Shown here: positions 1 to 64,000 of the stretch, one piece after another | Layout: each line of letters opens with the position of its first letter | How positions within the stretch are numbered: position 1 is the first letter of the stretch | NCBI RefSeq assembly: GCF_004324755.1 | Contig: NZ_SDMQ01000005.1 | Coordinates: forward strand, 1-64,000 | Reading direction: 5' to 3' | Origin: Propioniciclava sinopodophylli | GTDB lineage: Bacteria; Actinomycetota; Actinomycetes; Propionibacteriales; Propionibacteriaceae | DNA length: 64,000 nucleotides | Notes under the pieces: generated by a model | What the model was told of the DNA's origin: nothing | The model's database searches: none | Seen by the model: only the letters and a program-made list of their open reading frames with translations | Position numbers and translations under genes: made by a program

Positions 1-462
1 CCACGCCCGCGCGACCAGCCCACCCCAGCCGGTCACTCCCTGACCACCCAGCCCCAGCAGGCGCAACCAAGGACCCCCAGTGGAGAAGCCGGACAGACCG
101 GCAGGACCACCACGCCCACACCCGAAACGCCGTCAACAACGACGCGAACCATCCCCAAGAATCACAGTCGGTGGATCAGGGCTGAGGAAGAGGCCGCCTA
201 CCTGGCCGGCCCCTCGACGGTGCAGTGGATCAACATCCGCCGCGACACCCGTGAGCCGCTGCCCTCCCCCGAGGAATCGGCGCGCCGCCTGGAGGCGATG
301 GGCGGGGTGGACTTCTCGGGCACCAAGGTGGTCGGTACCGCCGCGCAGGTGCGCGAGCAACTGGAGGCCCGGGTCGCCGACTGCGAGGTGCAGGAACTCA
401 TGGTGTTGACCACGGCCTTCGACACCCAGACGCGCATCGACACCCTCGCGGCCCTCGTCTGA
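1..462 (+). pseudogene. 3' fragment of an LLM-class flavin-dependent oxidoreductase, 5' end replaced
   Basis: The frame is open from the window edge to a TGA at 460-462. From about nt 185 the translation matches the C-terminal part of bacterial luciferase-like (MsnO8-type) monooxygenases: WINIRRDTREPLPSPEE, then VVGTAAQVREQLEA, then VQELMVLTTAFD, the usual last helix and strand of the FMN-binding TIM barrel. About 90 residues of the usual 330 or so are present. The sequence upstream (nt 1-180) is Pro/Thr/Arg-rich in this frame and does not look like the rest of the barrel, so the gene appears joined to foreign sequence rather than simply cut by the window. The nearest ATG at 220 would give only 80 residues. 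It is probably non-functional. Confidence 0.6.
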
Positions 463-506
463 CCCTGCACGCAGCAGGACGATCACCTGGAGCGCCGCGC
501 TCCCGC

Positions 507-591
507 GTGTGCATTTCTGTGGGGCAAAATCTGGCCGGATCGGGCCGGGTGCATTCTTGTGCTGCGGTTGCCGCCCCATAGAAATGCACAC
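507..591. repeat. Long imperfect palindrome, 19-bp arms
   Basis: The left arm at 507-525 (GTGTGCATTTCTGTGGGGC) and right arm at 573-591 are reverse complements with one mismatch, enclosing 47 nt. A further partial copy of the left arm (GTGCATTCTTGTG) lies inside the loop at 549-561. The element sits in the 175-nt gap between the convergent LLM fragment and the DUF7455 gene, just before a separate terminator hairpin. Nothing in it looks coding. It could be a member of a dispersed palindromic repeat family, a MITE remnant or a structured RNA. Confidence 0.7.
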
Positions 592-618
592 GGCCCCGGC
601 AGATCATCTGCCGGGGCC
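592..618. terminator. Bidirectional hairpin terminator
   Basis: GGCCCCGGCAGAT at 592-604 and its exact reverse complement at 606-618 form a GC-rich hairpin between converging genes. There is no T-tract, which is common in actinobacteria. Confidence 0.6.
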
Positions 619-637
619 GCGGTGGTCGAAGGGGTGT

Positions 638-829
638 TCAGGCGAGACGGCTGGTCTCGTCCTGGATGTTCAGGGCGACCTGCTTCAGCTTGTCGGAGTG
701 TGCGCGACCGTGGTGGGCGCAGAACAGAAGCTCGCCGCCGGAGGCCAGGGTGACGCGGAGGTACGCTTGCGCGCCACAGCGATCGCAGCGGTCCGCAGCG
801 TTCAGGGATTCCATCACCGTTGTGCTCAT
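638..829 (-). CDS. DUF7455 domain protein, small zinc-ribbon-like
   Basis: A 63-residue protein with a CDRCGAQAYLRV motif near residue 15 and FCAHHGRAH near residue 37. The Cys/His set looks like one small zinc site. This family is restricted to actinobacteria and its biochemical role is unknown. The start is supported by a GAAGGAA ribosome site just upstream on the minus strand. It is divergent from parE, and genes of this family often sit beside topoisomerase or sigma-factor genes, so the position is typical. I infer a DNA- or RNA-associated role only from context. Confidence 0.85.
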   Translation of the reverse strand: MSTTVMESLNAADRCDRCGAQAYLRVTLASGGELLFCAHHGRAHSDKLKQVALNIQDETSRLA

Positions 830-1006
830 GGGCCGTTCCTTCCTGGGTGTTCGGCTCGGGGCACCTGTTCCAACGTACGCGTTGGGTGGTTTGTTCCCGT
901 GCCCCGAAGGTACCCGAGGAACTCAAGGGCAACAGGCGACGCGCGGAGTTGTGACCCGTTCGTCACCCGGGGAGGGTCGGTCCCGGGATGTGTCGGTGGG
1001 CGCGGG

Positions 1007-1012
1007 TAGTCT
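1007..1012 (+). promoter_or_regulatory. -10 box for leaderless parE
   Basis: TAGTCT ends 6 nt before the GTG start of parE. Initiation about 7 nt downstream of the hexamer would make the start codon the 5' end of the mRNA. There is no ribosome-binding site between the box and the start codon. Confidence 0.55.
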
Positions 1013-1018
1013 GCGACG

Positions 1019-3124
1019 GTGACCTCCAGCAGTACCAAGACGCCGCCCAAGCCGAAGACGGACAACCGCGACTACGAGGCGCGGCACCTCCTCGTGCTCG
1101 AGGGCCTCGAGGCCGTCCGCAAGCGTCCCGCCATGTACATCGGTTCCACCGACACGCGCGGCCTGATGCACTGCATGTGGGAGATCATCGACAACTCCGT
1201 GGACGAGGCGCTGGCCGGGCACGGCACGCACATCACGGTCATCCTGCACGCCGACGGGTCGGTCGAGGTGCGCGACGAGGCCCGCGGCATGCCGGTCGAC
1301 ATCGAGCCGCGTACGGGCCTCTCCGGCGTGGAGGTCATCCACACCAAGCTGCACGCCGGCGGCAAGTTCGGCGGCGGCTCCTACAACGCCACCGGCGGCC
1401 TGCACGGCGTCGGCGCCTCCGTGGTCAACGCGCTCAGCTCGCGGCTCGACGTGGAGGTCGACCGCAACGGCGCCACCTGGGCGATGTCGTTCCGCCGGGG
1501 CGTCCCCGGCGTGTTCGACGGGCCAGGGCCCGAGGCCGGCTTCACCCCCGACAACAGGCTGCGCAAGGTGGGCCGCGTCGCCAAGGCGAAGACGGGCTCG
1601 CGCACCCGCTACTGGCCCGACCGCCAGATCTTCCTGAAGGACGCGAAGCTGTCCGGCACCCAGCTGGCCGCCCGCGCCCGCCAGACGTCCTTCCTGGTGC
1701 CCGGCCTCAAGATCACCGTCGACGACCGCCGCGTGGCCGGCGACGAGCACGTCGACGTGCACCTGCACGAGGGCGGCATCTCGGAGTTCGCCGAGTACCT
1801 GTCCGAGGGCGAGCCGGTCACCGACGTGCTGCGCCTCCAGGGGTCGGACCGCTTCACCGAGACCGTCCCGATGCTGGACGCCGCAGGCGCCATGACGCCG
1901 ACCGACGTCGAACGCGACCTCGACGTCGACATCGCGCTGCGCTGGGGCAGCGGGTACGAGAACAAGGTCTCCTCGTTCGTGAACATCATCGCCACCCCCA
2001 AGGGCGGCACCCACGTGCAGGGCTTCGAGCGCGGCCTGGTGCGCGCCTTCGGCAAGGCGCTGGAGAACAGCCGCCTGCTCAAGGCGGGCGAGGAGGTCAT
2101 CAAGGATGACATCCTCGAGGGCCTCACCGCCGTGGTCACCGTCCGGCTGGCCGAGCCGCAGTTCGAGGGCCAGACCAAGGAGGTGCTGGGCACCCCGCCC
2201 GTCACCCGCCTGGTCGCCCGCGTCGTCGAGCAGGAACTCACCGAGTTCCTCACCACCAGCAAGCCCGCCCTGCGCCCGATGGCCCGGGCCGTGCTGGAGA
2301 AGGCGGTCGGGGCGTCCCGCACCCGCGTGGCCGCGCGCGTCCACAAGGAGAACCAGCGCCGCAAGAACGCGCTCGAGTCGAGCTCGCTGCCGCCGAAGCT
2401 GGCCGACTGCCGCAGCAACGACCTGGAGCGCACCGAGCTTTTCATCGTCGAGGGCGACTCGGCCATGGGCACCGCGAAGCTGGCCCGCAACTCGGAGTTC
2501 CAGGCACTGTTGCCGATCCGCGGCAAGATCCTCAATGTGCAGAAGGCGTCGGTGGCCGACATGCTCAAGAACGCCGAGTGTGCCGCCATTCTGCAGGTGG
2601 TCGGCGCCGGGTCGGGCCGCACGTGCGACCCCGACCAGTCGCGCTACGGGAAGATCATCTTCATGGCGGACGCCGACTCCGACGGCGCCCACATCCGCAC
2701 CCTGCTGGCGACCCTGTTCTTCACGTACATGCGGCCGATGATCGAGGCCGGGCGCGTCTACACGGCCGTGCCCCCGCTGCACCGCTTCGAGCTGACCAAC
2801 CCCAAGCGCGGCCAGGAGAAGTACATCTACACGTACTCAGAAGCCGAGTACCAGCGGAAGCTGGCCGAGCTCACCAAGCGCGGCGTCGGGTTCAAGGAGC
2901 CGCAGCGCTACAAGGGCCTGGGCGAGATGGACGCCGACCAGCTGAAGGAGACGACCATGGACCCGCGCCACCGCCAGCTGCGGCGCATCACCGTGGAGGA
3001 GGGTGAGAGCCTCGAGCAGGCGATCGCCACCTTCGAGAAGCTGATGGGCAACGACGTCGCGCCGCGCAAGGAGTTCATCGTCGAGGGCGCCTACGCCCTC
3101 GATACGGAGCGCATCGACGCCTGA
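1019..3124 (+). CDS. parE: DNA topoisomerase IV subunit B
   Basis: The ATPase and TOPRIM subunit of type IIA topoisomerase, 701 residues. In order it shows the GHKL ATPase signatures RKRPAMYIGSTD and EIIDNSVDEALAG, the ARGMPVD motif, the ATP-lid/K-loop region HAGGKFGGGSYNATGGLHG, then TOPRIM motifs FIVEGDSAMG and MADADSDGAH and the C-terminal RYKGLGEMDADQL. It pairs with ParC at 3834-6425 to decatenate daughter chromosomes. The GTG at 1019 was chosen because a TAGTCT box lies 6 nt upstream and the translation becomes family-like soon after. It could be read as GyrB, but the neighbouring ParC-like subunit and DUF7455 context favour ParE. Confidence 0.93.
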   Translation: MTSSSTKTPPKPKTDNRDYEARHLLVLEGLEAVRKRPAMYIGSTDTRGLMHCMWEIIDNSVDEALAGHGTHITVILHADGSVEVRDEARGMPVDIEPRTGLSGVEVIHTKLHAGGKFGGGSYNATGGLHGVGASVVNALSSRLDVEVDRNGATWAMSFRRGVPGVFDGPGPEAGFTPDNRLRKVGRVAKAKTGSRTRYWPDRQIFLKDAKLSGTQLAARARQTSFLVPGLKITVDDRRVAGDEHVDVHLHEGGISEFAEYLSEGEPVTDVLRLQGSDRFTETVPMLDAAGAMTPTDVERDLDVDIALRWGSGYENKVSSFVNIIATPKGGTHVQGFERGLVRAFGKALENSRLLKAGEEVIKDDILEGLTAVVTVRLAEPQFEGQTKEVLGTPPVTRLVARVVEQELTEFLTTSKPALRPMARAVLEKAVGASRTRVAARVHKENQRRKNALESSSLPPKLADCRSNDLERTELFIVEGDSAMGTAKLARNSEFQALLPIRGKILNVQKASVADMLKNAECAAILQVVGAGSGRTCDPDQSRYGKIIFMADADSDGAHIRTLLATLFFTYMRPMIEAGRVYTAVPPLHRFELTNPKRGQEKYIYTYSEAEYQRKLAELTKRGVGFKEPQRYKGLGEMDADQLKETTMDPRHRQLRRITVEEGESLEQAIATFEKLMGNDVAPRKEFIVEGAYALDTERIDA

Positions 3125-3203
3125 GCCGTGGCGTGAGCGTCCCTCAAGCGGTGCCGCCCACCCGGGTGTACCCCGCGCCGGTGGCAGGACTAGGCTCGCC
3201 GAC

Positions 3204-3704
3204 ATGAACGATGACGGCATCTTCGACGACCTCCTGGCAGCCAACAAGCGGTACGCGCGGTCAGCGCCACGCGAGTTCGACGGCATCGCCCACCAAGGCG
3301 TCATGATCCTCACCTGCATGGACAGCCGCATCGAGCCCCTGGAGATGGTCGGCCTGATGATCGGCGAGGCGAAGATCCTCCGCACCGCCGGCGCGCGTCT
3401 CACCGACCGTGGCCTGGGCGCCTTCATCATGGGCGTGCACAAGCTGAAGGTGAACCGCATCCTGCTCGTGCCGCACACCAAGTGCGCCGCCGCTTCGATG
3501 GACGAGGTCGGCATGCGCGCCGCCATCAAGGACGCCTCGGGCATCGACCCGGGCGATTTCGAGTTCGGTGTCTCGCCCGACCAGCTCGGCAACCTGCGCG
3601 CCGACTGCGAGCGGCTGCGCAGCCACCCCCTGATCGCCGGGTTCGCCGAGGTGGGCGGGTTCCTTTACGACGTCGAGACGGGGCTGATGTCGCGCGAGTG
3701 CTGA
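3204..3704 (+). CDS. Beta-class carbonic anhydrase
   Basis: Zinc enzyme interconverting CO2 and bicarbonate, 166 residues, within the usual range for the short bacterial beta class. The zinc ligands are visible: Cys in TCMDSRIEP, with the Asp-Arg dyad that gates the site, and His and Cys in PHTKCAA. TAGGCT at 3191-3196 ends 7 nt before the ATG, so the transcript is probably leaderless. It lies between parE and the convergent parC and is probably a single-gene unit. Confidence 0.9.
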   Translation: MNDDGIFDDLLAANKRYARSAPREFDGIAHQGVMILTCMDSRIEPLEMVGLMIGEAKILRTAGARLTDRGLGAFIMGVHKLKVNRILLVPHTKCAAASMDEVGMRAAIKDASGIDPGDFEFGVSPDQLGNLRADCERLRSHPLIAGFAEVGGFLYDVETGLMSREC

Positions 3705-3708
3705 GCGC

Positions 3709-3826
3709 TCACGCGGTCGTGTACCCGGTGAGGGTCCAGGCCTGGCCCGGCAGCTCGAGCGCCGTGCCGCGGCCTCGCGCCCTTCGCCGCCTCGTCGAGG
3801 TGCTGCAGCAGGGTCGCGGTGTCCAC
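3709..3826 (-). pseudogene. Short frameshifted ORF following parC
   Basis: On the minus strand a GTG at 3826, only 7 nt after the parC stop, opens a frame reading VDTATLLQHLDEAAKGA. The frame then loses sense, while the adjacent frame continues as GRGTALELPGQAWTLTGYTTA and stops at 3709-3711. One base removed near 3772-3780 would join the two into a protein of about 39 residues. Codon choice is good on both sides of the break. I do not recognise the product. It may be a small conserved gene with an indel, the remnant of a longer gene, or a sequencing error. Confidence 0.4.
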
Positions 3827-3833
3827 GGGGATC

Positions 3834-6425
<2,592 letters not shown>

Positions 6426-6483
6426 TGTGCCCAAGGCGGGCCGGAAGCGGTGGGTGCCACTCCGGGGCGGCACCCTCGGGGGC

Positions 6484-7518
6484 TCAGGACAGGCCGAGGA
6501 ACTCCCGGGTGACGCGGCGCAGCCCGCGGCCGTCGGGGGCCTTGAACACGGGGATGTCACGGGGGAGCGGCTCGTCGCCGGCCAGCGGCTCGGTCGTGCC
6601 GTGGGCGAGGATCTGCTCGGCGGGCGTCAGTTCCCGGATGGCAATGGCCACGACCTTGTCAGGGTTCGCGGCGGCGAACTCGCTGTAGACGTTCAGGTCG
6701 TGCTGGCCGTCGTCGCCGACCAGCAGCCACTGGATTCCGGGGAAGTCGACGCTGAGCTGCAGCAGGGCGTTGCGCTTGTGCTCCTGCCCGGAGCGGAACC
6801 AGCCGGTGTTGGTGGGGCCCCAGTCGGTGAGCAGCATGGCGCCCTCGGGGTAGCGGTGGCGGCGCATGAACCGCTTGAGGAAGCCGTGGGTGTTCCACGC
6901 GCCCGTCGACAGGTACATGACGGCGGCGCCGGGGTGGCGTCCGAGCAGGTCGTCGTAGAAATCCGCCATGCCGGGGATGGCTTGGCGGGCGGCCTCGGTG
7001 CGGAAGAAGGAGTTCCACGCGGCGATGAACGGGCGGGGAAGCATCGTGGAGAGGATGGTGTCGTCGATGTCGGAGACCAGCCCGAACGTCGCGTGGGAGG
7101 AGACCACCTGGACGCCGAAGCTCTCGCGCTCCGACTGCTCGGTCTGCACCGAGCCGACCTGCCATCCCGCGGCGAGGCCGTGGTGGCGGACGCGGTGGTC
7201 GATGTACCCGCCGCGATCGGTGGTGCCGGTCACCTCGGCGTCCCCGAGGCGAATGGTGTAGCGGGCGTGCACGCAGGGGGCGGTGATGAAGTTCCGCCAG
7301 CCGCGGCGGCGCAGGAACTCCTCGGTGGCCCGGCCGAGCTGGGTGTCGGCGAAAGCGGGGGACAGCACGATCCGGCCGAGCACGCGTGCGAAGCTCTCGT
7401 CGCCGTAGGCGGTGTAGGGGATGACCCGCTCGCGCCAGCCGAGCGCCCGGAACACCTGTTCGAGGCGCTTGTCCAGGAACAGTTCCAGGCGGGCGGCGAT
7501 GAACGGCCGGTTGCTCAT
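6484..7518 (-). CDS. App1 family phosphatase (DUF2183)
   Basis: A 344-residue protein with the App1/DUF2183 catalytic domain in its second half: VSDIDDTIL (HAD-like DXDXT motif), LSTGAWNTHGFLKRF, LTDWGPTNTGWFRSGQEHKR and LLVGDDGQHD. The yeast founder is a Mg-dependent phosphatidate phosphatase; substrates of the bacterial proteins are not established. No signal peptide or membrane segment is evident. The ATG at 7518 (MSNRPF) is preferred over a GTG three codons upstream, because TACGGT at 7526-7531 ends 7 nt before it and would give a leaderless message. parC follows 58 nt downstream on the same strand. Confidence 0.85.
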   Translation of the reverse strand: MSNRPFIAARLELFLDKRLEQVFRALGWRERVIPYTAYGDESFARVLGRIVLSPAFADTQLGRATEEFLRRRGWRNFITAPCVHARYTIRLGDAEVTGTTDRGGYIDHRVRHHGLAAGWQVGSVQTEQSERESFGVQVVSSHATFGLVSDIDDTILSTMLPRPFIAAWNSFFRTEAARQAIPGMADFYDDLLGRHPGAAVMYLSTGAWNTHGFLKRFMRRHRYPEGAMLLTDWGPTNTGWFRSGQEHKRNALLQLSVDFPGIQWLLVGDDGQHDLNVYSEFAAANPDKVVAIAIRELTPAEQILAHGTTEPLAGDEPLPRDIPVFKAPDGRGLRRVTREFLGLS

Positions 7519-7572
7519 GGCCACCACCGTAACGGTTTACCCGCGGCGCCCGCGTCATGGGAGAATGCTGGA

Positions 7573-8133
7573 ATGACTGCCCTTCCGGCGGAACTGCGCG
7601 CCGCCATCGTGTCGTCCGGGTACTTCCCGGATTTCGTGGCGACGACCGTCGCGCAGGCCATCGGCGACGAGGAAGTCGTCGACGCCCTCGTCCACCACGA
7701 GGCCACCTTCAACGCCACGGAGCTGCACCGCCACGTCACCGTCCTCGTGCTCACCCCCACACGCTTCATCGCGGCGCACACCGACGACGGCGAGCATCCG
7801 AACGTCCAGCAGGCGCTGACCACCGTCGAGACCGTCGCCCTGCGGCACATCCGGTCGGTGGCGCTCACCCAGGTCGCCGCCAATCCCGAGCGCTTCGGGC
7901 GCGGGCGGCACGGCACGACCGAGACGTGGTTGGTCGTGAACTGGGGCGCGATGCGCCGCCAGGAGGTCGAGCCGGCCACGTGCGGGGACCCCAACTGCGA
8001 CGCCGACCACGGCTGGACGGTCCAGGACGTCGCGGACGATCTCACCGTGCGCATCAGTGCCGCGGCCGACGGCGAGGCGGCGGTCGCCGACCTCATCCGC
8101 TTCGGGGCCCGCCTGCAGCGGGTGGCGGTCTGA
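7573..8133 (+). CDS. DUF5998 family protein
   Basis: A 186-residue actinobacterial protein. Family features are HRHVTVLVLTPTRFIAAH near residue 60, WLVVNWG, and a Cys-rich CGDPNCDADHGW near residue 140 that could bind a metal. The function is unknown. It is 2 nt upstream of the phosphodiesterase gene, which overlaps tdk, so the three are probably one transcript. Other actinobacteria show the same pairing, which suggests a shared nucleotide or phosphoester role (inference). GAGAAT at 7561-7566 lies 6 nt before the ATG, a weaker version of the leaderless arrangement. Confidence 0.85.
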   Translation: MTALPAELRAAIVSSGYFPDFVATTVAQAIGDEEVVDALVHHEATFNATELHRHVTVLVLTPTRFIAAHTDDGEHPNVQQALTTVETVALRHIRSVALTQVAANPERFGRGRHGTTETWLVVNWGAMRRQEVEPATCGDPNCDADHGWTVQDVADDLTVRISAAADGEAAVADLIRFGARLQRVAV

Positions 8134-8135
8134 GC

Positions 8136-9263
8136 GTGGAGTCACCGCTCATCCCCGTCTACGGGAAATCGACCCTGGCCGACGTCGTCCCCTCCCTGGC
8201 CGCCTCGCTCGGCGTCGACGGGTGGGCGGACGCCCTGGCCCTGCCGAGGTCCGACCGCTGGGTCATCCTGCTCGTGGACGGGCTGGGGGCGCTCAACCTC
8301 GCGGCTGCGGCCGAGGAGGCGCCGTTCCTGATGTCTCTGGTGGCTGGGGACGCCTCGACGACCGTGACCTCCGGGGCCCCCAGCACGACCGCGACCAGCA
8401 TCACCTGCCTGGGTACCGGGCTGGCCCCGGGACAGCACGGCATCGTCGGCTACGCCTTCCGGAACCCCGTCGAGGGCGGTTACCTCAATGCGCTCACGTG
8501 GGCGCCGGGGCTGTCGGCGCTCGACGTGCAGCCCCGGCTGACCGCCTTCGAGCGCCTGGTGCGCCAGGGCGTGAGCATCACGTCGGTGAGCCCGGCCCGC
8601 TTCGCCGGCACCGGCCTGACCGAAGCTGCCCTGCGCGGCGCCCGGTTCCAGCCGGTGCCCGATGAGGAGGACCACTCCGCGCGCATCACGTGGACGGCGG
8701 ATGGGGCGTCGGAGGGGGACAAGGCGCTGGTCTACCTCTACGAGCGTTCGCTCGACCACACCGGCCACGGAGTGGGCTGGCGGACGCCCGCGTGGCGCGC
8801 CGCCCTGCGCCGCATCGACGCGCTCGCGCGCGACCTGCGGGCGGCCCTGCCCGACGACGTCCGGCTGCTCGTCACCGGCGACCACGGCATGATCGACTCG
8901 CCGCGCGACCGGTGGATCGTCGCCGAGGACGTGCCGGGCCTGACCGACGACCTCACGCTGCTGGCGGGCGAGGGGCGCTTCCGGCAGCTGTACTGCGAGC
9001 CGCGGCACGCGGACGCCGTGGCCGCCCGCTGGAGCGCCGCCCTGGGCGAGCGCGCGTGGGTGGTGCGGCGCGAGGAGGCGGCGGCGTCCGGCTGGTTCGG
9101 GCCCGTGGACCGGCGGATGGCTGAACGCTACGGCGAGGTGCTCGTGGCGCTGCGCGACGACTGGGCCGTGATGACCCGCACCCAGCCCAAGGAGTTCGGC
9201 CTCGTCGGCATGCACGGCTCGCTGACCGAGTTCGAGATGCGCGTGCCGGTGCTGGTGGGCTGA
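8136..9263 (+). CDS. Alkaline phosphatase superfamily phosphodiesterase/nucleotide pyrophosphatase-like
   Basis: A 375-residue member of the alkaline phosphatase superfamily (type I phosphodiesterase/NPP-like). Metal-site motifs are visible: ILLVDGLGALN with the first Asp, the nucleophile region SGAPSTTATSITCLGTG, YLYERSLDHTGHGVGW, and VTGDHGMID with the distal Asp-His pair. No secretion signal is seen, so it probably acts in the cytosol. The GTG at 8136 is 2 nt after DUF5998, and the TGA shares a base with the ATG of tdk. The natural substrate is not known. Confidence 0.85.
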   Translation: MESPLIPVYGKSTLADVVPSLAASLGVDGWADALALPRSDRWVILLVDGLGALNLAAAAEEAPFLMSLVAGDASTTVTSGAPSTTATSITCLGTGLAPGQHGIVGYAFRNPVEGGYLNALTWAPGLSALDVQPRLTAFERLVRQGVSITSVSPARFAGTGLTEAALRGARFQPVPDEEDHSARITWTADGASEGDKALVYLYERSLDHTGHGVGWRTPAWRAALRRIDALARDLRAALPDDVRLLVTGDHGMIDSPRDRWIVAEDVPGLTDDLTLLAGEGRFRQLYCEPRHADAVAARWSAALGERAWVVRREEAAASGWFGPVDRRMAERYGEVLVALRDDWAVMTRTQPKEFGLVGMHGSLTEFEMRVPVLVG

Positions 9264-9910
9264 TGGCGGCGCTGACCTACTTCGCCGGCCCCATGAACTG
9301 CGGCAAGTCGACCCTCGCGCTGCAGGTCGACTACACCAACGCCTCGGCCGGACGCCGCGGGCTGCGGTTCACCTGCCTCGACCGCGGCGGTGAGGCCCGG
9401 ATCAGTTCGCGCATCGGTCTGGTGGCCAGCGCCGTCGAGGTGACGCCCACCTTCGACTTCTGGGGCCACGTGACCGCCGAGCTGATGGCCGGCCACCGGG
9501 TGGACTACCTGGTGTGCGACGAGGCGCAGTTCTACACGACCGGGCAGGTCGACGACCTGGCGCGCATCGTCGACGAGCTGCGCATCGACGTGTCCTGCTT
9601 CGGCATCCTCACCGACTTCCGCACCGAGCTGTTCCCGGGGTCGCGGCGGCTCGTCGAGCTGGCCGACCGGATCGAAATGCTGCAGGCCCGCCCGCGCTGC
9701 TGGTGCGGTGAGCCCGCCACCCACAATGCGCGCGTCGTGGACGGCGTCATGGTCGTCGAGGGCGAGCAGATCGCCGTCGGGGACACCGAGGGCGGGGGAG
9801 CCGGCGTGGTGTCCTATGAGGTCCTGTGCCGGGCCCACCACCGGGCGCTGCAGCCGTCGGTCGGACGCGGGGTCGACCTGACACCCGAACCGCTGCCGTT
9901 CAGCGACTAG
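9263..9910 (+). CDS. tdk: Thymidine kinase, type II
   Basis: Phosphorylates thymidine in the salvage pathway, 215 residues. It has the P-loop GPMNCGKST near residue 10, VCDEAQF (Walker B, catalytic Glu) and a zinc-binding set CWCG...C near 155-195, as in the tetrameric bacterial/human TK1 class. The lasso region is longer than usual (EGEQIAVGDTEGGG). Its ATG overlaps the stop of the phosphodiesterase gene by one base, so translation is coupled. It is convergent with the ArsC-like gene, with a 33-nt gap that holds no obvious terminator. Confidence 0.93.
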   Translation: MAALTYFAGPMNCGKSTLALQVDYTNASAGRRGLRFTCLDRGGEARISSRIGLVASAVEVTPTFDFWGHVTAELMAGHRVDYLVCDEAQFYTTGQVDDLARIVDELRIDVSCFGILTDFRTELFPGSRRLVELADRIEMLQARPRCWCGEPATHNARVVDGVMVVEGEQIAVGDTEGGGAGVVSYEVLCRAHHRALQPSVGRGVDLTPEPLPFSD

Positions 9911-9943
9911 GACGTGTCCGGCCCCGGCTTCGTGGCGCGGACG

Positions 9944-10375
9944 TCAGGGACGCCTGCCCAGGCCGAGCTCGTCGGCCAGGGCCTCGACGCGGTTTCGGAT
10001 GTCGTCCCGGATGAGGTCCATGCGCTCGTCGCCCTCGATGCCGCGGACCGACGGCTCGTCGGTGTCCCAGCGCTCGATGGTGGCCTTCATGCCTTCGACG
10101 GGCTCGACCTGCGCGTCCCGGCCGAGCACGATGACGCGGTCGGCGGTGCGCAGCAGGTCGCGGTTGATGGCCTTGCTCGTGGCGGCTTCCATGCTCGCCC
10201 CGGCGCGGGCCACGGAGGCGGCGGACTCGGCGTTGATCTTCCCCTTCGGGGCGGTGCCGGCGGAGTGGATGGCGGCGGCGTCCCCGACATGGGCGCGCAG
10301 GAGCGCCTCCGCCATCTGGGACTTGCCGCCGTTGGAGACGCAGACGAACAGGACGGTGGGTCGGTCGGTGGTCAC
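9944..10375 (-). CDS. Low-molecular-weight phosphatase family, arsenate-mycothiol transferase-like
   Basis: A 143-residue LMW-PTP fold protein. The N-terminal phosphate loop reads VLFVCVSNGGKSQMAEAL, the C-X5-G-K-S form seen in Corynebacterium arsenate-mycothiol transferases rather than the C-X5-R-S of true tyrosine phosphatases. HSAGTAP and DRVIVLGRDAQVE follow, as in that subfamily. The GTG at 10375 was chosen because GAGGAG precedes it and family similarity begins immediately. It would transfer mycothiol to arsenate if the family assignment holds. There is no arsenic operon nearby, so a housekeeping role is also possible. Confidence 0.75.
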   Translation of the reverse strand: MTTDRPTVLFVCVSNGGKSQMAEALLRAHVGDAAAIHSAGTAPKGKINAESAASVARAGASMEAATSKAINRDLLRTADRVIVLGRDAQVEPVEGMKATIERWDTDEPSVRGIEGDERMDLIRDDIRNRVEALADELGLGRRP

Positions 10376-10433
10376 GGAGCTCCTCAGTGCGGGCGCGCCA
10401 CGGAAGGCGCGGGTCGGGTCGGTGGGGCAGCCC

Positions 10434-11444
10434 TCAGTCGTCGGACTTGGGTGCTTGCGGGGCGCCGAACATGATCTCGTCCCAGCTCGGCACCGAGGCC
10501 CGCTTGCGGCGCGGGCGCGGCTTCGGCTTGGGAGCCGGCTCCTCGCCATCATCGATGAGGGAGAGCTGCTCGGGTTCCTCTGGCGACTGCGAAGGCTGGG
10601 CTTCCAGGCCTTCGAGGCTCGCAGGCGCTCGCACCTCAGGGACCTCAGCGTCGAAGGTCTCCACCGTGATGGACTCCTCGACCACCTCGACCACCTCGAC
10701 CACAACGGGGCCGTCGGGCTCGGGGGAGGACTCCTTCGGGTGGACGAGCCCGGCGTAGATCTTCACCGAGTCCTCGTCGAAGCTCGAGAGCATGTCGAAG
10801 AGCACGTCCAGGTCACCCCGGGCGGGCGGCACGATGTCGTAGACGCCGTCCACCTCGGCCAGGTCCCCCTCGTGGAAGGCGTCGTCGGTGTCGTCCTCGG
10901 CATCGGCGGGAGCCTCGGCGTCCGTGACCTCGTCGATGGGCGCGGTCTCCGGCTCGTCGTCCGACTGCTCCGCCTCGGCATCGGCGTCCTGCGTGGCGTG
11001 CACCAGGGCGAGCTGGTCGGTGGCGCCATCGCCGATGAGCGCACGGCCCTCATCGTTGGCCGACACCGAGAAGCGGCCCATCGCGTCGAACACGAACAGG
11101 CCCTCGCGGCGCTCCCCGTCGGCGTCGAAGCCGACGCTGACCTGCCAGCGCCGGTCCTCGAGCTTCCAGGCGTCCCAGTCCGCGGCGTCCGCGTCGACGC
11201 CACGGGCGGCCAGGGCGTCCGCCACGGCGTTGCGCAGGGTGCGGTGGGAGGTGGTCTCGCCGCGGCGGCGGACGGGGTTGGTGCGGGCCAGGCCGGCGAT
11301 GTAGTCACGCTCGGCGATGACCGGGGCGGCGAAGGCGTCGATGCGCTCGATGGGGACTCCAGCAGCCTCTGCGACCTGCTCGGGCGACGCCCCGGCGCGG
11401 ATGCGCGCCTGGATATCGCGCGGTCTGAGGGCACTGTCCATCAT
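10434..11444 (-). CDS. sepH: Septation protein SepH (DUF3071), short N-terminal form
   Basis: SepH binds FtsZ and promotes its assembly at division sites in actinobacteria. This 336-residue copy has the conserved helix-turn-helix stretch LRPRDIQARIRAGASPEQVA, ERDYIAGLA, HRTLRNAVADALA and the folded DWDAWKLEDRRWQVSV part, then a long acidic disordered linker and a basic Lys/Arg/Pro tail ending in SWDEIMFG. As I recall the family, homologues carry about 50 residues before the LRPRDI segment. Here the protein starts at MMDSALRPRD, with GGGAG 4-5 nt upstream and a TAGGTT box at 11479-11484. The missing N-terminus therefore looks real rather than mis-called. Confidence 0.85.
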   Translation of the reverse strand: MMDSALRPRDIQARIRAGASPEQVAEAAGVPIERIDAFAAPVIAERDYIAGLARTNPVRRRGETTSHRTLRNAVADALAARGVDADAADWDAWKLEDRRWQVSVGFDADGERREGLFVFDAMGRFSVSANDEGRALIGDGATDQLALVHATQDADAEAEQSDDEPETAPIDEVTDAEAPADAEDDTDDAFHEGDLAEVDGVYDIVPPARGDLDVLFDMLSSFDEDSVKIYAGLVHPKESSPEPDGPVVVEVVEVVEESITVETFDAEVPEVRAPASLEGLEAQPSQSPEEPEQLSLIDDGEEPAPKPKPRPRRKRASVPSWDEIMFGAPQAPKSDD

Positions 11445-11478
11445 CAACTCCCGGCTCAACACTGGTTGTCCGCAGCGT

Positions 11479-11484
11479 AACCTA
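11479..11484 (-). promoter_or_regulatory. Probable -10 box of sepH
   Basis: TAGGTT on the minus strand, followed by a leader of roughly 28 nt that contains the GGGAG ribosome site. It fixes the sepH start downstream of this point and excludes a longer N-terminus. Confidence 0.45.
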
Positions 11485-11637
11485 CCCGCTCGGGCGGCTG
11501 GGGGAGGCCTGCCCGGTCGCAACAGGGTGGGCCGGCTTTGCCTCGGGATCTTGGGCGCGCTTGACGCGTGTGATATATGTGCGTCTGCACCTCGGGAGAC
11601 AACCCAGCGGTGCGACCCTCACGTACCGAAAGGCATC

Positions 11638-11931
11638 ATGGCGACTGATTACGACGCTCCCCGCAAGAACGACGAGGAGAACGAGGACTCCATCGAGGAG
11701 CTCAAGAGCCGTCGCAACGACAAGAACTCGGGCAAGGTGGACGAGGACGAGGTCGAGGCGGCCGAAGCCTTCGAGCTGCCGGGCGCCGACCTCTCCCACG
11801 AGGAGCTGACCGTCCGCGTCCTGCCCCGCCAGGCCGACGAGTTCACCTGCGCCAGCTGCTTCTTGGTGAAGCACCGCGCCCAGCAGGCCATGGAGAAGAA
11901 CGGACTCGTCTACTGCGTCGACTGCGCCTGA
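11638..11931 (+). CDS. DUF4193 family protein
   Basis: A 97-residue, strongly acidic protein (SIEELKSRRND, then EDEVEAAEAFELPGADLSHEELTVRVLP) with a C-terminal zinc knuckle CASC...CVDC. Orthologous to mycobacterial Rv2699c; the function is unknown. Upstream an AT-rich patch GATATAT at 11572-11578 with TTGGGC at 11551-11556 is a plausible promoter. The leader is about 55 nt. It is the first gene of a block in the same order as M. tuberculosis Rv2699c-Rv2689c. Confidence 0.88.
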   Translation: MATDYDAPRKNDEENEDSIEELKSRRNDKNSGKVDEDEVEAAEAFELPGADLSHEELTVRVLPRQADEFTCASCFLVKHRAQQAMEKNGLVYCVDCA

Positions 11932-11953
11932 GCGCAGCCGGCGCGCCCCGGGG

Positions 11954-12244
11954 TCAGAAGCGCATGTTGACGTGACGCAGCGGGCTCGCCGAGCCCGTGA
12001 ACGCCTCCCAGCGCCGCGCCGCGAACCGGTTGATCAACACCTGCGAGAGGCCGACGCCCAGCGCCATCGCCAGCACCCAGATCGCGGCGTGGGAGGTCGG
12101 AGTGGCGGGGTCGTTGGGCTCCGGCGGTTCCTCCCCGGTCACAAACGTCCAGGCGCCGTCGACGGCCTTCTTGGTGACGAGCGCCGCCACCGCGCCCACG
12201 AGCGTGGAGTAGCCGTTCCACACGATCTTCTGGGACATGTCCAT
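11954..12244 (-). CDS. DUF4235 family small membrane protein
   Basis: A 96-residue protein with two predicted membrane segments, around residues 10-28 (YSTLVGAVAALVTKKAV) and 53-72 (IWVLAMALGVGLSQVLIN). The family is actinobacterial and uncharacterised. TAGGAT at 12251-12256 ends 6 nt before the ATG, so the message is probably leaderless. The 44-nt gap to the divergent DUF3093 gene holds both -10 boxes. Confidence 0.85.
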   Translation of the reverse strand: MDMSQKIVWNGYSTLVGAVAALVTKKAVDGAWTFVTGEEPPEPNDPATPTSHAAIWVLAMALGVGLSQVLINRFAARRWEAFTGSASPLRHVNMRF

Positions 12245-12288
12245 GGAGTCATCCTAGGGGCCGTCGCCCAGCCCGCTAGGTTGGACGG

Positions 12289-12744
12289 GTGGACTATCAC
12301 GAACGGCTCACCGCCCCGGCCTGGTACTGGCTGGTGGCCATCGTCTTCGGCGTCTCCAGCATCGTCGCGGTCGGCTTCTGGTACGGCCCTTGGGTGGCTG
12401 CTGCCGGCGCCCTCGTCGTCACCGCCGCCACCACCGTGCTGTTCGCCTGGGCGGGACGCACCGACGTCGCGGTCACCGAGAAGGGTCTGCGCGTCGGCCC
12501 GTCCGTGCTCGAGTGGCCCTACGTGGGGCGGGTCGAGGCGCTGGACGCCGAGGCCACCCGTGAGCTGCTCGGCGTGAAGGCGGACGCCCGTGCGTTCACC
12601 GTCGAGAAGGCCTGGCTGACCGAGTCCGTCGTCGTCACGGTCGACGACGCGGCCGACCCGCACCCGTACTGGGTGATCGGCAGCCGGCGTCCGGCCCAGC
12701 TGGCCGACGCCATCGAGCGGCGGCGGGCCGAGGTGCGCGCGTGA
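12289..12744 (+). CDS. DUF3093 family membrane protein
   Basis: A 151-residue protein with two hydrophobic helices near residues 12-32 and 34-56 followed by a soluble part (VAVTEKGLRVGPSVLEWPYVG; HPYWVIGSRRP). Orthologous to Rv2698 in position and length. The role is unknown. The GTG at 12289 follows TAGGTT at 12277-12282 by 6 nt (leaderless). It overlaps dut by 4 nt. Confidence 0.87.
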   Translation: MDYHERLTAPAWYWLVAIVFGVSSIVAVGFWYGPWVAAAGALVVTAATTVLFAWAGRTDVAVTEKGLRVGPSVLEWPYVGRVEALDAEATRELLGVKADARAFTVEKAWLTESVVVTVDDAADPHPYWVIGSRRPAQLADAIERRRAEVRA

Positions 12745-13247
12745 GCGACGCCGAGCGCCCGACGGTGCTGGTGCGAAGGCTGGACGCCGGGGTCCCCCTG
12801 CCGCGCTACGCGCATCCCGGCGACGCCGGGGCGGACCTCGCGACGGCGGAGGACGTGGAGCTCGCGCCGGGGCAACGGCGCCTCGTCCGTACGGGCATCG
12901 CCCTGGCGGTGCCGGAGGGCTGGGCGTGCTTCGTGCACCCGCGGTCCGGGCTCGCCGCGCGCGAGGGCCTCACCATCGTGAACGCCCCCGGCACGGTGGA
13001 CGCCGGCTACCGCGGAGAGGTCATGGTCTGCCTGCTCAACACCGACACCAGCCGAACGGTGATACTGCGCCGGGGCGACTTGATCGCGCAGCTAGTCTTC
13101 CAAAGCGTCGGCTCAGCGGACTTCGCCGAGGTCGACACACTGCCCGCCAGCGCACGCGGCACCGGTGGACACGGTTCCACCGGCGGCGTGATCGGCTGGG
13201 TTGACGACACGATCCCCACGGGGGAAGGCGGAGGTAGGAACCTGTGA
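12741..13247 (+). CDS. dut: dUTP diphosphatase
   Basis: Hydrolyses dUTP to dUMP and PPi, keeping uracil out of DNA and supplying thymidylate synthesis. 168 residues, homotrimeric family. All five motifs are present: HPGDAGADLAT, HPRSGLAAREG, NAPGTVDAGYRGE (catalytic Asp, substrate Tyr), RRGDLIAQLVFQ and the glycine-rich tail RGTGGHGSTG. GTG start, overlapping both neighbours by 4 nt (GTGA), indicating coupled translation of DUF3093-dut-DUF3710. Confidence 0.95.
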   Translation: MSDAERPTVLVRRLDAGVPLPRYAHPGDAGADLATAEDVELAPGQRRLVRTGIALAVPEGWACFVHPRSGLAAREGLTIVNAPGTVDAGYRGEVMVCLLNTDTSRTVILRRGDLIAQLVFQSVGSADFAEVDTLPASARGTGGHGSTGGVIGWVDDTIPTGEGGGRNL

Positions 13248-13963
13248 TCTTTGGGCGCAAGGCTCGCGAGGCCAGCGAGGACGCCGTCGAGATCGAGTCC
13301 GTCGACGAGGAGTTCCTCGACGACGAGGTGGACGCCACCGACGACCAGCTGGACGAGGACGCCGGCGCTGTCGAGGGCGTCGCCGACGACGACTTCGACG
13401 CCCGAGTCGACGGGCCGTTCGACTTCGACGAGGTCGACCTGGACGCCGACGGGGTCGAGCGCGTCGAGTTCGGCCCCCTCATCATCACGCCCTTCGAGGG
13501 GCTGGGCCTCCAGCTGCACGGCGACCCGAACAGTGGCACGGTGCACGCGCTGCTGGCCGCGTTCGGCGACTCCGGGCTCGAGCTGGCGCTGTTCGCCGCG
13601 CCGCGCACCGGCGGACTGGCCGCCGAGCTGCGCGAGGAGACCATCGAGGAGGCCACCCAGGCGGGAGGGCACGCCGGCGTCGCGGACGGCCCCTTCGGCC
13701 CCGAGATCCAGCGCGTCCTGCCGATGGAGGGCCCCGAGGGCGAGCAGCTCTTCCACGTCTCCCGCATCTGGCTCGTCGAGGGCCCCCGCTGGCTCCTGCG
13801 CGGCACCCTGATGGGCCGCGCCGGCATGGTCGAGGGCGAGAGCGAGCCCGCCGACGTGTTCGTCGAGTTCTTCCGCAACGTCGTCGTCAAGCGCGACGAG
13901 CAGCCGCGCGTCCCCGGCGAGCTGATCCACCTGGCGATGCCGACCGGGGCGGCGCAGGGCTAG
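13244..13963 (+). CDS. DUF3710 family protein
   Basis: A 239-residue protein. The first 65 residues are extremely acidic and probably disordered. The conserved domain follows: FGPLIITPFEGL, VHALLAAFGDSGLELALFAAP, EGPRWLLRGTL and FFRNVVVKRDEQP. Orthologous to Rv2696c; the function is unknown. Its TAG stop at 13961-13963 doubles as the first bases of the TAGTCT box driving the next gene. Confidence 0.88.
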   Translation: MIFGRKAREASEDAVEIESVDEEFLDDEVDATDDQLDEDAGAVEGVADDDFDARVDGPFDFDEVDLDADGVERVEFGPLIITPFEGLGLQLHGDPNSGTVHALLAAFGDSGLELALFAAPRTGGLAAELREETIEEATQAGGHAGVADGPFGPEIQRVLPMEGPEGEQLFHVSRIWLVEGPRWLLRGTLMGRAGMVEGESEPADVFVEFFRNVVVKRDEQPRVPGELIHLAMPTGAAQG

Positions 13964-13973
13964 TCTTTCGGAC

Positions 13974-14324
13974 ATGTCCTGGCTTGACCGGATGCGCGGG
14001 TTGCTGCGCTCCAACGACGAACTGGCCTCGGCCGACCGGCAGAAGCGGGCGGCCGCCCAAGGCTGCGACACGATCGATGCCTGCACCGACCGCGGCCGGG
14101 TGGTGCTGCGGGGCACGATCGACGTGTTGACCGTGCGCCCCCGGCAGGACACCCCCTGGCTGGAGGCCGAGCTGTCGGACGGCACGGGCCGGGTCACCCT
14201 GATCTGGATGGGGCGTCACGAGATCCCCGGCATCGAGGCGGGACGCGAACTGCTGGTCCGCGGCCGCATCTCGGTCGCCGACGGCGCCCGGCGGGTGTAC
14301 AACCCGCACTACGAGCTGCTCTGA
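13974..14324 (+). CDS. OB-fold nucleic-acid-binding protein
   Basis: A 116-residue protein with one OB-fold of the RecG wedge/tRNA-anticodon class: RVVLRGTIDVLTVRP, LEAELSDGTGRVTLIWMG, GRELLVRGRISV. Orthologous to Rv2694c, linked to dut in many actinobacteria. The target is unknown; a repair or tRNA role is speculative. TAGTCT at 13961-13966 ends 7 nt before the ATG. Confidence 0.88.
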   Translation: MSWLDRMRGLLRSNDELASADRQKRAAAQGCDTIDACTDRGRVVLRGTIDVLTVRPRQDTPWLEAELSDGTGRVTLIWMGRHEIPGIEAGRELLVRGRISVADGARRVYNPHYELL

Positions 14325-14325
14325 G

Positions 14326-15039
14326 TCAGCGCTCGGGGTCGACGTCGACGTCGTCCTCGTTGGCCACCCGCTCGCGGTGGACGCCCGGGGCCAGGTACTC
14401 GGCCAACTCCATCTCGGCGTCCGGATTCACGACGAACAGGAGCTCGTCCTCACCCTCGAGGGCGGCGTCCGTCTGGGGCGAGGAGGCGACGCCGTCACGG
14501 ATGACGGCCACGAGCACCGCCTCGCCTGCGAACGCGAGGTCGCCCACGCGGCGTCCGACGATGGGGCTGTCGGTGGGCAGGCGCATCTCGACCAGGTTGG
14601 TGCGACCGCCGCGGAACGAGAACAGACGGACCAGGTCGCCGACCGTCACCGCCTCCTCGACCAGCGCGCACATCAGGCGCGGCGTCGACACCGCGACGTC
14701 CACGCCCCAGACCTCGTCGAACATCCACTCGTTGCTCGGGTGGTTGACGCGCGCGACGGTGCGCGGCACCGCGAACTCGGTCTTGGCCAGCAGGCTGTGC
14801 ACGAGGTTGACCTTGTCGTCGCCGGTGGCGGCGATGGCCACGTCGCAGCGGTCGATGCGGGCCTCCTCCAGCGAGTCGACCTCGCAGGCGTCGGCGAGCA
14901 GCCACTCCGCACCCGGGACGCTGTCGGGCTTGATGGCGCCCGGGTCCCGGTCGATGAGCAGGACGCGGTGGTCGTTGGCCAGCAACTCACGCGCGATGGA
15001 ACGGCCGACGTTGCCGGCCCCGGCGATGGCGACACGCAT
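14326..15039 (-). CDS. TrkA-family potassium channel/transport regulatory subunit (CeoC-like)
   Basis: A 237-residue protein: RCK N-terminal Rossmann domain with the dinucleotide motif AIAGAGNVGRSIA and the acidic LLIDRDP, then a TrkA-C domain from about residue 140 (TDSPIVGRRVGDLAF) and an acidic tail. It would gate potassium uptake in response to NAD(H) or nucleotides. It is 12 nt downstream of a second TrkA gene, matching the mycobacterial ceoB-ceoC pair. The membrane partner is not in the window, unless the neighbouring permease at 15792-17822 serves as it. Confidence 0.88.
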   Translation of the reverse strand: MRVAIAGAGNVGRSIARELLANDHRVLLIDRDPGAIKPDSVPGAEWLLADACEVDSLEEARIDRCDVAIAATGDDKVNLVHSLLAKTEFAVPRTVARVNHPSNEWMFDEVWGVDVAVSTPRLMCALVEEAVTVGDLVRLFSFRGGRTNLVEMRLPTDSPIVGRRVGDLAFAGEAVLVAVIRDGVASSPQTDAALEGEDELLFVVNPDAEMELAEYLAPGVHRERVANEDDVDVDPER

Positions 15040-15051
15040 GCGGGGTCCCTC

Positions 15052-15714
15052 TCAGATCTTGGCGGGCGGTTGGGCGAGCAGGCCCTCGATGCGGGGCACG
15101 TCCTCGTTGGTCACGGCGATGGAGAGCATGTCGCCGTCCTGCAGGATCGTCGACTCGTTCGGCACCATGCCCTGCCCGAAGCGGGTCAGGAACGGGACGC
15201 GGGCGCCCAGCGCCTGCTCGACGGCGGTGATGCGCAGACCGACCCAGCCGTCGTCGGCGCCCACCTGGATCAGGCGCACCTGGCCGGACGGGTCGCGCCA
15301 CTGCGGCTCCGATCCCTCGGGCAGTAGACGGCGCAGCACCTGGTCAGAGGCCCACTTCACGGTGGCCACCGACGGGATGCCGAGCCGTTCGTACACCTCG
15401 GCGCGGCCTTGGTCATAGATGCGGGCGACGACGTTGTCGATGCCGTAGGTCTCACGCACCACGCGTGCAGCAAGGATGTTGGAGTTGTCGCCGGACGACA
15501 CGGCCGCGAACCCGTCCGCCTCGCGGATGCCGGCGGCCACCAGCACCTTGCGGTCGAAGCCGATGCCCTTGACCGTCCGGCCGTGGAAGTCGGGGCCAAG
15601 CCGGCGGAAGGCGTCCGCGTCCTGGTCGATGACGGCGACGGAGTGGCCTCGGCGCTCGAGGGCGCGCGCCAGCGAGGAGCCGACGCGGCCGCAGCCCATG
15701 ATGACGATGTGCAC
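15052..15714 (-). CDS. TrkA-family potassium transport regulatory subunit (CeoB-like)
   Basis: A 220-residue protein with the same RCK-N (VIMGCGRVGSSLARAL, VAVIDQDADAF) and TrkA-C (GARVPFLTRFG, DMLSIAV) architecture. The start is a GTG preceded by GGGGAGGATC, a good ribosome site. It forms a two-gene operon with the paralogue downstream and is divergent from the APC permease. Two different RCK subunits probably form a hetero-octameric ring (known for the family; inferred here). Confidence 0.88.
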   Translation of the reverse strand: MHIVIMGCGRVGSSLARALERRGHSVAVIDQDADAFRRLGPDFHGRTVKGIGFDRKVLVAAGIREADGFAAVSSGDNSNILAARVVRETYGIDNVVARIYDQGRAEVYERLGIPSVATVKWASDQVLRRLLPEGSEPQWRDPSGQVRLIQVGADDGWVGLRITAVEQALGARVPFLTRFGQGMVPNESTILQDGDMLSIAVTNEDVPRIEGLLAQPPAKI

Positions 15715-15791
15715 GCGGAGATCCTCCCCGGGCCGGAACCCGTTGGCAAAACAGGCGCGGCGTGTTGTCGCAGCAGGTCTAGGGTATCCCC

Positions 15792-17822
15792 GTGGATCTC
15801 ACGGACGCCGTGAAGCGGTTGCTCGTTGGCCGCAAGCTGGCCAGCAACCAACTGGGGGAGACCCTCCTCCCCAAACGGATCGCGTTGCCGGTGTTTGCCT
15901 CCGACGCACTCTCGTCGGTCGCCTACGCCCCCGACGAAATCCTGCTCACCCTCAGCCTGGCCGGCGTCGCCGGCTTCGTGTTCTCGTGGCCGATCGCCCT
16001 GGCGGTCGCGCTGGTCATGTTCGTCGTGGTGCTGAGCTACCGGCAGACGGTGCACGCCTACCCGTCGGGCGGCGGTGACTACGAGGTGGCCACGGTCAAC
16101 CTCGGCCCCAACGCGGGCCTGACGGTGGCGTCCGCCCTGCTCGTCGACTACGTGCTCACCGTCGCGGTGTCGGTCAGCTCCGGCGTCCAGAACGCCAAGG
16201 CGTTGTTCCCCATCTTCATCGGTCACGAGGGCCTGGCCGCCGCCGTGCTCATCGCGATCCTGATGGCGATCAACCTGCGCGGCGCCCGCGAGTCGGGGAC
16301 GGTGTTCGCCATCCCGACTTACGCGTTCATGGTCGCGGTGCTCGGCATGATCGGCTTCGGGTTGGTGCGCATCCTCGTCCTCGGCGAGCCGCTGCGCGCA
16401 CCGACAGCCGACTTCGGCGTGGTGGGGGACCCGTTCTACTCGAACCTGGAGGGCTTCGCGCTGGTCGCCTTGTTGGCCCGTTCCTTCTCATCGGGCTCGG
16501 CCGCACTGACGGGCGTGGAGGCCATCAGCAACGGCGTCCCGGCTTTCCGCGAGCCCAGGTCGCGGAACGCGGCGACCACCCTGGGCCTGCTCGGCATCGT
16601 CGCCATCTCCATGCTCGGCGGCATCATCGCGCTGGCGCACCTCACCGGGGCGAAGATGGTGGACGAGCACGCGGGCGTCCACTTCACCCGGGGCGGAGTC
16701 GAGGTGACCGACCACCAGGAGACCGTCATGGCCCAGTTGGCCATGACCGTCTTCGACCGGTTCGAGCCCGGGTTCGTGTTCGTGATCATCACGACGATGG
16801 TCATCCTGTTCCTGGCGGCCAACACGGCCTTCAACGGGTTCCCGGTGCTCGGGTCGATCCTGGCCCGCGACGGGTACCTGCCGCGCGCCCTGCACACCCG
16901 CGGCGACCGGCTGGCCTACAGCAACGGCATCATCCTGCTGGCGCTGGCGGCCATCGGGCTCGTGCTGGCGTTCAACGCCAGCGTGACCGCGCTGATCCAG
17001 CTCTACGTCGTGGGCGTGTTCGTGTCGTTCACGGTCAGCCAGCTTGGCATGCTGCGGCACTGGACGCGCCACCTCGCGGTCGAGACCGATCCGGCCGCGC
17101 GTCGGCGCATGCAGCGTTCGCGGGCCATCAACGCGGTCGGCCTGACGTTCACGGGAACCGTGCTCGTCATCGTGCTGGCGAGCAAGTTCATCTACGGCGC
17201 CTACCTCGCCGTGCTGGCGATGGCGGTCGTGTTCGCCGCCATGAAGGCGATCAGCGGCCACTACGCGAAGGTGGCAGCCGAGACGGCACTCGACCTCGAC
17301 GAGGCGCACACCCTGCCCAGCCGCGTCCGCGCCGTCGTGCTGCTGCTGGAGCTGAACAAGCCCGCCATGCGCGCGGTGAACATGGCCCGCGCCTCCCGGG
17401 CGAGCAGCATCGAGGCGGTGACGATCGCCGTCGACGACGACCAGGTGCGCGCCATGCGCGACGAGTGGGACGAGTTGGACACGGGCGTCCCGCTGAAGGT
17501 GCGCGCCTCGCCGTACCGCGAGGTGGTGGCGCCGTTCGTGGCGCACGTGCGCGAGTTCCGCTCCGACAACCCCCGCGACGTGGTGGTGGTCTACATCCCC
17601 GAACTGGTGGTCGGCCACTGGTGGGAGCGCCTGCTGCACAACCAGACCTCGCTGTTCATCAAGACGCGCCTGGCCTTCCTGCCCGGCGTGATCACCACCG
17701 CCGTGCCGTACCAGCTCGCGTCCTCGCGGTACGCGATCGAGCGCGCCGAGCGCAGCGACACCGCCGAGTGGCGCCGTCCCGGCACCGGCACGGTCCACTC
17801 GGGGGCGTCGCTCGATGACTGA
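15792..17822 (+). CDS. APC superfamily amino acid/potassium permease
   Basis: A 676-residue membrane protein of the KUP/APC-like family (Rv2690c orthologue). It opens with a short cytosolic segment, FASDALSSVAYAPDEILLTL, and has about 12 hydrophobic helices up to residue 475 or so. A C-terminal cytosolic domain of about 170 residues (VRAVVLLLELNKPAMRAVN; DVVVVYIPELVVGHWWE) resembles the regulatory tail of this group. TAGGGT at 15780-15785 ends 6 nt before the GTG. Divergence from two TrkA genes suggests a potassium link, but the substrate is not shown by the sequence. It overlaps the methyltransferase gene by 8 nt. Confidence 0.85.
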   Translation: MDLTDAVKRLLVGRKLASNQLGETLLPKRIALPVFASDALSSVAYAPDEILLTLSLAGVAGFVFSWPIALAVALVMFVVVLSYRQTVHAYPSGGGDYEVATVNLGPNAGLTVASALLVDYVLTVAVSVSSGVQNAKALFPIFIGHEGLAAAVLIAILMAINLRGARESGTVFAIPTYAFMVAVLGMIGFGLVRILVLGEPLRAPTADFGVVGDPFYSNLEGFALVALLARSFSSGSAALTGVEAISNGVPAFREPRSRNAATTLGLLGIVAISMLGGIIALAHLTGAKMVDEHAGVHFTRGGVEVTDHQETVMAQLAMTVFDRFEPGFVFVIITTMVILFLAANTAFNGFPVLGSILARDGYLPRALHTRGDRLAYSNGIILLALAAIGLVLAFNASVTALIQLYVVGVFVSFTVSQLGMLRHWTRHLAVETDPAARRRMQRSRAINAVGLTFTGTVLVIVLASKFIYGAYLAVLAMAVVFAAMKAISGHYAKVAAETALDLDEAHTLPSRVRAVVLLLELNKPAMRAVNMARASRASSIEAVTIAVDDDQVRAMRDEWDELDTGVPLKVRASPYREVVAPFVAHVREFRSDNPRDVVVVYIPELVVGHWWERLLHNQTSLFIKTRLAFLPGVITTAVPYQLASSRYAIERAERSDTAEWRRPGTGTVHSGASLDD

Positions 17823-18960
17823 GACCGGCTGGGCGGTCGGGGACCGCATCGACGGGGTCCGCGTCGGGCCGGTCGCGCACGGCGGCCACTGGGTCGCGCG
17901 CGTGGACGGCCGTGTGCTCTTCGTCCGGCACGCCCTGGCCGACGAGGTCGTGGACGTCGTGGTGACCAGTCTGGCCAAGCGGCACGGGTTCGCGGACGCC
18001 GTGGCCGTGCGCGAGCCGTCGCCGCACCGGGTGGCGGCGCCGTGCCCGATCGTCGCCACGTGTGGCGGGTGCGACCTTCAGCACGTGGCGGTCGCGCACC
18101 AGCGCGAACTCAAGCGGCAGGTGGTGGCCGAGCAGCTGGACCGCTTGGCCGGCCTGGTGTGGAACGGGGTGGTCGAGTCGTTCGACGCCGACGCGCTGGG
18201 TTGGCGGCGGCGGATGCGGTACCACCGGGGCGCGCGGGGCTGGGGGCTGCGCGCCAAGGGTTCTCACGACGTCGTGCCCTTGCCGGAGCAGGGGTGCCTC
18301 ATCGCGGCGCCGGCCCTCGGGCGGCCGTTGGGGGTCGAGGTAGCGGGCGACACGCTCGTGGGTGCGCGGACGGCCTCGGGGACCGTATGGGTGGCGCCGG
18401 GTGATTCGACGGTCGTCCGTGAGGAGGCCGCCGGCCGGAACTGGGCGGTGCGGGCCGACGGCTTCTGGCAGGTGCACCCGTCCGCGCCCGACGTGCTGGT
18501 GGACGCCGTGCTGGCCGGCTTGCGGCCGGCCGCGGGGGAGCGGGCGCTGGACCTCTACTGCGGCGTCGGGCTGTTCTCGGGCGCGCTGGTGGACGCCGGC
18601 GTCCGGGTCACCGGGGTCGAGGGTGGGCGGGATGCCGTCGCGCTGGCGCGGCGCAACGTGCCCCAGGCTCGGTTCCACGCGGGCTCGGTGGATCGCGTCC
18701 TGCGCCGGCTCACCGCGCCCGTCGACCTCGTCGTGCTGGACCCGCCGCGGGTGGGCGCCGGAAGGGCCGTCATGGAGGACGTGTGCCGGCGGCGTCCGCG
18801 CGTGATCGCGTACGTCGCGTGCGACCCGGCGGCGTTGGCACGCGACCTGGCCACGGCGTCCGCGCACGCCTACGCGCCGGCGTCGATCCGCGCCTTCGAC
18901 CTGTTCGGCATGACCCACCACGTCGAGTGCGTGGCGATCCTGGAGCCCGTCACCCCCTGA
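17815..18960 (+). CDS. TRAM-type class I SAM-dependent RNA methyltransferase (TrmA/RlmD-like)
   Basis: A 381-residue enzyme that methylates C5 of uridine in tRNA or rRNA. It has an N-terminal TRAM-like beta-barrel, an Fe-S binding patch CPIVATCGGCDLQH near residue 65, the SAM motif ALDLYCGVGLFSGALV, the conserved VVLDPPRVGAGRAVM and the catalytic Cys in AYVACDPAALARDL. Orthologous to Rv2689c. Shorter than E. coli TrmA-clade proteins with full inserts. The exact uridine cannot be told from sequence. Confidence 0.88.
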   Translation: MTETGWAVGDRIDGVRVGPVAHGGHWVARVDGRVLFVRHALADEVVDVVVTSLAKRHGFADAVAVREPSPHRVAAPCPIVATCGGCDLQHVAVAHQRELKRQVVAEQLDRLAGLVWNGVVESFDADALGWRRRMRYHRGARGWGLRAKGSHDVVPLPEQGCLIAAPALGRPLGVEVAGDTLVGARTASGTVWVAPGDSTVVREEAAGRNWAVRADGFWQVHPSAPDVLVDAVLAGLRPAAGERALDLYCGVGLFSGALVDAGVRVTGVEGGRDAVALARRNVPQARFHAGSVDRVLRRLTAPVDLVVLDPPRVGAGRAVMEDVCRRRPRVIAYVACDPAALARDLATASAHAYAPASIRAFDLFGMTHHVECVAILEPVTP

Positions 18961-18995
18961 GGTCCCTGTCCTAGAGTGGCTGAGAGGAGGATCAG

Positions 18996-19178
18996 ATGGC
19001 TCGTCATGTCGAGGCCCGGTGCCCGTTGCGGCCCGCCGACAAGTGCTCGCTGTGCTTTCCGGGCGCTGACAGCCCGGCCAACTGCGGGTTGGTCTACCTG
19101 ATGCGGGACGACCCCGAGCTGCAGGAGTTGTACGCCGAAGAACGCCGTCGCGCGCGCGAGGGTCGCATCGGGGCGTAG
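18996..19178 (+). CDS. DUF6767 family protein, Cys-rich 60-mer
   Basis: A small protein with ARCPLRPADKCSLCFPGA and SPANCGLVYL; four cysteines in the first 40 residues suggest a zinc or Fe-S site. The ATG is preceded by GAGAGGAGGATC, a strong ribosome site. It sits just upstream of acnA in several actinobacteria, so a link to aconitase or iron chemistry is an attractive but untested inference. Confidence 0.75.
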   Translation: MARHVEARCPLRPADKCSLCFPGADSPANCGLVYLMRDDPELQELYAEERRRAREGRIGA

Positions 19179-19223
19179 GCTCTTGGGCGGACACCAGCGA
19201 CACTGTGACCACATGGTGTAGTA

Positions 19224-19237
19224 TCTCGATGTCGAGA
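19224..19237 (+). promoter_or_regulatory. Perfect dyad in the acnA promoter region
   Basis: TCTCGATGTCGAGA is a 6+2+6 inverted repeat. It overlaps a TAGTAT hexamer at 19219-19224 that is a possible -10 box, about 37 nt before the acnA start. A repressor bound here would block initiation. I cannot assign the protein. Confidence 0.45.
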
Positions 19238-19274
19238 CAATCTGCTGGACATCGTCGAAGAGGAGAGGGTGCTC

Positions 19275-21947
<2,673 letters not shown>

Positions 21948-21982
21948 CCCCGCGCCCGTCCACGGGCACGACCGTCCACCAA

Positions 21983-22010
21983 GGGCCCCACCTTTCACGA
22001 GGTGGGGCCC
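21983..22010 (+). terminator. acnA terminator
   Basis: GGGCCCCACCT at 21983-21993, a 6-nt loop and the exact complement at 22000-22010 form an 11-bp GC-rich stem 36 nt after the acnA stop. Confidence 0.75.
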
Positions 22011-22048
22011 TCGGCGCATCCAGGCGGGCACGCGGTAGCCTCGCGGCC

Positions 22049-22528
22049 ATGAGTTCCTCGGACGCGCTGGGCACGAGTCGGCTGCGTGTCTCCGACGGCG
22101 CGGGCCCGGGGGAGTGGGTGGCTTACTCGTTCCTCGGGACGGTGCTCGGGCTACTGGCGGCCCTGCTGCTGTGGGCCGTCTCCAACGTCCTGAGCAGCGC
22201 CCTGTGCGGCACCGATGAGTGCGCGCTCGGCTGGTTGCTGCTCGGCGGCATGCTCTCGCTGGTGGCCGGCCTGCTCGTGCCTATGCTCCTCATCGGCCTG
22301 GGCTGGGCGTGGTGGGCCGTGCTGGCCGCTGCTGTGTTCTCGACGCCGCTGTGGATCTTCCTGCCACCGTTCTGGTTGACCGGCGTGCTGATGGTGCTCG
22401 TCGCCCCCCTCGTGGCCGGGCTCGCCGGCCGTTGGGCGCGCTCGGGCCCGCCCTGGCGCACCTGGGTGCTGCTCGGCGTCGCGGCAGCCGTGCTGGTCGC
22501 GACGTCGGTCTCGGTGCTCGTCGCCTGA
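22049..22528 (+). CDS. Hypothetical four-helix membrane protein
   Basis: A 159-residue protein of no recognised family. Four hydrophobic helices are visible, around residues 23-48, 57-80, 83-112 and 130-158. A short loop has CGTDEC, where two cysteines could form a disulphide if it faces outward. TAGCCT at 22036-22041 ends 7 nt before the ATG (leaderless). The downstream gene has its own SOS promoter, so this one is probably transcribed alone. Confidence 0.6.
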   Translation: MSSSDALGTSRLRVSDGAGPGEWVAYSFLGTVLGLLAALLLWAVSNVLSSALCGTDECALGWLLLGGMLSLVAGLLVPMLLIGLGWAWWAVLAAAVFSTPLWIFLPPFWLTGVLMVLVAPLVAGLAGRWARSGPPWRTWVLLGVAAAVLVATSVSVLVA

Positions 22529-22533
22529 CCCTC

Positions 22534-22577
22534 TTGCGGCGCCGCGCCTCGCACCCTAGAATCGAACGCACGTTCGA
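22534..22577 (+). promoter_or_regulatory. Sigma-A-type promoter with overlapping LexA (SOS) box
   Basis: TTGCGG at 22534-22539, a 17-nt spacer and TAGAAT at 22557-22562 make a near-ideal housekeeping promoter. TCGAACGCACGTTCGA at 22562-22577 is a perfect palindrome that fits the Gram-positive/actinobacterial LexA consensus CGAAC-N4-GTTCG. The expected start site (about 22569) falls in the middle of the box, so LexA binding would occlude it. AAGGAGG follows at 22580-22586. Confidence 0.8.
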
Positions 22578-22592
22578 ACAAGGAGGTGCGTG

Positions 22593-23063
22593 ATGTCGAC
22601 GCTGAGCTGGACGCCGACGGCCGCCCACGGCTTCGGCCGGTTCGCGGGCGAACCGGGTCGCCACCCGGTCGGGCGCACGAAGTTCCCAGCCCAGACCGCG
22701 CTGTACACCCCGCCCGGGTGGCCCGAGGGCGTCCGGCCCCCGCACAGCCCGGAGTGGGAGGCGACGGCCACCAACTTCCTGCTCGACTGCTGCCCGGCCG
22801 AGTACCGGGGGTACCCGGTGCTGCGCCGGCACCCGGTCATCCTCGCCCGGTTCGCCGCCGAGCACGTCGAGTCGCAGGTCCAGGCCTGCCGCGACGGCAT
22901 CGGAGGGGTGCGGGCGAGCCTGGGCCACCTGGTCAGCCCCGAAGCACTCGAGGCGGCGCTGGCGGCGTGGCACGAGCAGGCCGAGCTGCTGCGCCGTCGC
23001 CGCCGCGAGGTGGCGCTGGTGGAGGAAGCGCTGCGCGGCAAGGTGTTCATCCGCAAGATGTGA
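22593..23063 (+). CDS. Hypothetical protein under a LexA box
   Basis: A 156-residue soluble protein I do not recognise. It begins MSTLSWTPTAAHGFGRFAG, has a Pro-rich stretch (YTPPGWPEGVRPPHSPEWE) and a central LLDCCPAEYRGYPVLRRHP, and finishes as a long alpha-helix rich in Arg and Glu (residues ~80-150, including LLRRRRREVALVEEAL). There is no signal peptide or membrane helix. The ATG at 22593 is set by AAGGAGG with 6-nt spacing. The upstream promoter carries a LexA palindrome, so it should be DNA-damage inducible. A DNA repair or checkpoint role is inferred only from this. dxs downstream has its own promoter. Confidence 0.72.
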   Translation: MSTLSWTPTAAHGFGRFAGEPGRHPVGRTKFPAQTALYTPPGWPEGVRPPHSPEWEATATNFLLDCCPAEYRGYPVLRRHPVILARFAAEHVESQVQACRDGIGGVRASLGHLVSPEALEAALAAWHEQAELLRRRRREVALVEEALRGKVFIRKM

Positions 23064-23132
23064 AGCACGGATGGCGGCGGCGCGCGCCAGCCGGGCTGGG
23101 TTCGCGGGGCCCGTATGCCTAGAATCGTACTC

Positions 23133-25058
23133 ATGTCCCTTCTCGAGGCGGTGCACGGTCCGCGCGACCTGCGGGCGCTGAGCGCACCCCAGTTGGCCGA
23201 GCTGGCCGACGAGATCCGCACCTTCCTCGTGGGCAGCGTCAGCCGCACCGGCGGCCACCTGGGGCCCAACCTCGGCGTGGTGGAGATGACGATCGCGCTG
23301 CACCGGGTCTTCGACTCGCCGCACGACCCCATCATCTTCGACACCGGCCACCAGAGCTACGTGCACAAGATCCTCACCGGGCGTCAGGAGGGCTTCCCCG
23401 GCCTGCGGCAGAAGGGCGGCCTCACCGGCTACCCGTGCCGCGCCGAGAGCCCCCACGACTGGGTGGAGAACTCCCACGCCACGACGAGCCTGTCGTGGGC
23501 CGAGGGCCTCGCCAAGGCCTACCGCCTGCGCGGTGAGGACCGGACGGTCGTCGCCGTGATCGGCGACGGCGCGCTGACCGGCGGCATGGCCTGGGAGGCC
23601 CTGAACAACATCGCCGTCGGCGCGGACCTCAAGCTCATCGTCGTCGTCAACGACAACGGGCGCTCCTACACCCCGACCGTCGGTGGCATCGCCTCCCACC
23701 TGTCCACGCTGCGGACCGACCGCCGCTACGAGCCGACGCTGAAGCAGATCAAGCAGCGCGTCCGGTCGGCCCCGGTCGTCGGCGGCGCGCTGTACGACCT
23801 GCTGCACGGCTTCAAGACTGGCGTGAAGGACATCCTCGCCCCCCAGGGCATGTTCTCCGACCTCGGCATCAAGTACGTCGGTCCCATCGACGGGCACGAC
23901 ATCGGCATGATGGAGCGTGCCTTCGAGTCGGCCAAGAACTTCGGCGGGCCGGTGATCATCCACTGCATGACCGTCAAGGGCAAGGGCTTCCGCGCGGCGG
24001 AGGAGGACGAGGCGGACCGCTTCCACGCCGTCGGCCTGATCGACTCCGAGACCGGCGAGCCGCTGACCGCCAGCCCCAGGCGCACGTGGACCGACGCGTT
24101 CCGCGAGGCGATCGTCGACATCGCGCGCGCCGACGCGAACGTCGTCGGCATCACCGCGGCCATGCTGCACCCGGTCGGCCTGGACGCGATGGCGCGGGCC
24201 TTCCCTGACCGCGTCTTCGACGTCGGCATCGCCGAGCAGCACGCGGTCACCTCCGCAGCCGGCCTCAGCAGGGGCGGCCTGCACCCCGTCGTCGCCCTGT
24301 ACGCCACCTTCCTGAACCGCGCCTTCGACCAAGTGTTGATGGACGTCGCGCTGCACGGCCAGGGCGTCACCTTCGTGCTCGACCGCGCCGGCATCACCGG
24401 GCCCGACGGCGCGAGCCACCACGGCATGTGGGACACGTCGCTGATGGCGCTGGTCCCCGGCGCCCACGTGGCCGCACCGCGCGACGAGCGCCGCCTCGTG
24501 GACGCGCTGCGCACCGCCGTGGGCGTCGATGACGCGCCCACGGTCGTCCGCTACTCCAAGGACCCGCTGCCGCCCGAGCTGCCGGCCATCCGCTCCCACG
24601 GGGGCGTGGACGTGCTGGCCTCGCCGGCGGACGCCCGCGTCCTGCTCGTCGCCCACGGGCCGTTCGCGCACCTCGCCGTCGAGGCCGCCGACCGGATGGG
24701 CGCCCAAGGCATCCCATGCGCGGTCGTGGACCCGGTCTGGGCCCTGCCCGTGAACCCCGCCCTCGTCGAGCTGTGCGGCGCGGCCGAGTTGGTCGTCACG
24801 CTGGAGGACGGCGGCGTGTCCGGCGGCTTGGGGGCGGCGCTCGCCCTGGCCTGTCAGCGCGCGGGCGTCTGGACGCCGCTGCGCCACCTCGCGATCCCGC
24901 AGGAGTTCCTCGATCACGCCAGCCGCGCCGAGATCCTGGGCGAGCTGGGGCTGACGGCCGACGACGTGGCCCGCGCGATCGTCGACTGGGCGTTAGAGTC
25001 CACCGCGGCGAAGGTCGCGCGCACCGCCGTGGCGGAGGGCCCTAGAGCAGGGGCGTGA
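23133..25058 (+). CDS. dxs: 1-deoxy-D-xylulose-5-phosphate synthase
   Basis: Thiamine-diphosphate enzyme that condenses pyruvate and glyceraldehyde 3-phosphate, the first step of the MEP isoprenoid pathway. 641 residues from this start. Motifs: [32 protein letters not shown], the ThDP signature [27 protein letters not shown], and the transketolase central domain with [18 protein letters not shown]. The ATG at 23133 is preferred over 23115 because TAGAAT at 23120-23125 ends 7 nt before it, which gives a leaderless mRNA; the longer start would place the -10 box inside the gene. The 3' end overlaps convergent rnd by 17 nt. Confidence 0.94.
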
Positions 25059-26304
25059 CCACCGGCACGACGAGCTCGCGCTGCCAGGGACGCACGCCCT
25101 CGATCATCAAGAAGGCGTCTACCGAGGCCTCCGAGACGGGGTGCGGGGGCTCCCACGCGAGCTTGCGGACGGCGTCTGGCGGGATGAGGTTCTCCACCGG
25201 GAGGCCCAGCTTCTCGGCCAGCTCCATCGTGGCGGGGCGGACGCACGACCAGCGCTCGGCGGCGTCCGGGAAACGCGTCGGCCAGCCCTTGGGGTGCGGT
25301 ATGCCCTCGGACGGCGGGCGCTTCAGGGGGAGTTCCGCCTTGGACAGGGCCAGGGCGCGCTCCAGCGCAGTGAGCCAGTTGGTCTCGTAGCGGGCAGCCT
25401 GACGCCACTTGAAGCCGTCGACGGCCCGCAGCGCCTCTCGGGAGGCGACGAAGTCGGGCTTCTCGGACGCCTGCGCCAGCCCGCTGATCGCCCGGTCCAC
25501 CAGCACACGGCCGGGCGCCTTGTCGAGGCGCCGGGCCAGCGCGTCCCGCTCCTGCCACAGCTCGCGGACCACGGCCAGGCCGCGCGGCGTCCGCACGTCG
25601 TGGGTTCCGGACGTCCGCCGCCACGGCTCGGCGCGGACGTTCGGGGCGTCGCCGGCGTGCGCGACCAGGTGGGCGAACTCCTGGGCCGCCCACTCGCTCT
25701 TGCCGGCTTCCTCGAGCTGCTCGGCGACCCAGTCGCGCAGCGGCACGAGCAACTCGACGTCGAGGGCGGCGTAGTTCAGCCAGTCCTCGGGCAGCGGCCT
25801 GCGCGACCAGTCGGACGCCGAGTGCTCCTTGGCCAGCGTCTTGCCCAGCGCGCGCTCCAGCAGCGAGCCCAGCGCCACGCGGGGGAGTCCCAGGAGCCGC
25901 CCGGCGAGCTCGGTGTCGAACAGGCGCCGGGGCAGCATGTTGACCTCGGCGAGGCACGGCAGGTCCTGACTGGCCGCGTGGAGGATCCACTCGGCGTCGC
26001 CCACGGCGTCCGCCAGCGCCGACAGGTCGGCGAGCTCGTCGTCGGCGGCGAAGGCGATCGGGTCGACCAGGTGGGTGCCGGCGCCCTTGCGGCGCAGCTG
26101 GATGAGGTAGGCGCGGCCGGTGTAGCGGAAGCCGTGGGCGCGCTCGGTGTCGACGGCCAGCGGCCCGGTGCCCGCCCGGAGGGCCTCGATGGTGGCGGCG
26201 AGCGCCTCGGGGGTGCGGACGACGGCGGGGACGCCCTCGGCCGGCCGGGTGACCAGCTCGTAGGTGGGTTCTGGAGCCTCGTCCGTGCGGGTCTCGTCGG
26301 TCAC
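25042..26304 (-). CDS. rnd: Ribonuclease D-type 3'-5' exonuclease with HRDC domain
   Basis: A 420-residue member of the DEDD exonuclease family. Catalytic acidic residues are visible in [17 protein letters not shown] (DxE), [10 protein letters not shown] and [14 protein letters not shown]; an HRDC nucleic-acid-binding domain follows from about residue 215 ([20 protein letters not shown]). Orthologous to Rv2681. It probably trims tRNA precursors or structured RNA. GTG at 26304 overlaps the DUF3000 stop by 4 nt. The stop lies inside the 3' end of dxs on the other strand. Confidence 0.9.
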
Positions 26305-26891
26305 CGGTGCCGCCTCCCCGGACGGTGCACCCCGATGGGCACCACGCCGTCGGGCAGCAGCGGCAGGCCGGACACCATGCAGAGCAGGTCCTGCCAGGCC
26401 TCGACGTGGGTGAGGATCTCGGCGCCGGAGGTGAGCACCGGCGTCCACGAGGCGCGGATTTCGACCTCGGCCTTGTCGGGGTCGTCCTCCATGGAGCCGA
26501 ACGACTTCGACGACACCGACGTGACGGTGCCGCTCGGGGCTGTGTAGGTGGCGCCGCGGCGCTCGAGGGCGTCCTGGAGCCACGACCAGCCGACATCGGC
26601 GAGCAGGGGGTCGGCGACCATCTCCGGGTCGACGACCGCGCGGGCGAAGGTCACGCAGCGGAACGTGCCGTCCCAGGCGGGGTTGCCGTCAGGGTCGTGC
26701 AGCAGCACGAGGCGTCCGTTGCCGACCTCCTCGCCCGCGGCGTCCACGTCGGCGGCGATGGCCGCGGCGAACGGTGCGATGCGCTGGGGGGCGGGGATCT
26801 CCTCGACCGTGAGCTCGGGTCGCCATGCCATGCCGAGCAGCGAGGCCGCTGCCTCGTCGAACATGCCCGCCTGCAAAATCCCCTGTGCCAC
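26301..26891 (-). CDS. DUF3000 family protein
   Basis: A 196-residue actinobacterial protein with VLLHDPDGNPAWDGTFRCVTFARA, WSWLQDALERRGATY, GTVTSVSSKSFG and ILTHVEAWQDLLC. Orthologous to Rv2680 and almost always next to the HRDC exonuclease; the function is unknown, though an RNA-processing link is plausible. TAGCCT at 26899-26904 ends 7 nt before the GTG. The C-terminus is basic (VHRPGRRHR) where it overlaps rnd. Confidence 0.88.
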   Translation of the reverse strand: MAQGILQAGMFDEAAASLLGMAWRPELTVEEIPAPQRIAPFAAAIAADVDAAGEEVGNGRLVLLHDPDGNPAWDGTFRCVTFARAVVDPEMVADPLLADVGWSWLQDALERRGATYTAPSGTVTSVSSKSFGSMEDDPDKAEVEIRASWTPVLTSGAEILTHVEAWQDLLCMVSGLPLLPDGVVPIGVHRPGRRHR

Positions 26892-26945
26892 GTGCCTCAG
26901 GCTAGGGGGCGGGCGTCCCCCGACGAGGTTGCCGCGCCGGGCCGC

Positions 26946-27368
26946 TCAGCCCTCGGCGGGCGGCGTGTGCACCAGGGTGACGGAGTTGATGCAGTAGCGC
27001 AGGTCGGTGGGGGTCTGGTAGCCCTCGCCCTCGAAGACGTGCCCCAGGTGGCCGTCGCAGGCGGCGCACCGCACCTCGATGCGCGGACGCCCGGGCAGCG
27101 ACTCGTCGCGCAGGTAGCGGACCCGGTCGTCGGCCGCGGGGGCGAAGAAGCTCGGCCACCCGCAGTGCGAGGCGAACTTCTCCTCGCTCGTGAACAGCTC
27201 GGCGCCGCAGCCCTTGCACGAGTACGTGCCGGGTTCGGAGAACTCGTCGTACTCGCCGGTGCCCGGGCGCTCGGTGGCGCCCTCGCGGAGCACGGAGAAC
27301 TCGAACGGGGTCAGCACCTCACGCCACTGCTCGGGCGTCCTGCTCACCGTGGGTGTCCAGTCGGACAT
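26946..27368 (-). CDS. msrB: Peptide-methionine (R)-S-oxide reductase
   Basis: Repairs oxidised methionine residues, 140 residues. It has two CxxC zinc pairs (SCKGCGAELF and RCAACDGHLGHVF), the substrate motif SHCGWPSFF and the catalytic Cys in LRYCINSVTLVH. The ATG at 27368 is preceded by AGGAGGTTCCC, a strong ribosome site. It is monocistronic: DUF3000 has its own promoter and the upstream chelatase gene ends 52 nt away. Confidence 0.95.
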   Translation of the reverse strand: MSDWTPTVSRTPEQWREVLTPFEFSVLREGATERPGTGEYDEFSEPGTYSCKGCGAELFTSEEKFASHCGWPSFFAPAADDRVRYLRDESLPGRPRIEVRCAACDGHLGHVFEGEGYQTPTDLRYCINSVTLVHTPPAEG

Positions 27369-27420
27369 GGGAACCTCCTGAGTCGACCGGGGCCAGCCTA
27401 CCCGGCAGCGCCGGACCGAC

Positions 27421-28233
27421 TCAGGCGCCGAACGCGAGCGCCCCGATCGGCGCGACCTCGGGCTCCGGCGCGGCGAAGTTGCCACGCTCGTCGAAAGGCA
27501 GGAGTTCCATGGCGGCGAAGGCGTAGCGGGCCAGCACCAGCTCGGCGACCTCGGCGGCGGTGCCCAGCGGCTCCGACACCGCGACCGCGCCCACGCGGCG
27601 GGCCTGGTCCGCCTGAACCGCCCAGCGCTCGTCGGCGGCCAGGAAGAACGAGCCGACCGCGATGTGGCGGCGGCCCTGGCTGCGCAGGCCCTGCATCGCC
27701 TGGGCGACCGAGGGGCCGGAGCCGTCGGCCACCGCAGTCAGGCAGGGGAGGCGGTGATGGGTGGACCACTGGCGGGCACGGCGGGCCAGGAGGGCGGTGC
27801 CGCGGACGTCGCCGGTGGTGGCCGAGCTGAGGATCAGCCCGTCCAGCTCGAGCACGCGGGCAGCAGCCAGCGCACTGCGCAGGCGGGCGTCCAGCAGGGT
27901 CAGCAGCGAGGCCTCGGGGCCGATCGGGCGGGCGACGCTGACGCGGAGGGCGGGATGCTGGTGGGTGGTCTGGGCGACCAGGCCGTCGATGCGGGGGTCG
28001 ACCTCGATCGCGTGGGTGAGGTCGAGGGGCACCACGACGACCTCGTCGACCCCGCTGCCGGCCACCGTGCCGAGGACTTGGGGGAGCGAGGGGAGGCACG
28101 AGTCGAGGAAGGCCACGTGGGCGTCCACCTCGGGTCGCAGCCGCGTCAGCTCGGCCTTGAGTGCCTGCGTCGCGCGCGCGACGCGCTGGTCTCGGCTGCC
28201 GCGGGCAGCGATCACGAGGGTGGGTGCGGTCAT
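27421..28233 (-). CDS. CbiX/SirB-type sirohydrochlorin chelatase homologue with an altered active site
   Basis: A 270-residue two-domain protein of the CbiX/SirB chelatase family (VDAHVAFLDSCLPSLPQVL, VVVVPLDLTHAIEVDPRI, then a second repeat with AVGSFFLAADERW). SirB enzymes insert ferrous iron into sirohydrochlorin to make sirohaem, and CbiX inserts cobalt. Family members normally have GHGSRD near residue 10; here it is AARGSRD, with Arg11 (codon CGC) where His (CAC) is expected. The second metal-site His (His74) is kept. The ATG at 28233 has GGAGG upstream. No other sirohaem, sulfite-reductase or cobalamin gene is nearby. Confidence 0.75.
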   Translation of the reverse strand: MTAPTLVIAARGSRDQRVARATQALKAELTRLRPEVDAHVAFLDSCLPSLPQVLGTVAGSGVDEVVVVPLDLTHAIEVDPRIDGLVAQTTHQHPALRVSVARPIGPEASLLTLLDARLRSALAAARVLELDGLILSSATTGDVRGTALLARRARQWSTHHRLPCLTAVADGSGPSVAQAMQGLRSQGRRHIAVGSFFLAADERWAVQADQARRVGAVAVSEPLGTAAEVAELVLARYAFAAMELLPFDERGNFAAPEPEVAPIGALAFGA

Positions 28234-28295
28234 CGCCGTGTCCTCCATCGTTCCTGGCTGTTGGGACGGCGTCCTTGCCGCGTTGACATGGGCAT
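28230..28295 (-). CDS. Possible 21-residue upstream ORF coupled to the chelatase gene
   Basis: An ATG at 28295 opens a frame starting MPMSTRQGRRPNS, very basic, whose TGA overlaps the chelatase ATG (ATGA). It contains the chelatase ribosome site, so translating it could open or hide that site. Some actinobacterial sulfur genes have leader peptides, but this one lacks the Cys run typical of them. It may be fortuitous. Confidence 0.25.
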   Translation of the reverse strand: MPMSTRQGRRPNSQERWRTRR

Positions 28296-28438
28296 CCTGA
28301 CTGAAAAGTTGAGGAGATGCCAAGTCGAGTGTCCCACATGCCGGTACTTGCGTCCGCAGAGTGAGATGATGGCGCTTGGCAAGGGGGTATGCGTGACGCC
28401 CGCGAGGCAACCCCTGCCAACTGGGGCCCGACGGAGAC

Positions 28439-28466
28439 ATCCCGCCCCGGTTGGCCGGGACGGGAT
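28439..28466 (-). terminator. Terminator of tRNA-Val(CAC)
   Basis: ATCCCG-CCCCGG, loop TTGG, CCGGGA-CGGGAT: a 12-bp stem with one mismatch, starting 6 nt after the tRNA 3' end on the minus strand. Confidence 0.7.
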
Positions 28467-28472
28467 GTGCGG

Positions 28473-28545
28473 TGGGCGATACCAGACTTGAACTGATGAC
28501 CTCTTCGGTGTGAACGAAGCGCGCTACCAACTGCGCCAATCGCCC
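28473..28545 (-). tRNA. tRNA-Val(CAC)
   Basis: A 73-nt cloverleaf on the minus strand: acceptor GGGCGAT paired with ATCGCCC, anticodon stem CTTCG/CGAAG with loop TTCACAC (anticodon CAC), T-loop TTCAAGT, discriminator A. No CCA is encoded. It is a close paralogue of tRNA-Val(GAC) 330 nt away in opposite orientation. Confidence 0.93.
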
Positions 28546-28691
28546 GCGGAGGATCATGTTAGCCGACCGGTGTCGGACAGCGAAATCGGGGGGCGGCTGG
28601 CCCGTCCCCACGGGCTCGTTTTGCCAATCGGTGACGCCTCTGTATAAGGTGTTCCACGCCCCGAACGGCCCCGAGCGGTTCGGAAAAGCAT

Positions 28692-28764
28692 GCGGACGTG
28701 GCTCAGCTGGTAGAGCATCACCTTGCCAAGGTGAGGGTCGCGGGTTCGAATCCCGTCGTCCGCT
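28692..28764 (+). tRNA. tRNA-Gly(GCC)
   Basis: 73 nt: acceptor GCGGACG/CGTCCGC, anticodon stem TCACC/GGTGA with loop TTGCCAA (anticodon GCC), T-loop TTCGAAT, discriminator T. No encoded CCA. First of a three-tRNA plus-strand cluster. Confidence 0.95.
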
Positions 28765-28805
28765 CGGAGAGGGCCTGAGCCTCGTGCAGGCCGGCTTTCT
28801 ACCCC

Positions 28806-28876
28806 GGTGGAGTGGCCGAGAGGCGAGGCAACGGACTGCAAATCCGTGTACACGGGTTCAAATCCCGTCTCCACCT
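28806..28876 (+). tRNA. tRNA-Cys(GCA)
   Basis: 71 nt: acceptor GGTGGAG/CTCCACC, anticodon loop CTGCAAA (anticodon GCA) on stem ACGGA/TCCGT, T-loop TTCAAAT, discriminator T. No encoded CCA. It ends one base before tRNA-Val. Confidence 0.95.
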
Positions 28877-28877
28877 C

Positions 28878-28950
28878 GGGCGGTTGGCGCAGTTGGTAGC
28901 GCGCTTCCCTGACACGGAAGAGGTCATCAGTTCAAGTCTGGTACCGCCCA
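28878..28950 (+). tRNA. tRNA-Val(GAC)
   Basis: 73 nt: acceptor GGGCGGT/ACCGCCC, anticodon stem CTTCC/GGAAG with loop CTGACAC (anticodon GAC), discriminator A, followed by an encoded CCA at 28951-28953. It is the last tRNA of the cluster. Confidence 0.95.
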
Positions 28951-28957
28951 CCAAGGA

Positions 28958-28985
28958 AAAGGCCCCGGCAGCAGCCGGGGCCTTT
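28958..28985 (+). terminator. Terminator of the tRNA cluster
   Basis: AAAGGCCCCGGC at 28958-28969 pairs perfectly with 28974-28985 around a 4-nt loop. The last T of the stem is the first T of the TACTGT box (28985-28990) for the next gene. Confidence 0.85.
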
Positions 28986-28996
28986 ACTGTGTCCCC

Positions 28997-30478
28997 ATGG
29001 GTAGCGAGATCGGCCAGCGGTACTTCACCCGCGAGCAGCGCCAGGCGTACCGACACAAGGTGCTGGAATGCCTCGACGTGCTGGAGGAGATGCTGCACGC
29101 CGGTGCCTTCACCCAGGACGCCCACCGCACCGGCCTGGAGATCGAGCTCAATCTGGTCGACGACGACCACCAGCCCAGCTTCGCCAACGCGGAGGTGCTG
29201 GAGGCGATCGCCAACCCCGAGTTCCAGACCGAGTTGGCCCGCTTCAACATCGAGTTCAACGTTCCCCCGGGTGACATCGCCGGGGATGAGCTGCTTCGGC
29301 TGGAGGACTCGCTGCGGGCGTCCCTCAACGAGGCGCAGCGGCGCAGCCAGGAACTCGGGCACCGCATCGTGATGACGGGCATCCTGCCCACCGTCCGGCT
29401 GGAGCACTTCGCCCAGCCGTGGATGAGCGACAACACCCGCTTCGAGGCGCTCAACGACGCGATGCTGACCGCCCGGGGCGAGGACATCCACCTCGACATC
29501 GAGGGCCCCACCGGCGAGCACCTCGACGCACAGGTGGGCTCGCTGGCCCCCGAGTCGGTGTGCACGTCGACGCAGTTCCACCTCCTCGTCGCGCCCCGCG
29601 ACTTCGCCCGCGGCTGGAACGCGGCGCAGGTGCTTGCCGGCCCGCAACTGGCCCTCGGCGCCAACGCCCCCTTCGCGTTCGGCCACCGTCTGGAGGCCGA
29701 GAGCCGCATCGGCGTCTTCACGCAGGCGGCCGACACCCGCCCCATCGAGTACGCCAACCAGGGCGTCCGGCCGCGCGTCTTCTTCGGCGAACGCTGGATC
29801 ACCTCCATCTTCGACCTGTTCGAGGAGAACTCGCGCTGGTTCCCGGCGCTGCTGCCCGAGACGACCGACGAGGACCCCCGCGCCGTGTTCGCAGCCGGTG
29901 GCACCCCCGAGCTGGCCGAGCTCAAGCTCCACAACGGCACGATCTACCGCTGGAACCGCCCGGTCTACGACACGGTCGGGGGGAAGGCCCACGTCCGGTT
30001 GGAGAACCGGGTCCTGCCCGCGGGCCCGACGATCGCCGACACGGTCGCCAACGCCGCCTTCTACTACGGCACGCTGGCCCGGATGGCCCGCGACGAGCGC
30101 CCCGTGTGGACGCGGATGGCGTTCCGCAGCGCCCACGACAACTTCGACGCAGCCGCCCGGCACGGCATCGACGCCGACCTGTTCTGGCCCGGGCTGGGGG
30201 AGACCCCCGCCAGCGAGCTGGTGCTGCGCCACATCCTCCCGATGGCCCAGGCCGGCCTCGAGGGGTGGGGCGTCGACGGCGCGGCGATCGACCGCTACCT
30301 GGGCATCATCGAGGGCCGCTGCCTCACCGGCGTCAACGGTGCCGACTGGCAGGTGCGCTGCGTCGAGGCGTTCGAGGCGCGCGGGATGGGCCGTGACGAG
30401 GCGCTCGCGGCGATGACGGCCGCCTACGCCGAGCGGATGCACACCAACGAGCCGGTGCACACCTGGGACCTGCCCTGA
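28997..30478 (+). CDS. Glutamate-cysteine ligase family protein (GCS2-like)
   Basis: A 493-residue ATP-dependent carboxylate-amine ligase homologue. It shows TGLEIELNLVDDDHQP near residue 45 (metal and glutamate site), FNIEFNVPPG, STQFHLLVAPRDF, SRIGVFTQAADTRP and GGKAHVRLENRVLPAGPT, the arrangement of actinobacterial GCS2 proteins longer than YbdK. Mycothiol-using actinobacteria do not need glutathione, so the product may be another gamma-glutamyl compound. TACTGT ends 6 nt before the ATG (leaderless). It is convergent with amylosucrase, 12 nt away. Confidence 0.8.
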   Translation: MGSEIGQRYFTREQRQAYRHKVLECLDVLEEMLHAGAFTQDAHRTGLEIELNLVDDDHQPSFANAEVLEAIANPEFQTELARFNIEFNVPPGDIAGDELLRLEDSLRASLNEAQRRSQELGHRIVMTGILPTVRLEHFAQPWMSDNTRFEALNDAMLTARGEDIHLDIEGPTGEHLDAQVGSLAPESVCTSTQFHLLVAPRDFARGWNAAQVLAGPQLALGANAPFAFGHRLEAESRIGVFTQAADTRPIEYANQGVRPRVFFGERWITSIFDLFEENSRWFPALLPETTDEDPRAVFAAGGTPELAELKLHNGTIYRWNRPVYDTVGGKAHVRLENRVLPAGPTIADTVANAAFYYGTLARMARDERPVWTRMAFRSAHDNFDAAARHGIDADLFWPGLGETPASELVLRHILPMAQAGLEGWGVDGAAIDRYLGIIEGRCLTGVNGADWQVRCVEAFEARGMGRDEALAAMTAAYAERMHTNEPVHTWDLP

Positions 30479-30490
30479 GCCGGTGACGCC

Positions 30491-32368
30491 TCAGGGTCCG
30501 GGGACGAACCACAGGGCAGCGTAGGGGCGGACGCCGACCACGTCGGTCGCCAGGTTCCAGGCGTGCCCGCCCAGCAGTTCGGACGCCGTGGGCCCCAGTA
30601 CGTCGGCCAGAACGGCCGCGGGGAGCCGGACCTCCTCCTCGGAGACGTTGTAGACCTGCAGCATCACCCCGAGCGGGTGGTCGCGGCGCAGGAGGAGCAG
30701 CCGCGGGTCGGGGCTCGGCACCACCCGCGACTCCACCGAGGCGTGCAGGTGCGGGGTGGCGCGCCGTACCGCCACCAACCGGCGCAGCCCGGCCAGGATG
30801 CGGCCCGACGGGCTGTCGGGGTCGGCCTCCGCGGCCGCGACGGCGTCCCAGTCCATTCGGGGCCGGTGGACCCAGCGGTTGTCGTCGGCGTGGGCGGGGT
30901 CGTCGGCCCAGTGCGCGTCGTTCGGCATGCCGATCTCGTCGCCCATGTAGAGCAGCGGGACGCCGCCGAAGCCGAGGATCACCGCGTGCAGCAGGAGGAC
31001 GCGGGCCACGGCGTCCGCAACGCGCCCGGGGTCGCCGGCCTCCAGCGCGGCCTCCAGGCCGGCCAGGCTGGCGAGGCTGCCGCTGATCCGCCGGTCGCCG
31101 GTGGCGGGGTTGTGCTGGAAGACCAGGCCGCGGGCGAAGGACCCCGGCGTGAGCCCGGCGTAGAAGTCCGACAGGAAGGCCCGGTGCGCGAACCCGTCCA
31201 GGCCGACGGCTGCGGCGTCCGCGTCGGTGACCGCCCAGCCGATGTCGTCGTGGCAGCGGACGTACGTGCCCCACGTGGTCGTGGTCGGCTTGGGCGCGAA
31301 CCGGCCCAGCGCCACCTCGGTGAGGCGGGTGTCGCGGGAGGCCAGGCAACTCCACAGCTGGACCATCAGGGAGTTGTGGTAGGCCATGTCGGAGACCTTG
31401 CCGTGGTGCTCGCCGACCCCGAGGTAGGGCAGCAGGTCGTCGGGGCCGACGATCGCCTCGGCCTTGAACGCCACCGCGGGGGCCGCCACCCGCACGGCCT
31501 GGCGGAGCGCCCGGGTGAGGTGATGCACCTCGGGCTCGTTCTGGCAGGAGGTGCCCAGGCGCTTCCAGATGAACGCGATGGCGTCCAGTCGCAGCACCTC
31601 AACGCCGGCGTTGGCGAGGTGGCAGATGATGTCGAGGTACTCGCAGAAGACGTCGGGATTGGCCCAGTTGACGTCCCACTGCCAGGCGTTGAACGTCGTC
31701 CACACCCAGGCGCCGAGCTGGTCGTCGAAGGTGAAGTTGCCGGGCGCGAAGTCGGGGAACACCTCGGGCAGGGTGCGCTCGTAGGCGTCCGGGCCCGTTC
31801 GGTCTTCGAAGGTGAGGAAGTAGTCTCGGTAACGCGGTTCGCCCGCGCGTGCACGGCGCGCCCACTCGTGCTCGGCGGCAACGTGGTTGAGGACGAGGTC
31901 GACCTCGAGCGAGATGCCGCGCGCCCTCAGGCGGGCCGTCAGGGCGCGCAGGTCGTCCATCGTCCCGAGGTCCTCGCGGACGGCCCGGTAGTCCATCACG
32001 GCGTAGCCGCCGTCGTTGGCCCCGGGGCGCGGCCGCAGCAGCGGCATGAGGTGGAGGTAGGTCACGCCGAGCCCGGCGAGGTGGTCCAGGCGCTCGCCCA
32101 CGCCGGCGAGGGTGCCGGCGAACCGGTCGGCGTAGGCAACGTAGCCAACCTGCCGGGGGTCCTGGAGCCAGTCGGGGGAGAGCAGGCGGCGCTCGTCGAG
32201 CTCGCGCAGGTCGTCGGGCCGGGCGTCGAAGGCGGCACGGACGAGTCCACGGACGCGCTCGGTGACTTCGGCGGCCCGGTCGCCGTACAAGGCACTCAGA
32301 GCCGCCTCGACCTCGGGGCCGAAGCGCTCCCAGCGCAGGCGGAAGGTGGTGTCGGCGGAACCGGACAT
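30491..32368 (-). CDS. Amylosucrase (GH13)
   Basis: A 625-residue GH13 enzyme that transfers the glucosyl unit of sucrose to a growing alpha-1,4-glucan, releasing fructose. The N-terminal all-helical domain is followed by the barrel with [20 protein letters not shown] (nucleophile Asp), FKAEAIVG (acid/base Glu) and VRCHDDIGW (third Asp), and by the amylosucrase-type [15 protein letters not shown]. The ATG at 32368 (MSGSAD) has AAGGG upstream. No signal peptide, so it acts on imported sucrose. Sucrose hydrolase of the same clade is an alternative. Confidence 0.85.
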
Positions 32369-32490
32369 CGGCGGCCCTTTCTGCGTGCGAGACAAACCAA
32401 GCGTGGCAGATCCCGGGCCGCGAGGTGCGGGAACGGGAGCGGCGGGGGATGGGGCAGAATGTGGGGGTCCGTCCACGAAAGGAACCTTAC

Positions 32491-34545
32491 GTGAGTGCCT
32501 CGATCACCGTCATCCGCCCCGACGCGCGCGAGACGAGGACGTTCGAGACCACCACGACCGGCCTCGACGTGTTCGGCGACGACCGCACCGTGGTGGCCAT
32601 GCGCGTCGACGGCGAGATCCTCGACCTGCACCGTGAGCTGCCCGACGGCTCCGAGGTCGCACCCGTCCTGGTCAGCGAGCCCGACGGGCTCTACATCCTG
32701 CGCCACTCGGCCGCGCACGTGGCCGCCCAGGCCGTCCAGAACCTGCGCGCCGACGCCAAGCTTGGGATCGGCCCGCCCGTCGTCGACGGCTTCTACTACG
32801 ACTTCCTCACCGAGCCCCTGACGCCCGAGGACCTCAAGGCCCTCGAGAAGGACATGGGCCGCATCGTCAAGGAGCGCCAGCGGTTCGTCCGCCGCGTCGT
32901 CGGTGACGACGAGGCCCGGGTGGAGCTGGCGTCCGAGCCCTTCAAGGTCGAACTGATCGGGCTCAAGGGCAACAGCGGCGACGCCGAGGGTGCTTCGGTG
33001 GAGGTCGGCGCCGGCGAGCTGACCATCTACGACAACGTCAAGCGCGACGGCACCGTGGCCTGGAAGGACCTGTGCCGTGGCCCGCACGTGCCCCACACCG
33101 GCTACCTCGGCAACGGCTGGGCGCTCACCCGCACGGCCGCCGCCTACTGGCGCGGCGACCAGGCCAACGCCCAGCTGCAGCGCCTGTACGGCACGGCGTG
33201 GGCGTCGAAGGAGGACCTGGCCGCCTACAAGCACAGGCTGGAGGAGGCCGCCAAGCGCGACCACCGCAAGCTCGGCACCGAGCTGGACCTGTTCAGCTTC
33301 CACGAGCTGGTCGGCTCCGGCCTGCCGCTGTTCCACCCGCGCGGCGGCATCATCAAGCGCGCCATGGAGGACTACGTCCGCCAGGCCCACATCGACAACG
33401 GGTTCGACTACGTCGGCACCCCGCACATCGCCAAGGAGGACCTGTTCTACACCTCGGGCCACCTCCCGTACTACGCCGACGGGATGTTCCCGGCGCTGCT
33501 GGAGGACGCCGAGCGCGACGAGCAGGGCAATGTGGTCAAGGGCGGGCAGGCCTACCGCCTCAAGGCGATGAACTGCCCGATGCACAACCTGATCTTCGAC
33601 GCGCGCGGGCGCTCCTACCGCGAGCTGCCGCTGCGGTTCTTCGAGTTCGGCACGGTGTACCGCGACGAGAAGTCCGGCGTCGTGCAGGGGCTCACGCGCG
33701 TCCGTTCGATCACGCAGGACGACTCGCACAGTTACTGTGCCAAGGAGCAGGCCCCCGACGAGGTGCGGCACCTGCTGAAGTTCATCCTCGGCCTGCTGAA
33801 CGACTTCGGCCTGACCGACGTGGCGCTGGAGGTCTCCACGCGCGACGAGGACGGCAAGAAGAAGGACAAGTTCATCGGCTCCGACGAGCAGTGGAGCGAG
33901 GCGACCGCCATCCTGGAGGGGATCGCGCACGAGTCGGGGCTGCCCGTCGTGCCCGACCCGGGGGGCGCCGCCTACTACGGCCCCAAGATCTCGATCCAGG
34001 CCAAGGACGCCATCGGCCGCACGTGGCAGATGTCGACCATCCAGTACGACTTCAACCAGCCCGAACGCTTCGGGCTGGAGTACGTCGCCTCCGACGGCAC
34101 GCGTCAGCGCCCGGTGATGATCCACTCGGCCAAGTTCGGCTCCATCGAGCGGTTCATGGGCGTCCTCATCGAGCACTACGCGGGCGCGTTCCCCGCGTGG
34201 CTGTCCCCGGTGCAGGTCATCGCGGTTCCGGTCGCCGAGGCGTTCAACGAGTACATGGGCGCGGTCGTGCAGGAGCTGCGGGACGCGGGCGTCCGGGTCG
34301 CCTTCGACGACGGGCATGACCGGTTCGGCAAGAAGATCCGCAACGCGGCCAAGGAGAAGGCCCCCTTCATCCTGATCGCCGGTGGCGAGGACGTCGAGGC
34401 CGGCGCGGTGTCGTTCCGGTTCCGCGACGGCAGCCAGCGCAACCAGGTGCCGGTCGCCGACGCGATCGCCGACATCGTCGCCTGGATCGAGGCGCGCCGC
34501 AACGACAGCCCGACCGCGGACGAGGGTGCCGGGGCGGAGGACTGA
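32491..34545 (+). CDS. thrS: Threonyl-tRNA synthetase
   Basis: Charges tRNA-Thr, 684 residues, class II. It has an N-terminal TGS domain, an editing domain with [14 protein letters not shown] and a later second-half motif, then a catalytic core with [13 protein letters not shown] (zinc Cys), [15 protein letters not shown] (motif 2) and a C-terminal anticodon-binding domain ending in a disordered acidic tail. GTG at 32491 is set by AAAGGAAC upstream. A CAGAAT box at 32455-32460 is a likely -10. The stop overlaps the HIT gene start by one base. Confidence 0.96.
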
Positions 34546-35090
34546 TGGACGCCGAGTCGCCGGCGGGCCTGCCCGGTGTCCCGGATGCGTTCCAGCGCCT
34601 CTGGACGCCCCACCGCATGGTCTACATCGACGGCGAGAACAAGCCCTCGGCGCCGGACGAGGCGTCCTGCCCGTTCTGCCGCGCCCCCGCCACGACGGAC
34701 GCCGACGGGCTGGTCGTCCACCGCGGCGAGACCTGCTACGTCGTGATGAACCTGTACCCGTACAACCCGGGCCACCTGCTGGTCTGCCCGTACCGACACG
34801 TCTCGCTCTACTCCGACCTGACGACCGCCGAGACCGCCGAGTTCGCCGCGCTCACGCAGGAGGGGATGCGGGTGCTGACCGACGTGTCGCACCCGATGGG
34901 GTTCAACATCGGGATCAACCAGGGCGAGGTCGCCGGGGCAGGCATCGCCGCGCACCTGCACCAGCACATCGTGCCGCGCTGGCAGGGCGACTCCAATTTC
35001 ATGCCGGTGATCGCGCAGACCAAGGCGCTGCCTCAGCTGATCGAGGACGCCCGCGCGCGACTCGCCGAACGCTGGGCCGCGGGGAGCTGA
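34545..35090 (+). CDS. HIT-family nucleotide hydrolase/phosphorylase
   Basis: A 181-residue histidine-triad protein. The triad is in HLHQHIVPRWQGDSNF, with the upstream LYPYNPGHLLVCPYRH typical of the Ap4A phosphorylase subgroup of actinobacteria (Rv2613c), and a four-residue CPFC motif near residue 40 that may bind zinc. It degrades diadenosine polyphosphates, by-products of aminoacyl-tRNA synthetases, which fits its position directly after thrS. Confidence 0.9.
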   Translation: MDAESPAGLPGVPDAFQRLWTPHRMVYIDGENKPSAPDEASCPFCRAPATTDADGLVVHRGETCYVVMNLYPYNPGHLLVCPYRHVSLYSDLTTAETAEFAALTQEGMRVLTDVSHPMGFNIGINQGEVAGAGIAAHLHQHIVPRWQGDSNFMPVIAQTKALPQLIEDARARLAERWAAGS

Positions 35091-35091
35091 C

Positions 35092-35916
35092 GTGTCGCGC
35101 ACGGACGAGCACCCGACCCCCGTGGAGGAGCGGCCCCGACGCCCGGACGCGTCGATGGACCTGCTCAACAACCTCCGGGAGACGGCGCTCGAACCGTCCT
35201 ACGCCGCCGCCGTCGCCGAGCGGGGGGCGCAGCGACGCCGGGGCGTCGTGCTGTTGCCCGCCCTCGTCGTGGTGGGGCTCCTGTTCGGCATCGCGTTGGG
35301 CAACCAGTGGCGGGCCGCGCCCGCGCTGCAGCAGGAGCGGGCCGACCTGATCACCCGCATCACCACGACCGAGACCCGCATCGACGAGCTCCGGGCCCAG
35401 GTCGTCGACCTCAACCGCGAGGTGCGCGACCTGGGGCTGTCCTCCGGCGCGCTCACGGCCGCCGAGCAGGAGCTGAGCCAGAACCTCGGCGTCCGCCTGG
35501 GCAGCGAGCGCGTCACCGGCCCGGGCGTCCGCGTCACGCTCGACGACGGGGCGGACGCCGGCGTCCAGGGCAGCCAGGTGGTCGACACCGACCTGCGCAT
35601 GGTCACCAACAGCCTGTGGGCCTCGGGCGCGGAGGCGATCGCGATCAACGGGCGGCGCCTGTCGGTGCGCACCGCGATCCGCAACGCCGGCGACGCCGTG
35701 ACCGTCGACTACCGCTCGTTGACGCGCCCCTACGTCGTCGAGGCGATCGGGGACGCCCGCGCGCTGGAGGACGCCTTCCGCACCTCCGAGGGTGGGCATT
35801 GGGTCGAGGGACTGGCGCAACACTACGGTGTCGTGTGGTCCATTGGCCGGGTCAACGAGCTGTCTCTGCTCGCCGACCCGGGGCTGGGTGTCGAACAGGC
35901 CCGCAGGGCCCGCTGA
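35092..35916 (+). CDS. DUF881 membrane-anchored protein (first copy)
   Basis: A 274-residue protein: a cytosolic N-terminus, one membrane helix near residues 46-66 (VLLPALVVVGLLFGIALG), a coiled coil (residues ~72-115), and the outside DUF881 domain (GPGVRVTLDDGADAGVQGSQ; WASGAEAIAINGRRLSVRTA). Orthologous to Rv1823. The function is unknown; the family goes with Sbp and division/envelope genes. GTG start 2 nt after the HIT gene, with no phosphatidyltransferase gene between them. Confidence 0.87.
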   Translation: MSRTDEHPTPVEERPRRPDASMDLLNNLRETALEPSYAAAVAERGAQRRRGVVLLPALVVVGLLFGIALGNQWRAAPALQQERADLITRITTTETRIDELRAQVVDLNREVRDLGLSSGALTAAEQELSQNLGVRLGSERVTGPGVRVTLDDGADAGVQGSQVVDTDLRMVTNSLWASGAEAIAINGRRLSVRTAIRNAGDAVTVDYRSLTRPYVVEAIGDARALEDAFRTSEGGHWVEGLAQHYGVVWSIGRVNELSLLADPGLGVEQARRAR

Positions 35917-35928
35917 GGAGGAACTGAC

Positions 35929-36261
35929 GTGTACGCGATCATCGGGCTGGCCATCGGCATCGCCCTGGGCATCTTCCTGCAGCCGTCGCTGCCGCCGCAG
36001 CTGCAGCCCTACCTGCCGATCGCGATCGTCGCCGCGCTGGACGCCGTGTTCGGCGGCTTCCGCGCCTACCTGGATGCCGTTTTCGACGACAAGGTCTTCG
36101 TCGTCTCGTTCATCTCCAACGTGCTGATCGCCGCGCTCATCGTGTGGGTCGGCGATCTGATCGGCGTGGGCGCGCAGCTGTCCACCGCCGTCGTCGTGGT
36201 GCTCGGCATCCGCATCTTCACCAACGTCGCCCACATCCGGCGGAAGCTGTTCCATGCCTGA
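35929..36261 (+). CDS. sbp: Small basic protein (DUF1290)
   Basis: A 110-residue membrane protein with about four hydrophobic stretches, GLAIGIALGIFLQPSLP at the start and VVVVLGIRIFTNVAHIRRK at the end. Orthologous to Rv1824 and Bacillus Sbp. GTG start behind AGGAGGAACTGAC. Overlaps the next DUF881 gene by 8 nt. Confidence 0.88.
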   Translation: MYAIIGLAIGIALGIFLQPSLPPQLQPYLPIAIVAALDAVFGGFRAYLDAVFDDKVFVVSFISNVLIAALIVWVGDLIGVGAQLSTAVVVVLGIRIFTNVAHIRRKLFHA

Positions 36262-36988
36262 GGTGCCCCCGGAGACCAGCGTCTGGCAGCGGATCGCGCG
36301 CGACATCGTCCGCCCGAGCCGCTCGCAGCTGGTCGTCGCCCTCATCCTGCTGCTGTCGGGCCTGGCCGTCACGATGCAGCTGGCCGGCAACCGCGACCAG
36401 CGCTACACGACGCTGCGCCAGGACGAGCTGGTCGCGATGCTGGACGACGTCACCGCCGAGTCCCGCCGCCTGGAGTCCGAGGTGGCCGAGCTCGAGCGGA
36501 CGCGCCAGCGCCTCCAGTCCGGCGCGGACGCCAGCGCCGTGGCTCGCAACGAGGCGCTGCGCCGCCTGGACGCCCTCGAACTGCTGGGCGGGACGGCCCC
36601 GGCGACCGGGCCCGGCATCCGGGTCACCATCACCGACCGGCAGGGCAAGCTCACCCCCGACATCCTGCTCAACACCATCGAGGAACTGCGCGACGCGGGC
36701 GCCGAGGTGATGGAGATCGACGACCGCATCCGGCTGGTCACCACCAGCTGGGTGACCTCGGCCGACGGCGTCCTCACCGTGGACGGCACGAGGCTGGGCG
36801 GCACCATCACGATCGAGGCCATCGGTGCCCCCGGCACGTTGGCCGAGGCGACCCGCTTCCGCGGCGGTCTGGTCAGCACGATCGAGGGGGAGCGGGTCGG
36901 CGGCACCGCGCGCGTCGTCGAGGTGGACGACCTGCGCATCGACTCGGTGGTCACCCCGCAGGAGCCGCGTTTCGCCCGCCCTGCCTGA
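36254..36988 (+). CDS. DUF881 membrane-anchored protein (second copy)
   Basis: A 244-residue protein with the same plan as the first copy: one membrane helix (residues ~24-44), a coiled coil with ESRRLESEVAELERTRQRL, then the DUF881 domain (GPGIRVTITDRQG, AGAEVMEIDDRIRLVTTSW). Orthologous to Rv1825. The two copies with Sbp between them are a fixed actinobacterial trio. Confidence 0.87.
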   Translation: MPEVPPETSVWQRIARDIVRPSRSQLVVALILLLSGLAVTMQLAGNRDQRYTTLRQDELVAMLDDVTAESRRLESEVAELERTRQRLQSGADASAVARNEALRRLDALELLGGTAPATGPGIRVTITDRQGKLTPDILLNTIEELRDAGAEVMEIDDRIRLVTTSWVTSADGVLTVDGTRLGGTITIEAIGAPGTLAEATRFRGGLVSTIEGERVGGTARVVEVDDLRIDSVVTPQEPRFARPA

Positions 36989-37020
36989 GGAGGCGGCACC
37001 CCGCCGGTCCGGTTCTCCAC

Positions 37021-37055
37021 TAGGCTGACGTGCGTCCGGACCCGCGCGGTCCGGC
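37021..37055 (+). promoter_or_regulatory. gcvH promoter -10 and 5'-leader hairpin
   Basis: TAGGCT at 37021-37026 should start a leader of about 45 nt. The leader holds CCGGAC-N7-GTCCGG, a 6-bp hairpin upstream of AAGGAG. It does not resemble a glycine riboswitch. Confidence 0.4.
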
Positions 37056-37079
37056 CCAGCCGAGACGCAAGGAGATGAC

Positions 37080-37460
37080 GTGTTCCCTGAGGATCTTCGC
37101 TATACCGACAAGCACGAGTGGGTGCGGGCGGGCAACGGCTCGACGGTGCGCGTGGGCATCACCAGCTACGCCGCGGAGGCCCTCGGCGACGTCGTCTACG
37201 TGTCCCTGCCGCAGGTCGGCGAGGAGGTCGCCACGGACGACGCGTGCGCCGAGGTCGAGTCCACCAAGAGCGTCTCCGATGTGTACGCGCCCGTGTCGGG
37301 CGTCATCACTGCGGTCAACGACCTGCTCTCCGACACGCCGGACACGGTGAACAGCGACCCCTACGGCGACGGCTGGCTCTTCGAGGTCGAGTTGTCCGAC
37401 CCCACCGAGCTGGACGGCCTGCTCGACTCGGACGGCTACGCCGAGGTGGCAGGCGAGTAG
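37080..37460 (+). CDS. gcvH: Glycine cleavage system H protein
   Basis: A 126-residue lipoyl carrier that shuttles the aminomethyl group between P, T and L proteins. The lipoylated residue is Lys63 in AEVESTKSVSDVYAP. The family's YTDKHEWVR start and NSDPYGDGWLFEVEL end are present, so the gene is full length. GTG start with AAGGAG 6 nt upstream. GcvP lies 2.5 kb downstream; gcvT is not in the window. Confidence 0.95.
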   Translation: MFPEDLRYTDKHEWVRAGNGSTVRVGITSYAAEALGDVVYVSLPQVGEEVATDDACAEVESTKSVSDVYAPVSGVITAVNDLLSDTPDTVNSDPYGDGWLFEVELSDPTELDGLLDSDGYAEVAGE

Positions 37461-37524
37461 TGTTGACCAGCCGCCGGGTGCCCCGGCGGTGAAGCGAGGC
37501 CGACAGGCCCAGAGGAGGAGTTTC

Positions 37525-38019
37525 ATGTCCACGTGCCCGGAGTGCGGCCAGCAGGTCGCAGCAGGGGTCAACTTCTGCTCGAACTGCGGCGCACCGCAGC
37601 GGACGAACACCGGCGACACCACGCGGGTGATCCCGGTCACCTCCGCGGTCTCGGAGGCGCCGGTCGAGGCGACGGACCCGAACCTTCCCGTGCTCAAGGA
37701 CGTCCCCCCGGGCGCGTCGGTCCTGGTGGTCGTCCGCGGCCCGAACGTGGGCGCGACGTTCCTGCTCGACCAGGAGACGGTCACGGCGGGGCGCCACCCC
37801 CAGTCGGACATCTTCCTCGACGACGTGACCGTGTCGCGCCACCACGCGAAGTTCACCGAGCGGGGCGGCCACACCTGGCTGGCGGACCAGAACAGCCTCA
37901 ACGGCACCTACGTCGACCGCACCCTCATCGACGGTGAGGTTGCGCTGCGCAGCGGTGACGAGGTGCAGATCGGCAAGTTCCGCCTCGTCTACATGGTGGC
38001 GCCCAGCGGACGGAGCTAG
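37525..38019 (+). CDS. garA: GarA/OdhI-like FHA protein with N-terminal zinc ribbon
   Basis: A 164-residue FHA-domain regulator. GarA/OdhI inhibit 2-oxoglutarate dehydrogenase and control glutamate metabolism, and are switched off by phosphorylation of an N-terminal Thr by PknG/PknB-type kinases. The FHA core AGRHPQSDIFLDDVTVSRHH and NSLNGTYVDR is almost identical to GarA. Here the N-terminus is a double-CxxC zinc ribbon (Cys4, 7, 18, 21), and the ETTSVF phospho-motif is replaced by GDTTRVIPV (Thr32/33). It is in the Rv1827 position. Confidence 0.88.
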   Translation: MSTCPECGQQVAAGVNFCSNCGAPQRTNTGDTTRVIPVTSAVSEAPVEATDPNLPVLKDVPPGASVLVVVRGPNVGATFLLDQETVTAGRHPQSDIFLDDVTVSRHHAKFTERGGHTWLADQNSLNGTYVDRTLIDGEVALRSGDEVQIGKFRLVYMVAPSGRS

Positions 38020-38721
38020 ATGCCGCCTGCGACAAAGAGCATCGGGCAGGTCCTCAAGGTCCTCAAGGAGGAATTCCCGGACATCACCATCAGCAAGATC
38101 AGGTTCCTCGAGGGGGAGGGCCTGATCTCGCCCGAGCGTGCGCCGTCCGGCTACCGCCGCTACTCGGCGGTGGACATCAAGCGCCTGCACTACATCCTCG
38201 ACGTCCAGAAGAACCAGTACCTGCCGCTCAAGGTCATCCGCGAGAACCTGGAGGCCCTCGACGCCGGCGAGGAGCCGCCCGGCCCCGTCGCGCCGACCGT
38301 GCCGGTGACCCCGACGCCGCCGGAGGAACTCCCCGCACCGCTCCCGCCACCCACTGCCCCCAAGGGCAAGCGCGCGATCCACGTCACGCGCAAGGACCTG
38401 CTGCAGATCTCGGGGCTGTCGGAAGCCACGCTGGCCGAGCTGGAGGGGCACCGGCTGGTGCTGCCGCGCCACGGGACCGTCTACTACGGGCGCGACGCGT
38501 TGACCATCGCGGTCGCTGCCCGCAAGCTCGCCGCCTACGGCATGGACGCCCGCCACCTGCGGGCCATCAAGCAGGTCGCCGAGCGCGAGGCCGCGCTGAT
38601 CGAGCAGGCCGTGCAGGCGCACGGACGCCGCCGCACGGCATCCCGCGAGAGCATCGCCGAAGTCATGAAGCTGGTCATGTACGCCCACGCCGCCCTCCTG
38701 CGCACCGCGATCCGGAACTGA
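38020..38721 (+). CDS. ftsR: MerR-type transcription regulator FtsR
   Basis: A 233-residue regulator in the Rv1828 position. Its winged-helix part reads FPDITISKIRFLEGEGLISP and SGYRRYSAVDIKRLHYIL, then a Pro-rich linker of about 45 residues and a second helical domain (RKDLLQISGLSEATLAEL). In Corynebacterium FtsR activates ftsZ. Starts directly at the garA stop, so it is translationally coupled. Confidence 0.88.
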   Translation: MPPATKSIGQVLKVLKEEFPDITISKIRFLEGEGLISPERAPSGYRRYSAVDIKRLHYILDVQKNQYLPLKVIRENLEALDAGEEPPGPVAPTVPVTPTPPEELPAPLPPPTAPKGKRAIHVTRKDLLQISGLSEATLAELEGHRLVLPRHGTVYYGRDALTIAVAARKLAAYGMDARHLRAIKQVAEREAALIEQAVQAHGRRRTASRESIAEVMKLVMYAHAALLRTAIRN

Positions 38722-38735
38722 GCGGCGGTCCGGCG

Positions 38736-39227
38736 ATGATCCCGATGCTGTTTAGTGAGGTGCGCGTCACCTCGGTGGCCGACACCCCCGTCCTGCTGCT
38801 CCGCGAGGCCCAGGGGTCGCGGCACCTGGCGATCTGGATCACCGCGGCCGGCGGCAACGCGATCCTGTCCGCGCTGGAGGACGCCGACGTCGAGCACCCC
38901 GGCACCCACGACCTGATGATCGACGCCCTCGCGGTGCTGGACGCCGTCGTCGAGGCCGTCCACATCACCGAGGTCGCCGAGGGGGTGTTCTCCGCCCACG
39001 TGGTGGTCGGCGGCAGCCACGTCACCGCGCGCGTCTCGGACGCCGTCGCGCTGGCCCTGCGCTGCGGCGCGACCATCCTCGCCGACGAGGACCTGCTGGA
39101 CGCCGTGGGCGTGCGCGTCATTGAGGCAGCGGCCGGGGAGGGTGGCGACGAGCAGATGGAGGAGTTCCGGGCCTTCCTGGACACCATCAACCCGGAGGAC
39201 TTCGGCCCCGGCCCGCGGGAACCCTGA
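38736..39227 (+). CDS. Bifunctional nuclease family protein (DUF151)
   Basis: A 163-residue protein of the BFN/DUF151 family (RHLAIWITAAGGNAILSALE; HVVVGGSHVTARVSDAVALAL), in the Rv1829 position. Plant and Thermotoga homologues show or suggest DNase/RNase activity, but the cellular role in actinobacteria is unknown. It lies 14 nt after ftsR in the same operon. Confidence 0.87.
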   Translation: MIPMLFSEVRVTSVADTPVLLLREAQGSRHLAIWITAAGGNAILSALEDADVEHPGTHDLMIDALAVLDAVVEAVHITEVAEGVFSAHVVVGGSHVTARVSDAVALALRCGATILADEDLLDAVGVRVIEAAAGEGGDEQMEEFRAFLDTINPEDFGPGPREP

Positions 39228-39339
39228 GGGGGTCCTTGAGGGTTTGGTGTCGCGGGCGGTGGTCTGCGGCGTGTCGGGGGGCCTGCCCGATCGGGGGCGC
39301 TACCGTCATACTGGTACGACGAGCGACGCAGCAGGAGGC

Positions 39340-39918
39340 ATGGTGAACGCACCGCAGGAGAAGGCTCCCCGGCCCACGGCCGGGCTGCAGGACGTCCTCT
39401 TCGAGGGCGACTTCTCGCCCATGCCCGAGGACATCGGCTTCCGCGGTCCCATCGCCTGCAGCGCCGCCGGCATCACCTACCGCCAGCTCGATTACTGGGC
39501 GCGCACCGGGCTCGTCGTGCCCGAGGTGCGCGCCGCCGAGGGCTCCGGCACGCAGCGCCTCTACTCCTTCCGCGACATCCTGATGCTCAAGGTCGTCAAG
39601 CGCCTTCTCGACGCCGGCATCTCGCTCCAGCAGATCCGCATCGCCATCGACCACCTCCGCGCCCGCGGCGTCCAGGACCTCTCCACCGTCACCCTCATGA
39701 GCGACGGCGTCTCGGTGTATGAGGCCGTCTCCGATTCGGAGATCATCGACCTCGTGCACGGCGGCCAGGGCATCTTCGCGATCGCGCTCGGCCGCGTCTG
39801 GCACGACCTCGAGGGGTCGCTCGCGGCGCTGCCGACCGAGCGCGCCGAGGCCCAGGTCGTGGCCCCCTCGCCGACCGACGAGCTCGCCGCCCGGCGCGCC
39901 GCCCGCCGGGCCATCTGA
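39340..39918 (+). CDS. MerR-family regulator, Rv1830/ResR-like
   Basis: A 192-residue regulator: DIGFRGPIACSAAGITYRQ leads into the helix-turn-helix, then LDYWARTGLVVPEVR, and a long dimerisation helix RLLDAGISLQQIRIAIDHLR. Orthologous by sequence and position to mycobacterial Rv1830. AGGAGG lies only 1 nt before the ATG, so translation may actually begin at the GTG in the next codon (39343). The 112-nt upstream gap suggests its own promoter. Confidence 0.86.
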   Translation: MVNAPQEKAPRPTAGLQDVLFEGDFSPMPEDIGFRGPIACSAAGITYRQLDYWARTGLVVPEVRAAEGSGTQRLYSFRDILMLKVVKRLLDAGISLQQIRIAIDHLRARGVQDLSTVTLMSDGVSVYEAVSDSEIIDLVHGGQGIFAIALGRVWHDLEGSLAALPTERAEAQVVAPSPTDELAARRAARRAI

Positions 39919-39957
39919 CTGCTGCACAGCGCCTACGCCGTTGGGTAGGTTGGGGCC

Positions 39958-42801
<2,844 letters not shown>

Positions 42802-42862
42802 CGCGAACCTGACCTTGGTCAAGGCTTGCCGCGGCGTGGGAAGCTTTGGCTAGGGTGTTCGC

Positions 42863-43972
42863 ATGCTGCAGTGGATCGAGGACATCAAGGCCAAGCCGTG
42901 GGTTGCCCATATCATCGAGGCGTTCGGCCGGTTCGGCGAGCGCCTCGGCGGCCAGTTCGCCGCCGCGATCACATACTTCTCGGTGCTGTCGATCGTGCCG
43001 GTGCTCATGGTGGCGTTCGCCGCGCTCGGCCTCACGATCACCGTGTTCCTGCCCGACGTGCTCGAGCAGGTCAAGGGCTGGATCCAGGACACGGTCGCCG
43101 GCCAGGGCGACCTCGGCGAGCAATTGGGCGCCGTGGTCGACCAGGCGTTCAACAGTTGGCGGGCCGTCGGCGTCGTCGGCCTCGTGTCGGCCGTCTGGTC
43201 GGGAGCCAACTGGGTGAAGAACATCCGCTCGGCCGTCCGCGCGATGATGCGGCCCGACTTCGACATGTCGGAGGAGAAGACCAACATCGTCGTCGACACG
43301 CTGAAGAACGTGGCGATCCTGCTGGGCCTGTTCATCCTGGTGGCCCTGTCGATGGCGATGACCACCGCCGCGACCTCGGCGCGCGACATCGTGGGAGGCC
43401 TGCTCGGGCTCGACCGGGTGCCCGGGGGCGGCCTGCTGCTCTCCCTGGTGCCGGTGCTGGGCACCCTCCTGGCCGGCTTCCTGCTGTTCGCCTTCCTGTT
43501 CAAGGTCTTCCCGGAGCGTAAGGTCCCCACCCCCGTGCTGCTCCGGGGTGCGGCGATCGGTGCCGTCGGGATGGCGATCCTGCAATACCTGACCGGCACG
43601 CTGGTGGGCGTCTTCTCCGGCAACGCCGCCGCGGCCGTGTTCGGCAGCGTCATCGTCACGATGCTCTACTTCAACCTCTTCGCGACCCTGATCCTGCTGG
43701 TTGCCGCGTGGGTGGGCACCCACCCCGGTTTCGTCGGCCCCACGGTCACGCTCACCGACGTCACGCCCGCGACTCCGACCGACTACGCCACGAAGAAGGT
43801 CGCCGCCGAGCTCGCCGCGGCCCGCGAGCGCGAGGAGGCCGAGCGCATCCCGATGGCCGACGCCGACCGGCGCGCCGCCGCCAGCCGTGGCGTGGGGGCC
43901 GCGGCCGGGGCCCTGGTCACCGGCGCGGTAGCCGCCATCGCCGCGATCCTGTCGGGACTGGGACGCCGCTGA
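42863..43972 (+). CDS. YihY/BrkB family membrane protein
   Basis: A 369-residue inner-membrane protein with about six hydrophobic segments between residues 28 and 300 (AAITYFSVLSIVPVLMVAFAA, VWSGANWVKNIRSAVRAM, SVIVTMLYFNLFATLILLVA). The tail is charged and Ala-rich and ends in another hydrophobic patch. The molecular function of the family is unsettled. TAGGGT at 42851-42856 ends 6 nt before the ATG. Confidence 0.87.
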   Translation: MLQWIEDIKAKPWVAHIIEAFGRFGERLGGQFAAAITYFSVLSIVPVLMVAFAALGLTITVFLPDVLEQVKGWIQDTVAGQGDLGEQLGAVVDQAFNSWRAVGVVGLVSAVWSGANWVKNIRSAVRAMMRPDFDMSEEKTNIVVDTLKNVAILLGLFILVALSMAMTTAATSARDIVGGLLGLDRVPGGGLLLSLVPVLGTLLAGFLLFAFLFKVFPERKVPTPVLLRGAAIGAVGMAILQYLTGTLVGVFSGNAAAAVFGSVIVTMLYFNLFATLILLVAAWVGTHPGFVGPTVTLTDVTPATPTDYATKKVAAELAAAREREEAERIPMADADRRAAASRGVGAAAGALVTGAVAAIAAILSGLGRR

Positions 43973-43995
43973 GGGCGTCCGCCTGGTCCAACCGC

Positions 43996-44028
43996 AGAGA
44001 GCCTGCCCCGGATCGGGGCAGGCTCTCT
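43996..44028. terminator. Strong bidirectional terminator
   Basis: A perfect 15-bp stem: AGAGAGCCTGCCCCG at 43996-44010, loop GAT, and its complement at 44014-44028. It separates convergent YihY and PFP genes. Confidence 0.88.
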
Positions 44029-44034
44029 TGCACG

Positions 44035-44115
44035 TCGAGGGCTTGGGTCCAATCCGCCGAGGGCTTGGGTCCAATCCGTCGAGGGCTTGGGTCCAATCCG
44101 TCGAGGGCTTGGGTC
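44035..44115. repeat. 22-bp tandem repeat, 3.7 copies
   Basis: Units at 44035-44056, 44057-44078, 44079-44100 and a partial one at 44101-44115. Each opens with YCGAGGGCTTGGGTC and closes with CAATCCG; unit 2 differs by one base. There are no spacers. The array begins 7 nt after the terminator and its last bases overlap the PFP stop codon. The core matches the array at 51243-51300 at 14 of 22 positions. Confidence 0.9.
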
Positions 44116-45340
44116 AGTGTGCCGCCGGCGGGGCGGAGACCGGAGCGTCCTGCCCGATGGCCCCGAGCAGGTCGAGGTACCACTGCTGGGTGATGTCGAA
44201 CGGCTTTCCGCCGGCGATGCGGGCGAACTCGATGGGGCGGAGCGTGTCGCCCTGCTCCTCGTCGTGGCCGATCACACCGGGCTCGCCGCGCAGGGCGGCG
44301 TCCACGGCCAGGTCGGTCATCTGGCCGATGAGCTCGAGGTCGTACTCGTTCGAGGCGGCCGAGCGGCTGTAGTAGCCCGACTTCTGCACGAGCGTCTTCT
44401 CGGCACCGAGCATCCGGGCGAACTGCTCGCCGAACCACGCGCCCGGGTTGACCTTGTCGAGGCGGATGTGGCCGAACGCGTCGCGCGGCACCTCCTCGCC
44501 CGCGGCCTCCATCTCGGCAACGATCGACTCGACGCCGGCGCCCTCGGAGATGAAGATCGTGACGTTGCCGACCTCGTCCATGATCGTCTTGAGGCGGGCG
44601 GCCTCGGCCTTGATGTCGATGACGGCCTCGGGCAGGTACACGCCGTGGACGTCCCACGCCTTCTGCGACAGGCCGATGGAGGGCAGCCACGGCTGCTCGG
44701 TCAGCCAGTCGCGATACTTCCGCGCGGTCGCGGCGGTCAGCCAGCCACAGTTGCGGCCCATGACCTCGTGCACGATCAGCATCCGCGCGTTGGCGTTGTG
44801 CTCGGCCACGACGTTCTTGGCGAACCGGGCGCCCATCTCGGCGGCCGTGTCGGCGCCCAGGCTCTGGCGGATCGGGATCACGTCGTTGTCGATGGTCTTG
44901 GGCAGGCCGACCACGGTGAGCTCGTAATCGTGCTCGTGCAGGTAGTGCGCCAGGTCGGCGGCGGTCGTGTTGGTGTCGTCGCCACCGATGGTGTGCAGGA
45001 TGGTGACGCCGTCGGCGACAAGGCGGTCCGCGGCGAACTTGAGGGGGTCGACGCCCTCGTCCACCAGCCCGCGCTTGACGAGGTCCTTCGTGTTGGTCAG
45101 CTTGACCCGGCTGTTGCCGATGGGGGAGCCGCCGTACTGCTTCAGGACGGCGGCGTTGGCGCGTACCTCGTCGTCGACGATCAGGTGGTCGCCGGTGAGC
45201 AGGCCCTGGTAGCCGTTCTTGTACGCGATGATCTCGACCTCGGGCGCCACCTGCGTGTAGCGCTCGATGAGACCCCCCACCGCGGTGGACAGGCAGGGGG
45301 CGAATCCGCCGGCGGTGAGCAGTGCGACCTTCTTCGTCAT
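44114..45340 (-). CDS. pfp: Pyrophosphate-dependent 6-phosphofructokinase
   Basis: Reversibly phosphorylates fructose 6-phosphate using PPi instead of ATP. 408 residues, closely matching the Propionibacterium freudenreichii enzyme in length and motifs: VALLTAGGFAPCLS, GGSPIGNSRVKLTN, HTIGGDDTNTTAADLA, VGLPKTIDNDVIPI, HEVMGRNCGWL. The GDDTN sequence with Asp in place of the ATP-type Gly marks the PPi class. The ATG at 45340 has GAGAGG upstream. The PPi needed is made by biosynthesis and, in this window, by dUTPase. Confidence 0.94.
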   Translation of the reverse strand: MTKKVALLTAGGFAPCLSTAVGGLIERYTQVAPEVEIIAYKNGYQGLLTGDHLIVDDEVRANAAVLKQYGGSPIGNSRVKLTNTKDLVKRGLVDEGVDPLKFAADRLVADGVTILHTIGGDDTNTTAADLAHYLHEHDYELTVVGLPKTIDNDVIPIRQSLGADTAAEMGARFAKNVVAEHNANARMLIVHEVMGRNCGWLTAATARKYRDWLTEQPWLPSIGLSQKAWDVHGVYLPEAVIDIKAEAARLKTIMDEVGNVTIFISEGAGVESIVAEMEAAGEEVPRDAFGHIRLDKVNPGAWFGEQFARMLGAEKTLVQKSGYYSRSAASNEYDLELIGQMTDLAVDAALRGEPGVIGHDEEQGDTLRPIEFARIAGGKPFDITQQWYLDLLGAIGQDAPVSAPPAAH

Positions 45341-45390
45341 GGGTGACCTCTCGGAGTGGAACGACGTCAGCCTCGTGGGCGTCACGCCCC

Positions 45391-45396
45391 AGCCTA
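45391..45396 (-). promoter_or_regulatory. Probable -10 box of pfp
   Basis: TAGGCT on the minus strand, giving a leader of roughly 45 nt with a GAGAGG ribosome site. The rest of the 178-nt divergent gap shows no further clear element. Confidence 0.4.
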
Positions 45397-45518
45397 GGGG
45401 GTGCCGGACGCCCCCGGCACCCGTCGGCCGCCCCGATCACCCTGTGGATGACGGGCCAGCGGGCCCGTTCGGATGGCAGGATGGAGGCGCACCACCCCCA
45501 CCCAGGAGCACACCCCCC

Positions 45519-45926
45519 ATGACCGCTGCCAGCCGGCGGCCGGGTCGCGACCAGCGCGGCCAGGCCCTGTCGTCCTTCGTCGCCGTCGTCCTCGTCTCGC
45601 TGTTCGGCGTGGCCGGGCTCGTCATCGACGGGGGAGCCCAGTCCGCCGCCCGCGCGGAGGCCGAGTCGGTCGCCGCCCACGCGGCACGCGCCGCCGTGGA
45701 CGCCAGCGCCCGCAGCCGTGCCGCCGGCCGGGGTGCGGACGCCGGCGCCGCACAGGCCGCCGCGCGCCAGGTGCTCACCGACCGCGCCATGCCAGGCGAG
45801 GTCGTCGTCGAGGCCGCGCGCGTGAGCGTCACAACACGGACGACCACCCGGACCGTCTTCCTCAGCCTCATCGGGATCACGACATTGCCCGCGTCGGGGG
45901 ACGCCACCGCCGTGCTGGAGGCCTGA
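45519..45926 (+). CDS. Tad/pilus-assembly-like single-pass secreted protein
   Basis: A 135-residue protein with a basic start (RRPGRDQRGQ), a hydrophobic helix at residues 18-40 (LSSFVAVVLVSLFGVAGLVI) and an Ala/Arg-rich outside part. The RGQ-helix-DGG layout is that of TadE/TadG-like pseudopilins of actinobacteria. No other tad gene is nearby, so it may be an orphan. AGGAG lies 10 nt before the ATG. Confidence 0.55.
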   Translation: MTAASRRPGRDQRGQALSSFVAVVLVSLFGVAGLVIDGGAQSAARAEAESVAAHAARAAVDASARSRAAGRGADAGAAQAAARQVLTDRAMPGEVVVEAARVSVTTRTTTRTVFLSLIGITTLPASGDATAVLEA

Positions 45927-45965
45927 GCACGGCTGGGGCGACGCACGCCCGCCGGCGCCCGGGCC

Positions 45966-47090
45966 CTACAGGCTCGCGGCCATCCGCTCGACCGCCTCGG
46001 TGATGATCGCCGGGGCGGTCGCGAGGTTCATGCGGACGAACTGCCCGTAGTCGGCGCCGAAGTCGGTGCCGTCGTTGAGCGCCACCCGCGCGCGGGTGAG
46101 GAAATGGTTGCGCGGGCTGTCCAGGCCGAGTGCCGAGCAGTCGAGCCACGCGAGGTAGGTGCCGGGCGCGGGCGTCCAGCTCACGCCGGGCAGCCGGTCG
46201 GCCAGCAGCTCGCCCAAGAGCCGCTTGTTGGCGGCGACCTCGACCATCACCTCGTCCACCCAGCCTTGGGCGTGCCGCAGGGCGGCGGTGTGGGCGATGG
46301 TGCCCATCTGGCTGGTCGACTGGTTGGCCAGCGGCGGCAGGTTGTCGAACGCGGTCCGGGCCTGGGTGCCCCGGATGAACAGGCCGGCCTTGAAGGCGGC
46401 CAGGTTCCAGCCCTTGCCCGCGGAGAACGCGACGACGGCGTGCTGGGCCTCGGGCACGGTCAGCACCGGGGTGAACGGGACGCCCGGGTCGACCAACACC
46501 GCGTGGATCTCGTCCACCACCAGCAGGACGCCGTGCTCGGCGCACAGGCGTCCGACCGCGGCGAGCTCGTCGGCGGTGTGCACCGTCCCGTTGGGGTTGT
46601 GGGGCGAGCACAGCAGGTAGGCGGCGGGGGCGTCCGGCCCGGTGAAGGCCGCCTCCAGGGCGGCCAGGTCGAGGCGTCCGGACGCCGTGAGCGGCACCTG
46701 GGTGATGTGGCGGCGGTAGCCCTCGATGACCTGCCAGAACGGCGGGTAGACCGGCGGGTTGATGACGATGTGGTCGCCCTCGGCGGTGTTGCCGACCAGC
46801 AGGGCGAGGATGGCGTTCATCACGTCGCCCGAGCGGCGCACCTGCTCGGGCGCGGGGCGCCATCCCCAGCGGGCCTCGGCCATGTCGGCGTAGGCCTCGG
46901 CGTACCGCGTCCCCCACGGGTAGCCGGTGTCGCCGGTGTGCATCGCGTCCGTGACGGCGTCCACGACGGCCGGGTGCTGGTGGAGGTCCATCTCGGCGAC
47001 CCACAGGGGCAGGACGTCGGGGTCGAACACCTGCCACTTCAGCGACGTGCGGGTACGGAGCTCGGCTTCGGTGAGGGAGAACAGGGCCAT
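45966..47090 (-). CDS. MalY/PatB family PLP C-S lyase (cystathionine beta-lyase type)
   Basis: A 374-residue fold-type I PLP enzyme: LPLWVAEMDLHQHPAVVDA, PPVYPPFWQVIEG, SPHNPNGTVH, VDEIHAVL and the PLP lysine in AFSAGKGWNLAAFKAG. Members cleave cystathionine or other C-S substrates, and some act as aminotransferases. GACAAT at 47098-47103 lies 7 nt before the ATG. Divergent from the Sua5-like gene. Confidence 0.88.
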   Translation of the reverse strand: MALFSLTEAELRTRTSLKWQVFDPDVLPLWVAEMDLHQHPAVVDAVTDAMHTGDTGYPWGTRYAEAYADMAEARWGWRPAPEQVRRSGDVMNAILALLVGNTAEGDHIVINPPVYPPFWQVIEGYRRHITQVPLTASGRLDLAALEAAFTGPDAPAAYLLCSPHNPNGTVHTADELAAVGRLCAEHGVLLVVDEIHAVLVDPGVPFTPVLTVPEAQHAVVAFSAGKGWNLAAFKAGLFIRGTQARTAFDNLPPLANQSTSQMGTIAHTAALRHAQGWVDEVMVEVAANKRLLGELLADRLPGVSWTPAPGTYLAWLDCSALGLDSPRNHFLTRARVALNDGTDFGADYGQFVRMNLATAPAIITEAVERMAASL

Positions 47091-47128
47091 GGGGGCGATT
47101 GTCGCACCTGCTCACTAGGGTGGGGTGC

Positions 47129-47752
47129 ATGGCCCGCTACTTCGACGTGCACCCCGACAACCCGCAGCCGCGCTCGCTCAGCCAGGTGGTGTCGATCCTG
47201 CAGGGCGGCGGGCTGGTCGTGTACCCGACCGACTCCGGCTTCGCGCTCGGCTGCACGATGGGCAACGCGGACGGGCTGGCGCGCATGCGGGCGATCCGCG
47301 ACCTGCCGCGGCACCACCACTTCACGCTGGTGTGCTCGACGTTCTCGCAGATGGGGCAGTACGTCGAGATGGCCAACGACCAGTTCAGGGCCATCAAGGC
47401 GGCCACCCCGGGCCCCTACACGTTCATCCTCAAGGCCACGCGGCTGGCGCCCAAGGCGATGCTGCACGACAAGAAGAAGACCGTGGGCGTCCGCATCCCC
47501 GAGCACGTGACCGCGCAGGCGCTGCTGGACGCGCTGGGCGAGCCGCTGATGTCGACGACGCTGATCCTGCCGGGCGCCGAGGAGCCCCCGACCGACGGCT
47601 GGGCCATTGCGGAGGAACTGGAGCACGTCGTGGACGCGGTGCTCGACTCGGGCGACGTCGGGGTCGGGGCCACCACCATCGTGGACTTCACCGTCGACGA
47701 GGTCGGCATCGTCCGCGTGGGCGCGGGCGACCCCACCCCGTTCCAGGCGTAG
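47129..47752 (+). CDS. Sua5/YciO/YrdC-family protein
   Basis: A 207-residue protein: VVYPTDSGFALGCTMG, LPRHHHFTLVCSTFSQM, GPYTFILKATRLAPKA, KTVGVRIPEH. It fits the YciO branch of the Sua5 fold (threonylcarbamoyl-AMP synthase-like) better than YrdC proper, because of the PRHHHFTLVC segment. The tRNA-modifying role is therefore likely but not certain. TAGGGT at 47116-47121 ends 7 nt before the ATG. Confidence 0.85.
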   Translation: MARYFDVHPDNPQPRSLSQVVSILQGGGLVVYPTDSGFALGCTMGNADGLARMRAIRDLPRHHHFTLVCSTFSQMGQYVEMANDQFRAIKAATPGPYTFILKATRLAPKAMLHDKKKTVGVRIPEHVTAQALLDALGEPLMSTTLILPGAEEPPTDGWAIAEELEHVVDAVLDSGDVGVGATTIVDFTVDEVGIVRVGAGDPTPFQA

Positions 47753-47763
47753 GGGCCCGCGGC

Positions 47764-48603
47764 TCAGGCGTCCTCGGGGTCGTCGTAGAGGCCCACGTGG
47801 TCGTCGTCAGCCAGGTGGGAGGCGACGTCCGGCACGATGAGCTGCAGCGACTTGGCCGTGCGCTGGTAGCCAGTCCCCTTCGGGCGCTTCGGGAGGACGA
47901 TCTCGGGGCGGTCGACGTGCTCGAACGGGATGGACGCGAGGAGGTGGGAGATCATGTTGATCCGCGCCTTCTTCTTGTCCTCGGCCTCGACGACGTTCCA
48001 ACGGGCGGGCTCGACGTCGGTGTGCACGAACATCTCGTCCTTGGCGCGGCTGTAATCCTCCCAGCGGGTGAGGGACTCCACGTCGGTGGGGGAGAGCTTC
48101 CACCTGCGCATCGGGTCGGTCAGGCGCGAGCGGAAGCGCTTCTCCTGTTCCTTGTTGGAGACCGAGAACCAGTACTTGAGCAGGATGATGCCATCGTCGA
48201 TGAGCATGCGCTCGAAGATGGGGCACTGGCGCAGGAACCGGATGTGTTCCTCGGCGGTGCAGTAGCCCATGACCTTCTCCACGCCCGCCCGGTTGTACCA
48301 GGAGCGGTCGAAGAACTTGATCTCACCGGCGGCCGGGAGGTGCTCGACGTAGCGCTGGAAGTACCACTGGGTGCGCTGCCGCTCGGTGGGGGCCGGGAGC
48401 GCGACGACGCTCGCGACGCGGGGATTCAGGTATTCGGTGATGCGCTTGATCGCGCCGCCCTTGCCTGCCGCGTCGCGTCCCTCGAAGATCACGACGATGC
48501 GCGCGCCGCTGGCCTTGACCCACTCCTGCATCTCGACGAGCTCGGCCTGGAGGCGGTTCAGCTCGGCCTCGTAGACCAGCTTCGACAACTTCTTCTTGCC
48601 CAT
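47764..48603 (-). CDS. ppk2: Polyphosphate kinase 2
   Basis: A 279-residue enzyme that phosphorylates nucleotides from polyphosphate (or the reverse). It has the Walker A loop IFEGRDAAGKGGAIKR, the lid region ALPAPTERQRTQWYFQRY, Walker B FFDRSWYNRAGVEKVMG and the class I tail VEAEDKKKARINMI. An upstream GTG at 48618 would add five residues (MSRWG); no clear ribosome site decides between them. Fits the PPi/polyP energy theme with pfp. Confidence 0.93.
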   Translation of the reverse strand: MGKKKLSKLVYEAELNRLQAELVEMQEWVKASGARIVVIFEGRDAAGKGGAIKRITEYLNPRVASVVALPAPTERQRTQWYFQRYVEHLPAAGEIKFFDRSWYNRAGVEKVMGYCTAEEHIRFLRQCPIFERMLIDDGIILLKYWFSVSNKEQEKRFRSRLTDPMRRWKLSPTDVESLTRWEDYSRAKDEMFVHTDVEPARWNVVEAEDKKKARINMISHLLASIPFEHVDRPEIVLPKRPKGTGYQRTAKSLQLIVPDVASHLADDDHVGLYDDPEDA

Positions 48604-48640
48604 GCCCCATCGTGACACGCGACGGCGGGCTGCGCTGGGG

Positions 48641-50146
48641 TTAGCCGGCGAGGCGGCTGCTGAGGGTGAACCCGTCCTCGAGGTCGGTGATGCGCGCGGT
48701 CACGATGCCGTGCCGGTCGATCGTGTAGCTCTCCTCGACCAACGGGCCCTCGCCGACGCGCTCCACCGGGACGCCCCCCAGGTCGCGGCCGTCGCGCAAC
48801 GCGCGGTCGTAGGGGAACAGCACCTCGCCGAAGGGGACGACGTCGCCGGTGGGCTAGCCGGTCGCGCCCAACCGGGAGTACTCGACGAAGCGGAACGCGC
48901 CCACGTTGTGCACCGGGCGGTAGCGGCGGGTGACCACCACGTCGGCGTCCGGGCTGGTGCGCTGGTCGCGGTCGAGGATGGCGTCGAAGGCGAGCTGCGC
49001 GCCGGCGTCCCACTCGCGGAACACGCCGAAGCCGCGCGAGAGCCGGTCGGTCAGGTGGAACCCCGACGTTCTGTCGGCGGCGATCGCGAGACCGATGGCC
49101 GTGGACGCCGCGGGGTAGGGGGAGCGGTGGACGCGGCGTCCGAAACGCTCGCGCAGCACGCGCGCCACCAGCGGCAGGCCCGACGCCCCGCCGACGAGGT
49201 AGACGCCGGCCACCTCGGCGGCCGTGAGCTGGCCGTCGTCGAGCCCGTCGAGCAGCGGCTCGAGCGCGGTCAGCGTCGCCTCGACGAGCGGGGTGGCGGC
49301 GGCGTAGAAGGCGTCCACGCCGACGACGACGGGGGCGTGGCCGACCTCCAGCGCGATGCGCTTGGACTGCGGGGAGAGGTTCTCCTTGGCGACGCGGCAC
49401 TCGTCCAGCAGGGCGGCGCGCTCGCGTCCGGTCAGCTCGACGCGGGAACCGACCTCGGCGCGCGCGCAGGCGGCCAGTACCTCATCGAAATCGTCGCCGC
49501 CGAGGCGGTTGACGCCGACGGAGTCGAGCACTTCGTGGGTCAGGTCGTCGACGCGGACCAACGAGGCGTCGAACGTGCCGCCGCCGAGGTCGTAGACGAC
49601 CACGCGGGTGCGGCGGCTGTTCACGCTGCGCGGCTGACGGTGGGTGAACTCGAAGCCGGCTGCCGACGGCTCATTGAGTAGGCCCAGCACGGAGAACCCC
49701 GCGGCCCGGAAGGCTTCCAGCGTAAGGAAGCGTTGGGCCGAGTGGGCGTGGGCGGGCACGGCGACGACGGCCTCGAGGGGTTCGCCGTCGGCCAGGAGGG
49801 TGGCGACGTTGGACGCGGTGCGCAGGGCGTCCGCGAGGGCGGCGAGGAAGCCGCTCACGAGATCGACGAGGCGGACCTGGAGTCCGTCAACGTCGATCGT
49901 GGTGCCGCCGGCGATGCTGCCGGAGGCGAGCTCACGCTTGAACGAGCGGACGAGCAGGGCTCCCTCGGCCGCGGCGCGCTCGGCCTCGAAGCCGTAGACG
50001 AGCCCGTCGCCGCGGCGGGCGACGACGGAGGGGAAGTGGTCCACCGTGTCGCCGTCGGCGTCGGTGAAGCTGACGACGGGGTAGTTGCCCCGGTCAACGA
50101 GGGCGACGATGGTGCGGGTCGTTCCGAGGTCGATGCCGAGCTGCAT
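48641..50146 (-). pseudogene. Hsp70-family protein gene interrupted by an in-frame amber codon
   Basis: The frame encodes an actinobacterial Hsp70-like ATPase: LGIDLGTTRTIVALVDRG, VVVYDLGGGTFDASLVRV, GVYLVGGASGLPLVARVL. It reads 430 residues to SRLGATG, meets TAG at 48856-48854, and then continues in the same frame for 70 sensible residues (PTGDVVPFGEVLFPYDR ... VTARITDLEDGFTLSSRL) to TAA at 48641-48643. The break falls after the nucleotide-binding domain, in the C-terminal beta part. TAGCCT at 50154-50159 ends 7 nt before the ATG. It could be a nonsense mutation, a base-call error or stop readthrough. Confidence 0.75.
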
Positions 50147-50194
50147 GACCGCGAGGCTACCCCGGTTAGTTGGGGTGACCAGAATCCGTCCCGG

Positions 50195-51163
50195 TCAGGG
50201 AACCTGGTCGGCGTCTGGGTCGTCGGTGTGCTGGTCGGCGTCAGGGTTGTCGGGCTCGTCCGCGGGGGTGGCGCCCAGGTCGGCCAGGAACTGCTCGAAC
50301 TGCTCGCCGATCTCGTCGGCCGACGGCAGCTGGGCGGTCTCGGCGTTGCGGACCTCGCGCTCGGAGACGTAGTGGTCGTACCCGCGTTCCAGGGCGGCCA
50401 CCATCTCGGTGAGTTCCTCGCTCCCGGCGATCTGGTTGTCGACCTGGGCGCGGACGATCCCGGAGGCGAGGTCGAAGCCCTCGAGGGGGAGGGCCAGCGA
50501 TGCGGTCTCCCGCAGCGTGGTGAGGAGGGCGGCCGCGGCGGCCGGGTAGTCGTTCTCGGCGATGTAGTGCGGCACGTGCGCGACCAGGCCGAGCACATCG
50601 TGGCCGGCCTCGCCCAGGCGCAGGGTGAGGAGGCCGGTGAAGGACGCGCTGAGCTGGAAGGTGCCGAGCATGGGGGCCTCGTCGGCGACCAGGTCGGGGT
50701 CGGACGCGAAGCGCGTCACCGCCACGGGGCGGGTGTGCGGGGCGGGCGCGGGCATCGACTGCACGAGGTGGGTGCGCTGGACGTCCAGCTGCTCGATGAC
50801 GTGGCGGACGCCCTCGGCCATCCGCTCCCACTGCAGGGACGGCTCCGGCCCGTTGAGCAGGAGGAAGTCCTTGCCGTCACGGTCTGTGAGCAGGTGCAGC
50901 TTGATCTCTGGCTTGTCGTAGCGCGCGAAGTGGTCCCGGTCGAAGTGGATCGTCGGGCGTCGGCCGGCGTAGTCGATCACCTGGTCGGTGTCGAAGCGGC
51001 CGATCACCCGGTTGGGCAGGTGCTCCAGCAACTGGCCGTCCACGAGGCGCTGCGAGTGCCCGGCGTCGACGTAGCTGCCGAGGGTGACGATGAGGGTGTC
51101 CGCGCGCAGGGTGCGCTGATCCACGTGGGGCTCCCACTGGAACAGGCTGGTCGGGTCGAGCAT
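50195..51163 (-). CDS. PAC2 family protein
   Basis: A 322-residue protein of the PAC2 (proteasome-assembling chaperone 2-like) fold: TLIVTLGSYVDAGHSQRLV, DFLLLNGPEPSLQWERMAEG, TFQLSASFTGLLTLRLGEAG, GLVAHVPHYIAENDYP, and a long acidic tail. The actinobacterial role is unknown. The ATG at 51163 has GGAGG upstream. It lies 48 nt before the Hsp70-like gene, so two chaperone-like genes stand together. Confidence 0.87.
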   Translation of the reverse strand: MLDPTSLFQWEPHVDQRTLRADTLIVTLGSYVDAGHSQRLVDGQLLEHLPNRVIGRFDTDQVIDYAGRRPTIHFDRDHFARYDKPEIKLHLLTDRDGKDFLLLNGPEPSLQWERMAEGVRHVIEQLDVQRTHLVQSMPAPAPHTRPVAVTRFASDPDLVADEAPMLGTFQLSASFTGLLTLRLGEAGHDVLGLVAHVPHYIAENDYPAAAAALLTTLRETASLALPLEGFDLASGIVRAQVDNQIAGSEELTEMVAALERGYDHYVSEREVRNAETAQLPSADEIGEQFEQFLADLGATPADEPDNPDADQHTDDPDADQVP

Positions 51164-51242
51164 GGCGGTCCTCCTCGTCGGGCTTCTGCGACACCCCCTC
51201 AACGCCTGTTCCCGCCCGGTCATTCCCGCCCCATCCGCCGCG

Positions 51243-51300
51243 CCGAGAGCCCCGGGTTCGTCCGCCGAGAGCCCGGGGTTTGTCTGCCGAGAGCCCCCGG
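51243..51300 (+). repeat. 22-bp tandem repeat array A, 2.6 copies
   Basis: Units at 51243-51264, 51265-51286 and a partial at 51287-51300, each opening CCGAGAGCCC and rich in G in the middle. Same length and core (CCGAGNGC...GGG...TCNG) as the array at 44035-44115. It lies between the PAC2 and DoxX genes. Confidence 0.85.
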
Positions 51301-51303
51301 GAG

Positions 51304-51403
51304 GGGCTGTCGGCGCAGAAGACCGGGGCTGTCGGCGCAGAAGGCCGGGGCTGTCGGCGCAGAAGGCCGGGGCTGTCGGCGCAGAAGACCGGGGCTGTCG
51401 GCG
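51304..51403 (+). repeat. 22-bp tandem repeat array B, 4.5 copies, inverted relative to array A
   Basis: Units at 51304-51325, 51326-51347, 51348-51369, 51370-51391 and a partial at 51392-51403. Each opens GGGCTGTCGGCGCAGAAG and ends with two variable bases plus CCG. Read on the other strand the unit contains CCGACAGCCCC, resembling array A, so the two arrays face each other and a transcript could fold into a large branched hairpin. No spacers. Confidence 0.88.
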
Positions 51404-51411
51404 GGGTGGGG

Positions 51412-52173
51412 TCAGCGGGAGAGGCGCTTGGTGACGCGCTTCTCGACGCGGCGCTCCCGGCTGGACGCCGTGACGGCGTGGTCCAGCGACACCCGGCCCG
51501 GGCCGGTGAACAGCAGGGGCAGGGCGAGCGCCGCGTAGGCCAACGGCACCTCGGACGCCAGCGTGCGGGCCTGCGGATCCAGCAGGGGCCCGTCGGGCAG
51601 CACCGCCAGCACCCAGACACCGGCCATGACCAGCGCCTGCGCCAAGGCGGCCAGGCGCGTCCCGAAGCCGACCGCCAGCAGCACCGGGAGTCCCAACTGG
51701 CCGGCCACCACGAGCCCGCCGAACAACTCGGGTGCCAGCGCACCCCACGGGTGCGCGTGCAGGGCGTCCACGAGCCCGACGAAGTTCATCGCGTTCGCCG
51801 CGCCGTGGAGCACCAGTGGCAAAGACAGCAGCCGCAGCACCAGCAGGCCGACGTCGGTGGAGGGGCGGTTGTTCAGCCGGGAGACCTGCAGGGCCCAGTC
51901 CACCGTCCCGCGCGGGTCCGTGGGGCCGGGGTCGGCCGCGGCCACCGGCGGCGGGACGCGCACCGGCCCGACGCGCGGCTCACTGGCCTGGTGAACCGGC
52001 GGCGGGATCGTGGGGATCACCCGCGTCCGCTCCGACTCCGGCGTCGGGTCGACCGGGTCGAAGGCCAGGGTTCGCTCGGCGTCCGGGGAGGTGTCGGGCA
52101 CCTCGAAGGCGATGGTGCGTTCGCTGTCGGGGTCATCGGGCCGGTTCCAGGGGGAGTGCGGGTCGTGGCTCAT
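51412..52173 (-). CDS. DoxX family membrane protein with repeated ERT motifs
   Basis: A 253-residue protein. The first ~95 residues are acidic and disordered, with three copies of an ERT-based motif (SERTIAF, AERTLAF, SERTRVI) at 14- and 15-residue spacing. The DoxX part has four hydrophobic helices from about residue 108 (VGLLVLRLLSLPLVLHGAANA; LFGGLVVAGQLGLPVLLAVGF). The spaced Thr residues look like Ser/Thr-kinase or FHA target sites (inference). ATG at 52173 overlaps the transglutaminase stop (ATGA). Confidence 0.82.
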   Translation of the reverse strand: MSHDPHSPWNRPDDPDSERTIAFEVPDTSPDAERTLAFDPVDPTPESERTRVIPTIPPPVHQASEPRVGPVRVPPPVAAADPGPTDPRGTVDWALQVSRLNNRPSTDVGLLVLRLLSLPLVLHGAANAMNFVGLVDALHAHPWGALAPELFGGLVVAGQLGLPVLLAVGFGTRLAALAQALVMAGVWVLAVLPDGPLLDPQARTLASEVPLAYAALALPLLFTGPGRVSLDHAVTASSRERRVEKRVTKRLSR

Positions 52174-53093
52174 GGCTGGTCCTCCAGTCGGATCACGTCC
52201 ACGCCCACCGTGAGAGAACTGGACGCGCCCTCGGTGAAGATGACGCCCTTGAGCGGGCTCACGTCGCGGAAGTCGCGGCCCCAGGCCGTCATGATGTAGC
52301 GGCTGTCTGCAAGGTGGTCGTTCGTCGGGTCGAGGTCGACCCAGGCGCCACCCGGGACGAGCACCGCCGCCCACGCGTGCGTGGCGTCCGACCCGGCGAG
52401 CTTCGGCTGCCCGGGCGGCGGCACGGTCTCGATGTAGCCGCTCACGTACCGGGCGGGCAGGCCGACCGAGCGGAACACCCCGACGGCGAGGTGGGCGAAG
52501 TCCTGGCACACGCCGGCCCGCGAGGCGAGCAACTCGGGCAGGGTCGTCTTCGTCGTGGTCGCGCCCTTGGTGTAGGCGAAGTCGCGGTAGATGTCGCGCG
52601 TGACGGCCACGATGGCGTCCCCCAGAGGGCGGTCCGGCCACGCCAGCGTCCGCGCGAAGTCGGCCACCTCGGGCCCGAGGTCGACCAGTTCGGAGGGCAT
52701 CAGCAGCATCGCCCGCTCCAGCGGGTCGACGTGCGGGTCCTCGGGCAGGGCCGCGGCGGCCTCAGCGACCGTCCAGCGGTTGAGGGCGTCCACGTCGACG
52801 GCGGGGTAGGCCACCTCGACGACGCTGCGCTTGGTCACGGTCAGGGCGCGGTGGGCGGTGCCGATCTCGAGGTAGTGGCTGTAGTTGCCGAACACGTCGA
52901 CGTGCTCGTCCAGCACGTCTGGCGTCGGCGTGACCTCGATCGTGTGCTCCAGCACGCGCTGCGACGGCGTCTCCCGCGGGCGCAGGCAGGCGCGACCGTA
53001 CGAGGCCGTCACGTCGTCCTCGTAGGTGTAGGCAGTCACGTGGCGCACCTCGTAGCGGCGGGGTGCGAGGTGGTGGGCGGCCTGGGGTGTCAT
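52170..53093 (-). CDS. Transglutaminase-like cysteine protease-fold protein
   Basis: A 307-residue protein: an N-terminal bacterial transglutaminase-associated region, YEVRHVTAYTYEDDV, then the core with the triad Cys196 (SRAGVCQDFAHLAVGVF), His239 (GSDATHAWAAVLV) and Asp in WVDLDPTN. No signal peptide, so it is likely cytosolic. It may act as peptidase or amide-forming enzyme. ATG at 53093 overlaps the upstream stop, coupling it to the ATP-grasp/alpha-E gene. Confidence 0.9.
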   Translation of the reverse strand: MTPQAAHHLAPRRYEVRHVTAYTYEDDVTASYGRACLRPRETPSQRVLEHTIEVTPTPDVLDEHVDVFGNYSHYLEIGTAHRALTVTKRSVVEVAYPAVDVDALNRWTVAEAAAALPEDPHVDPLERAMLLMPSELVDLGPEVADFARTLAWPDRPLGDAIVAVTRDIYRDFAYTKGATTTKTTLPELLASRAGVCQDFAHLAVGVFRSVGLPARYVSGYIETVPPPGQPKLAGSDATHAWAAVLVPGGAWVDLDPTNDHLADSRYIMTAWGRDFRDVSPLKGVIFTEGASSSLTVGVDVIRLEDQP

Positions 53094-55672
53094 CGGACGC
53101 CCCCGTCCAACTCGGCGACCGCGAAGCTGCTCTGCGGCGCCTGGGTGGAGAAGTGGGTGTCCTCCAGCGCGTCGGAGAAGGAGCGCAGCTCGGCCTCCAG
53201 GGCGATGAGCTCGTCGACCAGGTCGAGGCGCTCGCCGGCGATGAGCGTGGTCAGGTTCAGGTCGCGGACCCGGCGGCGCAGTGCGTGCAGCCGGTCGGCC
53301 AGCCGCTGGTCTGGCGCATGGGTGAGGGCTTCGGCGATCCGGTCGAGCTGGAACGCGAGTGAGCGGGGGTTGCTGCTGTCGAGCAGCAGGATGTCCAGCG
53401 CCGAGCCGACGGGTTGGGCCGGACCGACGCCCGCGGCCTGCCGGCGGCGGTGGGTGATGAGGCTGTCGCCCACCCGCAGGACGGCTTCCACGACCTGCCC
53501 CTCCACGACCGGCGATCGGGTGAGTGCGATCGTGTTGCGCACGATCCGGACGGTCGATTGCGCTCGTTCCATCCGGCGTCCGGCGTCCAGGAACGCCCAC
53601 GTGGCGTCGCGGACGAGGCTCTCGGCTGTCAGACCGGCCAGCGCCAGCAGCGAGTCGAGGATCCCCTCGCTGGTCAGCTGCACCGGGATCGACTCCTCCT
53701 CGCGCGCCTCAGCCAGCACGCGCTGCAGGCGGCTCAGCACGCTCGGCGTGCTCAGCGACAGCACTTCGCGCACCTGGAGGGCCGTGGCGGTCGCCCGCGC
53801 CACCGCGTGCGCGACGCCGCCGGTGATCCGCGCGTCGACGAGCAGTTGCTCGAGCACGGGCAGCGGTTCGGCGAGCCGCTCCTCGGCGTCCGGCCCGGTG
53901 AACCCCGGGCTCGCGCTGGTGACGGCGCTGATCGCCTCCAGCAGGGCGCGCATGGCGGCGTGGCCGGGTGTGCCGGTGCGGTTGTGGTGGTCCTCGACGA
54001 GGTTGTCAGCGACCATGAGCAGCCGGGCGGCCACCTCCGCGCGCTCGGCGTAGCGCCCCAGCCAGAAGAGGTTGCTGGCGGTGCGCGGCGTGAGGCCGGG
54101 CAGGCGCGGCTCGGCCGGGATCGCCCGCGCCCGCGCCAAGGCCGCGAGGTCGACGCGCGCGGGGGCGGCGTCGTCGGAGTCCAGCACCCAGACGTCCTTC
54201 GATCCGGCCCCGGACGCGTTGGTGACGCTGAACGCGTCGGGGGCGGACGCGATGCGTGCGAGTCCGCCGGGCAGGAAGTGGTAGGTCTCGCCGACCGCCA
54301 CGCCGAAGGTCCGCAGCACCACATTGCGGGGCTGGAGCCCGTGCGTGGTGACCAGGGGGGCGGTCGAGGTGGTGACCGGCTCCTGGGCGACCCAGCCCCA
54401 GGGGTCGGCGGTGATGCGGTCGGCCAGCACCGCCAGTTGGTCGGTGGACTGCTGCCAGCCGAGCACGTGACCCTCGCCGCGGCTGCGGGCCAGGGGCTTG
54501 ATGATCAGGCGGCCGAGGTTGGCGAGCACGTGTCGGCGGGCCACGGGGTCTCCGCACCACCACGTGGCGGGCACCGGCAGCAGGAGCTCCTCGCCGAGCA
54601 GCTCGCGGGCGATGGCGTCCTGGAACGGCAGCAGTCCCGGGTTCTCCAGCACGGCGGCGCGCAGCGGGTTGACGACTGCCACTGTGCCGCGGCGGGCGGC
54701 GGCGACCAGGCCGGGCACCCCGAGCCGCGAGGAGGACAGCAGGTCGAGGGAGTCGCACCAGTTGGCGTCCACGCGGCGCAGGACCACGTCGACGGCCTCG
54801 AGTCGGCCCATCGTGCGCAGCCAGAGGCGCCCGCCGCGTATGACGAGGTCGTCGGACTGGGCGAGCGGGTGGCCCAGCAGGGTCGAGAGCATGCCCTGGT
54901 CGAAGGCGGTCTCGCTGCCCGGGCCGGGTGTGAGCAGGACGACGCGGGGGACGTCCTTCACCCCCTCGGGGGCGGCGTCCATCAGGCTGACCTGCACGAG
55001 GTCGAACCAGCCGCGCAGGCGGCGCAGGTTGGCGCGGCGGTGGATGCCCTCCATGGCGCGCGCGATGATGCGGCGGTTCGCCATGGCGTACCCGGCGCCG
55101 GAGGGGGCCTGGGTGCGGTCAGAGACGACCGTCCAGCCCTCGGGGGAGCGGGCCAGGTCGGTCGCGGTCATCGGGATGGCGCGCGATTGCGGGGGGTTGA
55201 TGCCGTGGGCGGTCGGGAGGAAGCCCGGGTGGGCGGCGACCACCTCGGCCGGCAGGATCCGGCTGGTGAGCAGCCGACGCTCGCCGATCAGGTCACGGAA
55301 CACCGCGTCCAGCAGGCGGGCGCGCTGGTGGAGGCCGCGTTCGAGGGACGCCCATTCGTCGGCGTCCAGCACGAGCGGCAGCGGGTCGAGCTGCCAGGCG
55401 CGCGTGCCGGCGGGGTCGCCTGCGGCCCCGTAGGTGACGCCGTCGTCGGCGAGCAGCCGCTCGACGGTGCGGCGGCGGGCCTGGAGGCCGATGGTGCCGA
55501 ACCGCGTCAGCGCCTCCTCCAGCAGCGCCGCGGAAGGGCGGACCTGCCCGTGGGCGACGAACTCGTCCAGCCCGCGGGGGGTACCCAGCGGCAGGGCGGG
55601 GTTGGGCGCGACGAGGCGCTCGGCGTACGCGCCGGCCAGGGGGCTGGCGTCCTCCACCGTTTCGGCGGTCAT
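53090..55672 (-). CDS. Circularly permuted ATP-grasp fused to alpha-E domain
   Basis: An 860-residue fusion. The N-terminal ~500 residues are a circularly permuted type 2 ATP-grasp ligase (LLDAVFRDLIGERRLL, PHGIN-like TAHGINPPQ, VVSDRTQAPSGAGYAMANR, LTPGPGSETAFDQ, GRLIIKPLARSRGEG). From about residue 540 the alpha-helical alpha-E domain begins (PRTASNLFWLGRYAERAEVAARLL). In many bacteria these are two genes; here they are one. The set is predicted to make or modify a peptide or amide. It is coupled to transglutaminase genes on both sides. Confidence 0.9.
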   Translation of the reverse strand: MTAETVEDASPLAGAYAERLVAPNPALPLGTPRGLDEFVAHGQVRPSAALLEEALTRFGTIGLQARRRTVERLLADDGVTYGAAGDPAGTRAWQLDPLPLVLDADEWASLERGLHQRARLLDAVFRDLIGERRLLTSRILPAEVVAAHPGFLPTAHGINPPQSRAIPMTATDLARSPEGWTVVSDRTQAPSGAGYAMANRRIIARAMEGIHRRANLRRLRGWFDLVQVSLMDAAPEGVKDVPRVVLLTPGPGSETAFDQGMLSTLLGHPLAQSDDLVIRGGRLWLRTMGRLEAVDVVLRRVDANWCDSLDLLSSSRLGVPGLVAAARRGTVAVVNPLRAAVLENPGLLPFQDAIARELLGEELLLPVPATWWCGDPVARRHVLANLGRLIIKPLARSRGEGHVLGWQQSTDQLAVLADRITADPWGWVAQEPVTTSTAPLVTTHGLQPRNVVLRTFGVAVGETYHFLPGGLARIASAPDAFSVTNASGAGSKDVWVLDSDDAAPARVDLAALARARAIPAEPRLPGLTPRTASNLFWLGRYAERAEVAARLLMVADNLVEDHHNRTGTPGHAAMRALLEAISAVTSASPGFTGPDAEERLAEPLPVLEQLLVDARITGGVAHAVARATATALQVREVLSLSTPSVLSRLQRVLAEAREEESIPVQLTSEGILDSLLALAGLTAESLVRDATWAFLDAGRRMERAQSTVRIVRNTIALTRSPVVEGQVVEAVLRVGDSLITHRRRQAAGVGPAQPVGSALDILLLDSSNPRSLAFQLDRIAEALTHAPDQRLADRLHALRRRVRDLNLTTLIAGERLDLVDELIALEAELRSFSDALEDTHFSTQAPQSSFAVAELDGGVR

Positions 55673-55685
55673 GTCACCTCCGGGG

Positions 55686-58600
55686 TCAGGCGTGGCCGCG
55701 GTCGTGTCGACGCAGGTCGAGCGTCACCGGGTACTCGTCCGGCTGGGTGGACAGCAGCGGCATGGCCGTGGGCCACCCCGACCGGTCCACGCGGCCGCTC
55801 GTCCGGTTGGGCACGAACCGGCTCGCCCGGCGGGTCTCGGCGGCCGCCGCGTTGACCGGGTAGTCCTCGTACGAGCGTCCTCCCGGGTGGACGATGTGGT
55901 AGGTGAACCCGCCCAGCGACTGGTCGTTCCACGTGTCGACGAGGTCGAAGTCGAGGGGGGAGTGCACGCCGATGCTCGGGTGCAGTGCCGAGGGTGGCGC
56001 CCAGGCCCGGAAGCGGACGCCGCCGACCAGCGCGCCGGCGTCCGACACCGTCGTGAAGCCGCCGGTCGAACCCGCCTTCACCATCGGTACCGGCACCCCG
56101 TTGCACGTCACCACGTGGCGTCCCGGCACCAGCCCGGTCGCCGCCACCTGCACGCGCTCGACCGAGGAGTCCACGAAGCGCGAGGTGCCCTGCTGGGTGA
56201 CCTCCTCACCGAGCACGTGCCACGGCTCGAGCGCGCCGCGCAGTTCCAGGTGGACGCCGTCGACGTCGACCTCGCCCAGGCGCGGGAACCGGAACTCGAG
56301 GAACGCCTCCAGCCAGGCGATGTCGAACGCCGGGCCGTCGAGGCGGGCGTTGAGATCCTCCACCACCGAGCGGAGGTCGGCGGCCGCGAAGCTCGGCAGC
56401 AGGAAGCGGTCGTGCAGGCGGGTGCCCCAGCGCACGAGTGGCGCGGTGTAGGGCGTCTCCCAGAACCGCAGCACCAGCGCGCGCACGAGCAGCTGCTGTA
56501 CCAGCGCCATCCGCTCGTGTGGCGGCATCTCGAAGCCGCGCATCTCGAGCAGCCCGAGGCGCCCGGCTGCGCCGCGGTCGGGGTTGTACAGCTTGTCGAT
56601 GCAGAACTCGGCTCGGTGCGTGTTGCCGGTGACGTCGGTGAGGAGGTGCCGCAGCAGCCGGTCGGTCAGCCACACCTGCGAGCGGCGCTGGCGCTCGATG
56701 CGCTCCTCGTAGGGTTGGGCCCACAGCTCGCGTTCGGCGCGGATCGCTGCCCGCACGTCGTGCTCGATCGTCGGGTCGGACGCCATGGCCGTCAGTTCGG
56801 CGAAGGCGATGTCGAGCTCGTAGAGGTACTCGTGGCGCGCCTCGTCGACGCGGGGGGCCTGGCTGGTGGGCCCGATGAACCGGCCGCTGAACACGTAGGA
56901 GAGCGACGGGTGGTTCTGCCAGTACGTGATGAGCGAGCGCAGCAGGTCGGGACGCCGCAGCAGCGGCGAATCCCACGGGGTGGGGCCACCGAGGGTGATG
57001 TGGTTGCCGCCGCCGGTGCCGGTGTGGGTGCCGTCGAGGTCGAACTTCTCCGTCGAGAGCCCCACGGCGCGGGCGTCCGCGTACAGGGTCTCGGTGAGCT
57101 CGACCTGGTCGGCCCAGTTGTCGGTCGGGTGGACGTTGACCTCGATGACGCCCGGGTCGGGCGTGACCGTGATCGTCCTCAGGCGCGGGTCGAACGGCAG
57201 CGGGTAGCCCTCCAGCACGACGGGCGTGCCGAGGTCGGACGCCGTGCCCTCGACGGTGGCCAGCAGGCGGACGGCATCGTCGAGCGCATCCAGCGGCGGG
57301 AGGAACACGCGCAGGTGGCCCTCGCGCTCCTCCAGGGCCAGCGCGGTGCGGGGCGCCTCCTCGACCGGCAGCTCGCGGGCGCGGGGCGCACGGGCGTCGG
57401 GGTTGCCGTAGGGGAGCCGACGCTCCGGGTCCTCGTTGTGGGTGATGTCGGGCTGCTCGCCCCACGCGATGGACGCCAGCGGGAGGCGCAGGCCCAGCGG
57501 CGACTCACCCGGGGTCAGGAACAGGTGGCGGCGTCGTGGGCGCCAGCGCGTGGTGGCCCACCCGCCGTGCTCCGGGTCGACGAACAGGGGCACGACCCAC
57601 CCGGCGGGGCGTCCGGCGGTGGCATCCAGCCGGTCGACCAGGGCGGCGCGCCCTGCCTCGGTTGCGACCTCGTCGGAGTCGGGGTCAAGGTCCAGCTCGG
57701 GACGCTCGCCGTAGGGACGCCGGGCCTCGGCCAGGGCGGCGTCGAACGGGTCCTCGAAGGCCGGCAGGACGAGGTCGTCGGCCACGCCGAGGCGGTCGGC
57801 GAGCTCGCGGGCGAACCGCTCCAGCAGGGCACCGCGCTCCTCGGGGGCGCGGTCGGGTGCGGGCGACCACGGGTCGGCGAGCAGGGACTGGTCGCGCCAC
57901 AGCGCCTCGCCGTCGGTGCGCCAGGCCAGCGCCATCTGCCAGCGGGGCAGCGGCTCACCGGGGTACCACTTGCCCTGGCCGTGCTGGGTGAGGCCCTGCG
58001 GGGCCCACCGGTCGCGCAGCTTCGCGGCCAGCAGGGCGGCCAGCTTGCGCTTCTCCTCGCCGTCGGCGGCGGTCTCCCACTCCGGTGCGCTGGTGTCGCC
58101 GGCGGAGACGAACGTCGGCTCGCCCCCCATGGTGAGCCGCACGTCGGCGTCCACGAGGCGCTGGTCGACCCAGGCGCCCAGCTCCATGACCCGGCCCCAC
58201 TGGTCGTCGGTGTAGGGCTTGGTGACGCGCACGTCCTCGTGGACGCGGCGCACGACGTTCTCGAAGTGGAAGGAGACGTCGGTGATGCCGGTCGCGCCGG
58301 TGATCGGCGCGGAGTTGGCTGGGTTGGGCGTCGCCGAGAGCGGGATGTGGCCCTCTCCGGCCAGCAGGCCGCTGGTGGCGTCCAGGCCGATCCAGCCCGC
58401 GCCGGGCACGTAGACCTCGGCCCACGCGTGGAGGTCGGTGAAGTCGGCCACGGGGCCGGCGGGGCCGTCGACGGGCTCGCGGTCGGCGGCGAGCTGGACG
58501 AGGTAGCCCGACACGAACCGCGCGGCCAGCCCGAAGCGGCGCAGGGCGGCGACGAGCAGCCACGCGCTGTCGCGGCACGACCCGAGGGCCGCGGCCAGCG

Positions 58601-59129
58601 TCTGGTCGGGGGTCTGGACGCCAGGCTCCATGCGGACGCTGTAGGCGATGTCGGCCTGCACGGCCTGGTTGACCGCGACGAGGAAGTCCACGATGCGGGT
58701 GTCGCCGTCGGTGACGCCCAGCGGGGTGATGCGGCGCTCGATCCAGTCGTCCACGGCGTCCGAGGCGACTTCGGCCAGGTACGGGGTCAGGTCGGCGGCG
58801 AGGTCGGGCGGGTAGGTGAACGGGAAGGTCTCGGCGTACTCCTCGACGAAGAAGTCGAAGGGGTTGATGACGGTCATGTCCGCGACCAGGTCGACGGCGA
58901 TCGACAGGTGGTCGGCCGGCTCGGGGAAGACGAGGCGAGCGACGTGGTTGCCGAACGGGTCCTGCTGCCAGTTGATGAAGTGGTTGGCGGGAGAGACCGT
59001 CAGGGAGTACGCGTTGATGGGCGTTCGCGTGTGGGGGGCAGGGCGCAGCCTCACCGTGTGGGGGTGGATCGCCACCTCACGGTCGAAGGTGTACTCGGTG
59101 GCATGGTGCAGGGCAACCCGGATCGTCAC
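55686..59129 (-). CDS. Large DUF2126 transglutaminase family protein
   Basis: A 1147-residue protein. Residues ~1-270 form a transglutaminase module with Cys185 (ALGSCRDSAWLLVAALR), His234 (FTDLHAWAEVYVPG) and Asp250 (WIGLDATSG). The rest is DUF2126 (RLTMGGEPTFVSAGDTSAPEW; DGTHTGTGGGNHITLGG; SYVFSGRFIGPTSQAPRVDE), which resembles a glutamine-synthetase/carboxylate-amine-ligase-like fold. TAGGGT at 59136-59141 ends 6 nt before the GTG, so this is the operon's first gene, followed after 13 nt by the ATP-grasp fusion. Confidence 0.9.
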   Translation of the reverse strand: MTIRVALHHATEYTFDREVAIHPHTVRLRPAPHTRTPINAYSLTVSPANHFINWQQDPFGNHVARLVFPEPADHLSIAVDLVADMTVINPFDFFVEEYAETFPFTYPPDLAADLTPYLAEVASDAVDDWIERRITPLGVTDGDTRIVDFLVAVNQAVQADIAYSVRMEPGVQTPDQTLAAALGSCRDSAWLLVAALRRFGLAARFVSGYLVQLAADREPVDGPAGPVADFTDLHAWAEVYVPGAGWIGLDATSGLLAGEGHIPLSATPNPANSAPITGATGITDVSFHFENVVRRVHEDVRVTKPYTDDQWGRVMELGAWVDQRLVDADVRLTMGGEPTFVSAGDTSAPEWETAADGEEKRKLAALLAAKLRDRWAPQGLTQHGQGKWYPGEPLPRWQMALAWRTDGEALWRDQSLLADPWSPAPDRAPEERGALLERFARELADRLGVADDLVLPAFEDPFDAALAEARRPYGERPELDLDPDSDEVATEAGRAALVDRLDATAGRPAGWVVPLFVDPEHGGWATTRWRPRRRHLFLTPGESPLGLRLPLASIAWGEQPDITHNEDPERRLPYGNPDARAPRARELPVEEAPRTALALEEREGHLRVFLPPLDALDDAVRLLATVEGTASDLGTPVVLEGYPLPFDPRLRTITVTPDPGVIEVNVHPTDNWADQVELTETLYADARAVGLSTEKFDLDGTHTGTGGGNHITLGGPTPWDSPLLRRPDLLRSLITYWQNHPSLSYVFSGRFIGPTSQAPRVDEARHEYLYELDIAFAELTAMASDPTIEHDVRAAIRAERELWAQPYEERIERQRRSQVWLTDRLLRHLLTDVTGNTHRAEFCIDKLYNPDRGAAGRLGLLEMRGFEMPPHERMALVQQLLVRALVLRFWETPYTAPLVRWGTRLHDRFLLPSFAAADLRSVVEDLNARLDGPAFDIAWLEAFLEFRFPRLGEVDVDGVHLELRGALEPWHVLGEEVTQQGTSRFVDSSVERVQVAATGLVPGRHVVTCNGVPVPMVKAGSTGGFTTVSDAGALVGGVRFRAWAPPSALHPSIGVHSPLDFDLVDTWNDQSLGGFTYHIVHPGGRSYEDYPVNAAAAETRRASRFVPNRTSGRVDRSGWPTAMPLLSTQPDEYPVTLDLRRHDRGHA

Positions 59130-59186
59130 GCGTCCACCCTAGGGGTCGCGACCCACGATCCCCACGCACGGCTCGTTCCAGCCGTG

Positions 59187-61424
59187 TTACTCCTCGCCCC
59201 CGTCCTCCTGCTCGCGGATGACGAGCGCGAGCCCGCCGAAGGGCCCGATGTCGACGGTGAAGCCGCCCAGGTCGTCCACCACGCCCACGTTCTGGAGCGT
59301 GGAGAGGTCGACCACGCGTCCGGTGGGGATGTGCTCGCTCTGCACGCGCGCGGACAGCTCCTCGTCGGCGAAGTTGAGGACCGTGACCTGCGTCGTCCCG
59401 TCCACGAGGCGGTTGACGAGCACCAGCATGCTGCGGAACGGCACCTCCGGGACGTCCACCAGCTCTCCGGTGGCCAACTTGGAGCGCTTGCGCACCTCGA
59501 GGATGCGCGACAGCCGCCGGGCGAACGAGTCGGGGTCGCCGAGCTGCTGGGGGAGCGAGCCGTACAGGGCGGTCGCGCGCGGCATGCCTGACGCCGACTT
59601 GGCCGCCTCGGGCGCCGCATCCATCAGGTCGTAGGCGCCACGCTCGATCCAGCGGGTGTCGCCGTCCTTGATGAGGCCCTTGACCTGCGAACGATCCAGC
59701 GGCAGCGCGCCGACCAGGTCCCAGCCCGACAGCGCGAACACGCCCGGCTGGAACGCGTTGTACATGCAGAGCAGCAGGTGGGCGTCCCTGATGCGCCGGG
59801 TGTCGGCCAGGGTGATCTCGTCCAGGTCGGTGATGCCGAGGGTCGCGGTGATGACGGACGCCGTGGTGCAGGCGATGCCGTTCTGGACGAAGGGCGCGTT
59901 GTACGGCCCCGCGTCTCCGGTGAGCCGGTCGCGCATCGTCTGGCGGATGGTCTCGGCCAGCACCGACCCGGTGACCTGCTCGCCGCCCAGGCTGTAGGTG
60001 TCGTTCGCGTGCCGGGTGGCGAAGTGCACCAGTTCGTAGGTGAGCTCGTCGTGGTTCTGCAGGGCGTGCACGAGCGAGGCCTGGTCGACGCCCAGCGCGA
60101 TCGCCTCACGCAGCGTGAGCCGCAGGAACTCGGTGTCGCCGGTCGCCAGGGCGACCTGGTAGGCCGGCCGGGTGACGAAGTCGTAGCTGAGGTCGGGGCC
60201 CACCGAGCCCGTGTTGCGGATGTCGTCGATCGTGAGGTTGAGCTCCTGGAAGGTGAACCCGCCGACCTTGCGCACCATCGAGCCGATGAGCTGGTTGGCA
60301 GCCTGCGACACGGGGTGGCCCTCCGACCAGGCCGGGGCGAGGTCCAGGGACTTCTCCACGCCGAGGAAGCCGTTGGCGTCCAGGCGCAGGCCGCCCGAGC
60401 CGAGGTCGAGCAGCGAGTGGAGGGCGTCGCCCATGACCAGGCGCATGCCGGCGAACGTCGGGTCGAGCCAGTTGATCGACGGCTGGCCCTCCTTGAAGTA
60501 GTGCAGGTACACCCAGCGCCGCTCGACGCCCTGGTGGTCGCGGATGGGCGGGGTGGCCGACCAGTTGGTCTCCTTGACGCCGGGCTCGTAGAAGATGACC
60601 CGCTGGAGGGCGCCGATGATGTACCCCTCCTCGGCGAGCGCCCGCTCAGCTTCGGGGGAGAGGTTGACGGCGTCCGCCCCCTCGGGCACGTCGGGCAGCA
60701 GGTGCCAGGCGTCCCTCGGGATGTCGACCATGTGGTAGATGCCGGGGTAGTCCTGGTAGTTGAGCTCGGCGAGGCGGAAGTCGGCCCCCTTGCCGGTGTG
60801 ACCGGGCACGATGTCGTCGATGATCGTGCCGCCGTGCGCGGCGGCGTTCTCGCACATGTCGCGGAACTCCTGCTCGGTGCCGAACAGGGGGTCGATGGCC
60901 ATGCTGACCCGGTCGAAGTGGCCGTCGATCGACGGCGTGGGCTCCCAGCCCGAGATGCCGCCGGCCAGTTTCACCGGGCCGGTGTGGATGGCCTCGATGC
61001 CGATCTCCTCGAACGCCTGCCACAGCTCTTCGGAGCCGAGCGCCCCCAGGAACGACTGGCCCGGCGCGGTCATCTGCGACAGTGGGTAGGCGGTGTACCA
61101 GACGGACGCCTGCTCGACGGCGGCGCGCGGGTCGGGGGAGGCGTACACGTTGGCCCACATGAGGTGGTGGCCGGCCAGCTGGCGGCCCAGCGTCACCGCG
61201 TCGGCGAGCATCGACTGGTCGACCAGCCACTCGACGTAGGCGCGGTTGCGGCCGTCGGCCTCGAAGGGGCGCGCCCACAGATCCTCGGGCTTGGGCTGGT
61301 TGCGCCGGGCGCGCGGCCGCAGGCGGGCCGGGCGCGCTGCGAAGCGCTGCTGGTCGAAACTGATCTCCGGGGTGACCTCGGCGTCGGTCGGGTCGTCGGT
61401 CTGAGGCGCAGGCGTGTTGGTCAC
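59187..61424 (-). CDS. GH13 alpha-amylase family enzyme, maltose/trehalose-interconverting type
   Basis: A 745-residue glycoside hydrolase family 13 protein. Barrel motifs: [14 protein letters not shown] in the first conserved region, [13 protein letters not shown] (nucleophile Asp), [13 protein letters not shown] (acid/base Glu) and [16 protein letters not shown] (third Asp). The C-terminal beta domain follows. It resembles the second group of actinobacterial trehalose synthases (maltose alpha-glucosyltransferases) rather than an amylase. TACCGT at 61431-61436 ends 6 nt before the GTG. It lies upstream of the transglutaminase operon on the same strand, 57 nt away, but that operon has its own box. 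Confidence 0.75.
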
Positions 61425-61589
61425 CGCACCACGGTAGCGAGCGTGGGCTCAGGCGAACAGTGACTCGACCGGGCGCGGCCCGATCGGCGCGGGCGGCGCT
61501 CAGCGGCGACCGTCCGCGACGGCACCCGGGCCTGACGCTCGTGTCCCCCGTGGATTAGGCTGCACGGCGTTGGCGACGGCAGGGGAGAG

Positions 61590-63080
61590 ATGCGCAAGGT
61601 TGGGTTCGACCGGGACAAGTATCTGGCCCTCCAGTCGGAACACATCGAGGCCAGGCGCGAGCAGTTCGGCGGAAAGCTGTACCTCGAGTTCGGCGGCAAG
61701 CTGTTCGACGACATGCACGCCTCCCGCGTCCTGCCCGGGTTCACGCCCGACAACAAGATCGAGATGCTCTCCACGCTCGTCGACGACGTCGAGATCGTCA
61801 TCGTCATCAGCGCCGAGGACCTTTCCCGCAACAAGGTGCGGGCCGACCTCGGCATCGGGTACGACGCCGACACCCTGCGCCTCATCGACGAGTTCCGCGG
61901 CCGCGGCTTCCTGGTCGGCAGCGTCGTGATGACGCACTGGTCGGACGACAACCGCCCGGCCAAGGCGTTCCGCCGCAAGCTGGAGCGGCTCGGCATCCGC
62001 GTGTTCCGGCACTTCCCGATCAAGGGCTACCCGCACGACGTGGTCGGCATCGTGAGCGAGTCGGGCTACGGGCGCAACGAGTACGTCGAGACCAGCCGCG
62101 ACGTCGTCGTCATCACCGCCCCCGGGCCGGGCAGCGGCAAGATGGCGACCTGCCTGTCGCAGGTCTACCACGACCATCAGCGCGGCATCGCGTCGGGGTA
62201 CGCGAAGTTCGAGACGTTCCCGATCTGGAACCTGCCGCTGGATCACCCCGTCAACGTCGCCTACGAGGCCGCCACGGTCGACCTCGACGACGTGAACATG
62301 ATCGACCCGTTCCACTTGGCCGCCTACGGCGAACAGGTCGTGAACTACAACCGCGACGTCGAGGTGTTCCCCGTGCTCAAGGCGCTGTTCGAGCGCGTGC
62401 TGGGGGAGTCGCCGTACGCCTCGCCCACCGACATGGGCGTGAACATGGCCGGCCTGTGCATCAGCGACGACGCGGTGTGTCGCAAGGCGTCCGAGCAGGA
62501 AGTCATCAGGCGCTACTTCAAGGCGCTGGTGCACGAGAAGCGCGATGAGCTCGAGTCGACCCAGTCCGACCGGGTGGCGCTGCTGATGGGCCAGCTCGGC
62601 ATCGTGAAGGAGGACCGGCCCACCGTGCTGCCCGCCCTCGATCTGGAGCGGCGGACCAAGGCGCCGGCGTCCGCCATCGAGCTGCCCGACGGCACGATCG
62701 TGACCGGCAAGACCTCGGAGCTGCTGGGCAACTGCTCGGCGATGCTGCTGGACGCCCTCAAGGCGCTCGCGGGCATCGACCCCGAGGTGAAGCTGCTCGC
62801 GACCGAGACCATCGAGGCGATCCAGACCCTCAAGACCGACCACCTCGGCAGCCGCAACCCGCGCCTGCACACCGACGAGGTGCTCATCGCGCTGTCGATG
62901 AGCGCCAACACCGACGACAACGCCCGACGGGCGCGGGCCGAGCTGCACCACCTGCGGGGCTGCGACGTGCACACCACGACGATCCTCGGCACGGTGGACG
63001 AGGGCATCTTCCGCAACCTCGGCGTCAACGTCACCAGCGAGCCGGTCTACCAGCACGCCCGCCTGTACCGGAAGAAGTGA
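61590..63080 (+). CDS. DUF1846 family protein
   Basis: A 496-residue protein, full length for the family ([22 protein letters not shown] near residue 30, [20 protein letters not shown] with a P-loop-like stretch near residue 175, [19 protein letters not shown]). Structures of homologues are known but the reaction is not settled. Likely promoter TAGGCT at 61556-61561 and a purine-rich GGGGAGAG ribosome site before the ATG. Divergent from the GH13 gene. Confidence 0.9.
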
Positions 63081-63200
63081 GCCGGCCGGCTCCTGACAAG
63101 CCACAACTCGCCGAAAGCGTGCCCCGGGCAACGGATGGGCGTCTGGTTAGTATGGACGGATAGGGGGTCACCGGGACCCCTGGCCCGGAAGGACCACACC

Positions 63201-63482
63201 ATGCGCGTTGTCAACGTCGGCGGCCCGATCGCCCTGGGCGTCATCGGCGCCATCCTGTACTTCGCGATGTCCGACATGCTGCAGGGCGTCGACACCAAGA
63301 TGATCGGCCTGATCCTCATGGCGGCGGCCCTGCTCTGGCTCGTCGTCGGCCTGTTCGCCAACCGTCCCCGCTCGTCGGTGACCACCGAGCGCACCAACGT
63401 GCAGGGCACCGGGGGAGTCGCCCCGGGCCACGGCCCGGGTGGACAGTCGGTCGAGCGTGAGGTGCGCCACGACGAGCTCTGA
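63201..63482 (+). CDS. DUF6458 family small membrane protein
   Basis: A 93-residue protein with two hydrophobic helices at about residues 7-25 and 34-53 and a Gly/Arg-rich, probably disordered tail (TTERTNVQGTGGVAPGHGPG). Actinobacterial family of unknown role. GGAAGGA precedes the ATG, and TAGTAT at 63148-63153 is a likely -10 with a leader of about 40 nt. Confidence 0.82.
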   Translation: MRVVNVGGPIALGVIGAILYFAMSDMLQGVDTKMIGLILMAAALLWLVVGLFANRPRSSVTTERTNVQGTGGVAPGHGPGGQSVEREVRHDEL

Positions 63483-63501
63483 TCGCCTCGTCCCGAGCAC
63501 G

Positions 63502-63531
63502 ACGAGCCCCGCCGGTGACGGCGGGGCTCGT
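63502..63531. terminator. Bidirectional terminator
   Basis: ACGAGCCCCGCC at 63502-63513, loop GGTGAC, complement at 63520-63531: a perfect 12-bp stem between the convergent DUF6458 and glutamate-synthase-like genes. Confidence 0.85.
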
Positions 63532-63544
63532 TCGCGTCATGGGG

Positions 63545-64000
63545 CTACTCGACGCCCTGGTTGGGCTGTCGTCGACCGGGACGGGCTCGACCTGGACAGC
63601 CTCGTCGTCGCCCTTTCTCTCGTGCTGGGTACATGATGCGCTGGATCTCCTCGGCAATCTCCGGGCCGGGCACGCCCCAGCCCTCCTCGTAGCCGTAGAC
63701 CTCGCGCAGGGGCGTCTGCCGGCGGTCGCCGTCCATGATGGAGACGTCGTCCACCGACGGGAGCGCGGGGTGCAGGACACCCGCCGCCTCGGAGACCTTG
63801 AGGAGGTCGCGCCGCAGCGTCATCACGTAGTTGACCAGCCGGTCGGCCTTGCTCGTGGGGGCGAGGCCGCGCGCCAGACAGGCGTTCTGGGTGGCGACGC
63901 CTGAGGGGCAGTGGTCGGTTGTGGCACACCTGGGCCTGGATGCAGCAGGTGGCGAACATGGCCTCGCGGGTGACGCTGACCATATCGGCGCCGAGCGCGA
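63545..64000 (-). pseudogene. 3' end of an FMN-binding glutamate synthase-family gene, frameshifted
   Basis: Minus strand, entering from the window edge. It reads GADMVSVTREAMFATCCIQAQ then VCHN, then goes out of frame; the next frame continues DHCPSGVATQNACLARGLAP, then TSKADRLVNYVMTLRRDLLK, and VYGYEEGWGVPGPEIAEEIQ. The first part with its Cys set is the end of the FMN/Fe-S synthase domain. Removing one C near 63916-63922 restores the frame. A further short out-of-frame patch lies in the tail (63560-63615), where GDDEAVQVEPVPVDD reads well in the other frame. Either decay or sequencing indels. Confidence 0.75.

Follow-up and report, generated by a model that had tools for sequence, protein, structure and literature searches.

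A short gene lying between acnA and dxs, here called gene X, is in all likelihood (a probability of about 0.85, judged from sequence) a LexA-repressed member of the SOS regulon in this bacterium and its relatives. Within the window, i.e., the whole stretch of 64,000 nt that was analysed, gene X occupies positions 22593–23063 of the + strand and encodes a 156-residue protein of a new family, predicted to be all-helical and with a conserved core spanning approximately residues 38–156. The start is a GTG–ATG pair at 22590/22593, of which the GTG form would give 157 residues and the ATG form 156, and the stop codon is at 23061–23063. The flanking genes, both identified by eye and both on the + strand like X, are acnA (aconitase; 19269–21947), a frequent upstream neighbour, and dxs (1-deoxyxylulose-5-phosphate synthase; 23133–25058), a frequent downstream neighbour, for which the open-reading-frame list also holds an alternative ATG at 23115. 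We note that dxs has a TAGAAT of its own (23120–23125) a few nucleotides 5′ of the ATG at 23133, which suggests that the dxs transcript may be leaderless and separate from that of X.

The putative operator is embedded in the promoter of X. Reading 5′ to 3′ on the + strand, a weak −35-like hexamer TTGCGG (22534–22539) is followed after 17 nt by the −10 hexamer TAGAAT (22557–22562), and the ribosome-binding site AAGGAGG (22580–22586) precedes the start codon. The LexA/SOS box TCGAACGCACGTTCGA (22562–22577, no strand assigned), a sequence match that is kept 5′ of homologues, has the form TCGAAC-N4-GTTCGA and shares its initial T with the end of TAGAAT. A preliminary description of this DNA had listed TAGAAT, AAGGAGG, the 17-nt spacing from TTGCGG and the 156-residue open reading frame, all of which are present as described; the promoter it proposed from the two hexamers holds in its letters and spacing, whereas the −35 element is poor and no sigma-70-type site was found there by a consensus scan. 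The box had also been called a perfect palindrome, a term that fits the two arms (6 bp, exact) but not the central GCAC, which lacks self-complementarity and leaves two mismatches on the opposite strand. Its agreement with the actinobacterial SOS consensus CGAAC-N4-GTTCG, on which the same description had relied, is complete (10/10), and the same motif is found before recA. LexA positioned at 22562–22577 would overlie both the −10 region and the predicted start of the transcript, thereby blocking transcription. Upon DNA damage, a RecA filament would stimulate the self-cleavage of LexA, the promoter would be freed, and the short helical-hairpin protein X would be produced.

The exact pattern CGAACN4GTTCG occurs once within the window. 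Across the genome (43 contigs, 3.07 Mb) it is found 13 times, versus three for the reversed pattern; by our own reading of the open frames, eight of these 13 sites fall within genes, and the remaining five are upstream of recA, ruvC, a Dam-like methylase, gene X, and a short open reading frame that precedes a DnaE-type polymerase. The RecA, RuvC, DnaE-type and Dam-like labels are those of NCBIfam, with the polymerase and the Dam-like gene scoring below the curated cut-offs. The same genome encodes RecA and a LexA above its curated cut-off, and three 9/10 sites lie in the 500 nt preceding the matched region of lexA. Because exact sites number 13 genome-wide, eight of them gene-internal, the single site at X is by itself suggestive at most; it is the conservation of the box in homologues that places the site beyond chance. 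Among the other boxed genes, the Dam-like adenine methylase (outside the window, at L041:1091–2014; contig C39 of G000, about 67.6 kb) is preceded by an exact SOS box, which lies approximately 75 nt upstream between the methylase gene and a divergent open reading frame.

A protein search of the same family, the Propionibacteriaceae, located an X homologue in 117 of 197 genomes, and all 117 loci were read, the best box within 200 nt upstream of the match being scored out of 10 letters. The best score was 10 in 49 loci, 9 in 37, 8 in 16, 7 in 10 and 6 in 5. Thus, a box of at least 9/10 is present in 86 of the 117 homologues, as compared with 31 of 2,340 dinucleotide shuffles, and a perfect box in 49 of 117, as compared with none of the 2,340 shuffles. 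In control windows of equal size, taken 400–1400 nt upstream in the same loci, sites scoring at least 9 were found in 4 of 532. At least one copy with a box scoring 9 or more occurs in 18 of 19 genera. The counts vary with the choice of anchor: re-anchoring on the GWP motif gives a score of at least 9 in 85/117 loci and of at least 8 in 105/117. A TA...T hexamer stands immediately 5′ of CGAAC in 35 of the 86 homologues whose box scores at least 9/10. Fifteen of the 117 score 7 or less in the first count, and several of these low scorers retain one arm beside the −10 hexamer (TAGAATCGAA or similar), the other arm having decayed. In Tessaracoccus-type loci (L088, L101, L109 and similar), the box appears to overlap the start codon (CATGTTCGATGA), an arrangement that would suit a leaderless transcript whose first codon is covered by LexA.

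As a yardstick, the recA box of the same family is perfect at 22 of the 29 loci that could be anchored. A recA box of at least 9/10 is found in 14 of 16 X-carrying versus 8 of 13 X-lacking genomes, in a sample that is small and non-independent and leaves aside the one unanchored locus of 30. In some Propionibacteriaceae, recA is without a recognisable SOS box (L276, L278, L279, L282, L284 and L288, in genomes G013, G063, G035, G047, G022 and G061, respectively); five of these six genomes are also without X, and the LexA match of G013 is weak. In sum, the comparisons establish at sequence level the match of the putative operator, its overlap with the −10 hexamer, its conservation, and its use in common with recA and ruvC, and the earlier proposal of a candidate new SOS gene under a LexA box is well supported. 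The repair, checkpoint or division-control function proposed along with it is conjectural and finds no support in these results.

Beyond the family, the scan of orthologues gives a divided answer. When 393 genomes of the class Actinomycetes were searched with a 40-row profile, 157 proved to have X. A draw across the whole phylum gave 11 matching genomes among 246, namely the genome itself, nine more of the class, and one marginal match outside the class (E = 7e-4). Upstream regions were read for 91 of the 157 X-carrying class genomes. Five family codes, that of the Propionibacteriaceae (f1) included, commonly carry the box. In the other four, it is perfect in 14 of 14 loci read in f2 (18 genomes have the gene), scores at least 9 in 26 of 27 read in f16, with 14 perfect (37 have the gene), and is present in the single locus read in f43 and in four of six in f29, the other two being without it. 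In contrast, no site of at least 9 within 300 nt was found in any of the 40 genomes read from twenty other family codes, many of which are represented by a single genome; this set includes 10 of 10 Streptomyces-like homologues. Loci L198 and L218, correctly anchored, are box-less. The candidate thus survives the check on orthologues that the preliminary description had set for it: they carry the box in most Propionibacteriaceae loci and in most of those read from f2, f16, f43 and f29, but not in these twenty codes. Since LexA is encoded in 387 of the 393 class genomes, a lack of LexA does not in general explain the missing boxes. A protein tree of 64 rows requires a minimum of seven changes in box state, the tree being a quick one with many weak forks, in which family rows scoring 7 or 8 were set to 'none' and gain is indistinguishable from loss. 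Given the box-less state of 40/40 genomes in the twenty codes and of 2/6 in f29, SOS control appears unnecessary for the basic role of X. X is, as these distributions indicate, an old actinomycete gene, putatively under LexA control in some lineages only. Distant relatives of X occur in five actinomycete plasmid records (tblastn), and we infer from similar named plasmid copies that f16 is probably Streptosporangiaceae-like and f18 Streptomyces-like.

For protein X, Pfam, NCBIfam, PHROGs and PADLOC returned weak single rows only, none of them credible. The window protein has no NCBIfam family and one sub-threshold Pfam row, and the profile searches of 40 and 43 family members gave single-member rows only, the best of which are TetR_C_6 (E 0.0067, one of 40 members), RecX_HTH2 (0.09) and MCP_Sipho (0.017). 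That the protein matches no SOS family, as the preliminary description had it, agrees with our searches, in which the known SOS effector families (RecA, LexA, RecX, ImuA/B, DnaE2, SulA, ChiZ and others) gave no profile match to X. A search of the PDB by sequence gave no credible chain (best E 0.51 and 0.21), and searches of open-licence PMC texts listed no description of gene X.

The structure prediction once proposed for the 156-mer returned an all-helical hairpin without a PDB match. In the AlphaFold2 model, built from 40 aligned rows, helices span residues 55–66, 69–73, 75–79, 81–110 and 116–147 with a mean pLDDT of 87.7, and the first approximately 40 residues are of low confidence. A 123-residue homologue from f2 is modelled with the same layout (pLDDT 95.9), and the predicted all-helical hairpin fold of X can be regarded as confident. 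Foldseek against the PDB and viral models gave nothing at E ≤ 0.001; the top fold row for the second model, human topoisomerase I (E 0.076, 113 columns at 10 Å rmsd), was rejected as a generic long-helix match. Weighted over 149 rows, the conserved residues are Pro40, Gly42, Trp43, Pro44, Val47, Pro50, Trp55, Ala59, Leu63, Asp65, Pro68, Arg72, Arg78, Arg79, Pro81, Leu84, Ala85, Arg107, Leu110, Arg138 and Ala146; X also has a conserved PPGWP motif and an arginine set (Arg72, Arg78, Arg79, Arg100, Arg107 and Arg138). The net charge of 40 class members ranges from −5 to +7, and such near-neutral charge points to a protein-binding rather than a DNA-binding surface.

Several other assignments were considered and set aside. 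An HEPN-like RNase was suggested by an R-x4-H at residues 86–91 of the window protein, but the histidine is poorly kept (0.43 weighted). Phage records gave no match at E 0.01 and no viral contig was confirmed, and the PADLOC defence families gave two single-member rows only (best E 0.038); with the plasmid relatives being distant ones in five records, an origin from a phage or plasmid was rejected, as was a phage or anti-phage defence protein. A partnership with canonical DnaE2 was likewise rejected, DnaE2 being present in 40 of 117 family genomes with X versus 28 of 80 without (Fisher p = 1).

X is found between acnA and dxs in many families, with many Propionibacteriaceae loci among them. 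In some box-less lineages (L247, L248 and L250–L252), X starts no more than approximately 25 nt past the end of acnA, as if the two genes formed one operon, and X is retained without a box in genomes of 1.8–2.4 Mb (L247 and L250–L252). acnA and dxs were not near X in nine f16 and five Streptomyces-like loci inspected, and the f16 loci distant from these genes carry the box nonetheless. Apart from acnA, dxs and the genes around them, no widely recurrent partner of X was found, nor a recurrent repair gene adjoining it. A HIT-like gene (by eye) is often divergent from X in Propionibacteriaceae loci. In two f16 loci (L231 and L232), too few to count, a DnaQ-like exonuclease (by eye) is divergent from X, and the intergenic stretch that they have in common holds the box.

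Three other explanations bear on the box and on the protein behind it. A box that arose by chance, or that serves a protein other than LexA, is very improbable: most of the 13 exact genomic sites lie inside open frames and X is box-less in many lineages, as such a site would allow, but the contrast between 49/117 homologues and 0/2,340 shuffles for the perfect box, together with the same motif before recA, speaks against it. X might instead be a housekeeping protein of the acnA–dxs region, metabolic, Fe–S or envelope-lipid related, for which SOS control in some lineages would meet a general stress need and not DNA repair. The recurrent acnA–X–dxs order, with metabolic genes on both sides, and the retention of X in small box-less genomes are what one would expect of such a protein; however, being neighbours is in itself a weak link, acnA and dxs are not near X in the f16 and Streptomyces-like loci inspected (with f16 still boxed), and the box before X has been kept through deep divergence within several family codes. 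We consider this explanation unlikely.

A checkpoint protein induced by SOS, i.e., a soluble functional counterpart of SulA, YneA, ChiZ or DivS that delays division or replication after damage, would agree with a small protein that has no obvious membrane part and is encoded under a LexA box, and the want of a PDB fold or family match leaves room for it. Streptomyces, according to the S. venezuelae study, has no clear homologues of known SOS division regulators, the mechanism being unidentified (PMC9380542). Against this stand the box-less Streptomyces-like copies and the lack of any sequence link between X and a known inhibitor. Moreover, the box-less X genes close to the end of acnA, in the small genomes among others, are probably expressed constantly, and a division inhibitor would hardly be retained under such expression; a checkpoint function is, in our view, quite unlikely.

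For the LexA-controlled gene X preferred here, the long helical hairpin, the near-neutral charge, the PPGWP motif and the arginine set would be consistent with a small protein–protein adaptor supporting replication, repair or damage tolerance, the likeliest of the roles considered, though less probable than not. A broader proposal, which we put forward tentatively, is that X is the founding member of a hitherto undescribed protein family spanning the class. The gene would be an old one of the acnA–dxs region, under LexA control in several lineages, and its product would work there as a DNA-damage effector unlike those of other SOS systems, perhaps as a helical-hairpin adaptor whose target is the replisome, the divisome or the repair machinery. 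For species other than the models, SOS regulons have been mapped only poorly, and effectors that connect damage to the cell cycle are not known in several actinobacterial groups. X is short, widely kept and preceded by a strongly conserved putative LexA operator, and offers a direct target for knock-out, and its box-positive and box-negative relatives amount to a natural experiment on the entry of a gene into, and its exit from, LexA control.

SulA, YneA, ChiZ and DivS are small, SOS-controlled inhibitors of cell division. X resembles them in being small and, by its box, SOS-controlled, but differs in having no credible Pfam or NCBIfam match, in its predicted all-helical hairpin, and in occurring without a box in many lineages. 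Another uncharacterised actinomycete protein with a link to LexA (for X, by the box only) is pvnz_37140, a hypothetical protein on plasmid pSVJI1, which is reported in the S. venezuelae study as a LexA target co-induced with a Pol IV (PMC9380542); the plasmid matches of X amount to five records, none of them named S. venezuelae, in a collection that may lack pSVJI1. Table 1 of the same study includes no gene recognisable as X, though several entries are named only as hypothetical (PMC9380542), which fits the missing box in Streptomyces-like copies. The family to which X belongs is, as far as sequence matching goes, new to the libraries searched; the SOS regulon itself is a known system. In S. 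venezuelae, ChIP-seq yielded a LexA motif tCGAAC-N4-GNNCGa, to which SPR lent support, and the LexA targets include recA, lexA, dnaE2 and ruvC (PMC9380542). The promoter of X carries the same operator motif, and in its genome, as in that regulon, the box is also found at recA, ruvC and a polymerase of the error-prone type (PMC9380542).
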